Assembly: GCA_030685215.1 (NCBI GenBank)
Contig: JAUXQB010000087.1
Span: forward strand, 1 to 40,388
DNA: 40,388 bases
Direction: 5' to 3'
Source: Actinomycetota bacterium
Lineage (GTDB): Bacteria > Actinomycetota > Acidimicrobiia > Acidimicrobiales > Ilumatobacteraceae
Made by a program: the position numbers and the translations under genes. Positions 1 to 40,388 of this stretch are shown in pieces. How positions within the stretch are numbered: the stretch's first letter is position 1; each line of letters opens with the position of its first letter. The notes beneath the pieces are model-generated. The model was not told the origin of the DNA, did not search any database, and saw only the letters and a program-made list of their open reading frames with translations.

Positions 1-656
1 TCGACGGGGTCGGTCGGACAACCCTCGGGTGTTGCCGCGGCGAACAGCCGCTCGACGGCGTTGCGCAACTTGCCTTCCAATCGTGCGCCGGTGGCGGGGT
101 CGAACCGGCCGACCAGGTTCCACATGCCGTCACCGTCGAGCCACCACCGTGCCCGGGTGGCTCGCCGTTGCCGCTCCAACTTGGCGAGCCCGTCGTCGGC
201 GCGCACCTGACGGACCACCTGCTCGACGGTGCGCCGGAACCCGCCGGAGGTTTGTTCACCGGCAGCGAGCGCGAGGCGTTCACCGTGTTCGGCGACCGCG
301 GCACGCTCGGCCGCGGAGAGATCGGCGGTGGCGCGAGCGACGATGTCGACACGATCACCACTGGTCGCACCCGCCGCCAGCGCCGCACCCAGCTCGGGCA
401 CCGCCGAACAGGTGGCTGCACGCTCGCGTAGCCGTTCGGCAGAGGTCAACGAGGAACGTGTCGCCTTGGACACGACCTCCTGCGGGAACAGTGCCGGTTC
501 GGCAGCGGCGAGTTCGTCGAGCCGGCGCACCACCTCGACCTCGCGTGCGTCGAGCAGACCGCGCACGGCGACGATCGCGACGAGCTCCGCGCGGCAGGCA
601 GCCACATCGGTCAACTCGCCGGCAACGATCAACGGTCGCAGCGCCTCCACATCCAT
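1..656 (-). CDS. 13E12/DUF222-family protein, N-terminal part (cut by window edge)
   Basis: The frame opens at ATG 656-654 and stays open to the window edge, giving about 218 residues without a stop. The N-terminus (MDVEALRPLIVAGELTDVAA), a 'GLLDAREVEVVRRLDEL' segment, and the later 'WWLDGDGMWNLVGRFDPATG' segment are typical of the actinobacterial 13E12 repeat / DUF222 family. Members usually carry a C-terminal HNH endonuclease domain; that part would lie beyond base 1, so nuclease function cannot be judged here. These proteins are multicopy in many actinobacteria and often lie in or near mobile DNA, but no mobile element is visible beside this one. The next gene upstream on the same strand ends 52 nt away. 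The family call is firm; the function is not known. Confidence 0.8.
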   Translation of the reverse strand, partial: MDVEALRPLIVAGELTDVAACRAELVAIVAVRGLLDAREVEVVRRLDELAAAEPALFPQEVVSKATRSSLTSAERLRERAATCSAVPELGAALAAGATSGDRVDIVARATADLSAAERAAVAEHGERLALAAGEQTSGGFRRTVEQVVRQVRADDGLAKLERQRRATRARWWLDGDGMWNLVGRFDPATGARLEGKLRNAVERLFAAATPEGCPTDPV

Positions 657-708
657 ACGAACAATCGTACGCAAGGGGTGTCACAGAGTGCCGATGAGCG
701 CACTCGGG

Positions 709-1425
709 TCAGCTGCCGGCCTCCAGCACGGTGAGGTCTCGGTCGGCGTAGCGCAGGTGCCAGAACTCTTCCTCCAGCACGGTCGCGATGCAGTCGCGCA
801 CCTGGTGAGGGCCGTTCTCGAGCACGTCGACGGTACGGGCGAGATCGTCGCCGGTCATCGCGGCGAGGAAGTCGATGATCCGTTCGGCCTGAGCGTCGCG
901 TGCGGCGAGCACCTCGGTCAACGACGGCGTCACGTCCGGATCGACCTCCGGCCACAGCTCGTTGGACGCGCCCTTGTGCGCCATGCCGAACGGCTGGAAG
1001 CGGTCGCCGAGGATCGGGCCGGTGAACCACTTGTCGGTGGCGAACACGAGGTGGCGCAGCGTCTCGACGAACGACCACTCGCCGTTGACCGACGCGTGCT
1101 GAGCCTCCTCGGGAAGCCGCTGCGCGCGATCGACAGCGGTTGCCCACGCCGCACGCAACGCGGCCCAGCCGTTGCGCATGCTGTCCGCGTCGGTGGGGCG
1201 CAGCACTGCGCGCAGCGCGGACCACGGGTCGTGCTCGGCGACGTACGCAGTGACGTCGACGCCATTGACCACCAATCGGTCGACGTACGCGTCGACCTCC
1301 ACGTCGATCAGCCAGGCGTGCGAGATCCGTACCTCGGCCAGGTTGACGTCGCGGAATCGCGCGCCGCGCATGTCGGCACCCCAGAACACCGACTCGGTGA
1401 GGTCACCCTCGAACTCCTCCGGCAT
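709..1425 (-). CDS. DinB-like protein with N-terminal pentapeptide-repeat-like stretch
   Basis: This is a 238-aa protein. Residues about 7-40 read as loose pentapeptides (DLTES VFWGA DMRGA RFRDV NLAEV). The rest is a DinB_2-type four-helix bundle with 'GEWSFVETLRHLVFATDKWF' and a late 'EEFWHLRYADRD'; the His residues in these helices are the usual metal ligands of the DinB/YfiT family. Family members include metal-dependent thiol transferases and many proteins of unknown role, so no substrate is assigned. The start ATG 1425-1423 has a GAAGGGA-like ribosome site just upstream. The gene follows the 1441-1959 gene by 15 nt and is probably cotranscribed with it. Confidence 0.75.
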   Translation of the reverse strand: MPEEFEGDLTESVFWGADMRGARFRDVNLAEVRISHAWLIDVEVDAYVDRLVVNGVDVTAYVAEHDPWSALRAVLRPTDADSMRNGWAALRAAWATAVDRAQRLPEEAQHASVNGEWSFVETLRHLVFATDKWFTGPILGDRFQPFGMAHKGASNELWPEVDPDVTPSLTEVLAARDAQAERIIDFLAAMTGDDLARTVDVLENGPHQVRDCIATVLEEEFWHLRYADRDLTVLEAGS

Positions 1426-1440
1426 CTGCGAATCCCTTCA

Positions 1441-1959
1441 TCACGCGACGTTCGACCCCGACATCTTCGCGGACCCGAGGATGCCCGTTCGACGGGTGTG
1501 CGCGACCTCCAGGTCGCGCAACTGGGCGCGAGCCCGATCGATCAGCACATCGAAGTCGTGACGGTGGGTGAGCGGGGTGTCGTGCAGTGCGCCCCACAGT
1601 GCGACCTTGCCGGTGACGGCCATGCGCATCAGTTCGATCTCGAGCACGCTGGTCAGTGGTGATCGGCGGAGCACGGTGCCATTGAGCTTCAACAGGCCGG
1701 CCGCTTCCACGGCGCGTGCGGCGAGCGACTTGTACCAACGCAGCGAGATGCCTGCCTCGTCGATCATCGACTGCAGTGCCACACGATCTTCCTCGATCTC
1801 GTCGGCGATGCGAGCCAGCTCGCTGCCGTCCTCCGCGTCGCGTTCGGCATCGGCGAGGCGACGCATCCGACGGCTCCCGGCCGCCGCGCCGGCGAGGTGA
1901 TCGGTGAGGTAGATGGCGAGCAGGTCGGTGTGTGGGGTGACTTCGGTCGACGTGGACAT
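1441..1959 (-). CDS. Conserved helical protein of unknown function
   Basis: This is a 172-aa soluble protein starting at ATG 1959-1957. The sequence is predicted to be mostly helical, with an acidic N-terminal helix pair ('RMRRLADAERDAEDGSELARIADEIEEDR') followed by 'GISLRWYKSLAARAVEAAG' and a C-terminal 'RHDFDVLIDRARAQLRDLE' helix. The pattern of paired helices with E/H residues recalls ferritin-like or DUF-type four-helix bundles, but I do not recognise a specific family. There is no signal peptide or membrane segment. It lies 15 nt upstream of the DinB-like gene on the same strand, so the two may act together. The evidence for coding is an open frame with strong G/C third positions. Confidence 0.65.
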   Translation of the reverse strand: MSTSTEVTPHTDLLAIYLTDHLAGAAAGSRRMRRLADAERDAEDGSELARIADEIEEDRVALQSMIDEAGISLRWYKSLAARAVEAAGLLKLNGTVLRRSPLTSVLEIELMRMAVTGKVALWGALHDTPLTHRHDFDVLIDRARAQLRDLEVAHTRRTGILGSAKMSGSNVA

Positions 1960-2005
1960 GCCTCGCGACTGCCCACCATCGGCGAGGAGTAAACCTGCTG
2001 CGCGG

Positions 2006-4204
2006 CTATGGAACGAAGGTGCCGTAGAGGTCGACCACCAAGCGAACGTCCTGCGAGACGAAGAGACACACTCGGCCGATGCCGTCGATCGGTGCGATCG
2101 CGACGTTGTTGATGTTGGCGCCCGCGACGAAGTTGACCATGCTCACCGCGTCGATCTTGTCGCCGCACCGGAAGGCGGTGATGTAGCCGGCTGCAGCAGG
2201 ATTGACCGCGACCAGCCCCAACATGGCAGCGGTGGCGTCGTTGGTCCAGAACGGGCCGAGCTGTATCTCGATGACGCGTCCACCCAGCACCAGCCCGCCC
2301 CTCGACTGCAGGATCCGCGTGACCGCCGGGGCGAAGGCGGCCGCCTCGGGCAGATGACCGACCAGGTCGACGACGAGGTGCACGCGAGTCGGCGACCGGA
2401 AGCAGATGTCGCCGTCGTCGTTCGGAAGGGCCATCACGAACGACGCCTTCGTGAGGTAGGCGCTGAAGTTGGCGGAGGACGTGAGGGGCGTGGTGCCACA
2501 CGGGTACACCAACAAGTAGCTGCTGGCCGCCGGCGACACCACGGCCACGTTCAACGCCACCGCTTCAGTGTTCGCGTCGACGCCGTTGGCGCCGGTGACG
2601 TGCAACACGCGCTCCTCTTCGGGGAGCAACGGCGTGGGCGCCTCGACGGGCTTGCGCGTGTCGAGCAGCCGCACGGGGGTGATGGGTGTGAAGTCGGTGA
2701 CCACCCGCTGGAAGTCGACCAACATGTGGACGGCGGCGGAGGCCTTGATGCACAGGGTGCCGGCCGCGCTGAGCTTCGCCATCGTGAAGTTGGCGACGTT
2801 CTGCCCCTTCGCGAAGTTGATCGACGACACCTCACCCGGGTCGGCGTCGCACGCGTAGATCTTTGCGTAGCCACCCGTGGCCGGGTAGACGATGGCGAGG
2901 TTCACGAACACCGCCTCGGTGCCGGGCTGCACTCCCGCGCGACCCGTGACCTGCACCGTGACCACCTGCTGCGCCGGGATGATGGTGGTGGTGGGAATGC
3001 CCAGTGCGCCGCGAGTGTCGAGCAGGCGGCTGTCGGTGGCGCGCATCACCGGCACGCCGCGCAGACCGGCCATGAAGGCCCCGCCCGGGCTGCCGTCGAC
3101 CATCGCCGCGGTGGAGGTGATGACTGCTTGCGAGCCGGCCGCCGACACACCGGCCAGGAACACGCTGGCTCCGACGGCCGAGCCGCGGTTGTCGGTGCCG
3201 AGGTCGATGGTCTGCCCGGTCGCGACGTCGCGCAGGAGCACGGTTTCGCGGAGGCCGCCCTGCGCCTCGTGGAGCGACGGGAACACCGCGGTGCCGTTGT
3301 CGTCGGTGAACGCCTTCGCCTGGATGCCCTCGGAATGGTTGAGGAAGCGGGTGATGTTGCCAGTGAGATCGCGCACGAACCACGCGCCAGTGGTGGTGCT
3401 GCCCGAGCCGAGGTTGGTGGCGGCCGACTGGAAGGTGACGTATCGACCGTTGGGGCTGACACTGGCGACCGCGTCGCCGCCGTTCGACTCGACGCCGAAG
3501 TTGTTCATCGAGGCACGCACGGTGGCACCGGCGAGACGATCGACGCGGCGGATCTCGCCGCCACCGTTGGCTGCACAGTTCGGGTACTTGCACGACGTTC
3601 GATAGACGAGGAAGCGCCCGCTGGGCGAGAGGTCCTGCACTTCGTTGATCGGGTAGGCGGTGAGACCGCCGCCCGACGTGGCGAGCTGCGTGGCGGGACT
3701 GCCGACGATCGCGGTCCATACGGTCTTGTTGCCATTGGGTGTGGACTGCGTGGCGGTGAACGCCACCACCGTGCCGTCGTCGCTGATGTGCGCGTCGTCG
3801 AGGAAGTATCCGGCCGGCGGCGGCGCGACGAACGTGTACGTGCCGGTCACGCGGTCCCAGCGATACAGGTCCCACGTGCTCGGCACGGTGTCGGACGGGA
3901 CGAGCGCCTGGTAGGTGATGGTGAGCACGTACCGCGCGTCGGAGCTCATGTTGGTGGCGCCGCCCGGCACGGCGAACGATTCGCCCGTGATCCAGTTGCT
4001 CAGCGTCGTGTTCGTGCCGTTGGAACCGCCGAGGGTCCACTGACCGTTCTCGCTGACCGCTCGGATGGGTGCCGGTGGCGCAGGGTTCATCGCCACGATC
4101 GCGACGGCACTCGGGATGGCAGCCGAAACCTGTGATGCGGGCAGTGCCGGCACGAGCACGCCCACGCACGCCACGACCGTGACGATCGACCAACGTGTTC
4201 TCAT
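2006..4204 (-). CDS. Secreted protein: PD40/propeller-like N-half plus three RLLDTR-type repeats
   Basis: This is a 732-aa exported protein. The frame is open further upstream, but the signal peptide fixes the start at ATG 4204: MRTRW, a hydrophobic core, and a cleavage region near 'SQVSA' at about residue 28. Residues about 40-380 carry repeated 'SDDGTVVAFTA' / 'SPNGRYVTFQS' / 'SPSGRFLVYRT' strands, as in TolB/PD40 beta-propellers. Three repeats of about 115 residues follow, starting near residues 388, 508 and 625. Each opens with R(L/I)L(D/Q)(T/S)R and ends with a 'hLVVDL.G' strand; two Cys recur in most copies. No membrane anchor or sortase signal is seen at the C-terminus. The same repeat type occurs in the protease at 16111-18480. 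The molecular role is unknown; adhesion or matrix binding is a guess. Confidence 0.8.
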   Translation of the reverse strand: MRTRWSIVTVVACVGVLVPALPASQVSAAIPSAVAIVAMNPAPPAPIRAVSENGQWTLGGSNGTNTTLSNWITGESFAVPGGATNMSSDARYVLTITYQALVPSDTVPSTWDLYRWDRVTGTYTFVAPPPAGYFLDDAHISDDGTVVAFTATQSTPNGNKTVWTAIVGSPATQLATSGGGLTAYPINEVQDLSPSGRFLVYRTSCKYPNCAANGGGEIRRVDRLAGATVRASMNNFGVESNGGDAVASVSPNGRYVTFQSAATNLGSGSTTTGAWFVRDLTGNITRFLNHSEGIQAKAFTDDNGTAVFPSLHEAQGGLRETVLLRDVATGQTIDLGTDNRGSAVGASVFLAGVSAAGSQAVITSTAAMVDGSPGGAFMAGLRGVPVMRATDSRLLDTRGALGIPTTTIIPAQQVVTVQVTGRAGVQPGTEAVFVNLAIVYPATGGYAKIYACDADPGEVSSINFAKGQNVANFTMAKLSAAGTLCIKASAAVHMLVDFQRVVTDFTPITPVRLLDTRKPVEAPTPLLPEEERVLHVTGANGVDANTEAVALNVAVVSPAASSYLLVYPCGTTPLTSSANFSAYLTKASFVMALPNDDGDICFRSPTRVHLVVDLVGHLPEAAAFAPAVTRILQSRGGLVLGGRVIEIQLGPFWTNDATAAMLGLVAVNPAAAGYITAFRCGDKIDAVSMVNFVAGANINNVAIAPIDGIGRVCLFVSQDVRLVVDLYGTFVP

Positions 4205-4286
4205 TCCGCCCCACCTCTCGCTGCGCGACTCGGTGGTCGCCCGCGCCAGGACTGTACCGCTCGGTGATCGCTCCCGCCCGGCGGCG

Positions 4287-5171
4287 TCAGCCGTGCTGCG
4301 CGGACCAGGGTGGCGGACCGACGGTGATGCGCGGCAGCAGAGAGGCGACTTCTCCGAAGCGCGGCGACTCGGCGTTCCAGTCGGCGTGTGCGGCGCTGAT
4401 CTCGGCCTGCGTACGAGCCACGTAGTTCCACCACATCGACACCTGCTCGGGGAACGGCACCCCGCCGATGAGCAGCGCGCGCGTCGGCTGCGCGGTCTGC
4501 AACCGGACCTCGTCGCGCCCGGCACCGAGGTAGCCGAGGTGACCTGGCTCGACCGTGCCACCCGCGAGTGACACGGTGCCGTCGAACACGACCAGGGCGT
4601 ACTCGAAGTCGGCGCGCAGCGGTACGACAGTGCCGCCCGTGCGCAGGCGCAGGTCGACACCGACGTGCTCGGTGTCGCGGCGGGCGGGGGAGGCACCGCC
4701 GGCGAAGTCGCCGACCAGCACGGTGGCCGTGCACTGGTCGAGCTCGACCTGCGGCAATGCGGAGAGGTGCTCGAACGCAGGGTCGCCGTCGCGGGTCGCA
4801 TCGGGTTGCGCCACCCACAACTGCACGCCGTGCAGCGGACCGCGGTAGGCGCCGGTGGCCTCCTCCGCGTGGGAGACGCCGTGCCCTGCGGTCATCAGGT
4901 TCAGCTCGCCGGGCCGGATGAGCTGCTCGGAGCCGAGGCTGTCGCGGTGCAGCACCTCGCCCTCGAGCAGCCAGGTGACCGTCTGCAGACCGATGTGCGG
5001 GTGCGGCCCGACGTCGAGCCCGTGCGTCTCGGTGACCTCCGCCGGACCCATGTGGTCGACGAAGCACCACGCACCCACCGTGCGCCGCCCGCGACGGGGC
5101 AGCGCGCGGCGGATGGTGACGCCTCCGAGCTCGGTGTTCCTGCTCTCGGTGATCTCGAGAACGGGCTGCAC
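4287..5171 (-). CDS. Pirin family protein
   Basis: This is a 294-aa bicupin. The N-terminal cupin has the pirin metal-site pattern 'HPHIGLQTVTWLLEGEVLH' followed by 'GHGVSHAEE', and the family segment 'LHGVQLWVAQP' comes next. The C-terminal cupin ends in 'TRALLIGGVPFPEQVSMWWNYVART', also typical. Pirins are cytoplasmic metal-binding proteins; some are quercetinases or redox-sensing cofactors, but the substrate here cannot be read from sequence. The start is GTG 5171-5169, 4 nt after the stop of the OsmC-like gene, which indicates one transcript and fits a shared oxidative-stress role. Length is normal for the family. Confidence 0.9.
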   Translation of the reverse strand: MQPVLEITESRNTELGGVTIRRALPRRGRRTVGAWCFVDHMGPAEVTETHGLDVGPHPHIGLQTVTWLLEGEVLHRDSLGSEQLIRPGELNLMTAGHGVSHAEEATGAYRGPLHGVQLWVAQPDATRDGDPAFEHLSALPQVELDQCTATVLVGDFAGGASPARRDTEHVGVDLRLRTGGTVVPLRADFEYALVVFDGTVSLAGGTVEPGHLGYLGAGRDEVRLQTAQPTRALLIGGVPFPEQVSMWWNYVARTQAEISAAHADWNAESPRFGEVASLLPRITVGPPPWSAQHG

Positions 5172-5175
5172 TCGC

Positions 5176-5601
5176 TCAGCCGAAGGTGGCGGTGAGCGTG
5201 ATGGTGGTGCCGGTGAGCGCCTGGCTGACGGGGCAGCCGACCTTGGCGCCTTCGGCGGCCGCGGTGAACTCGTCGGCGGTCATGCCCGGCACCACGCCGT
5301 GCACGGTGAGGTGGATGCCGGTGATGCCCTCGCCCGGCTGGAACGTGACGGCGGCGTTGGTCTGCAACGTGTCGGCAGGCGTACCGGCCTTTGCCAGCGC
5401 GCTCGACAATGCCATCGAGAAGCACGACGAGTGCGCCGCGCCGATGAGCTCCTCGGGGCTGGTGCGGCCCTCGGGGTCGTTCGCTCGCGAGGCCCAGGTG
5501 ACGTCGAACCCACCGAGGCCCGACGAGTCGAGCTCGACGCGGCCGGAGCCTTCCAAGAGTGACCCGTGCCAGGTGGTGGTGGCGGAACGTGTGGTGGCCA
5601 T
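5176..5601 (-). CDS. OsmC/Ohr-family peroxiredoxin-like protein
   Basis: This is a 141-aa protein. OsmC proteins reduce organic hydroperoxides with two cysteines. Here the first Cys is in 'AAHSSCFSMALS' and the second in 'GCPVSQAL' (GAKVGCPVSQ), at the expected spacing, so the catalytic pair is intact. The N-terminus 'TTTWHGSLLEGSGRVEL' is typical of the OsmC subfamily. The open frame runs further upstream, but ATG 5601-5599 is chosen because the family starts there and an AGG-containing ribosome site precedes it. It is the first gene of a two-gene unit with the pirin gene. Confidence 0.92.
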   Translation of the reverse strand: MATTRSATTTWHGSLLEGSGRVELDSSGLGGFDVTWASRANDPEGRTSPEELIGAAHSSCFSMALSSALAKAGTPADTLQTNAAVTFQPGEGITGIHLTVHGVVPGMTADEFTAAAEGAKVGCPVSQALTGTTITLTATFG

Positions 5602-5689
5602 GACGGACCTCGCTTCTTTCAGGTGCTGGGAAGGCAACCTTACTGGCGTCGCGACCGTCGTGATCGGCGAGTCCGGATGTGGGCGCAGC

Positions 5690-5923
5690 TCAGTCGTTGT
5701 CGAGCTTGTCGACGACCTTGTGCACCACGTCGGCGATCGCGCCCGTGATGCCACCGTGCTCGGCGATCTCCTCCAGCCGAGCATCGACCAGGCCCAGCCT
5801 GGCGCGCTCGGCTTCGAGCACCGAGATCTCGCCGTCGCCGTCGAGGTCGTAGGCGTCGAGCTCGGTCTCGTCGGTCGCCTCCGGTTCCGGGGCCTCTGTG
5901 GGGGTGTCATCCGCGTCGGTCAT
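5690..5923 (-). CDS. Small acidic EF-hand protein
   Basis: This is a 77-aa acidic protein from ATG 5923-5921. Residues 'DLDGDGEISVLE' form a complete 12-residue EF-hand loop with Asp at positions 1, 3 and 5 and Glu at position 12, so calcium binding is plausible. A helix rich in A/R/E and a C-terminal 'IADVVHKVVDKLDND' helix follow. There is no signal peptide. A longer start at 5971 would add a basic stretch and is less likely. The gene lies 88 nt upstream of the OsmC gene on the same strand. Its role is unknown. Confidence 0.65.
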   Translation of the reverse strand: MTDADDTPTEAPEPEATDETELDAYDLDGDGEISVLEAERARLGLVDARLEEIAEHGGITGAIADVVHKVVDKLDND

Positions 5924-6117
5924 GCGTTCAGTATGCCCACCCCGTCCGGCTCGCCGTCCCTTCGGCGTCACGCGCTCTGTGCTGCTCCGTCTCCATCACC
6001 ATGACTCGGCCGCCGTGGCCGGGTCGGAGATGACACGAGCGGCGGTGAAGAGGATGTGGTTGGTAGCCCGTCGCCTCCTCACCGCCGGCCACCGGTCCCC
6101 GAGCGAGGAGCAGCAGC
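5924..6117. other. Divergent intergenic region
   Basis: This stretch separates the EF-hand gene (leftward) from the 6118 gene (rightward). It must hold promoters for both, but I see no hexamers clear enough to place them. A GAGGAG ribosome site at about 6106-6111 serves the GTG start at 6118. Short G/C-rich inverted matches are present, but none stands out. Confidence 0.4.
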
Positions 6118-6597
6118 GTGAAGAACTGTAGATGGGGCGCGGTCTGCGCCATGACGGCATCGGGGGTGTTCGCCGGCAGTTCGTGCGGCGACCCGCCGAC
6201 GCTCAGCGCCGAAGGCCGAGTGTGGCGTGCCGCATGGTCCGAGGAGTTCCTGGTCGAACTGTCGGTCGACGAGGCGAACTGCTTCGCCGCCACCGTCGGC
6301 GCCCAGACGCGACTCGCAGGTCCGCTGAAGGACGAGCGCCGCGACGACACACCCGGGTCCGTGTTCGCCGCGATGGACTCGTGCGCGACCGACACCACCA
6401 GTGGTCGCACGGCCCGCGCGCTGCTGCTCGGCGGCTGGTCGTTCGAGGAACCATCGGTCGCCGAGGCCACGTGGAACGCGGCGCCGATCGCGCTCGATCA
6501 CTGCATCGAGGGCGCAGGTGGCTGGTCGAGCCTCGGCTCGCTGCGCGCGCTGTCGGCCGCGTGTCGACCGGTGCTCGTCGGTGGGAGTGCGTCATGA
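6118..6597 (+). CDS. Small probably exported protein of unknown function
   Basis: This is a 159-aa protein with a GTG start at 6118 preceded by GAGGAG 7 nt upstream. The N-terminus (MKNCRWGAVCAMTASGVFAG) is a short hydrophobic segment followed by 'SSCG'; this could be a weak lipobox, but the -3 residue is Gly rather than Leu/Val, so lipidation is uncertain. The rest is rich in Trp, Ala and acidic residues and has several Cys, with no recognised domain. Its stop overlaps the start of the large surface-protein gene (ATGA at 6594-6597), which implies translational coupling and a shared role. Third codon positions are strongly G/C, supporting real coding. Confidence 0.65.
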   Translation: MKNCRWGAVCAMTASGVFAGSSCGDPPTLSAEGRVWRAAWSEEFLVELSVDEANCFAATVGAQTRLAGPLKDERRDDTPGSVFAAMDSCATDTTSGRTARALLLGGWSFEEPSVAEATWNAAPIALDHCIEGAGGWSSLGSLRALSAACRPVLVGGSAS

Positions 6598-9389
6598 CTC
6601 GCCGACTCGCGTTCGCCGTCGGCGCCCTCGTCGCTGTGGGCGGCCTCTTCGTGCCGGCACCGCCGCCCATCGCCGCAACGGCGCCGACTGCGGCGCTGTG
6701 CAACGGCAACGATGCGTTCTGCGGCGCGACGCTCCACGTGAAGAACGGCACCACGACAGTGCTGGGTTCGAAGGCGGTGGGCGCGCACTACGGGCCGCTG
6801 TGGTCGATCCCGCCATCGGCCAACAACTCCACCGGCATCGGGTTCTGCCTCGGTGACCAGAACACGGGAGTGCCAGTGGGAACGGTCTCGGAGGTGCCAC
6901 CCGCGCCCGCGTGGACGGTGCCGCAGATGGCGCAAGCGGGGTGGATCATGACGAACTACGCCGGCGACCGCGTCTCGCCCTACCAGGGTCTCGCCATCGA
7001 CAGCGATGGGGAGGTGGTCGGGTACACGGTGCGGCAGCGGATGCTCGCGGTGCACCTCGCACTGCTGGCGTCGGTGCCCAATTGGTCGGGCGGCACGAAC
7101 TATGCGGCGCTGCTCGACCCGGCCACGTTGCAGACCTTCGGCGACGCGGCGGGCACGGTGCCCAACGCGTTCGGCAACAGCACGCTGCCGCTCGTGCAGT
7201 CGATCGTCGCGCAGGCGCAGGCGCACCGCAGCGACGGCAGTCCGGTGGTGCTCACCGCGGTGCATGCCGGTGGCACTGCGACCGTCACCGCCACGAAGGA
7301 CGGGCTGCCGGTCGCCGACCTGCCGGTGTGGCCTTCGACCACGGCGGGAGTCGCGTTCACCGGCACGGCGACCTCGCAGGCGTTCCTCAACGCGACGCTG
7401 GCCGGCTTCCCGTCGCTCGACCACTCGACGATTCGGGAGGGCGCCGGCGTCACCGACGCAGCGGGCGTGGCGACGTTCTCGGTCTCGCCGACGGCACTGA
7501 GCGCGGGCGTCACGTTCTTCACCGAGGAGGCACCGGGCACCATTCGCAACTTCAGCGACGGCATCGCGTCGCAGGACAACATCACCTGGTTCGCCGGCGA
7601 CATCCGCACCGCGTCGGCACCGCTCGTCGGTCAGTCGGGCGCGACGGTGTCGACGCAGATCAGTCAGCAGGTGACGGTCGTCGGCACGCTGATCACCGAT
7701 GCGATCGCCATCGCCGGCCTCGACGCAGGCGTGACGGCGTCGGTGCAACTGCAACTGTTCGACCTCACGCTCGACCCGACGGGCAGTGGCGCACCGCTGG
7801 TCGACGTGGTCACCTCCGGACTCGCGAACGGGACGACCACCGGACTCGCCCCATGGACCGTGACGCTGGCGCAGGCGGGGCACACGCTCGGGTATCGCGA
7901 GCGAATGGTGGCCACCAGTGACGGATCCCTGAGCGCCCCCGTCGCGTGGTCGCAACTGGGAGTCGTCTCGGAGACGGCAGTGGTGGACGGGCTGCGTACG
8001 GCGGACGTGCACCTGCGCAAGTCCGTCAGCGGCGACGGGTCCACGTGGTTCAACACCCAAGCGGGCACGACACCCGACTACGACCCGGCGGTGGCCGCGC
8101 TCGACCCACGAGACGGTTCCTTCGACGACGGCGCGCCCGACGCGGGCGATGGCGTCCCCGTGTTCCCCGCGGGCACATCGGTCAGCTTCCGCTACGAGGT
8201 GTGGCTCGATGCAACCTCGACGGGCGTGGTCACGTGGGCGACGGGCACCGCCGGCATCGTCCTCGACGACAACGGCACGCCGTCGGACCCCGGCGACGAC
8301 TTCGTCCCCACGTACACGACGGGCGACGACGGCGATGGTGTGCTGGAACTCGGTGAGACGTGGGTGTACCAGGCGGCCGACGTACGCACCGCCACCGCGG
8401 GCGAGACCTACTCGAACTACTCGGCCATCCCCGCCGGAGAGGTGCATCATCCGGCCAACCCCACCGGCCCGAGCGAAGGACCGACCACCCCTCGCATCGA
8501 CCCGGCGGGCTACGTGGTGCCCGAGTGCACGACCACCGTCGTCAACCCGGCCGACGGCACGAACGTGCTCGGCACCGGTGGCGGCACGGTGGTCGACACA
8601 GTGACCTGCTCGAACCTGGTGGTCGGCTCGCCGGTCACCGTGTCGGGCGAACTGCAACGGCGGCTGCCCGACGGCAGCCTGGTGCCGAGCGGCATCTCGG
8701 CCTCGACCACGTTCACGCCGTCGACATCTCCCTTCGCCACGACGGCGGTGACGTTCACGGTTCCCTCCGACGTCGCGTCCGGCACCTTCGTGGTGTTCGA
8801 GACGGTGACCGCGGTGTCGACGAGCGCGGTCGTCGCGGTGCACCACGACCCCGACGATGCGGATCAGACGTTCGTGAAGCGGAGCCCGATCACGGTGTCG
8901 ACGCGTGCGTGCCACCGCGACCGCACGCTGCTGTCGGGCGCGACGACGACCACGAACTGCGACATCGTCGTGGTCGGCGGCGATCCCGGCGACGTGGTCA
9001 CCGGCACCGTCGTCGCCCACCGATGGGTGGACGGCGTGCGCGTGTGCCCCAGTCCGGTCGCTGCGGTGGTGTGGTCGGTGACCATCGATGCCGACGGCAG
9101 TTCGGAGGTGACCTCACCCGACATCGTCGGCCTCGGCGAAGGCAACTGGGAGTTCCTGCACACCGCCTCGACGGCGGACGGCCGCACACACGCTCGTGAC
9201 TGTGCGAGCGCACCACGCGACGACGCAGAGTCGTTCACGGTGCGACCGCCGGAGGTCACCCGCCGCAGCCTGCCGCCGACCATCCCGTCGACGGGCTCGA
9301 GCTCGCTGCTCGTGCTGGCACTCGCGGGTGGTCTGCTGGCGGCCGGCGACGGCACTCGCCGGGCCGTGCGCCGAGCGCGCCGGCCCTGA
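6594..9389 (+). CDS. Large cell-surface protein with C-terminal PSTG/membrane anchor
   Basis: This is a 931-aa protein. The N-terminus is a signal peptide (MTRRLAFAVGALVAVGGLFV, cleavage likely near residue 27). Residues about 30-180 form a domain with 'GIGFCLGDQNTG' and 'RQRMLAVHLALL' that loosely resembles the thioester/TQXA domains of surface adhesins. The middle holds Ig-like or CNA-B-like beta regions and a SdrD-like 'DNGTPSDPGDDFVPTY..GDDGDG' acidic segment. The C-terminus has 'LPPTIPSTGSSS', a hydrophobic stretch and a basic tail, resembling a sortase signal (PxTG rather than LPxTG). The protein is thus probably wall- or membrane-anchored. It is translationally coupled to the 6118 gene. 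Substrate and function are unknown. Confidence 0.8.
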   Translation: MTRRLAFAVGALVAVGGLFVPAPPPIAATAPTAALCNGNDAFCGATLHVKNGTTTVLGSKAVGAHYGPLWSIPPSANNSTGIGFCLGDQNTGVPVGTVSEVPPAPAWTVPQMAQAGWIMTNYAGDRVSPYQGLAIDSDGEVVGYTVRQRMLAVHLALLASVPNWSGGTNYAALLDPATLQTFGDAAGTVPNAFGNSTLPLVQSIVAQAQAHRSDGSPVVLTAVHAGGTATVTATKDGLPVADLPVWPSTTAGVAFTGTATSQAFLNATLAGFPSLDHSTIREGAGVTDAAGVATFSVSPTALSAGVTFFTEEAPGTIRNFSDGIASQDNITWFAGDIRTASAPLVGQSGATVSTQISQQVTVVGTLITDAIAIAGLDAGVTASVQLQLFDLTLDPTGSGAPLVDVVTSGLANGTTTGLAPWTVTLAQAGHTLGYRERMVATSDGSLSAPVAWSQLGVVSETAVVDGLRTADVHLRKSVSGDGSTWFNTQAGTTPDYDPAVAALDPRDGSFDDGAPDAGDGVPVFPAGTSVSFRYEVWLDATSTGVVTWATGTAGIVLDDNGTPSDPGDDFVPTYTTGDDGDGVLELGETWVYQAADVRTATAGETYSNYSAIPAGEVHHPANPTGPSEGPTTPRIDPAGYVVPECTTTVVNPADGTNVLGTGGGTVVDTVTCSNLVVGSPVTVSGELQRRLPDGSLVPSGISASTTFTPSTSPFATTAVTFTVPSDVASGTFVVFETVTAVSTSAVVAVHHDPDDADQTFVKRSPITVSTRACHRDRTLLSGATTTTNCDIVVVGGDPGDVVTGTVVAHRWVDGVRVCPSPVAAVVWSVTIDADGSSEVTSPDIVGLGEGNWEFLHTASTADGRTHARDCASAPRDDAESFTVRPPEVTRRSLPPTIPSTGSSSLLVLALAGGLLAAGDGTRRAVRRARRP

Positions 9390-9395
9390 TACGCG

Positions 9396-9443
9396 ACGGC
9401 ACCCCGTCAGCGGCTCGCGGGGGTGAGCGCGACGGGGTGCCGT
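9396..9443. terminator. Strong hairpin between convergent genes
   Basis: The arms 9396-9408 (ACGGCACCCCGTC) and 9431-9443 (GACGGGGTGCCGT) match perfectly over 13 bp around a 22-nt loop. The hairpin starts 6 nt after the stop of the surface-protein gene and lies between two convergent genes, so it can end transcription from both sides. No U-tract follows, as is common in high-GC actinobacteria. Confidence 0.75.
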
Positions 9444-9452
9444 GCGTTGACC

Positions 9453-9477
9453 GACTCGCACCGGTCAGGCGCGAGTC
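9453..9477. terminator. Second, shorter hairpin in the convergent gap
   Basis: GACTCGC (9453-9459) pairs with GCGAGTC (9471-9477) around an 11-nt loop. It lies just beyond the stop of the leftward GlsB gene (9491) and probably serves as that gene's own terminator, next to the stronger hairpin at 9396-9443. Confidence 0.5.
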
Positions 9478-9490
9478 AGTCTGTTCATGG

Positions 9491-9769
9491 TCAGCCGCGG
9501 ACGGCGCGGCGACCGTTGGCCGCCCGGTACACGAGCAGCGCGATCACGGAACCGACGATGGAACCGATGATGCCCGAGGCCTGGAACGCACCGTCGCCGG
9601 AGTCGTTGCCGAACAGTGCGTACCCGATGAAGCCGCCGACGAAGGAGCCGACGATGCCGAGCAGGATGGTGCCGCCGAGCGACATCGCGTCGTTGCCCGG
9701 CACGAGTGCGCGAGCGACGAATCCGCCGATGAGGCCGATGACGAGCAGGAAGAGGATGAAACCGATCAT
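9491..9769 (-). CDS. GlsB/YeaQ/YmgE-family small membrane protein
   Basis: This is a 92-aa protein with three hydrophobic segments (MIGFILFLLVIGLIGGFVAR; 'GGTILLGIVGSFVGGFIGYALF'; 'GIIGSIVGSVIALLVYRAA') and conserved Gly-rich turns. It matches the transglycosylase-associated / GlsB stress-response membrane family in length and pattern. These proteins are induced by stress in several bacteria, but their biochemical role is not known. The start is ATG 9769-9767. The upstream neighbour on the same strand is the PP2C phosphatase gene, 78 nt away. Confidence 0.9.
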   Translation of the reverse strand: MIGFILFLLVIGLIGGFVARALVPGNDAMSLGGTILLGIVGSFVGGFIGYALFGNDSGDGAFQASGIIGSIVGSVIALLVYRAANGRRAVRG

Positions 9770-9847
9770 GGGTGAGTCTCCGTTCTTGAAAGTGACTCTG
9801 GTGAGAGTGACTCGTTCTCAGTACCCAGGCACCCGGCGATCAAAACC

Positions 9848-11047
9848 TCACGCGTCGCGCTGCGGCGAGCCGGTGAACTCGACCAGGAACAACGTGGCGT
9901 CGTCGTTGAGGCCGTCGCCGACGTGCGAGCAGACGTGGGCCGACAACCGGCGCACGGTCTCCGCACCGGGAAGCCCGTCGAGCGTGGCGCGCACCACGAA
10001 ATCGGCGAGCCGCTCGTGGCCGAACTGGCTGCCGTCGGGTGACCGCGACTCGGTGATGCCGTCGGTGTAGAAGAGCACGCGATCGCCGCGCTGCAAGGTC
10101 TCGGTGGCCACCTCCACCACCCGTCCGCCGAGGCCGATGGGCATCGACGGCGCGCACTGCATCTCGCCCACGTAGCTGCCGTTGCGGATGAGCAGCGGCA
10201 GCACGTGCCCCGCGTTCAGCCAGGTGAGCTCGCCGGTGTCGAGCTGCAGCGAGCCGAGGTGTCCGGTGACGTAGTTGGAGCTGCCGAAGCGTTGCTCGAC
10301 GATCTGGTCGGCCTGCCGGTAGGAGTCCACCAGTGAGGCGCCCTCGCGGCGCGTGTTGCGCAGGCTGTTGATGACCGCGGTCGACATCAGCACCGCCGAC
10401 ATGCCGTGCCCGATGGCATCGATGATGGTGAACTCGAGACGGTGCGAGTTGATGGCGTAGTCGAACGAGTCGCCACCGATCTCGTACGCCGGCTCGAGGA
10501 TGCCGCTCACCGACACCTCGGGCGCCGCGGAACTGAGCGGTGGGAGCAGATCCCACTGTGCCTCGGCCGCGGCCGAGAGCTGTTGTGCGCGGCGAGTGCG
10601 CATCCACCCGTCGGTGTACCGGCGCATGGCGGTGATCAGCAGCACCAGCACCTCCGTGACACCCACGAGCACCAGCGGCGGGTCGAAGTCGGGGCCGGAG
10701 TAGATGAGCTCGAGCACGCCCAGGCGTTCGGTGCCGTCGACCAGCGGCACCCACAGCGTGCCGTCGGCGGTGGTGATCTCGCCGGTGGCGAACGTGCGCC
10801 CTGCGAGCGTGCCCTCCATCGCGTACGGCTCACCTCGCGGGCCACCTGCGTCGAGCACGCGGAAGCGCTGCAGTGCGTAGTCGGCGACGTGCACGCGAGC
10901 CACGCTGGCCTCGAGCAGCTCTGCGACCAGTTCGACGAGATGGGCGATGTCGGCGGGCCCGAAGCGGTGGCGCGCGTCGAGCAGGCGGAGGACCGCTCGT
11001 CCGAGTGCTGCATCGTCGGGTGCGGTGTCTCGCTCGCCCACTCTCAC
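9848..11047 (-). CDS. GAF-domain PP2C/SpoIIE-type serine phosphatase
   Basis: This is a 399-aa soluble protein. Residues about 20-140 look like a GAF sensor domain. Residues about 165-390 are a SpoIIE/RsbU phosphatase with the metal-binding motifs 'EIGGDSFDYA', 'DAIGHGMSAVLM' and 'NAGHVLPLLI', and a terminal 'NDDATLFLVEF'. Such enzymes dephosphorylate anti-anti-sigma factors in partner-switching stress pathways; no anti-sigma or STAS gene lies nearby, so its partner is elsewhere. The start is GTG 11047-11045, with GAGAGG upstream. It is divergent from the ArsA-like pair across a 92-bp gap. Confidence 0.9.
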   Translation of the reverse strand: MRVGERDTAPDDAALGRAVLRLLDARHRFGPADIAHLVELVAELLEASVARVHVADYALQRFRVLDAGGPRGEPYAMEGTLAGRTFATGEITTADGTLWVPLVDGTERLGVLELIYSGPDFDPPLVLVGVTEVLVLLITAMRRYTDGWMRTRRAQQLSAAAEAQWDLLPPLSSAAPEVSVSGILEPAYEIGGDSFDYAINSHRLEFTIIDAIGHGMSAVLMSTAVINSLRNTRREGASLVDSYRQADQIVEQRFGSSNYVTGHLGSLQLDTGELTWLNAGHVLPLLIRNGSYVGEMQCAPSMPIGLGGRVVEVATETLQRGDRVLFYTDGITESRSPDGSQFGHERLADFVVRATLDGLPGAETVRRLSAHVCSHVGDGLNDDATLFLVEFTGSPQRDA

Positions 11048-11126
11048 TCGCCTCTCAAGGAATGAACGGCGAGCCTACCGAACAGGTGGCGGGAGGGGGC
11101 CACCGACCTTCGCGGGAACCACCAGA

Positions 11127-11132
11127 TACCCT
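11127..11132 (+). promoter_or_regulatory. Probable leaderless -10 element of the ArsA-like pair
   Basis: TACCCT lies 7 nt before ATG 11140. No ribosome site lies between them. This arrangement fits leaderless transcription and supports choosing 11140 over the longer upstream extension of the frame. Confidence 0.6.
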
Positions 11133-11139
11133 GAACCCG

Positions 11140-12099
11140 ATGGGACCGGTCCGATCCACACCGGTGTGGCTGGGCCGCACGCGAGTCCTGGTGGTGGTCG
11201 GGAAGGGCGGAGTCGGCACGAGCACGGTCGCGGCCGCCGCAGCCATCCTCGCCGCCGACGGTGGTGCCGACGTGCTGCTCGTGTCGGTCGACGGCAAGCC
11301 CGGTCTCGGCGGGTTGCTCGGTGGCAAGCCGCTCGGCCCCGACGAGCAGACGCTGCGCACACCCAAGGGCGGGGGCAGAGTGCGCGGTCGCACGGTGTCG
11401 CCGCAGCAGGCGTTCGGCGACTACCTGTCGCTGAAGGGGTTCGGCGGGCTGTTCCGGCGTGCGGCATCGGCTGCGTCGCTCGACCTCATCGCTGGGTCGA
11501 CCCCGGGCATGGAGCACCTGCTGGTGCTGGGCAAGATCAAGGAGCTCGACCGCGAGCGAGCCGCCGACCTCATCATCGTCGACGCCCCTCCTGCAGGGCA
11601 CGCCACTCCCTTCCTGCGCTCGGCGTCGGCGCTGCAGGCCACGGTGGCCAGTGGCCCGGTGCGCGATCAGGCCGACGAGGTGTCGGCGCTGCTCACCGAT
11701 CACCTGCGCTGCCAGTGCCTGCTCGTCACCCTGCCGGAGGAGACACCGGTGAACGAGGTCATCGAACTGGCGCACGACCTCGACGACGACCTCGGGCTGG
11801 CACTCGCACCGTTGATCGTGAACGGCTGCTGGGCCGATCGACCAGGGCTGTCGATGACTGCCGCCGCCGCGGCCAAGCAGCAGAAGGTCACACTGCCGGC
11901 CGCCACGCGGCGGGCGCTCGACCATGCGGTGCGGTTCGGCCGCGGCCGCCTCGACGGTCAGCGCGAGCAGTTCGCTCGTCTCGGCAGCGCGCTGCCGATG
12001 CCGCGGGTGCACCTGCCGCGCCTGCCCGTCGCGCGGTTGCTGCCGGAGCACCTCGATCGCCTCGCCACGGCGCTCGCCACCGAACCGGTCGCGCCGTGA
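11140..12099 (+). CDS. ArsA/Get3-like ATPase, first subunit (Walker A Lys missing)
   Basis: This is a 319-aa SIMIBI-class ATPase. The P-loop at residues 21-29 reads GKGGVGTST: the signature Lys (K22) is kept, but the Walker A Lys is Thr (T27, codon 11218-11220). Later family features are 'VLLVSVDGKPGLGGLLGG', 'PGMEHLLVLGKIKELDR', 'IIVDAPPAGHATPFL' and 'LVTLPEETPVNEVIEL'. From memory, the order and spacing match the mycobacterial Rv3679 protein, which pairs with Rv3680 and keeps the Walker Lys. The protein is likely cytosolic and forms a heterodimer with the next gene, whose GTG start overlaps this stop (GTGA). Its client proteins are unknown; metal export is not implied, since no arsenic genes are nearby. 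Confidence 0.88.
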   Translation: MGPVRSTPVWLGRTRVLVVVGKGGVGTSTVAAAAAILAADGGADVLLVSVDGKPGLGGLLGGKPLGPDEQTLRTPKGGGRVRGRTVSPQQAFGDYLSLKGFGGLFRRAASAASLDLIAGSTPGMEHLLVLGKIKELDRERAADLIIVDAPPAGHATPFLRSASALQATVASGPVRDQADEVSALLTDHLRCQCLLVTLPEETPVNEVIELAHDLDDDLGLALAPLIVNGCWADRPGLSMTAAAAAKQQKVTLPAATRRALDHAVRFGRGRLDGQREQFARLGSALPMPRVHLPRLPVARLLPEHLDRLATALATEPVAP

Positions 12100-13190
12100 C
12101 GATCGCGCTCGACTCGGTGCTGCACGACGCAGCTCTGCTCGTGACGTGCGGGCCCGGCGGAGTGGGGAAGACCACCACCGCGGCCGCACTCGCTCTGGCG
12201 GCGGCCGATGCGGGCAGGCGTGTCATCGTGGTGACCGTCGATCCGGCACGGCGACTGGCCGACACGCTTGGCATCGACGGGTCTGCTCGATCGCACGACC
12301 CGAGTGAAGTGATCGGTGCCACCACGAACCCGAACGGGTCGCTGTGGGCGCTGATGCTCGATGCCGAGTCCACCTTCGACCGGATGATCACGGACCGCGC
12401 CGGCGACGAGCAGCGGGCGAAGGCCATCCTCGCCAACCCGATCTATCGCAGCATCGCCGGTTCGCTCGGCGGGGCCCAGGAGTACATGGCCATCGAACGC
12501 CTGCACCAGTTGTGGAGCAGTGGCGAGTTCGATCTCATCGTGATCGACACCCCTCCGTCGCGCCACGCCATCGACCTGCTCGGCGCGCCCGATCGGCTCG
12601 TCACGTTCTTCAGCCATCCCGTCTACCGCATCCTGACGATGCCGGGACGCTCGTTCGCCCGCGTCACCAACGCCGGTTCGGCGACGTTCCTCTGGGCGGT
12701 CCGCAAGCTCGCCGGGCCGAAGGTCGTCGAGGACATCATCGAGTTCTTCCGGTCGCTGTCGAGCATGGAGGCCGGGTTACGCCAGCGCGCCGCGGAGGCC
12801 GCCGCGCTGCTCCGCGGACCCGACACCGCGTTCGTGCTGGTGTCGAGCCCGCGCGCCGAGGCGATCGACGAAGCAACCCACCTCGCCGAGGCGCTGCTCG
12901 CCGGCAAGTTCCCGCTGCGGGCCACGGTGGTCAACCTGGTGCACCCCACGCCGCTGGCCATCGACGCGCCGATCCCGGCTCACCTGGAGCCGGGACCGTT
13001 GGCCGATCAGTTCGAGCTGCACCGCGAACTCACCGAGTTGGTGGCCGACGAGTCTCGCGAGATGGCGAGGCTCGACGAGGTGGGTGGTGGCGTGCCGATC
13101 ATCGACGTGCCGTTGCTCGACGACGTGCAGGACCTCGCGGGTCTCCGTGCCGTCGGCGAGCACCTGCTACGTCCGACGACGTCAGCGTGA
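12096..13190 (+). CDS. ArsA/Get3-like ATPase, second subunit (signature Lys missing)
   Basis: This is a 364-aa protein with GTG start at 12096, overlapping the first subunit. The P-loop is GPGGVGKTT at residues 19-27: the Walker Lys (K25) is present, but the signature Lys of ArsA/MinD ATPases is Pro (P20). Family segments include 'VIVVTVDPARRLADTLGI', 'SIAGSLGGAQEYMAIERLHQ', 'LIVIDTPPSRHAIDLL' and a late 'AFVLVSSPRAEAIDEA'. From memory it matches the mycobacterial Rv3680 type, which also lacks the signature Lys. With the first subunit it probably forms one composite ATPase. The last 9 nt overlap the convergent hemerythrin gene. Confidence 0.9.
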   Translation: MTIALDSVLHDAALLVTCGPGGVGKTTTAAALALAAADAGRRVIVVTVDPARRLADTLGIDGSARSHDPSEVIGATTNPNGSLWALMLDAESTFDRMITDRAGDEQRAKAILANPIYRSIAGSLGGAQEYMAIERLHQLWSSGEFDLIVIDTPPSRHAIDLLGAPDRLVTFFSHPVYRILTMPGRSFARVTNAGSATFLWAVRKLAGPKVVEDIIEFFRSLSSMEAGLRQRAAEAAALLRGPDTAFVLVSSPRAEAIDEATHLAEALLAGKFPLRATVVNLVHPTPLAIDAPIPAHLEPGPLADQFELHRELTELVADESREMARLDEVGGGVPIIDVPLLDDVQDLAGLRAVGEHLLRPTTSA

Positions 13191-13754
13191 GGTGACGCTG
13201 CGGAGCTTGCGCACCGCTGCTTCGCCTGCGTTGCGCAGGCCGTCGATCGGGTTGGTGAGCGCAGCTGCGAGCACGTTGAGCGGCGGCGTGTCGGGTGAGC
13301 CGGGGTGCGGCTTGGTGGGCGCCGAGGCTTTCGCGTCCTTGAGCATCTCGCCGATCTCGGTGAGTTCGGTGCGGGTGAACCCCTTGCGAACGGCGGGGAA
13401 CAGCTCGCCTTCCTCTTCCTTGACGTGATGGCGCACCATCTCCATCAACACGGTGAACTTCGCGTCGAAGCGCGGGTGCTCGGCCGACATCCCGTCGAGC
13501 TCGGCGAGGGTCCACTTCATCACGTGGTGCTCCTCGAGTGCCTCCAGCACGCCGTCCTCCTCGTCGGTCAGACGCTCGCGGATGGCGGGATAGAACACCA
13601 TCTCCTCGATCGCCGCGTGCACCGAGAGCTCCTCGATGACGTCGGCGACGACCGCTGCCTTCGCCTTGTACGCCCGATCGCCCAGCGCCTCGAACTTCGC
13701 GAACTTCGTCTCGACCGACTGGTGGTCGTTCTTGAGCAGGGTGATTGCGTCCAT
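13182..13754 (-). CDS. Hemerythrin HHE-domain protein
   Basis: This is a 190-aa protein. Residues 1-140 form a four-helix hemerythrin domain with the di-iron ligands in 'LLKNDHQSVETKF', 'HAAIEEMVFYPAI', 'LEEHHVMKWTLAEL' and 'HHVKEEEGELFPAV'. The C-terminal 50 residues are a Pro/Lys-rich tail and a short helix. Such proteins bind O2, NO or iron and are often stress-related. The start is ATG 13754-13752, with an AAGGAGA ribosome site 7 nt upstream; the longer open frame upstream of it is not used. The 3' end overlaps the convergent ATPase gene by 9 nt. Confidence 0.93.
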   Translation of the reverse strand: MDAITLLKNDHQSVETKFAKFEALGDRAYKAKAAVVADVIEELSVHAAIEEMVFYPAIRERLTDEEDGVLEALEEHHVMKWTLAELDGMSAEHPRFDAKFTVLMEMVRHHVKEEEGELFPAVRKGFTRTELTEIGEMLKDAKASAPTKPHPGSPDTPPLNVLAAALTNPIDGLRNAGEAAVRKLRSVTSR

Positions 13755-13848
13755 GTCGTTGTCTCCTTGATGGCCTCTGATCACTTCCTGTACCCGAGCG
13801 GGTGCGGCCTGAGACGCAACCGCGCCGCGAGTGCGATACAACGGGGAG

Positions 13849-14604
13849 ATGCAAGGACCCGCCCGAGCCCGCGTGTGGATGGAGCGGATGGCCACTCGCG
13901 TGAGCCAGGCCGATCTCGAGCGCCTCTCGCGCACCTTGCTCGCAGGCATCGACGAGGTGAGCAACGCTCGTTGGGAAGCCGCCGTCAGCCGAGCGGCTGC
14001 GCTGCCCGGCGAGGTGCGCCCGGAGAAGATGAAGGCACTCGCCGACTCGTTCTCGCGTGAGCTCGGTGTCTTCGGCGCCGGCGTGGGTGCTGCGGCGGCC
14101 ACGCCGGTGGTGGGCACCACGGCCACCCTTCTCGCGGCAACTGCCGAGCTGGCATGGTTCACCGCCCGCGCCGGCGACCTGGTGCTCACCGTCGCCGCGC
14201 TCCACGGCCGCCCGGCGCCGACGGTCGACGAGCGCCGCGCCTGGATGCTGGCCGTGCTCATCTACGGCGGGTCAGCGCGCGACGGGTTCACCAAAGCCAT
14301 CAACGAGGCCAGCACCGGGCTTGCTCCCAGCACCAGCAGCCGGCTGCCGATCTCCACGCTGCAGACGGTGAACCGGCTGCTCACACCGCGGCTGGTGCGG
14401 CGCTATGGCAGTCGCCGCGGGGCCATCGCGCTCGGCACGGCCCTCCCACTCGGCATCGGGGCGCTCGTCGGCGGCAGTGCGAACTACATGGCAGTGCGGT
14501 CGCTCGCCCACCACGCCGACGAGTTCTTCGCGCGTCTTCCGTACTCGGCCATCGACACCACCGCCATCGACATCGGCGGCCACCTGCCCAGCGCAACCGG
14601 CTGA
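13849..14604 (+). CDS. EcsC-like protein
   Basis: This is a 251-aa protein. The start ATG 13849 follows GGGGAG closely; a start at 13831 is also open. A small-residue-rich hydrophobic region near residues 85-110 is followed by 'RAGDLVLTVAALHGRPAPTV' and later by 'TLQTVNRLLTPRLVRRYGSR' and 'ALPLGIGALVGGSANYMAVR'. This order matches the EcsC family. EcsC proteins sit at the membrane or in the cytoplasm and their role is poorly defined. The gene ends 6 nt before the stop of the convergent PhyH gene. Confidence 0.75.
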   Translation: MQGPARARVWMERMATRVSQADLERLSRTLLAGIDEVSNARWEAAVSRAAALPGEVRPEKMKALADSFSRELGVFGAGVGAAAATPVVGTTATLLAATAELAWFTARAGDLVLTVAALHGRPAPTVDERRAWMLAVLIYGGSARDGFTKAINEASTGLAPSTSSRLPISTLQTVNRLLTPRLVRRYGSRRGAIALGTALPLGIGALVGGSANYMAVRSLAHHADEFFARLPYSAIDTTAIDIGGHLPSATG

Positions 14605-14610
14605 ACGGGG

Positions 14611-15405
14611 TCAGTCGCCGGCGACGGGCACGCCCGATCGGAGCACCTGGAACTGGCGATCCGGAGCGTCCTGGCGTACACGAGTACCGGATGCCTGCAC
14701 CACCTCCGCGCCGTCGGGTGCGTACTGCACGATGTAGGCCTTGCGGACGCTGTCGGAGGTGTTGGGGCCGGTGCGATGTGGCGTGAGCGACGAGAACACG
14801 ACCACGCTGCCCGCCGGCGCCTCGACCGGTACGGCCGCGGTGACGTGTTCGTCGTTCTCGAGGCACTGGTACCCGACCGGGGTGGACCAGTGCTCGAGCG
14901 TGCCGCGATGGTGCAGCCCGGGCATCACCCACGGGCAGCCGTTGCTCACCGTGGCGTCGGTGAGTGGCACCCAGCAGGTGAGGTACTGCTGTGGCTCCAC
15001 GAACGCGTACCCGTTGTCCTGGTGCCAGGGGAACTCGCGCGCCGGCTCAGGCTTCTTGTACACCGCCTGGTCCCAGTACAGCCTCACGTCGCGACCGACC
15101 AGGTCGCCCGCGATGCCCAGCAACGCCGGGTGCTGCACGAACGCCCGGGCCTCCGGGCAGCGTGTGACCAGGTGCACGGTGAAGGTGATCTCGCCGGCCG
15201 TGGCGATGAACAGCGAACCGTCGGGCTGCGACCGCAGGAACTCCTCCGTGCCGGTCTCCCACTCGTCGATCGCGGAACGCAACGCGTCGACGGTGGCCGC
15301 GTCGAAGGCGTGCTCGACCAGCACGTAGCCGTGCTCGTCGAACTGCCGCACCTGCTCGACGGAGAGGAAGGTGGGCGCGTCGCTGCGGTACTGCCACTCG
15401 AACAT
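14611..15405 (-). CDS. Phytanoyl-CoA dioxygenase (PhyH) family protein
   Basis: This is a 264-aa Fe(II)/2-oxoglutarate-dependent oxygenase. The iron ligands are visible: H128 and D130 in 'EFPWHQDNGYAF', and the distal His near residue 210 in 'LTPHRTGPN', with the Arg just after it in place to bind 2-oxoglutarate. The N-terminus 'EQVRQFDEHGYVLVEHAFD' is typical of the family. Substrates range from CoA esters to small secondary metabolites and ectoine; no pathway genes are adjacent, so the substrate is unknown. The start ATG 15405-15403 is taken because the family begins there. Confidence 0.92.
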   Translation of the reverse strand: MFEWQYRSDAPTFLSVEQVRQFDEHGYVLVEHAFDAATVDALRSAIDEWETGTEEFLRSQPDGSLFIATAGEITFTVHLVTRCPEARAFVQHPALLGIAGDLVGRDVRLYWDQAVYKKPEPAREFPWHQDNGYAFVEPQQYLTCWVPLTDATVSNGCPWVMPGLHHRGTLEHWSTPVGYQCLENDEHVTAAVPVEAPAGSVVVFSSLTPHRTGPNTSDSVRKAYIVQYAPDGAEVVQASGTRVRQDAPDRQFQVLRSGVPVAGD

Positions 15406-15502
15406 CTCGCCGACGCTACGAGCGCGGCCTCCGCTCGTCAACGATCGGGTGCAGGTCGGAGGTCCGTGGCGTCGATGGGGTCGAGCGGCGCACACTGGCC
15501 TC

Positions 15503-16102
15503 GTGAGGAAGCTCCACATCGCGCGTGCGGCCGTGGCAGCCGCGGCCGCGGTGGTGCTCTCGGGCTGCCACTGGGTCGTCGGGAACTCGATCATCTGGTT
15601 GGCGCAGCCCAGCATCGAGCGCGACTCGCCGAACGTCAACGTCGACGCCGACCCCGGTCGTGGCGCGTACACCGTCGGTCTCGCCGGCAAGCCGAGCGGC
15701 TGGGACACCATCGTGGCTCGCGTGCCGGAGATCGGCGCAGGTGAATGGCTGGTGGTCGAGATCGGCACCAACGACCTCACCCGTCCGGAGGCGGAGTGGC
15801 GCACGTTCATGCAGGAGGTGGTCGACCTGTTGCCCGACGATCGCTGCCTCGCGTGGGTCACGCCCGCGAACCCGATGTACCCGGAGGCCGCCGCACGGTA
15901 CGAGTCGTTGCTGAACGCGGTGCTGCCAGGGCAGCCGTGCAGCCGCCTCGTCCAGTGGGACGACGCGCTCCGCCGCGATCCCTCGCTGAGCGCCGACGGG
16001 CTGCACCCCAACGACGCCGGCATCGCCGTGATCACCTGCCTGATCAACCAGGTGGTGCACCAGACGTGCGTGTACCCGCCGCCGCCGAAGCGGTTGGACT
16101 GA
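15503..16102 (+). CDS. SGNH-hydrolase-like lipoprotein
   Basis: This is a 199-aa lipoprotein: VRKLHIARAA, a hydrophobic stretch, and the lipobox LSGC with C22. The mature part has the SGNH blocks: GNS at 27-29 (usually GDS, so Asp is replaced by Asn while the nucleophile Ser29 remains), GTND at 88-91 and DGLH at 165-168 (Asp-His of the triad). The triad residues are therefore present. Likely role: an esterase or acyl hydrolase acting outside the membrane. The GTG start at 15503 lies 6 nt after CACACT, suggesting a leaderless message. The stop overlaps a bidirectional hairpin. Confidence 0.75.
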   Translation: MRKLHIARAAVAAAAAVVLSGCHWVVGNSIIWLAQPSIERDSPNVNVDADPGRGAYTVGLAGKPSGWDTIVARVPEIGAGEWLVVEIGTNDLTRPEAEWRTFMQEVVDLLPDDRCLAWVTPANPMYPEAAARYESLLNAVLPGQPCSRLVQWDDALRRDPSLSADGLHPNDAGIAVITCLINQVVHQTCVYPPPPKRLD

Positions 16103-16114
16103 GCGCACGCTCAG
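16099..16114. terminator. Hairpin formed by two convergent stop codons
   Basis: CTGAGCG (16099-16105) and CGCTCAG (16108-16114) form a perfect 7-bp stem with a 2-nt loop. It contains the TGA of the SGNH gene (16100-16102) and, on the other strand, the TGA of the protease gene (16111-16113). The very short loop may open in RNA, but the position fits a bidirectional terminator. Confidence 0.5.
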
Positions 16115-18480
16115 CCGACCGTGTAGGCCACCACGTCGGCGATGAGATGCGCGGTGGCCCCGGCGACCTTGAAGCACACATGCCCGTCGGTCGACGACGG
16201 CAACGCCACGAACACGAGGTTCGTGCGCGGCCCGCCCGGAACGAAGTTCACGTTCGATGTGCCCACCGCACTGCCCCGGGGTGACACGACGAGGTAGCCG
16301 CTGGCGCTGGCGTCGGCCACCGTCGTGCTCAGCCACACGCCGAGCAGCCCTTCGCGAGGAAGTCCGTTGGCGGTCTCGGTGCGGCTCGCGTACAGGTCGA
16401 TGCACGTCGACGTTCCCACGCCGACGGGCAGCCCGGAGCGCGTGTCGAACACGCGACCGCCGCCGCCGTCGGTGGCGAACGTGCGGCCCGCGGTCGCGGT
16501 GCCGGTCGACTCGAGGTACCCCTGCACGTCGACGATCACCGACTCGGTGGCCGGTCCGCCGGCGGTGAGGCGGATGCGACCCAGTGAGTCGAGTGGAACG
16601 ATCGCGAGTCGCGCCTTGGTCTGCCCGGTGGTGAAGTTGAGGTTGGAGGTGCCGGGAGCCTTCGTGCCGCCGGCGTGTGCGGTGAGGAAGCCGGCGCCCG
16701 ACACGTGTGTGACGGTGAGGTTGGCGATCACGGCCGTGGCCGTGGCCGGCACGCCGCCGCGTCCGCGCACCTGGATGTCGCGCGTCGTGCCACCGACGAG
16801 CTTGGCGATGGGCCGCGAGTCGTACACGCGCGCCGGCACCAATGGCACCACCCGCACTGCCCCGCGGGTGGTGTCAGCACCACTCGTGTCGGAGTAGTAG
16901 CCGAGCACGTCGACGATCAGGTCGACCGACTGCGACGTGAACACCTTCAGCCGCTTGGTGTAGCGGTTCACGCGGCTGATCACGAGGTTCGACTCCGGGC
17001 CGCTGGCGTCGTAGCTGACGCTGTAGCTGCTGGGCACGAAGCCGTCGTCACCCGGGTAGACGGTGGCGTAGCCGGCGCGCCCGCGCGGCACCACCGTGAC
17101 GCTGAGCACGGCGGCGCCGAGGTCGGCCTGGTTCAGCAGCGAGCCGAGTGCGATCTCGGTCTCGCCGTTCACGCGTGCCGCGCCTCGGCTGTCGAACACT
17201 CTCGTCGGGCCGATCGGGTGGAACAGCCCGATCGCCCGGAAGTCGCTGCCGTAGCCGTAGGTGGCGTCCTGCAGGAAGTAGCCGGTGCCGTTCAGCTGAT
17301 CCTTGACGGGTGCCATCCAGCAGGTCGAGGCGCCGTCGACCGGCCACTCCGGATCGCTGGTCACCGCCGCGATCCCGACTGCCTTGCCCATCACCCAGGA
17401 GGGTCCACCGCTGTCGCCGTAGATGCAGCCGGTACCCATGCCGACGAAACCGTCGTAGCCGTACGCGGTGACCACCGAGCAGAACGCAGGTGCCTGGCCC
17501 CGTGCGACCGACGCGGCGCCGTAGCGGCAGATGACACTGCCCACCGTCGGCAGGAACGACCCGGAGATGAGCACGTTGGGTGCCTGCAGCCGTGCGGCGG
17601 TCATCGTGCCGGGCGGAACAAGGTGCAGTTGCCGGTCGTAGCCCGAGTCGGCGCTGCCACCCAGCCATGGCCAGAACGATCGCTGCTGCTGCGCCGTCGA
17701 CAGCGTCACCTGACCCGTCTTCACCGGGTTGTCGGCGCAGTGCCCGGCGGTGAGCACCGCTCGGGTGTTCGACGGGCTGACGACCGTGAACGCCATCGTG
17801 CACCCGGCGCCCTGTTGCGCGTCCCAGCCGCCCGTCACGTCGGTCGGGTCGGTGATGTTCGCGGCGCGCCAGTTCACCTGCGGGAACCCCTCGGTGCCCA
17901 ACACGCGAGCGACTGCCGCATTGGCCGTCGCCTCCGCGTGCGACAGCCCGGCGACGTTCAGCGCACCTCGGCGCTCGTCGATCTCCACCTCGATCATCTC
18001 GTCGCCGGTGGGGTCGATCAGGTCGTGGATGCGGGCGGCGTCGTCCACCAGCTCGTCGTACGAACGTGGCATCGCGACGAGCGTCGGCCGTGCTGCTCGC
18101 GGCCCTGCCGCCGCGGCCAGCGCTCGGTGCGAGCGCTGCGACACCACGACGCCGTCGGCGACACCGACGAACACGCGCGACTGCGTGTAGTCGACCCATG
18201 CACCGGCGAACCCGGGTAGCGAGGTCATCGCCCACGAGCGCGTGTTCCCGGCCGTCCACGTCAGCCGCAGTGCGTCTGCCGCTCCGTCGTTGTCGAGCCC
18301 GTAGGTCAGTTTCAGGTACTCGAACTCGTGCGGGAAGGCTCCCGCGAGTTGTACGTCCGACATGGTCATCGGATCCATCTGCACGAGGAACGACCGGTCG
18401 TTCTCGAGGTTCGTGGTCGGCTCCGCCACCGTCGACAGCGCACCCACCGCGATCAAGGCACCCAGGATGCGTCTACGCAT
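16111..18480 (-). CDS. Secreted trypsin-like serine protease with three RLLDTR-type repeats
   Basis: This is a 789-aa protein. The start is ATG 18480-18478 with GAGGT just upstream, followed by a signal peptide (MRRRILGALIAVGALSTVAE). Residues about 200-420 are an S1-type protease: 'VLTAGHC' gives the catalytic His near 245, a 'DSGYDRQLH' segment near 277 may supply Asp, and 'GDSGGPSW' gives the Ser near 356. Three beta-rich repeats follow, starting near residues 427 (RVFDSR), 548 (RVYDSR) and 675 (RVFDTR), each ending in an 'IVDVxGY'-like strand. The repeats are the same type as in 2006-4204 and probably bind a surface or substrate. Natural targets are unknown. Confidence 0.88.
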   Translation of the reverse strand: MRRRILGALIAVGALSTVAEPTTNLENDRSFLVQMDPMTMSDVQLAGAFPHEFEYLKLTYGLDNDGAADALRLTWTAGNTRSWAMTSLPGFAGAWVDYTQSRVFVGVADGVVVSQRSHRALAAAAGPRAARPTLVAMPRSYDELVDDAARIHDLIDPTGDEMIEVEIDERRGALNVAGLSHAEATANAAVARVLGTEGFPQVNWRAANITDPTDVTGGWDAQQGAGCTMAFTVVSPSNTRAVLTAGHCADNPVKTGQVTLSTAQQQRSFWPWLGGSADSGYDRQLHLVPPGTMTAARLQAPNVLISGSFLPTVGSVICRYGAASVARGQAPAFCSVVTAYGYDGFVGMGTGCIYGDSGGPSWVMGKAVGIAAVTSDPEWPVDGASTCWMAPVKDQLNGTGYFLQDATYGYGSDFRAIGLFHPIGPTRVFDSRGAARVNGETEIALGSLLNQADLGAAVLSVTVVPRGRAGYATVYPGDDGFVPSSYSVSYDASGPESNLVISRVNRYTKRLKVFTSQSVDLIVDVLGYYSDTSGADTTRGAVRVVPLVPARVYDSRPIAKLVGGTTRDIQVRGRGGVPATATAVIANLTVTHVSGAGFLTAHAGGTKAPGTSNLNFTTGQTKARLAIVPLDSLGRIRLTAGGPATESVIVDVQGYLESTGTATAGRTFATDGGGGRVFDTRSGLPVGVGTSTCIDLYASRTETANGLPREGLLGVWLSTTVADASASGYLVVSPRGSAVGTSNVNFVPGGPRTNLVFVALPSSTDGHVCFKVAGATAHLIADVVAYTVG

Positions 18481-18591
18481 GGTGACCTCGCCTCCGCTCG
18501 CCGACACGAGCTGCGAAACTCGAATCCGTCAACAGGTCATCGGTGGGCGCGAGGCCGCGTGCGAGGGGACCTTGGTCATACAGAGCGATTC

Positions 18592-18622
18592 TTGACAGTT
18601 CGTCGCCGGCCCACGCGAGACT
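18592..18622 (+). promoter_or_regulatory. Promoter of the M20 peptidase gene
   Basis: TTGACA (18592-18597) and GAGACT (18617-18622) are separated by 19 nt. The -10 ends 6 nt before ATG 18629, with no ribosome site, so the transcript is probably leaderless. Confidence 0.6.
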
Positions 18623-18628
18623 GGCCGC

Positions 18629-19900
18629 ATGACCGATGCAGCAGCCAGGGTTCTCGACGCGGTGGAAGCATTGCGGCAGCCGATGCTCGACGAGCTCGCG
18701 ACGGTGGTGCGCATCCCGAGTGTCGGCGGCACCGACGCCGAGAACGACGCGCAGGCGCACATGGCCGCGCACCTCGCAGACCACGGTCTCGATGTGGATC
18801 ATTGGCAGATCGACCTGGCCGACCTCACCGCACGACCCGACTTCCCCGGCATGGAGGTGGATCGTCGCGAGGCGTGGGGCGTGGTCGGTCGGCTGAACGG
18901 CACCGGCGACGGTGCATCGCTGATGCTCAACGGCCACATCGACGTGGTGCCCACCGGCGATCCCGACGCGTGGGTGGATCCGCCGTTCGCGGCGGAGGTC
19001 CGCGACGGTCGCATGTACGGCCGTGGTGCGTGCGACATGAAGGCCGGCCTCGTCGCGTCGGCGTACGCCGTCCATGCCATCAGGGCAGCGGGCGTCAGGT
19101 TGCGCGGCGACCTGCTGCTGGCGAGCGTGCTGGGTGAGGAGGACGGCGGCCTCGGCACCTATGCGACGCTGCAGCGCGGCTGGCGCGCCGACGCGTGCGT
19201 GATCGCGGAGCCGACGGAGATGGACATCATCCCCGCGAACAGCGGTGCGCTCACCTTCCGCCTGCGCGTGCGCGGTCAGGCCACGCACGCAGCGCGTCGC
19301 AGCGACGGCGTGAGCGCCATCGAGAAGTTCTGGCCGCTGTGGTCGGCCATCACCGAGCTCGAAGCACGCCGGCACCGCACCGTCGACCCGCTCACCGCGC
19401 GCTGGGCGCTGGCTCACCCGATCTCCATCGGCACCGTGCATTGCGGCGACTGGGCGTCGTCGGTGCCCGACCTGCTGGTGGCGGAAGGGCGCATGGGGGT
19501 GGCCATCGGTGAGCCGGTCGACGCGGCGCGTGCGGACCTGGAGGACGCGATCGCGCGCGCCTGCGCCGGCGACCCGTGGTTGCGCGATCACCCGGTGGAG
19601 GTGGAGTGGTGGGGCGGCCAGTTCGCCAGCAGTCGCCTCCCTGCGGAGAGCGATCTGGTGCAACGCGTGCAGGCGGTGCACCACGTGGCCAGCGGCGGTG
19701 CCCCACTCGATGTCTACGGCGCGCCCTACGGCAGCGACCTGCGGCTGCTCACCGAGCTCGGCGGCATCGCCACGCTGCAGTACGGCCCGGGCGACGCGAT
19801 GCTGGCGCACGGCCCGGCGGAGTCGGTGCCGATCGACGAGGTGTTCACCACCGCCCGCTCGCTGGCGCTGCTGGCCCTCGACATCTGCGGCGTCGCCTGA
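18629..19900 (+). CDS. M20-family metallopeptidase / deacylase (ArgE/DapE type)
   Basis: This is a 423-aa cytosolic enzyme. The di-zinc site is complete: H103 and D105 in 'NGHIDVVPTGD', D136 in 'RGACDMKAG', E170/E171 in 'LGEEDGG', E194 in 'IAEPTE', and a late His in 'AHGPAESVPI'. The lid domain begins after residue 200 with 'NSGALTFRLRVRGQATHAA'. These enzymes hydrolyse N-acyl amino acids, succinyl-diaminopimelate or small peptides; the neighbours do not reveal the substrate. The gene is single, with its own promoter, and ends in a hairpin shared with the convergent gene. Confidence 0.92.
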   Translation: MTDAAARVLDAVEALRQPMLDELATVVRIPSVGGTDAENDAQAHMAAHLADHGLDVDHWQIDLADLTARPDFPGMEVDRREAWGVVGRLNGTGDGASLMLNGHIDVVPTGDPDAWVDPPFAAEVRDGRMYGRGACDMKAGLVASAYAVHAIRAAGVRLRGDLLLASVLGEEDGGLGTYATLQRGWRADACVIAEPTEMDIIPANSGALTFRLRVRGQATHAARRSDGVSAIEKFWPLWSAITELEARRHRTVDPLTARWALAHPISIGTVHCGDWASSVPDLLVAEGRMGVAIGEPVDAARADLEDAIARACAGDPWLRDHPVEVEWWGGQFASSRLPAESDLVQRVQAVHHVASGGAPLDVYGAPYGSDLRLLTELGGIATLQYGPGDAMLAHGPAESVPIDEVFTTARSLALLALDICGVA

Positions 19901-19918
19901 TCCCCGGCCGTCGATCAG
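19897..19918. terminator. Short hairpin spanning two convergent stops
   Basis: CTGATC (19897-19902) pairs with GATCAG (19913-19918) around a 10-nt G/C-rich loop. It includes the TGA of the M20 gene (19898-19900) and the stop of the leftward membrane-protein gene (19915-19917). A modest bidirectional terminator is possible. Confidence 0.4.
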
Positions 19919-21489
19919 CCGTAGTAGCGCACCGGCACGAAGGTGTAGTGGTCGCCCGACCGGTTGGCGTAGCAGAACAGCGTGGTCGCGCAGTCGCGTG
20001 GCACGTCGGTGGGTGCCGGGCAAGTGGTGGGCCACGTGCCGCTGACGGCGAGCAGCTTCGTGCAGGCCTCGTTGGCCACCGGTTCCACCTTGCCGTACTG
20101 ACGCCACTCGCGTGTGAGGAAGAGCTGCGGCGGCGTGTTCCACAGCCACGGCGCATGCTCGTGCAGCTCTTGGGCGACCAAGGTCGGCTTGACGGTGAAC
20201 CACACGTCAGGGGTGGCGGGTCGTGCGACGTGCAGCGACAGCAGCAGTGACGCCAGCACGACGGTCGTCGCGGCGGCCGAGCGCGGCGTGAACCGGTGCG
20301 GTGTCGCGCGCCCCTCGCCAGGCGATCGGTCGGGAAACGCGTATACGGCGAAAGGGGCGATCCAGATCGCGTAGCGGCTCATCGCGAACGTGCCGCCGCT
20401 GCCGGGCTGGTTGTTCTGCGCCTGCGCGAACAGCACCGCCAGCCCCATCACGAACGGCGACCACACCACCGCCCACTCGCGGGCGGTGCGCCGCACGACC
20501 GGCCGTGACCAGGCCCGCGCGACCGCGCCGACGCAGACTGCGGCGACGAGGAACGGCCACCAGACGACGAGGCCGACGTACGGATCGACGATCGGCGTGA
20601 CGTAGCGAGTGACCGTGGGGATGCGAAGGCTGTTGTCCTCGAGCACCATCGTCGGTTCGACGATACGGAGACGCTGCAGGTAGTAGAGCGGGTGCGCCGC
20701 TGCGATGACGCCGGCCGCCACCAGCGCCGCCCACTTGCGTCGTGAGTCGAACACCGTGCGACCGTGCAACAGCAGCATCGTGATGGCGTAGGCGACCATG
20801 ACGATCGAGAACGACAGGTTGTGCGCCGTGAGCACAGCCATGCAGATGAAGCCCAGGTGCGGTCGATCGCGCACCCACAGCAGGGCGAGGAGCAGCACGC
20901 AGAACACCAGCACTTCGCCGTGCGCCTTGTCGATCCACCAGAGCAGTGGTGAGAGGAACAGCAGTGCCGCCACGAACAGTCCCTTGCGCCGCATCACGAC
21001 ACCGAAGGTGAAGGTGGCCAACGCGATGTTGAGCGCGGCGAAGGCATACGTGTCGGGTTGTCCGAGCCACTTGGCAACCTTCACACCCGGCGCAGCCATC
21101 AGTGGATAGATCCAGAAATGCAGCTGGTCGTAGCGGCCGTCGGAGAGGAGGTTCTGGTACGTGGGCGCGGAACCCTCGAAGCCGGACATCCGGTCGCCGA
21201 GGTCGGCGTAGTGCTGGTCGAGCAGCGCGATGTCGTCGAGCGAGAGCGCCGGCGGGCGCAGGTTGGCGAACTGCCAGGCCATCGCGGTGTACTCGCCGCC
21301 GTCGCCGATGCGACGTGGTTCTGACCCTGCCACCAACACCAGGCACAGCACCGCGAACGCGGCCATGGCTGCCAGCGTGGTGCGATCGGGCATCGCGAAG
21401 CCGAGTACGCGCCGAGGGCCGCGCACAGCGGTCTCGTCGGTGGTTGCCGCGATCGATTCGTGGTCGAGGACGGTGTCGATGCTCGCCAA
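19915..21489 (-). CDS. Polytopic membrane protein, GT-C glycosyltransferase-like
   Basis: This is a protein of up to 524 aa with about 9-11 hydrophobic helices. After the first helix (MAAFAVLCLVLVAGS) comes 'IGDGGEYTAMAWQFANLRPP', the kind of acidic first loop in which GT-C enzymes carry their catalytic Asp/Glu. The C-terminal 110 residues are extracytoplasmic and contain several Cys. It may transfer a lipid-linked sugar to protein or glycolipid; the family is inferred from topology, not from a close match. The longest frame starts at TTG 21489; an internal ATG at codon 33 (MPDRTTL) is a serious alternative. It follows the glutaredoxin gene by 24 nt. Confidence 0.65.
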   Translation of the reverse strand: MASIDTVLDHESIAATTDETAVRGPRRVLGFAMPDRTTLAAMAAFAVLCLVLVAGSEPRRIGDGGEYTAMAWQFANLRPPALSLDDIALLDQHYADLGDRMSGFEGSAPTYQNLLSDGRYDQLHFWIYPLMAAPGVKVAKWLGQPDTYAFAALNIALATFTFGVVMRRKGLFVAALLFLSPLLWWIDKAHGEVLVFCVLLLALLWVRDRPHLGFICMAVLTAHNLSFSIVMVAYAITMLLLHGRTVFDSRRKWAALVAAGVIAAAHPLYYLQRLRIVEPTMVLEDNSLRIPTVTRYVTPIVDPYVGLVVWWPFLVAAVCVGAVARAWSRPVVRRTAREWAVVWSPFVMGLAVLFAQAQNNQPGSGGTFAMSRYAIWIAPFAVYAFPDRSPGEGRATPHRFTPRSAAATTVVLASLLLSLHVARPATPDVWFTVKPTLVAQELHEHAPWLWNTPPQLFLTREWRQYGKVEPVANEACTKLLAVSGTWPTTCPAPTDVPRDCATTLFCYANRSGDHYTFVPVRYYG

Positions 21490-21513
21490 AGTACCGGAGC
21501 CGACAGTCGAAGG

Positions 21514-21786
21514 TCAGTCCGAGGTGGTCGCGCCGACCAGCTCGGCCACTTGGCGAGCGGTCGGGTTCACCAACGAGGTGTCGCCGATCGACACCGTGGG
21601 CACCGTCTCGTTGCCGTTGGCGACCGAACGCACGAATGCAGCGGCGTCGGTGTCGGCCCAGATGTTGACCGACTCGAACTCGATGCCACGCAGCTCGAGT
21701 CCGCTCCACAGCGTGCTGCAGAACCCGCAGCCGGGGCGCCAGTACACGGTGATGGTGGGGGCGTTCGTCGTCTCTGTCTCGCTCAC
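21514..21786 (-). CDS. Glutaredoxin / mycoredoxin-like protein
   Basis: This is a 90-aa thioredoxin-fold protein with the redox pair C20-G-F-C23 in 'VYWRPGCGFC', the cis-Pro motif 'ETVPTVSIGD' and a C-terminal 'NPTARQVAELVG'. CGFC with Trp-Arg-Pro-Gly before it is like actinobacterial mycoredoxins, which use mycothiol; that assignment is by analogy. The start GTG 21786 is chosen because the fold begins about 10 residues later; the frame is open further upstream but that part looks non-coding. It is probably the first gene of a unit with the membrane protein behind it. Confidence 0.88.
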   Translation of the reverse strand: MSETETTNAPTITVYWRPGCGFCSTLWSGLELRGIEFESVNIWADTDAAAFVRSVANGNETVPTVSIGDTSLVNPTARQVAELVGATTSD

Positions 21787-21977
21787 GCGGCTTCCAACAC
21801 CGCCACCCGCTCGATTGTTCCGTCGGGCCGTCTTGACGAGGTGTTGAGGTGGTCTTTCGGCAGCGCTGCAGAGCCTTGACGAAGTCTTCGACGTCCCTTG
21901 GATGTCGCTGGGAGGTCGCCTGGGAGTGCGTCCGTTTGACTCTCCTTCGGGCACACGTCGTCACGAGGAGAGATCAG
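21787..21977 (+). promoter_or_regulatory. Intergenic region upstream of the iron locus
   Basis: This 191-nt gap holds three TTGAC elements: TTGACGA at 21833-21839 and again at 21876-21882 (43 bp apart, about four helix turns), and TTGAC at 21936-21940. Any of these could be a -35 or part of a regulator site. No clear iron box like those at 24895 and 28638 is present. GAGGAGA at about 21966-21972 is the ribosome site for ATG 21978. No -10 could be assigned. Confidence 0.4.
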
Positions 21978-22640
21978 ATGTTGAGTCGTTCATGGATCAC
22001 AGGATTGGCGCTGGCCGGTGTGGCCGGTTCCGCCGGTGCCGCGTTTGCCGGCATGAGTGAAGGCGCCGGGCCGTTTGCGTCGGCGTCGGAACTGCCGTCG
22101 ACCACGGCCACCGTCGAGGCCACCACCACGTCGTCGGTCGCCACCGACCGCACCATCTCGTACCAGGTGGGCGCTGCCGGCACGGTGACGGTGAACGTCG
22201 CCGACGGGGCCCTCACCGTCACCGGCAGTACGGCCGGCACCGGCTGGACCGTGGTGGGCGCAGGTGCACCCGGTGCGCACGTGGAAGTGCAGTTCACCGA
22301 CACGATGCAACTGGTGACGTTCACCGCCGACCTCGTCGGTGACGACGTGGTGGTGGCACTCGCGAGCGTGCCCGCCGCCGGCACCACCGTTCCGATGGAC
22401 GTCACCATCATCGCCACGCCGGGTGGCACCGCTCCCGCCCCGCAGCCGGCAACGCCGGTGACGACCCCGTCGTCGGCGAATCCGACGCCCACCTCGCCCA
22501 CGGCGCCGACCATCTCGGCTCCGTCGAGCGGCGGCGACGACGATCACGACGACGACTACGACGACGATGACGACGACTACGACGACGATCACGACGACGG
22601 AGACGACGACGATCACGACGACGAGGGCGACGATGACTGA
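21978..22640 (+). CDS. Secreted protein with Asp/His-rich tail
   Basis: This is a 220-aa protein. ATG 21978 follows GAGGAGA; a signal peptide covers residues 1-25 (MLSRSWITGLALAGVAGSAG). A Thr/Ser-rich linker precedes a beta-rich domain at about 60-150 ('ISYQVGAAGTVTVNVADGAL'), then a Pro/Thr linker. The last 34 residues (187-220) are almost all Asp with four His and two Tyr, plus a few Gly and Glu. Such a tail should bind metal cations such as iron or calcium. It is the first gene of a tight four-gene unit with ApbE and a ferric-reductase-like protein, so metal capture or delivery at the cell surface is a reasonable inference. I see no known domain and no clear flavinylation motif. Confidence 0.75.
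   Translation: MLSRSWITGLALAGVAGSAGAAFAGMSEGAGPFASASELPSTTATVEATTTSSVATDRTISYQVGAAGTVTVNVADGALTVTGSTAGTGWTVVGAGAPGAHVEVQFTDTMQLVTFTADLVGDDVVVALASVPAAGTTVPMDVTIIATPGGTAPAPQPATPVTTPSSANPTPTSPTAPTISAPSSGGDDDHDDDYDDDDDDYDDDHDDGDDDDHDDEGDDD
22536..22637 (+). repeat. GAY-rich trinucleotide tract coding the acidic tail
   Basis: Codons are almost only GAC/GAT, with CAC and TAC at intervals. The tract can change length by replication slippage, so tail length may vary among strains. It produces a Thr-rich false frame on the same strand. Confidence 0.7.
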
Positions 22641-23394
22641 CCAGGACCAAGCTGCTCGCATCGCGGCGATGCGAGCACGGCGCGGGCAGGCTCCCATCGA
22701 GATCGCCACCACGCGGTCTGCGCCCTCCACACCGCCGGCGACACCGACGGCTGCTCCGGCACCGTCGGTGCAGTGGGCGCCTCCCGCGCCTCCTGCGCCG
22801 CACCAGGCGATGACCGAGACGGTCGTCGCCGCGGCGGCCCGCCCTGCGCCCACTCGCAGGACGGCCGCAGCCGCGCCGGCGCGCAAGAAGCGCCAGCACG
22901 TGGCAGCCGGCGCCAGGATCGTGATGACCGGTGTCGCCGCGTCGGCCGTGTTCGGGATCACCACGGTGATCGCAGCCGCCAACCGTCCGCTCCCCAGCGA
23001 CACGGCACCCACCGGCGCGGATCAGCGTGCGGTCGACCCGACCGTCGCCAGTCCCACTGCCGTCACCCCGACGCCGACAGCCGTCACTCCCACGGTGCTG
23101 CCCGCGACGGACCCCGCCGCGGCTGCGCCGGCCGCGGTGGAGACGGTGGTCCTCGAGCTGCCCGGCGTCACTGCACCTGCACCGGTGCCGGTCGCCGGCG
23201 CGCCGGCTGCGGCCGTGCCATCGCAGAGCGCGGCGCCGTCGGCCGCGCCGTCGGCACCAGCTCCGGCTCCTGCAGTGCCGGCAGCGCCGGCGCCGGTGGT
23301 CACTGCACCGCCGCCCACCCAGCCGCCGGCACCGGTGACGACACAGGCACCGCCGCCGCCACCACCGCCCGTCACCACCAAGCCCAGCGGATGA
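22633..23394 (+). CDS. Single-pass membrane protein with long Pro/Ala-rich outer tail
   Basis: This is a 253-aa protein. Its ATG lies in the overlap ATGACTGA with the previous stop. Residues 1-95 are predicted cytoplasmic and basic ('DQAARIAAMRARRGQ', then RKKR at 85-88); 96-117 form one membrane helix; 118-253 are an extracytoplasmic Pro/Ala/Thr/Val-rich stretch ending in a poly-Pro run and VTTKPSG. Such a tail can span the wall or act as a flexible tether. There is no catalytic domain. By position between the Asp/His-tail protein and ApbE it is likely a structural part of the same module, perhaps holding a partner near the membrane. The family is not recognised. Confidence 0.7.
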   Translation: MTDQDQAARIAAMRARRGQAPIEIATTRSAPSTPPATPTAAPAPSVQWAPPAPPAPHQAMTETVVAAAARPAPTRRTAAAAPARKKRQHVAAGARIVMTGVAASAVFGITTVIAAANRPLPSDTAPTGADQRAVDPTVASPTAVTPTPTAVTPTVLPATDPAAAAPAAVETVVLELPGVTAPAPVPVAGAPAAAVPSQSAAPSAAPSAPAPAPAVPAAPAPVVTAPPPTQPPAPVTTQAPPPPPPPVTTKPSG

Positions 23395-24335
23395 GCGGCG
23401 CCACGCCGCACGCAGGTGAGCACTCGCTGCAGCGCGATCTGCGTGTGATGGGCTGCACGTCGTACATCGTCGTGCACGGTGGCACCGTCGAGATGCTCGA
23501 TGCCGCCGAGCGCCGCCTGCGCGAGCTGGAGGCGTGGTGGAGCCGGTTCCTCGACGACAGCGACATCACGCGCGCGAACCGTGCTGCCGGTCGGCCGACC
23601 GTCGTGCATCCCGACACGCTCGCCGTGGTCAGCCGAGCACTCGATGCGTGGCGCCAGACCAACGGTCGCTTCGACATCACCGTGCTGCCGTCGCTGCTGC
23701 AACACGGGTACACGCACAGCACGGTCACGCACCGCGCGGCACCGTCGCTTGCGGGCACTCGCGTCGGCACCAGCGCCTTCGTCGGCGTCGACTACGACGC
23801 GTCCACGCTCACCGTTCCGTTCGACTCCGCCATCGACCTGGGCGGCATCGGCAAGGGCTTCGCGGCCGACGTCGTCGCCGAGGAGCTGCTCGAGGCCGGT
23901 GCTACCGGTGCGGTGGTGAACGTCGGCGGCGACCTGGTGGTGCTGGGCGTGCCGAGTGACGATGCCTCGTGGTACGTGGGCATCGAGGATCCTCGCGATC
24001 CGCCCGCGCTGGTCGCGACCTTGCGCATGCAGTCCGGCGGGTTGGCGACCTCCGGAACAACCATCCGGCGGTGGACCGACGCCGACGGCGCCGAGGCGCA
24101 CCACGTCATCGACCCGACCAGCGGCCGCCCGTCGGCCGCCGGCGTGATCTCCGCCACCGTGCTGGCCGCCGATGCCGCGACCGCGGAGGCGTTCGCCACT
24201 GCCGCGATGATGCTGCCCGGCGCCGAGGCGATGGCCATGCTCGACGCGGTGCACCTCGCCGGCCTCGCGGTGGACCGCGACGGCGCAGTGTTCACCACCG
24301 CGACGCTGAGTGCCTTCACAGAGGTCAGCGCGTGA
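23391..24335 (+). CDS. apbE: FAD:protein FMN transferase (ApbE family)
   Basis: This is a 314-aa protein coupled by ATGA to the previous gene. ApbE covalently attaches FMN to Thr/Ser of partner proteins, using FAD and Mg. Family motifs are in order: 'RVMGCTSYIVV', 'GRFDITVLPSLL', 'DLGGIGKGFAADVV', 'AVVNVGGDLVVLG', 'LATSGTTIRRW', 'HHVIDPTSGRP' and the metal-site helix 'LAADAATAEAFATAAMM'. No signal peptide or lipobox is seen, so this copy looks cytoplasmic, unlike most exported ApbE lipoproteins. No protein in the locus carries a clear FMN_bind domain or a D..(S/T)GAT target, so the substrate is unknown. Confidence 0.93.
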   Translation: MSGATPHAGEHSLQRDLRVMGCTSYIVVHGGTVEMLDAAERRLRELEAWWSRFLDDSDITRANRAAGRPTVVHPDTLAVVSRALDAWRQTNGRFDITVLPSLLQHGYTHSTVTHRAAPSLAGTRVGTSAFVGVDYDASTLTVPFDSAIDLGGIGKGFAADVVAEELLEAGATGAVVNVGGDLVVLGVPSDDASWYVGIEDPRDPPALVATLRMQSGGLATSGTTIRRWTDADGAEAHHVIDPTSGRPSAAGVISATVLAADAATAEAFATAAMMLPGAEAMAMLDAVHLAGLAVDRDGAVFTTATLSAFTEVSA

Positions 24336-24898
24336 ACGAGCACTCGATGTGGTACCTCTCGCGTGCGAGCGGCATGGTGGCGTGGATCGTGCTGGGCATC
24401 ACCTGTCTGTGGGGCATCCTGCTCGTCACGCGCATGCTGAAGCCGGCCGACCGCCCGGCCTGGCTGCTCGACCTCCACCGCTACCTCGGGGTGCTGTCAC
24501 TGGTCACCACTGCGGCCCACATGGCCGCGCTCGTCGGCGACAACTACGTGTACTTCGGTTGGCGCGAGTTGTTCGTGCCCCAGGCCAGCCCGTGGAACAC
24601 CGTCGCCATCTCGTGGGGCGTCATCGCGTTCTACCTGCTGGTGGTCATCCAGGTGTCGTCGTGGGCGATGAAGTGGTTGCCGCGCAGGCTGTGGCACGCG
24701 GTGCACCTGCTGTCGTACGCGCTGTTCGCGATGGTCACGGTGCACGGGTTCATGGCCGGCAGCGACAGCACCAACATCGTGTTCTTCGCAGTGGCGTGCG
24801 GTGGCATCGCCATCCTCACGTTCGCGTTCGTCGCGCGTGTGCTGCAGGGACGTGCCAAGCGAGTGCAGCGTGTAGCCCGTCTTGATGCTCAAGGGTAG
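24332..24898 (+). CDS. Ferric-reductase-like bis-heme membrane protein (no flavin domain)
   Basis: This is a 188-aa protein with five membrane helices, GTG start overlapping the apbE stop. Two His pairs fit the two-heme pattern of ferric reductase/NOX-type domains: H49 and H63 in one helix (DLHRYLG ... AAHMAAL) and H125 and H138 in another (AVHLLSY ... VTVHGFM). The protein ends shortly after the last helix, so the FAD/NAD(P)H module found in full ferric reductases is absent. It could pass electrons across the membrane to an outer acceptor such as Fe(III) or a flavinylated partner. The stop codon lies inside the iron box that controls the next gene. Confidence 0.85.
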   Translation: MNEHSMWYLSRASGMVAWIVLGITCLWGILLVTRMLKPADRPAWLLDLHRYLGVLSLVTTAAHMAALVGDNYVYFGWRELFVPQASPWNTVAISWGVIAFYLLVVIQVSSWAMKWLPRRLWHAVHLLSYALFAMVTVHGFMAGSDSTNIVFFAVACGGIAILTFAFVARVLQGRAKRVQRVARLDAQG

Positions 24899-24913
24899 GT
24901 ATGCCTAACATCA
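24882..24913 (+). promoter_or_regulatory. Iron-box promoter of the DtxR-family gene
   Basis: TTGATG (24882-24887) and TAACAT (24906-24911) are 18 nt apart; the -10 ends 6 nt before ATG 24918, so the message is probably leaderless. A DtxR/IdeR-like box at 24895-24913 (GTAGGTATGCCTAACATCA) overlaps the -10; it matches the known consensus in the AGGT-N3-CCTAAC core. This suggests iron-dependent autoregulation of the DtxR gene and the transporter genes behind it. Confidence 0.75.
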
Positions 24914-24917
24914 CCAC

Positions 24918-25619
24918 ATGAGCGGACCCGCTGCGTACTGTGAAGCGATCTTCGAGCTCGCGGAGGACGAGATCGACACCGTCCGCATCCGTGTGGCCGA
25001 ACGGTTGGGGGTGTCGCGCGCCGCCGTCTCGGAGATGGTGCAGCGCCTGGTGGAGATGGAGCTGGTGCGCCTCGAGGGCACGTCGATCCGGCTGACCGGC
25101 AGCGGCCGCGAGCTCGCCGAGCAGAGCGTGCGGCGGCACCGCCTGGCCGAGCGGCTGCTGGTCGACGTGCTCGGCCTGGGGTGGGCCGAAGCGCACGAGA
25201 TCGCCGGCACCTGGCAGCACGTCATCAACGATCGCACCGAGGCGGCCATCGACCGAGTACTCGGCTCGCCCACCACCTGCCCGCACGGCAACCCGATTCC
25301 CGGGTCCACTCCCGACGGCGCTCGCACGGCCGGCCTCGATCCGATGGCGGTCGGTCAGATGGCCGTCGGGTCGGTGGGCACCGTGTCGCGGGTGACCGAG
25401 CAGCTGGAGGTGCAGCCGGGCATGCTGGCATCGCTGGAACATGCCGGGCTGGTTCCCGGCACTCGCGTGGAAGTGCTGTCGATCGGCCACGACGGGTCGC
25501 TCGCGGTGCGAGCGTCGCGAGGGGTGCTCGCGCTCAGCAGCGCCACCGCCGCTCGCATCCTGGTCACCCCCGGCGACCTCGGCCAGATCAGCGACGCGGT
25601 GGCCCGTGGCCGTCACTGA
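24918..25619 (+). CDS. DtxR/IdeR-family metal-dependent repressor with altered primary metal site
   Basis: This is a 233-aa protein with the three DtxR domains: winged HTH (1-65), metal/dimer domain (66-135, with 'HRLAERLLVDVLGLGW' and 'PTTCPHGNPIPG') and an SH3/FeoA-like domain (about 150-225). By alignment from memory with mycobacterial IdeR, ancillary-site residues H74, E78 and H93 are kept, as is primary-site H101, but the other primary ligands differ: Met10 is Ala6, Cys102 is Gly97 and Glu105 is Gln100. Metal choice or affinity may therefore differ. It sits between the electron-transfer module and the Fe transporter genes, with iron boxes before itself and at 28615-28656, which it probably binds. 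Confidence 0.88.
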   Translation: MSGPAAYCEAIFELAEDEIDTVRIRVAERLGVSRAAVSEMVQRLVEMELVRLEGTSIRLTGSGRELAEQSVRRHRLAERLLVDVLGLGWAEAHEIAGTWQHVINDRTEAAIDRVLGSPTTCPHGNPIPGSTPDGARTAGLDPMAVGQMAVGSVGTVSRVTEQLEVQPGMLASLEHAGLVPGTRVEVLSIGHDGSLAVRASRGVLALSSATAARILVTPGDLGQISDAVARGRH

Positions 25620-26724
25620 CGCCACCGTCACCGTCACCGACGCCACCGTCACCGACGCAGCGTTGCCGATCTCCGGACTCGGCCACCTGCCGGCATCTAT
25701 TCGGGCTGCCGCACCGGCGCGCAGCCGGCGGTTCAGCACCAAGGCGATCGGGCTCGTCGGCTGTGCCGGTGCACTCGGGATCACCCTGCTGCTGTCACTC
25801 GCCATCGGCACCAAGCCGATCGCACTCGGCGACGTCGTCCGCGCGTTCACCGCGTTCGACGGGTCGAACGATCATCTCGTGGTGCGTGAACTGCGGTTGC
25901 CACGCACCTTGGTGGGGCTGGTGGTCGGTGCCGCGCTCGGCATGGCCGGCGCGCTGATGCAGGCCATCACCCGCAACCCGCTCGCCGATCCCGGGCTGCT
26001 CGGCGTCAACGCCGGCGCGGCGCTCGCGGTGGTCACCGCCATCTGGATGTTCGACTTCACGTCCGTCGGCTCGCTGGTGTGGTTCGCGTTCCTCGGCGCA
26101 GCGATCACGTCGGTGCTGGTGTTCGCGCTGGGGTCGCTGGGTCGCGGCGGTGCGACACCGGTGCGCCTGGCCCTCGCCGGTGCGGCGCTGTCGGCACTGC
26201 TGGCGTCGTTCACGTCGGCCATCACGCTGCTCGACCAGGCGACGCTCGACCAGTATCGGTTCTGGGCGGTCGGCTCGCTGGGCGGTCGCGACGAGACGGT
26301 GCTGATGCAGGTGTCGCCGTTCATCGCCGTCGGTCTGGTGCTCGGTCTCTGCTGCGCGTGGCCGCTCAACACGATGGGCCTCGGCGAGGAGACGGCCCGC
26401 GCGCTGGGCACGCGCGTCGGCTGGACCCGTGCGGTCACCGCGCTCGCGGTGACGTTGCTCTGCGGCGCGGCAACCGCCGCGTGCGGACCCATCGCGTTCG
26501 TCGGGCTAGTGGTGCCACTCGCTGCACGCGCGTTCACCGGGCCGGACCAGCGCTGGCTGTTGCCGTACTCGGCGCTGCTCGGGCCGGTGGTGCTGCTGAG
26601 CTGCGACATCGTCGGCCGTGTCGTCGCGAGACCGGCGGAGGTGCAGGTGGGCATCATGACCGCAGCGCTCGGTGGACCTGCGTTCGTGTGGCTGGTGCGC
26701 CGAGTGCGGATGGCCCAACTGTGA
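25606..26724 (+). CDS. FecCD-family iron/heme ABC permease, first
   Basis: This is a 372-aa permease with about ten membrane helices. Family motifs are 'LRLPRTLVGLVVGAALGMAG', 'QAITRNPLADPGLLGVNAGA' and 'ACGPIAFVGLVVPLAARAF'. Such permeases carry Fe-siderophores, heme or cobalamin with a binding protein and an ATPase. GTG 25606 lies inside the end of the DtxR gene (14-nt overlap). The first 60 residues are a non-membrane, Thr/Val/Asp-rich leader made by a DNA tandem repeat. The next gene codes a second permease, so the pore is probably a FepD/FepG-like heterodimer. Confidence 0.93.
   Translation: MAVTDATVTVTDATVTDAALPISGLGHLPASIRAAAPARSRRFSTKAIGLVGCAGALGITLLLSLAIGTKPIALGDVVRAFTAFDGSNDHLVVRELRLPRTLVGLVVGAALGMAGALMQAITRNPLADPGLLGVNAGAALAVVTAIWMFDFTSVGSLVWFAFLGAAITSVLVFALGSLGRGGATPVRLALAGAALSALLASFTSAITLLDQATLDQYRFWAVGSLGGRDETVLMQVSPFIAVGLVLGLCCAWPLNTMGLGEETARALGTRVGWTRAVTALAVTLLCGAATAACGPIAFVGLVVPLAARAFTGPDQRWLLPYSALLGPVVLLSCDIVGRVVARPAEVQVGIMTAALGGPAFVWLVRRVRMAQL
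25612..25660 (+). repeat. Short tandem repeat in the permease N-terminus
   Basis: The 15-bp unit GTCACYGACGCCACC occurs about three times, with one extra GTCACC between copies, and codes VTDAT units. It overlaps the end of the DtxR gene only at its first copy. Confidence 0.6.
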
Positions 26725-27788
26725 GCGTGCAGGCAGCGCCGGCGCGTCCCGCGTTCGTCACCGGTCGCGTAGCGCGCGGGTGCTCGTGGTCGGTGCGGTT
26801 CGATCCACACGCTCTCGGCGTGTGCGCGGTGCTCGCCGCACTGGTGGTCGTGGTCGGGTGCTGGTCGATCAGCGTCGGCGACTTCCCGATCCCCATCACC
26901 GACGTGGTGGCCACGATCTTCGGTGGCGGCAGCGATGACGCGCAGTTCATCGTCGAGACGCTGCGCCTGCCGCGTGTGCTCACCGGCATCATGGTGGGCG
27001 CGGCGTTCGCGGTGGCGGGCTCCATCTTCCAGTCGCTCGCACAGAACCCACTCGCTTCACCCGACGTCATCGGCTTCAACTCCGGCGCGGCGCTGGGTGC
27101 CGTGTTCACCATCGTCACCATTGGCGGCAGTTCGCTGCAGGTGTCGATCGGGGCACTCGTGGGCGGCTTCGCCACCGCGCTGCTGGTGTACTCGCTCGCC
27201 TGGAAGCGCGGGGTGCACGGCTATCGGCTGGTGCTGGTGGGCATCGGCATCGGCTTCGCCGTGAGCGCGGTGAACGACTACCTCATCACACGCGCCAACA
27301 TCTACGACGTGCAGCGCGCCGCTGTGTGGCTCACCGGCTCGCTCAACGGACGCGGATGGAACCATGTGCGACCGGTCGGTCTCGGCCTGCTCGTCCTGCT
27401 GCCGCCGGCGGTGTTCCTCGGTCGCCGGATGCGGCTGCTCGAACTGGGCGCCGACACCGCCGCTGCGCTCGGTGTGCACGTGGGCCGCAGCCGCGCCGCG
27501 CTCGCGCTCGTCGGCGTCGCGCTCGCCGCACTCGCCACCGCGTCGGCCGGCCCGATCGGCTTCGTCGCACTCGTCTCGCCACCTATCGCTCGCCGGCTGG
27601 TGCGCTCGCCGGGCGTCACCGTCGTGCCGGCGGCGCTGGTCGGGGCGTTGCTCACCGTGACCGCCGATCTTGCCGCCCGAAGGGTGTTCGCACCCACCGA
27701 ACTGCCCGTGGGCATCGCCACCGCGGTGATCGGCGCGCCGTACCTGCTGTGGCTGCTGACCCGTGAGATCCGAAGTGGAGCGATGTGA
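26721..27788 (+). CDS. FecCD-family iron/heme ABC permease, second
   Basis: This is a 355-aa permease with GTG start overlapping the previous stop (GTGA). Motifs are 'LRLPRVLTGIMVGAAFAVAG', 'QSLAQNPLASPDVIGFNSGA', 'WLTGSLNGRGWNHV' and 'ASAGPIGFVALVSPPIARRL'. It is the FepG-like partner of the first permease. Hydrophobic helices begin after about residue 30. It overlaps the ATPase gene at TGATG. The pair plus one ATPase makes a complete type-II importer core, to be served by the two binding lipoproteins encoded downstream. Confidence 0.93.
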   Translation: MSVQAAPARPAFVTGRVARGCSWSVRFDPHALGVCAVLAALVVVVGCWSISVGDFPIPITDVVATIFGGGSDDAQFIVETLRLPRVLTGIMVGAAFAVAGSIFQSLAQNPLASPDVIGFNSGAALGAVFTIVTIGGSSLQVSIGALVGGFATALLVYSLAWKRGVHGYRLVLVGIGIGFAVSAVNDYLITRANIYDVQRAAVWLTGSLNGRGWNHVRPVGLGLLVLLPPAVFLGRRMRLLELGADTAAALGVHVGRSRAALALVGVALAALATASAGPIGFVALVSPPIARRLVRSPGVTVVPAALVGALLTVTADLAARRVFAPTELPVGIATAVIGAPYLLWLLTREIRSGAM

Positions 27789-28612
27789 TGGACGACGTGC
27801 ACTCGAGGCTGGAGGCGCAGTCGATCCGCGTCGGTTACGACGAGCGGGTGATCATCGACGACCTCACCATGCACGTGCCCGACGGGCGCATCACGGCGGT
27901 GGTGGGTGCCAACGCGTGTGGCAAGTCGACGCTGCTCCGCGCACTCGCGCGGCTGCTGAAGCCGGCGTGTGGCACGGTGCTGCTCGACGGCGAGTCGATC
28001 CACTCGATGCGGACCAAGGAGGTGGCGCGACGCCTCGGCTTGCTGCCGCAGTCGGCCATCGCGCCCGACGGCATCACGGTGGCCGACCTGGTGGCGCGTG
28101 GGCGCGCCCCTCATCAACGCCTGCTGCAGCAGTGGTCGCGAGAGGACGAAGCGGCGGTGATCGGTGCGATGGAGGTGACCAACACGCTCGACCTCGCGCA
28201 CCGACCGGTCGACGAGTTGTCCGGCGGCCAGCGGCAGCGGGTGTGGATCGCGCTCACCCTCGCGCAGCGAACGCCGTTGCTGCTGCTCGACGAACCGACG
28301 ACGTTCCTCGACATCGCGCACCAGGTGGAGGTGCTCGATCTGGTCGCGGAGCTGAACGAACGCGACGGCACGACGGTGGTGATGGTGTTGCACGATCTCA
28401 ACCAGGCGTGCCGGTACGCGCACCACGTCATCGCGATGAAGGGCGGGGCCGTCGTCGCGAGCGGCGTCCCCACCGACGTGATCACCTCGACGCTGGTGCG
28501 CGACGTGTTCGGGCTCGACTGCGTGGTCATCGACGACCCCGTGGCCGGTACTCCGCTGGTGGTGCCGGCGGCGCGGCGGCCGTCGTGTGCTGCTGCGGCG
28601 CTCGTCGGCTGA
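27788..28612 (+). CDS. FepC/FecE-type ABC ATPase
   Basis: This is a 274-aa ATPase. Walker A is G40-T48 (GANACGKST), Q-loop Q88, signature LSGGQ 144-148, Walker B ending DEP at 168-170 (LLLLDEP), H-loop H202 in 'MVLHDLNQACRYAHH'. These, plus 'ITVADLVARGRAPHQ', are typical of Fe-siderophore/heme importers. I take ATG 27788 because it overlaps the permease stop (TGATG); GTG 27785 would add one residue. It ends just before the double-iron-box promoter, so it is the last gene of the DtxR-transporter unit. Confidence 0.95.
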   Translation: MDDVHSRLEAQSIRVGYDERVIIDDLTMHVPDGRITAVVGANACGKSTLLRALARLLKPACGTVLLDGESIHSMRTKEVARRLGLLPQSAIAPDGITVADLVARGRAPHQRLLQQWSREDEAAVIGAMEVTNTLDLAHRPVDELSGGQRQRVWIALTLAQRTPLLLLDEPTTFLDIAHQVEVLDLVAELNERDGTTVVMVLHDLNQACRYAHHVIAMKGGAVVASGVPTDVITSTLVRDVFGLDCVVIDDPVAGTPLVVPAARRPSCAAAALVG

Positions 28613-28614
28613 GA

Positions 28615-28661
28615 ATAGGTATGCCTTTCAACTTGTATTAGGTCTACCTAACAACTAGGTT
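28615..28661 (+). promoter_or_regulatory. Promoter with two iron boxes before the binding-protein genes
   Basis: TTGTAT (28633-28638) and TAGGTT (28656-28661) are 17 nt apart. Box 1 is 28615-28633 (ATAGGTATGCCTTTCAACT) and ends on the -35. Box 2 is 28638-28656 (TTAGGTCTACCTAACAACT) and fills the spacer. Both match the DtxR/IdeR consensus, box 2 best. A repressor bound here would block RNA polymerase, so strong iron repression is expected. The -10 ends 8 nt before ATG 28670. Confidence 0.8.
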
Positions 28662-28669
28662 GTGTCGCC

Positions 28670-28735
28670 ATGACGCCGCCCGACGAACCTTCCGTGCGCT
28701 ACGCCGAGCAGGTGTTGCAGGAGAGCGCGACATGA
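28670..28735 (+). CDS. Possible 21-codon leader ORF
   Basis: ATG 28670 opens a 21-codon frame (MTPPDEPSVR ... LQESAT) that stops at TGA 28733-28735 and overlaps the next start (ATGA at 28732-28735). It begins 8 nt after the -10, so it could be translated from a leaderless message and couple translation to the binding-protein gene. Seventeen of its 20 internal codons end in G or C. Its 3' part also contains the AGGAGA ribosome site of the next gene. No family is recognised. Confidence 0.45.
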   Translation: MTPPDEPSVRYAEQVLQESAT

Positions 28736-29703
28736 GTCGTGCCCGCCGATCGGCGCTCATGATCGTGGGACTTCTCGCCGTCGGTGCGTGCACGTCGGAG
28801 CCGCGCGCAACGGCGGCCACCACGCCCACGTCGGAGGCCGGCCCCCTCCTGCCGGTGAGCCTGGTCGACGGCACGGGCACCGCGGTCACCATCACCTCCG
28901 TGGATCGCATCGTGCCCGTCGACGGCGATCTCGCGGAGATCGTGTTCGCGCTCGGCCTCGGCGACCGAGTGGTGGCCACCGACATCTCGGCCACCTATCC
29001 GGCAGCGGCCGACGAGCTGCCGGAGATCGGCTATCAGCGCGCCCTGAACCCTGAGCCGATCGCGGCGATGGAGCCCACCGTGGTGCTCGCCACCGATCTG
29101 GCCCGTCCGGCGGAGACGCTGGAACAGCTGCGCGGTCTGGGCATCGCCGTGGTCGTGATCGAGCGCACGATGAGCATCGACGGGTTCGCCGCGAAGGTGC
29201 AGGCGGTGGCCGACGCGCTCGGCGTGCCACAGCGTGGCGCCGCGCTGGTGAGCACCATGCAGGCACAGGTCGCCGACGCGCGAGCCGCGGCACTTCAGGC
29301 GGGAGGCTCGCCACGCGTACTCGCGCTGTACCTGCGCGGCGAGCAGGTGCAGCTGATCTTCGGTCAGGGCACCGGCATCGATGCCGTGCTGCCCGCCGTC
29401 GGCGCCGTCGACGTCTCCACCGAACTGGGCATCGTCGACACGCAGCAGATGACCGCCGAGGCGATGTTGTTGGCAGCGCCCGACGTGCTGCTCGTCACCA
29501 CGTCCGGTCTCGAATCGGTCGGTGGCATCGACGGTCTGCTCGCCATCCCCGGCATCGCGCGCACGCCTGCCGGTCGCGAGCGGCGCGTGCTCGCCTACGA
29601 GGACCAATACCTGCTCGGCGGCGGCCCTCGCATCGGCGACCTGATGCTCGAGCTCGTCCGCGATCTCCACCCCTCCACTCCCAACACAGAAGGAACACCA
29701 TGA
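28732..29703 (+). CDS. HmuT-like heme ABC substrate-binding lipoprotein
   Basis: This is a 323-aa lipoprotein with lipobox VGAC and C20; ATG 28732 follows AGGAGA. The mature part is a two-lobed class III binding protein. 'PEIGYQRALNPEPIAAMEPTV' and 'GLGDRVVATDISATYP' follow the HmuT/ShuT heme-binding pattern rather than the FepB pattern. It should capture heme outside the membrane and hand it to the permease pair encoded upstream. A longer frame from 28660 exists but would bury the signal peptide. Its stop overlaps the next start (ATGA). Iron control is expected from the boxes at 28615-28656. Confidence 0.88.
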   Translation: MSRARRSALMIVGLLAVGACTSEPRATAATTPTSEAGPLLPVSLVDGTGTAVTITSVDRIVPVDGDLAEIVFALGLGDRVVATDISATYPAAADELPEIGYQRALNPEPIAAMEPTVVLATDLARPAETLEQLRGLGIAVVVIERTMSIDGFAAKVQAVADALGVPQRGAALVSTMQAQVADARAAALQAGGSPRVLALYLRGEQVQLIFGQGTGIDAVLPAVGAVDVSTELGIVDTQQMTAEAMLLAAPDVLLVTTSGLESVGGIDGLLAIPGIARTPAGRERRVLAYEDQYLLGGGPRIGDLMLELVRDLHPSTPNTEGTP

Positions 29704-31124
29704 AGCAGCTGCTCTCCCTCCTCACCATCGCCGGATTGGCGCTGGTCGCATGTGGACGCGACGACGAATCGTCCTCCACTGCGTCCAGCCCCAGCACGGG
29801 CGAGTCGACCGCGGCGACCGATCCCGCCGCGGCCGACTCGTTCCCCGTCACCATCGAGCACAAGTACGGCGAGACCACCGTTCCCGAGGAGCCGACGCGT
29901 GTCGTGTCGATCGGCTTCTCCGACCAGGACCTGTTGCTGGCACTCGGTGTCACTCCCATCGCGATCCGCGACTGGTACGGCGACCAGCCGTACGCCACCT
30001 GGCCGTGGGCACAGGACGAGCTCGGCGACGCGGAGCCGGAAGTGCTCTCCAGCACCGAGCTGAACTTCGAGCAGATCGCGGCGCTCGATCCCGATCTGAT
30101 CGTGGGCGTGTCGTCGGGCATGACCGACGCCGACTACGCCACGCTGTCGCAGATCGCCCCGACCCTCGCCCAGTCGGGTGACTACATCGACTACGGCATG
30201 CCGTGGGACGCGGCCACCGAGATGATCGGCGCGGCCACCGGCACGTCGGTGGAGGCCGCCGAGGTGATCGAGCGCGTCGAGGGCATGTTCGCCGCCGTGC
30301 GCGACGAGCACCCCGAGTTCACCGGCGCCACTGCCGGTGTCACGTTCCTCTTCGAGGGCGACCCGGGTGGCTACGCATCGCAGGACAGTCGGGCGCGCCT
30401 GCTGGGCGAGCTCGGGTTCGTCACCCCACCGGAGTTCGACGAGCTGTCGGGCGACGCGTTCTTCTTCACGGTGAGCTCGGAGGACATCTCGGTGCTCGAC
30501 ACCGACGTCATCGTGTGGATCGTCGGGTCCGACGACATCATCGCCGAGCTGGCCGAACTGCCCACGCGACAGGGCCTCACCGCCTTCGCCGAAGGTCGTG
30601 AAGTGGTCACCGACGCGCTGGTCAGCGGCGCCTTCTCGTTCGGCAGCCCGTTGAGCATCGAGTACCTGCTGGAGAACCTGGTGCCGGAACTGGCGCTCGC
30701 CGTCGACGGCGACCCGGCCACCGCGGTGCCGTCGGCCGAAGCGATCGGTGGCGGTGCCGCCGGCCCCGCGTCGGAGACCGGCGACGAGGCCGACGAGCAG
30801 GCAGCCATCGACACGTTCACCACCGTGTTCGACTCGGCCGTGCCGTTCGCCGACAAGGCCGACCTGTTGGAGAACGGTGCTGCGTTGCAGGCTGCGGCCG
30901 AGGCCTACACAGCGGCCGGCGAGACGATGGGCGGCATCACGTTGGCGCCCACCGGCGCGGTGATCGACGGCGACACGGCCACCATCACCTACGACGTGCT
31001 GTTCGGTGGCACCGCCGCCTACGAGGCGCTGACCAAGACCATCACCCGCGTCGACGGCGCGTGGATCGTGTCGCAGGCCGCGTTCTGCGAGTTCCTCTCG
31101 TCGGCCCGCGTCGTATGTCCGTGA
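29700..31124 (+). CDS. Fe-siderophore-binding lipoprotein fused to an MTB12-like domain
   Basis: This is a 474-aa lipoprotein (lipobox LVAC, C18). Residues about 45-345 are a FepB/FhuD-type binding protein: 'PEEPTRVVSIGFSDQDLLLALG', 'NFEQIAALDPDLIVGVSSGM' and 'YATLSQIAPTLAQ'. After a Gly/Ala/Glu linker, residues about 373-474 ('VFDSAVPFADKADLLENGAA' ... 'TKTITRVDGAWIVSQAAFCE') resemble mycobacterial low-molecular-weight antigen MTB12, by recall. The fused domain is unusual; it may bind a partner or the surface. It is coupled by ATGA to the heme-binding-protein gene, so one importer core may serve two ligand types. Confidence 0.85.
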   Translation: MKQLLSLLTIAGLALVACGRDDESSSTASSPSTGESTAATDPAAADSFPVTIEHKYGETTVPEEPTRVVSIGFSDQDLLLALGVTPIAIRDWYGDQPYATWPWAQDELGDAEPEVLSSTELNFEQIAALDPDLIVGVSSGMTDADYATLSQIAPTLAQSGDYIDYGMPWDAATEMIGAATGTSVEAAEVIERVEGMFAAVRDEHPEFTGATAGVTFLFEGDPGGYASQDSRARLLGELGFVTPPEFDELSGDAFFFTVSSEDISVLDTDVIVWIVGSDDIIAELAELPTRQGLTAFAEGREVVTDALVSGAFSFGSPLSIEYLLENLVPELALAVDGDPATAVPSAEAIGGGAAGPASETGDEADEQAAIDTFTTVFDSAVPFADKADLLENGAALQAAAEAYTAAGETMGGITLAPTGAVIDGDTATITYDVLFGGTAAYEALTKTITRVDGAWIVSQAAFCEFLSSARVVCP

Positions 31125-31152
31125 CCATCGTTCCCACCGACAGGAGCATCAC

Positions 31153-31243
31153 ATGAGCATCGTCCGCATCAACGCCATCACCGTGCCCGACCAGGGAGGT
31201 CCGGAGCTTCGACGTCGTCGACCTGCAGGCGGTCGCTCAATGA
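31153..31243 (+). pseudogene. Deletion remnant of an MhuD/IsdG-type heme-degrading oxygenase
   Basis: ATG 31153 follows AGGAG and opens 'MSIVRINAITVPDQGGPEL', which, from memory, matches the N-terminus of actinobacterial MhuD (V.INAIEVP..GPEL). The reading frame then becomes Arg-rich and unlike the family. One frame over, the bases just downstream read 'SFDVVDLQAVAQ' and stop at TGA 31241-31243, like the C-terminal strand of the family. The stop overlaps the next start (ATGA). The simplest reading is an internal out-of-frame deletion of about 70-80 codons near 31201-31209. An assembly error cannot be excluded. Confidence 0.7.
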
Positions 31244-32091
31244 CCACCGGCCCCGGCGACCCGCTCGCCGCCGTGGCACAGGTGGCGATCGATCATCTGA
31301 ACAGCGACCACGCCGAGGCGGTGCAGGTCGCCAGGCTGCGCACGTTCGTGACGACGGTGGTGAGGCGACGGGAACTGAACGACCGCCTGCTGCAGCTCAC
31401 CTTCGGTGGTGGCGATCTGGTCGAGTTCGAGCCGGTGGCCGCTGACCAGTTCGTGTACGTGCTGGCACCGCCGGCGGGTCGTCGCGAGCTCTCGATCGAC
31501 CAGCACTTCACGTGGACGCACTACGAGGCGATGCCCGTCGCCGATCGTCCTCGCGGTGCGTACTACTCGGTGCGTCACTGGCGGCCGGCGGTGGCGGAGA
31601 TGGATGTGATCGTGGTGCGCCACGACGGCGGCGAGGCGTCGGGCTGGGCCGAGCAGGTGACCGTCGGCGAGCCGGTCGCGGTGTGGGGGCCGCGTGAGGT
31701 CTACGCACCGCCGGCCGACACCGGCTCGCTGTTGCTGGTCGCCGACGAGACCGGTCTCCCGGCGCTGGCGGCCATCCTCGAGCACCGTCCTGCCCACCTG
31801 CAGGCGGTGGCCGTCATCGAGATCGACGACGAGTCGCACGCGATCCCACTCGCGGTGTCGCCCGCGGATCGCGTGGTGTGGCTCCGGCGAGGCGACGTGG
31901 CACCCGGCACGACCTCGCTGCTGCTCGACGCGGTGCGGTCCGTCGAGGTCCCCGCCGATGTCTACGCCTGGGGTGGCGCCGAGACGAAGGCGATGACCGC
32001 TATCCGCAGGTACCTGCGCGACGACGTCGGCCTTCCGCAAGAGCGTGTCGCCATGACCGGCTACTGGCGACTGCAGCCCCACGACGTGTGA
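31240..32091 (+). CDS. Siderophore-interacting FAD reductase with N-terminal DUF2470-like stretch
   Basis: This is a 283-aa protein. Residues 12-30 ('VAQVAIDHLNSDHAEAVQVA') look like the start of a DUF2470/HugZ-type heme-binding helix (H19, H24). From about 35 it is a SIP/ViuB ferric-siderophore reductase: 'RRRELNDRLLQLTFGGGDL', 'FTWTHYEAMP', 'AYYSVRHWRP', 'LLLVADETGLPALAAILE', 'YAWGGAETKAMTAIRRYLR' and a terminal 'MTGYWRLQ'. It uses FAD and NAD(P)H to free Fe from imported siderophore. I take ATG 31240, not 31153, because the upstream 29 codons are the oxygenase remnant. It is the last gene of the iron locus. Confidence 0.9.
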   Translation: MTTGPGDPLAAVAQVAIDHLNSDHAEAVQVARLRTFVTTVVRRRELNDRLLQLTFGGGDLVEFEPVAADQFVYVLAPPAGRRELSIDQHFTWTHYEAMPVADRPRGAYYSVRHWRPAVAEMDVIVVRHDGGEASGWAEQVTVGEPVAVWGPREVYAPPADTGSLLLVADETGLPALAAILEHRPAHLQAVAVIEIDDESHAIPLAVSPADRVVWLRRGDVAPGTTSLLLDAVRSVEVPADVYAWGGAETKAMTAIRRYLRDDVGLPQERVAMTGYWRLQPHDV

Positions 32092-32147
32092 GCGTTCGGT
32101 GCGCGACCCGGCCGTGTTCGGGCGGCGCCGCCGAGGGAGCTGCACGC

Positions 32148-32209
32148 TTCGGTCAGCTCAGCGACAACCTTTGCTGCACTTGGTGCAGGGAAACCTGTCG
32201 CTGACCGAA
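32148..32209. repeat. Nested inverted repeat after the iron locus
   Basis: The outer arm 32196-32209 (TGTCGCTGACCGAA) pairs with 32148-32166 (TTCGGTCAGCTCAGCGACA), leaving a 5-nt bulge on the left. Inside, CTGCAC (32174-32179) and GTGCAG (32183-32188) form a second stem with a TTG loop. It begins 57 nt after the SIP stop, so it may end the operon's transcript; there is no U-tract. An alternative stem, GAGCTG/CAGCTC at about 32137-32159, would exclude the outer stem. Confidence 0.6.
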
Positions 32210-32272
32210 ACGAACTGCCATGACTGGACTGCCCGAACCGCGTCCGACGCTCGGGCAATCAACGGAGGCCGG

Positions 32273-32278
32273 TACTCT
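32273..32278 (+). promoter_or_regulatory. Probable leaderless -10 of the VanZ-like gene
   Basis: TACTCT ends 6 nt before ATG 32285, with no ribosome site between. This supports the start at 32285 over the longer frame from 32099. Confidence 0.55.
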
Positions 32279-32284
32279 TCGGCG

Positions 32285-33217
32285 ATGGTCGTGGCCGTCA
32301 TCGCAGTGGCCGTGATCGCGGAGGTGAGCAGCGACGTCTCGGCGGTTGCGACGTCCGACGCGCTCGTCGCGCTGATCGGCCTCCTGCTGCTGTCGGGCGT
32401 GCTGGGCTCGGCTGTTGCTCGCCGATCCCGGCGAACCGAGCGTGGGTGGGTCGCCTGGTTCGGCGGCTTCGCGAGCGTCTCGCTCATCCTGGCGGTCACC
32501 CTCTGCCGTGACGGTCTTCCATCTGGGCGCACTGTCGGAACACTCGACGGCTGGTTCACCGAGACCATGACCAGCATTCCAGAGTCGTCGCTCGGCAGTA
32601 GCCAGTTCCTGCTCAACATCGTGCTGTTCGTGCCGGCCGGTGCGGTGTGGACGTGGCTCATCGGGCGCCCACTGCTCGTGCTCGGCGGCCTTGCCGCCTT
32701 CTCGATGGTCGTCGAAGCGGTGCAAGCGGTCGCTCATGTGGGGTCGCCCGACGTGGCGGACCTGCTCGCGAACACCGTCGGGGCGGGACTCGGTGTCGCT
32801 GCAGCGGTCATCCTTCGTCGAGTCGTCGGCAACCGCGGTCGCACGCTGTCGCCTCGCTCGCAGATGATCGTTGCAGGTGTCGTGGTCACCGTTGCTGTGC
32901 TCAGCATGGCCGGTTGGTTCGTCAGCGCCGCGCGCGCTCAGGAGCAGTTGGCCCGCGAGCTGCGCGATGCGTTCGAGGGCACTCATCGATCCAGCATCGA
33001 GACCTGGCTGGCCGACGATCCCGGCTCCGTGTTCGGCGCGGCGCCCGGGCACTACTCCACTGGCATCCGCCGATCCGACGACCGTCTCGAGATCCGCTAC
33101 CCGACGGACTTCTTCGGGCTCTCCCGTTGCGTCTTCGTGGTGTGGTCCGCCGACGGTGTCGACACTCGCCCCGAGTCGGGGCGCGACTGCACCGACTTCA
33201 TCGACGGCGACGTCTGA
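32285..33217 (+). CDS. VanZ-like membrane protein
   Basis: This is a 310-aa protein with about six membrane helices. 'LLNIVLFVPAGAVWTWLIGR' and 'FSMVVEAVQAVAHVGSPDVADLLANTVGAGLG' are the VanZ-like signature (N..lF.P.G and E..Q......D..D...N..G). The C-terminal 100 residues after the last helix are soluble, with two Cys, and are not part of the classic domain. VanZ in enterococci raises teicoplanin resistance, but most relatives have unknown roles and no resistance is implied here. The gene has its own leaderless-type promoter. Confidence 0.85.
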   Translation: MVVAVIAVAVIAEVSSDVSAVATSDALVALIGLLLLSGVLGSAVARRSRRTERGWVAWFGGFASVSLILAVTLCRDGLPSGRTVGTLDGWFTETMTSIPESSLGSSQFLLNIVLFVPAGAVWTWLIGRPLLVLGGLAAFSMVVEAVQAVAHVGSPDVADLLANTVGAGLGVAAAVILRRVVGNRGRTLSPRSQMIVAGVVVTVAVLSMAGWFVSAARAQEQLARELRDAFEGTHRSSIETWLADDPGSVFGAAPGHYSTGIRRSDDRLEIRYPTDFFGLSRCVFVVWSADGVDTRPESGRDCTDFIDGDV

Positions 33218-33304
33218 CGCAGCACGTCGGGCCCCTCGGCACGCTCACGGACTCGCGTTCAATGTGGGTGACCGGTGGCTGGCGGAAGATGGCAACCTTG
33301 GGGC

Positions 33305-33943
33305 ATGTACCGACCCGCGCACTTCGACATCGCCGATGCCGACGAGTTGCACTCGCTCTTGCAAGCGGCCGAGGCGCTGCACCTGATCACCTCGACGAGC
33401 GACGGCATGGATGCCTCGATGCTGCCGATGCTGTTCGATCCCGCGCCGGGCGAGCACGGTTCGCTCGTCGGCCATCTCGCGCGCGCCAACCCACAGTGGC
33501 GGGCGGGCGACGGCACGCCGGCGTTGGCCATCGTGCCCGGCGCAGATGCGTACGTGTCGCCGTCGTGGTACGCCACCAAGGCCGAGACCGGCAAGGTGGT
33601 GCCCACCTGGAACTACACGGTCGTGCACGTGCACGGGCACCTCCGGGTGCACGACGATCCGGAGTGGCTGGGCGCGCTCGTCCGCGCGCTCACCGACCGC
33701 CACGAGGCTGCGTTGCCGAGGCCGTGGTCCGTCGACGACGCGCCGCCCGACTACATCGCCGCCTCGCTGCGCGGCATCGTCGGCGTCGAACTGCGCATCG
33801 ACCGCATCGAGGGCAAGCGCAAGCTCAGCCAGAACCGCACCGCCGCCGACGTCGAAGGTGCGATCGCCGGGCTGTCCGGTCGCGAGCCTGCCTCGCAACG
33901 CGTCGCCGACGACATGCGCGCCGCGAGCGATCACTCCGACTGA
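33305..33943 (+). CDS. PaiB-like FMN-binding protein
   Basis: This is a 212-aa split-barrel protein matching 'FMN-binding negative transcriptional regulator': MYRPAHF at the start, 'GSLVGHLARANPQWRAG', 'VSPSWYATKAETGKVVPTWN', 'YTVVHVHGHLRVHDD' and 'KRKLSQNRTAADVEG'. PaiB of Bacillus was linked to sporulation and protease control; biochemical data on most homologs are thin, so an FMN-dependent enzyme role is equally possible. ATG 33305 follows CAACCT by 6 nt, as in other leaderless genes here. Confidence 0.92.
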   Translation: MYRPAHFDIADADELHSLLQAAEALHLITSTSDGMDASMLPMLFDPAPGEHGSLVGHLARANPQWRAGDGTPALAIVPGADAYVSPSWYATKAETGKVVPTWNYTVVHVHGHLRVHDDPEWLGALVRALTDRHEAALPRPWSVDDAPPDYIAASLRGIVGVELRIDRIEGKRKLSQNRTAADVEGAIAGLSGREPASQRVADDMRAASDHSD

Positions 33944-34026
33944 CCTGCCGGTTGGGTGCGGCGCGGCCGCCCTCCCTACCATCGCTGCAGAGGCTGCCCG
34001 GTCGGGCGCAGGAAACGAGGCATGCG

Positions 34027-35250
34027 ATGTTCGAGTGGAGCGATGAGCACCAGATGATCCGCGACGCGGTGAAGCGGTTCGTCGACGAGGAGGTCCGCCC
34101 GCACGTGGAGGAGCTCGAGCACGGCGACCTCCCCCCGTACGACATCCTGCGCAAGCTGTTCGCCACGTTCGGCATGGACGCGATGGCCCGCGACCGGTTC
34201 AAGAAGCAGATCGAGCGCGAGAAGGCGGCGGCCGCGGGCGACGCAACGCCGGCGAAGGAGTCGCGCGGTGGCGACGGGGGCGGGCTGAGCCTGATCCCGA
34301 TCATCGAACTGTGCCGGGTGTGCCCGGGCATGGTCACTGCGATGGGCGTCAGCATGGGCCTCACCTCGTCGGCCATCATGTCGAAGGGCACCACGGCACA
34401 GAAGGAGCGATGGGCGCTCGACCTGCTCACCATGGAGAAGGTGGGTGCGTGGGCCATCACCGAGCCCGGTTCCGGCAGCGATGCGTTCGGCTCGATGAAG
34501 TCGACCGCCCGCCGCGACGGCGACCAGTACGTGCTGAACGGCAGCAAGACCTTCATCACCAACGGGCCGTACGCCGACACCACCGTGTTCATCTGCAAGC
34601 TCGACGAGGGCAACCCGCCCGAGCAACGCAAGGTGCTCTCGTTCGTGCTCGACCGGGGCATGCCCGGCTTCGTGCAGAGCAAGCCGCTGCGCAAGATGGG
34701 CATGCACAGCTCACCCACCGGCGAGCTGTTCCTCGACGACGTGCGCGTGGGCATCGACCGCCTGATCGGCGAGACCGAGGACCTCCCCGCCGGCGGCCGC
34801 GACGGCGCCAAGGCGACGTTCCAGCAGGAGCGCAGCGGAGTGGCCGCAATGGCACTGGGCATCATCGAGGAGTGCCTGCAGCTGAGCGTGCAGTACGCGA
34901 AGGACCGCGTGCAGTTCGGCAAGCCGATCGGCGAGTTCCAGCTCATCCAGGAGAAGTTGGCACGGATGGAGGTGGCTCGCATGAACGTGCAGAACCTCGT
35001 GTTCCGCACGATGGAGATGGGCGCCGCCGGGCGGATGATGACCTTGGCCGAAGCATCGGCGATGAAGCTGTACAGCGCCCGCGCCGCCACCGAGGTCGCG
35101 ATGGAAGCCGTGCAGCTGTTCGGTGGCAACGGCTACATGAGCGAGTTCCGAGTGGAGCAACTGGCGCGCGACGCCAAGGTGCTGCAGATCTACGCCGGCA
35201 CCGACGAGATCCAGATCGTCGCCATCGCCAAGGACCTCCTGCGCGGCTGA
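34027..35250 (+). CDS. Acyl-CoA dehydrogenase
   Basis: This is a 407-aa FAD enzyme. Family segments: 'MFEWSDEHQMIRDAVKRFVD' (N-terminal helical domain), 'GAWAITEPGSGSDAFGSMKS' and 'YVLNGSKTFITNGPYADTTV' (middle domain), 'ERSGVAAMALGIIEECL', 'YAKDRVQFGKPIGEFQLIQE', 'QLFGGNGYMSEF' and 'ARDAKVLQIYAGTDEIQ' (C-terminal domain; the Glu in GTDE is near the usual catalytic-base position). An insertion of about 25 charged/Gly-rich residues near 60-85 is unusual. The acyl chain specificity is unknown. No other beta-oxidation genes are adjacent. Confidence 0.93.
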   Translation: MFEWSDEHQMIRDAVKRFVDEEVRPHVEELEHGDLPPYDILRKLFATFGMDAMARDRFKKQIEREKAAAAGDATPAKESRGGDGGGLSLIPIIELCRVCPGMVTAMGVSMGLTSSAIMSKGTTAQKERWALDLLTMEKVGAWAITEPGSGSDAFGSMKSTARRDGDQYVLNGSKTFITNGPYADTTVFICKLDEGNPPEQRKVLSFVLDRGMPGFVQSKPLRKMGMHSSPTGELFLDDVRVGIDRLIGETEDLPAGGRDGAKATFQQERSGVAAMALGIIEECLQLSVQYAKDRVQFGKPIGEFQLIQEKLARMEVARMNVQNLVFRTMEMGAAGRMMTLAEASAMKLYSARAATEVAMEAVQLFGGNGYMSEFRVEQLARDAKVLQIYAGTDEIQIVAIAKDLLRG

Positions 35251-35276
35251 ACAATCTGATCAGGTCTGACTAGACT
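35248..35276 (+). promoter_or_regulatory. Promoter/operator of the toxin-antitoxin pair
   Basis: TGAACA (35248-35253, starting on the preceding stop codon) and TAGACT (35271-35276) are 17 nt apart; ATG 35283 is 6 nt after the -10. Two palindromes lie within: CTGATCAG (35256-35263) and GTCT-N4-AGAC (35264-35275). They are good candidates for binding by the antitoxin, which usually represses its own operon. Confidence 0.6.
35251..35261 (+). repeat. 11-bp direct repeat, left copy
   Basis: ACAATCTGATC starts right after the acyl-CoA dehydrogenase stop. An identical copy is at 35913-35923, so the two flank the toxin-antitoxin genes. Confidence 0.55.
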
Positions 35277-35282
35277 CTCGCG

Positions 35283-35522
35283 ATGGCAGTCAGCATCTAC
35301 GAAGCCAAGACCCACCTGTCCCAACTCATCGCGCAGGTCGAGCAGACGGGCCAGGAGGTCGTCATCCGTCGGCACAACGTGCCGGTCGCAAAGCTGGTTC
35401 CATTCCGGCCGGTGTCGCCGCCGCGGGTGCTGGGTGGCTGGGAGGGTCAGGTCGTCATCCACGACGACTTCGACGACCTCCCGGCCGATGTCGCAGCAGC
35501 GTTCGCGGGCTCGCGCCCGTGA
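35283..35522 (+). CDS. Phd/YefM-family antitoxin
   Basis: This is a 79-aa protein. 'VSIYEAKTHLSQLIAQVEQT' and 'GQEVVIRRHNVPVAKLVPFR' are the DNA-binding N-terminal domain of Phd/YefM antitoxins. The acidic C-terminal tail ('HDDFDDLPADVAAAF') is the usual toxin-binding part. It should bind the next gene's toxin and repress the promoter just upstream. The toxin start overlaps its stop (GTGA). Confidence 0.92.
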   Translation: MAVSIYEAKTHLSQLIAQVEQTGQEVVIRRHNVPVAKLVPFRPVSPPRVLGGWEGQVVIHDDFDDLPADVAAAFAGSRP

Positions 35523-35902
35523 GACGGTTGCTCCTCGACACTCACGTCGCGCTGTGGGCGCTGTCCACCCCCAACGAGCTCGCGCCTCACGTTCGCGCTG
35601 CACTCGAAGACCCCCGCAACGAGGTGGTCGTCTCGGCTGCATCCGTGTGGGAGGTCGAGATCAAGCGGGCGATCGGCAAGCTCGACGCACCCGACGGCTT
35701 CGGGTCGGCATGCGCGGGCCGTGGCTTCGATGCCCTCGAGATCAGTTTCTCGCACGCCGAGGTCGCCGGTGCGCTGCCGCTGCATCATGGCGACCCGTTC
35801 GACCGCATGCTCATCGCGCAGGCATTGGTCGAAGGTCTCGAACTCGTCACCAAGGATCCCGCGTTCGCGCAGTACGGCATACAGGTGGTGGCGCCGAGCT
35901 GA
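35519..35902 (+). CDS. PIN-domain (VapC-type) toxin
   Basis: This is a 127-aa PIN-domain ribonuclease toxin with GTG start overlapping the antitoxin. The acidic active-site residues are present: D7 (LLLDTHVALW), E45 (SVWEVEIK), D92/D95 (HGDPFDRMLIAQA) and D113 (VTKDPAF). It belongs to the PIN subtype that pairs with Phd-like antitoxins and is predicted to cleave RNA when free. The gene is intact. Confidence 0.93.
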   Translation: MRRLLLDTHVALWALSTPNELAPHVRAALEDPRNEVVVSAASVWEVEIKRAIGKLDAPDGFGSACAGRGFDALEISFSHAEVAGALPLHHGDPFDRMLIAQALVEGLELVTKDPAFAQYGIQVVAPS

Positions 35903-35912
35903 TCGGGCGACC

Positions 35913-35923
35913 ACAATCTGATC
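35913..35923 (+). repeat. 11-bp direct repeat, right copy
   Basis: Same sequence as 35251-35261. It ends 1 nt before ATG 35925, and its CAATCT part may serve as the -10 of the next gene. Confidence 0.55.
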
Positions 35924-35924
35924 C

Positions 35925-37007
35925 ATGTCCACCATCGCGCTCAGTTCCTCGTACTCGTCAGCCCGTGCGGCGTTCCTCGCTGCGGCCGACGCGGCGGGTG
36001 CGGTGGTCGACACGTTCGAGCATCCGCTGCGCGGACCCGAGGGTGATCCGCTGGGCATCGACGTGGCCGAGCTCGGGCCGCGCGACGCGGCGACGGTGGT
36101 GCTCGTGGTCTCCGCGACGCACGGCGTCGAGGGCTACTGCGGCTCCGCGCTGCAGACCCACTGGCTCACCACGTGGGCCGACGAGCGTCCGCAACCGGTG
36201 CGCATCGTCAACATCCACGCGCTCAACCCGTTCGGCATGGCGTGGGTGCGGCGGGTGAACGAGGACAACGTCGACCTCAACCGCAACTTCGTCGACTGGT
36301 CGCAACCGCCGCCGCAGAACACGGAGTACGACGGCATCGCCGACGACGTGGTGCCCACCGAGTGGACCGCGGAGGCGCAGCAGCGCACGCTCGAGAGCCT
36401 GCTCGCACTCGTCGGTGAGTGGGGGCTACCCAAGTTGCAGGCGGTGGTGAGTGGCGGCCAGTACGCGCACCCGAAGGGCGTGTTCTACGGCGGCACCGGC
36501 GCAGTGTGGTCGCACCGCTGGTTGCGCGACTGGTGCGCCGCGAATCTCGCCGACGCGCAGCGCGTCGTCATCATCGACCTGCACACCGGTCTCGGGCCGT
36601 GGGGGCACGGCGAGCTCATCGCCAGCGCCGCCCCCGACGAACCGATGTTCCAGCGGGCGCTCGAGCTGTGGCCCGACTCGAAGTCGATGATGGCCGGCGA
36701 CAGCGTGTCGGCGGTGCTGGCCGGCGACTGGCTGGCGGTGGCCGACGAGCTGGCGCCACATGCTGAGGTCACCCCCATCTGCATCGAGTACGGCATCGTC
36801 GACCCGATCACCGTGCTGCAGTCGCTGCGCGCCGACGCGTGGCTGCACGGGTACGGCGACCCCACCGGTCCCGACGCGCCGGCCATCCGCGCGCAGGTCC
36901 GCGCCGCCTTCGCCGACGACGACCCTGCCTGGATCGCCACCTGCTGGCCGCGCTTCCACGAAGTGCTCGACGCGGCGCTCGCAGAGAGCCGTGCCGGTGC
37001 TCGCTGA
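35925..37007 (+). CDS. DUF2817 family, M14-like peptidase/deacylase
   Basis: This is a 360-aa protein. 'VVSATHGVEGYCGSALQ' (zinc His and Glu), 'NEDNVDLNRNFVDW' (M14-like substrate Arg/Asn region), 'DLHTGLGPWGHGEL' (third zinc ligand) and a late 'PICIEYGIVDPITVLQSLRA' (catalytic Glu) match DUF2817, a relative of M14 carboxypeptidases. It has no signal peptide, so it is likely cytosolic. Its natural substrate is not known. It lies 18 nt before a GH20 gene and may work with it in turnover of wall-derived glycopeptides, which is inference. Confidence 0.88.
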   Translation: MSTIALSSSYSSARAAFLAAADAAGAVVDTFEHPLRGPEGDPLGIDVAELGPRDAATVVLVVSATHGVEGYCGSALQTHWLTTWADERPQPVRIVNIHALNPFGMAWVRRVNEDNVDLNRNFVDWSQPPPQNTEYDGIADDVVPTEWTAEAQQRTLESLLALVGEWGLPKLQAVVSGGQYAHPKGVFYGGTGAVWSHRWLRDWCAANLADAQRVVIIDLHTGLGPWGHGELIASAAPDEPMFQRALELWPDSKSMMAGDSVSAVLAGDWLAVADELAPHAEVTPICIEYGIVDPITVLQSLRADAWLHGYGDPTGPDAPAIRAQVRAAFADDDPAWIATCWPRFHEVLDAALAESRAGAR

Positions 37008-37025
37008 CGGTGCCAGAGCTGTGAC

Positions 37026-38489
37026 ATGACCGGCCGACTCGGTGGTGGGCATCAGAGCGATCGGCTGGTCCCGTTGCCGCAACAGGTCACGCCACGCGAC
37101 GGCTCGCTCGTGATCGGCGCGCACTCGCGAGTGGTGGCCGGCAACGGCGTCGACCCGATGGACCCGGTGGTCGTGCACCTCGTTGCCGACGTGCAGTCCG
37201 CGACCGGACTGCACCTGCGCCGCACCATCGAACCCCCTGCGCGCGGCGACATCGCAGTGCGCATCGACCCCGCGAGTTCGTCGCGCCACGGCGACGAGGG
37301 CTACGAGCTCACCATCGGCAACGACGGAGCCGAGGTGGTCGCCGCCACCCGACACGGGCTGTGGAACGGCACGCGCACCCTCGTGCAGCTGTTCTCGCAC
37401 TCGGCGCACGACGGCGAGTTGCCGGCGGTGCACATCGTCGACCGGCCCCGGTTCGAGTGGCGTGGTGCGATGCTCGACGTCGCGCGTCACTTCTTCGGCG
37501 TCGACCACGTGCTCCGCTTCGTCGAACTCATGGCTCGCTTCAAGTTGAACCGCCTGCACCTGCACCTGTCCGACGACCAGGGCTGGAGGTTGGCCATCGA
37601 CGGCTGGCCGGCGCTCACCGGCGTGGGGGCGAGCTCAGCCGTCGGCGGCGACTACGGCGGGTTCTTCAGCCGCGCCGACTACCTCGAGATCGTTGCGCAC
37701 GCAGCGCTGCACTTCGTCACCGTGGTGCCGGAGATCGACATGCCAGGGCACACCAACGCGGCGCTGGCGTCGGTGCCGGAGCTGAACCTCGACGGCGTCA
37801 CCCCGCCGCTGTACACGGGCACCGAGGTCGGGTTCAGCTCGCTGCACCTCGCGGCTCCGGCCACGCGTCGCTTCGTGCACGACGTGATCGCTCAGCTCGC
37901 CGCCGACACACCGGGCGAGTACCTGCACGTCGGCGGCGACGAAGCGCACTCGACCGACCATTCCGCCTACCTCGAGTTCGTCGCGCTGCTGCAGCGAGAG
38001 GTCCATTCGCACGGCAAGCAGATGGTCGGGTGGGAGGAGATCGCCGCCGCGCCACTGGCGCCTGCGACGTTGGTGCAGCACTGGCTGCACGCTGCTGTGG
38101 CGGCTGGCGCCCCGAGCGGCGCTCGGTTCGTCATGTCGCCCGCGCGTCACACCTATCTCGACATGAAGCACACGCCGGACTGTCGCGTCGGACGGCGATG
38201 GGCCGGCTTCATCGACCTCGCCACCGCGTACGGATGGGACCCTGCAGCGCTGATCGACGGCGTGGGAGACGACCGCATCGCGGGAGTGGAGGCACCGCTG
38301 TGGACCGAGAAGGTCGTGTCGTTCGCCGACGTGGAGCACCTCTGCTACCCGCGGTTGGCGTGCCTCGCGGAGGTCGGCTGGACCGCGCAGGCGTTGCGCA
38401 CGTGGGACGACTTCCGACCGCGCCTCCAGGTACATTCCGACCGCCTCGCTGCCATCGGCGTCAACGTGTACGGGCCGCCGGCGGACTGA
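37026..38489 (+). CDS. GH20 beta-N-acetylhexosaminidase
   Basis: This is a 487-aa enzyme. Residues about 15-140 are the small GH20b domain ('RLVPLPQQVTPRDG'). The barrel has 'FEWRGAMLDVARHFFGVDHV', 'NRLHLHLSDDQGWRLAIDGW', 'VVPEIDMPGHTNAALA' and the catalytic Asp-Glu pair D305-E306 in 'YLHVGGDEAHS', with 'APLWTEKV' and 'YPRLACLAEVGWT' at the end. It removes terminal GlcNAc/GalNAc by substrate-assisted catalysis. There is no signal peptide, so it probably acts on imported chitin or wall oligosaccharides. Confidence 0.94.
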   Translation: MTGRLGGGHQSDRLVPLPQQVTPRDGSLVIGAHSRVVAGNGVDPMDPVVVHLVADVQSATGLHLRRTIEPPARGDIAVRIDPASSSRHGDEGYELTIGNDGAEVVAATRHGLWNGTRTLVQLFSHSAHDGELPAVHIVDRPRFEWRGAMLDVARHFFGVDHVLRFVELMARFKLNRLHLHLSDDQGWRLAIDGWPALTGVGASSAVGGDYGGFFSRADYLEIVAHAALHFVTVVPEIDMPGHTNAALASVPELNLDGVTPPLYTGTEVGFSSLHLAAPATRRFVHDVIAQLAADTPGEYLHVGGDEAHSTDHSAYLEFVALLQREVHSHGKQMVGWEEIAAAPLAPATLVQHWLHAAVAAGAPSGARFVMSPARHTYLDMKHTPDCRVGRRWAGFIDLATAYGWDPAALIDGVGDDRIAGVEAPLWTEKVVSFADVEHLCYPRLACLAEVGWTAQALRTWDDFRPRLQVHSDRLAAIGVNVYGPPAD

Positions 38490-38547
38490 CGGCGGGAACG
38501 GCCGGAGGCCTCTTCCCAACGAGCCGATCGCGGCGCATGCTGCACCC

Positions 38548-39240
38548 ATGAAGCTGCTCCCACTGATGGCTGCCGCTGTGCTGCTCGCCGCGTGCTCGAG
38601 CGAGCAATCGTCCGGAGGCACCGACTCGTCCGGTCTCACCACCACCTCGCTCGACGGCACGACCACCGAGCCGACCGCCACCACCGACGGCGCGACGTCG
38701 TCGACTGCTCCGGCCACCACCGGCGTGGCCACGACCGTGGTCGTGACGACGGTGGCGACGACGACCGCACCGACCACCGCCGAGCCGTGTCCGACTCTCG
38801 GCGACACCGAGCAGAAGGGTGAGCCCGATGTGCTCACCATGTCGGGCATGGTGGGCGACGACATCCGAGTCGGCGACCACCCGTGCTTCGAGCGTGTGGT
38901 GATCGAGCTCGCCGGTCCCGGCGACTTCCCCGGTTGGGGAGCGGAGTACGTGGACGACCCGGTGCGGCTCGGCGAGAGCGACGAGTTCACCGACATCGAG
39001 GGCGACGCGACGCTGCTGGTGCGGATGGGCATGTGGATGCCCGACATGGAGGGCAACGGCTACGACGGTCCGCTGCAGATCTTCCCGACCACGGTCGATC
39101 ACATCGTCGAGCTGCGTCAGACCGAGAACTTCGAGGGCATCACCCACTGGGCGATCGGCCTCGACGACGAGTACCCGTTCACCGTCACCGAGCTGTCGTC
39201 GCCGGCCCGGCTGGTGATCGACTTCCAGGTCAAGGAGTAG
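38548..39240 (+). CDS. Lipoprotein with AMIN-like C-terminal domain
   Basis: This is a 230-aa lipoprotein (lipobox LAAC, C16). Residues 17-80 are a Ser/Thr/Gly-rich linker. The rest ('GDHPCFERVVIELAGPGDFP', 'LRQTENFEGITHWAIGLDDE', 'SPARLVIDFQ') matches the AMIN-like domain found in actinobacterial lipoproteins, which is related to wall-targeting AMIN domains. Its role is not defined. CATGCT lies 6 nt before the ATG, again suggesting a leaderless start. Confidence 0.82.
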   Translation: MKLLPLMAAAVLLAACSSEQSSGGTDSSGLTTTSLDGTTTEPTATTDGATSSTAPATTGVATTVVVTTVATTTAPTTAEPCPTLGDTEQKGEPDVLTMSGMVGDDIRVGDHPCFERVVIELAGPGDFPGWGAEYVDDPVRLGESDEFTDIEGDATLLVRMGMWMPDMEGNGYDGPLQIFPTTVDHIVELRQTENFEGITHWAIGLDDEYPFTVTELSSPARLVIDFQVKE

Positions 39241-39263
39241 GTCCACTGTGACGGCACTCACCA

Positions 39264-39310
39264 AAGTTGATACGACTCGTAGCAACTTCTGAGCATACGA
39301 CAGGTAGCCT
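39264..39310 (+). promoter_or_regulatory. clpB promoter with a 25-bp palindrome
   Basis: TAGCCT (39305-39310) ends 6 nt before ATG 39317. Upstream, 39264-39288 is a near-perfect palindrome: AAGTTG at 39264-39269 pairs with CAACTT at 39283-39288, and TACGA (39271-39275) with TCGTA (39277-39281); only one pair and the centre do not match. Its right edge reaches the expected -35. It does not look like HAIR or CIRCE, the usual heat-shock operators. Confidence 0.65.
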
Positions 39311-39316
39311 GACCAC

Positions 39317-40388
39317 ATGGCGCTCGACCCGAAGAAGTGGACTCTCAAGACCAACGAAGCCTTTGCCGCGGCCATCGACCAGGCGCGGGCACTCAGCAAT
39401 CCCGAGCTCACCCCCGACCACCTGATGGCCGCACTGATGCGGCAGGACGACACCATCGTGCCGCCCGTGCTGGCCAAGCTCGGCCTCGCGCCGCTGATGG
39501 TGCGCAACAAGGCCGACGAGGCCGTCGCCAAGCTGCCCAAGGCCTACGGCGGGCAAGACCCGCGCATGAATCGCGAGCTCGACAACGTGGTGCAGAACGC
39601 GCAGAAGTACCAGAGCGACCTGAAGGACGACTTCCTCTCCGTCGAGCACCTGCTGCTCGCGATGAACGCTCGCCTCGGCGTGGGCAGCGAAGAGTTGCTG
39701 ATGGCGTTGAAGGACGTGCGCGGCAGTCACCGCGTCACCAGCCAGAACCCGGAGGAGAACTTCGCCGCGCTGGAGAAGTACGGGCAAGATCTCACGCAGC
39801 GGGCGCGCGACGGGAAGATCGATCCGGTCATCGGTCGCGACGACGAGATCCGTCGCGTCATCCAGGTGCTCAGCCGGCGCACGAAGAACAACCCGGTGCT
39901 CATCGGCGAGCCGGGCGTCGGCAAGACCGCCATCGTCGAAGGCCTCGCGCGGCGCATCGCCGACGGCGACGTGCCCGAGGGCCTGAAGAACAAGCGACTC
40001 ATCAGCCTCGACATCGGCAGCATGCTCGCCGGCGCCAAGTACCGCGGCGAGTTCGAAGAGCGGTTGAAGGCCGTGCTGAAGGAGATCACCGACGCGGCCG
40101 GCGAGGTCATCACGTTCGTCGACGAGATCCACACCATCGTCGGTGCCGGCGGTGCCGAAGGGGCCATGGACGCGGGCAACATGATCAAGCCCATGCTGGC
40201 CCGCGGTGAGCTGCGGCTGGTGGGTGCCACCACGCTCGACGAGTATCGCAAGTACATCGAGAAGGACGCCGCGCTGGAACGCCGGTTTCAGCCGGTCTTG
40301 GTCAACGAACCGAGCGTCGAGGACACCATCTCGATCCTGCGCGGACTGCGCGAGCGCTACGAGTTGCATCACAAGGTCCGCATCCAGG
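39317..40388 (+). CDS. clpB: ClpB disaggregase, N-terminal part (cut by window edge)
   Basis: The frame is open from ATG 39317 to the window end, giving 357 residues. The N-domain ('[20 protein letters not shown]', '[15 protein letters not shown]', '[14 protein letters not shown]') is followed by AAA-1 with Walker A GEPGVGKT at 197-204, '[20 protein letters not shown]', Walker B '[15 protein letters not shown]' and '[20 protein letters not shown]'. ClpB works with DnaK to rescue aggregated proteins in the cytosol. The part with the middle domain and AAA-2 lies outside the window. Confidence 0.97.

Follow-up and report, generated by a model that had tools for sequence, protein, structure and literature searches.

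In an Actinomycetota bacterium of the Ilumatobacteraceae, the short region 31153-31243 in front of a siderophore-interacting protein gene (SIP gene) carries both ends of an MhuD-type heme oxygenase gene (mhuD) in the correct order, the second end one reading frame over from the first. The window, i.e. the whole stretch of DNA analyzed, comprises 40,388 nt of the forward strand of contig JAUXQB010000087.1 (assembly GCA_030685215.1), and all genes described below are on the + strand. We consider it likely, at a probability of roughly 0.7, that mhuD lost its middle by an internal deletion inside a gained cassette in which SIP was kept, which would be a case of ordinary gene loss.

The two remnants of mhuD

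The N-terminal remnant consists of 19 codons in frame 0 (31153..31209), with a Shine-Dalgarno sequence AGGAG (31142..31146) positioned 6 nt 5' of its start; the protein match extends to about codon 22 (31218). Translated from ATG 31153, frame 0 reads MSIVRINAITVPDQGGPELRRR. The MhuD-type N-terminus (M-x-V-V-K-I-N-A-I and kin) is present in this sequence by both profile and PDB match. When the 29-residue piece was compared to the PDB with phmmer, five sequences were obtained at E<=10, all of them with the N-terminus of Rv3592 (MhuD; E 0.026-0.061). Profiles built by hand from 7, 12 and 12 rows were used to score all peptides of the window and of six other loci from the source genome. The observed N-terminal score of 42 bits is reached by two of 88,017 22-mers, the remnant itself and the intact MhuD of the genome, which is a profile member; the next-best peptide has 20 bits. 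A search of the whole source genome with the MhuD of a relative had the intact copy as its top match; 31153-31257 came next (E 0.02), followed by two further matches at E 0.6-0.9.

The C-terminal remnant, RSFDVVDLQAVAQ, is encoded in the +1 frame (31202..31243) and ends with the stop TGA at 31241-31243. This old mhuD stop overlaps the SIP ATG as ATGA (31240..31243). With the tail profile, three of 1,098 stop-terminated peptides reach the score of the tail: the tail itself, the tail of the intact MhuD from the same genome (again a profile member), and one unrelated peptide which scores slightly higher. The tail match taken alone is modest and counts against a deletion; the arrangement of both mhuD ends in correct order, with Shine-Dalgarno sequence and ATGA overlap, counts for it. 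The codons TTC GAC GTC GTC of the tail are identical in three of the six intact mhuD genes compared.

The strongest evidence against a chance resemblance is homology-free and comes from codon usage, for which eight neighboring genes (2,504 codons) served as reference. Until 31209, frame 0 has the codon usage of a coding sequence (log2 odds +9.9), and beyond this position it is anti-coding (-10.0). The +1 frame shows the reverse, with -11.8 before 31209 (not counting the TGA at 31154) and +6.9 beyond it. A model with one frame switch reaches 21.7 when the switch is set at 31195, its best position, vs -0.1 without a switch, and the eight best switch points fall within 31186-31207 (scores 17.7-21.7). 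From this breakpoint scan, the junction zone in which frame 0 gives way to +1 is placed at 31186..31212, its exact base not being fixed.

Compared to an MhuD-type heme oxygenase (IsdG-like, Pfam ABM), the remnant shares the N-terminal 22 residues and the C-terminal motif SFDVV but is devoid of most of the ABM domain and is not an enzyme. The ABM model (PF03992, 78 positions) has no match at E<=1 in 31153-31239 or in the 312-aa frame described below. Because almost the whole domain is gone, no heme oxygenase is to be expected from the remnant.

An earlier note, made from the letters of the window, had described an MhuD-like N-terminus, a preserved ribosome site, an MhuD-like C-terminus one frame over, and the ATGA overlap with SIP. 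All four are confirmed: the N-terminus by the PDB match, the 22-mer scan and the search of the source genome, the C-terminus by the tail profile, the shared motif and the codon-usage switch. Its view that mhuD was internally deleted is the best reading of the two ends and the frame switch; that an intact mhuD stood at this site until recently, as it suggested, we can only infer.

The same site in related genomes

An alignment-based scan of genome contigs for relatives of the locus returned 15 loci, where a previous scan had returned none. The earlier note had suggested looking for a mhuD of about 100 codons between the binding-protein and SIP genes of relatives. By an MhuD profile search of the loci, such a gene was found in no relative examined. 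Because no relative shows this gene order, we infer the deletion of mhuD at this exact spot from the remnant.

The cassette of genome G029, from the same family, is similar in content but differs in gene order. Sequence identities are 52% for the binding protein 1-like protein, 52% for the WKL-type domain (which forms the end of binding protein 2 in the window), 62% and 68% for the permeases, 67% for the ATPase and 49% for SIP, which in G029 is fused to an N-terminal DRI domain (see below) and is directly followed by an intact mhuD. At this place (locus L091, 5701-7246), the intact mhuD that adjoins DRI-SIP has a histidine-rich insert. The existence of such a cassette with MhuD and DRI both whole speaks for the deletion. 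In G032 and G513 no mhuD intervenes, the gene of binding protein 2 (58%) directly overlapping that of DRI-SIP in an ATGA. The lack of an intact mhuD at this position in all genomes examined, and of any gene between binding protein 2 and SIP in these two, speaks against it. Among 18 SIP-bearing genomes, the source genome included (G512, G513, G519 and G589 being outside this set), MhuD was matched in 17, and beside SIP only in G029.

The C-terminal extension of binding protein 2 is a WKL-lipoprotein-like domain (30786-31121; NF053527, E 4e-12, below cut-off). It was considered as a third deletion scar and rejected, since G032, G348 and G513 likewise have a binding protein with this extension attached. 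The match in G029 covers only the WKL-type domain itself.

The SIP core and its probable DRI remnant

The SIP core (31336..32088; FAD_binding_9 and SIP domains) is of the ferric-siderophore reductase type according to Pfam (PF04954, 109.3 bits, and PF08021, 65.2 bits, both above cut-off), structural model and fold match. Its fold matches solved SIPs, best 4yhb from T. fusca (E 6.8e-23), and the FAD- and NAD-binding core is complete. On this basis the reductase core is intact, and ferric-siderophore reduction is its predicted remaining activity. The protein differs from an ordinary SIP such as 4yhb by a leader derived from mhuD and by a probable stub of a DRI (DUF2470) domain.

Dri1, a DUF2470 protein, binds heme, and the domain has been renamed DRI (PMC11014987). 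The histidines described there are His16/His21 plus His79, and in the part of that paper available a DRI-SIP fusion is reported for a small group of Pseudomonadota, the only group named (PMC11014987).

Many related SIPs have a domain of about 100 residues at their N-terminus. In five SIPs picked for a long N-terminus, PF10615 was found in all, four times above cut-off and once (L086) just under. The window SIP belongs to the same kind of cassette as the DRI-SIP of G029, with about 40-51% identity to DRI-SIP fusions in the SIP part, but its DRI would be cut to about 18 residues. This probable remnant (31279..31332), assigned by position, profile and comparison to related SIPs with PF10615, has QVAIDHLNSDHAEAVQVA at the place where DRI begins and then leads directly into the SIP core. 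Its motif HLNSDH has a histidine pair with the HxxxxH spacing of Dri1 His16/His21; the region of the third histidine (His79) is absent. PF10615 is matched neither by the fused protein (E<=1) nor anywhere else in the genome (E<=10). In the profile scan the stub ranks first of 91,881 18-mers, with 22.04 bits vs 21.99 for the best chance peptide, and because this margin is tiny the stub is argued more by position than by score. The N-terminus of SIP has probably been shortened by an in-frame deletion that removed most of a heme-binding DRI domain.

Alternatively, SIP could be naturally short, its lineage never having had a DRI domain, so that only mhuD was deleted. The marginal score of the stub agrees with this, as does the distribution of DRI in a SIP tree of 28 hand-picked rows (excluded were L084, in which the search pattern found none, the partial L044 and L092, duplicates and distant SIPs). 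Among the 27 other rows, labeled by eye from their N-termini, 18 are with and nine without DRI, the former including L087, which looks frame-shifted, and L099, the N-terminus of which is cut by a contig end. The best tree has six DRI changes, three of which are forced by the starred branches alone. The sisters G025 (L037, without DRI) and Ilumatobacter nonamiensis L086 (with DRI; support 99/96) differ in this respect, and therefore a gain or loss of DRI occurs nearby. The position of the window SIP is without firm support, but DRI is present in four of the five rows with the shortest path to it, and the stub stands at the start of DRI with the proper histidine spacing. We regard a SIP that was never fused to DRI as possible yet rather unlikely.

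The iron cassette and its substrate

The genes ahead of the region are organized as a cassette which, together with SIP, comprises a DtxR-type metal-dependent regulator (24918..25619), FecCD-type permeases 1 (25684..26724) and 2 (26706..27788), an ABC ATPase (27785..28612), binding protein 1 (Peripla_BP_2; 28687..29703) and binding protein 2 (29700..31124); the starts of both permeases and of binding protein 1 are uncertain. The region 31153-31243 lies between the binding protein 2 gene and SIP. The sequence TAGGTATGCCTAACATC at 24885-24917, 5' of the regulator gene, is a candidate DtxR/IdeR iron box, judged by its resemblance to the consensus.

The earlier note had taken the cassette for a heme importer left without local heme degradation, a view which the data support on neither point. 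The best NCBIfam models are DtxR for the regulator and Fe-siderophore/enterobactin types for the permeases and the ATPase (iron-enterobactin for the latter), all below their cut-offs. For permeases and ATPase, the best transporter models are not heme-type; a heme model ranks fifth for the ATPase. The heme-import reading finds no support in these models. The transporter looks siderophore-type, a tentative assignment because all model matches are below cut-off. A candidate for another heme oxygenase, for which the earlier note had proposed a search, is present in the genome. It is an intact MhuD-like protein of 103 aa whose gene lies on another contig (C60:13429-13737; E 1.5e-16 to MhuD in the PDB), and it is matched in six of 15 genomes of the genus, the source genome included. 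Beyond this copy and the remnant there is no MhuD match below E 0.5 in the genome, nor any match to the heme oxygenase family PF01126 at E<=0.1.

A genomic island

Five of the 14 other genomes of the genus (G002, G003, G009, G010 and G014) have an empty site, with both flanks on one contig and 31-121 bases apart. The stretch 24871..33974 is thus missing there, its edges being defined within about 100 bases. In the other nine genomes, the loci compared do not contain both flanks. SIP has no match at E<=0.001 in any of the 14. It is found at E<=1e-30 in 10 of 221 genomes of the family, the source genome included, and all SIPs in 346 plasmid records have <60% identity. The most plausible interpretation of the cassette is that of a horizontally gained island, about 9 kb in size. 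That the contig as a whole is foreign was ruled out, as genus-typical DNA is present on both sides of the cassette on the same contig.

SIP is closely followed by a repeat (32118-32268) that measures up to about 150 bases and contains inverted arms (32148-32214). It occurs in at least 12 further places on other contigs of the same genome (81-90% identity), and there is none in the 14 genus-mates among the matches listed; it is REP- or MITE-like by look only. Outside the island, 35283-35902 encodes a small gene pair, read from its sequence as a putative antitoxin and a PIN-domain toxin. Genome G014 joins 35251 to 35939 with 16 bases between, and therefore this toxin-antitoxin-like pair is missing at that place in G014.

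Assembly quality

The finding rests on one genome, a draft of 340 contigs that is 92.4% complete and 3.7% contaminated, and the two missing stretches are about 130 bases apart. Both circumstances would fit an assembly or strain-mixture error by which an intact mhuD, and part of DRI, was dropped from the draft. Against this, the assembly contains no second version: there is one SIP match at E<=0.001, and neither a DUF2470 match nor a further MhuD match at the thresholds given above. SIP stays in frame at both sites. As a control, 432 kb of the source genome, in which some short contigs are represented as N and yield no matches, were compared to 1.2 Mb sampled from G003. None of 129 G003 reading frames (>=45% identity) has an internal deletion of at least 25 codons here, a control that is blind to deletions within genes of the small size of mhuD. 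It revealed two small events, one leaving the source genome longer by net 19 bases and the other leaving G003 longer by net 49. We consider an assembly error improbable.

The open fusion frame and the start of SIP

A point overlooked by the earlier note, as were the probable shortening of SIP and the island, is that frame 0 is stop-free from 31153 through SIP, so that the mhuD N-terminus is in frame with SIP in an open frame of 312 aa (31153..32091). By the same simple test that detects the ribosome site of mhuD, the SIP ATG at 31240 has no 4-base Shine-Dalgarno match, and because of this the mhuD start is the likely present start of SIP. Since frame 0 runs into SIP, translation now probably begins from the mhuD ribosome site and gives SIP a 29-residue leader. 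Promoter and terminator scans over 31000-32400 found none.

In an AlphaFold model (11 sequences), residues 1-60 have pLDDT 38-59 as 10-residue means, and 24 of the 26 ten-residue blocks beyond residue 60 have at least 83. Two of the ten frame 0 codons after the junction end in G or C. The earlier note had named SIPs that naturally begin with this N-terminus as a finding that would refute it; none of the SIPs examined begins in this way. That the fused 29 residues and the DRI stub are a new functional leader of SIP, serving localization, stability or regulation, agrees with the open frame, the only good ribosome site and a low-confidence modeled helix at residues 37-60, but is very improbable given the low pLDDT, the anti-coding codon usage in frame 0 past the junction, and its being shared by no relative examined.

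Proposed course of events

According to the internal-deletion reading, the gained siderophore-uptake cassette would once have had an mhuD gene located after binding protein 2 and ahead of SIP. A deletion inside this gene, perhaps with short matching sequences as its endpoints, would have taken about 70-105 codons (intact relatives have 103-136) and brought the start of mhuD up against its tail in a different frame. Whether through chance or through selection, frame 0 would then have entered SIP, with the mhuD ribosome site starting a SIP of 312 aa. A second, in-frame deletion has probably removed most of the DRI domain of SIP.

A more far-reaching version, which we find doubtful, is that both heme-linked modules, MhuD and DRI, were stripped by two separate small deletions, each of which kept SIP in frame. 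This would have deprived a ferric-siderophore reductase of its response to heme, leaving it unregulated and using the ribosome site of a dead enzyme.

Implications

The observation itself is right and well supported, and what it shows is, for the most part, the ordinary decay of a gene within an acquired cassette. It provides a small, readable case of gene loss becoming gene fusion. The SIPs of L086 and G025 offer a natural pair with and without DRI. In Actinomycetota, some SIPs are fused to DRI, and the location of such a fusion beside MhuD in G029 suggests that heme status and the release of iron from siderophores may be tied to each other.
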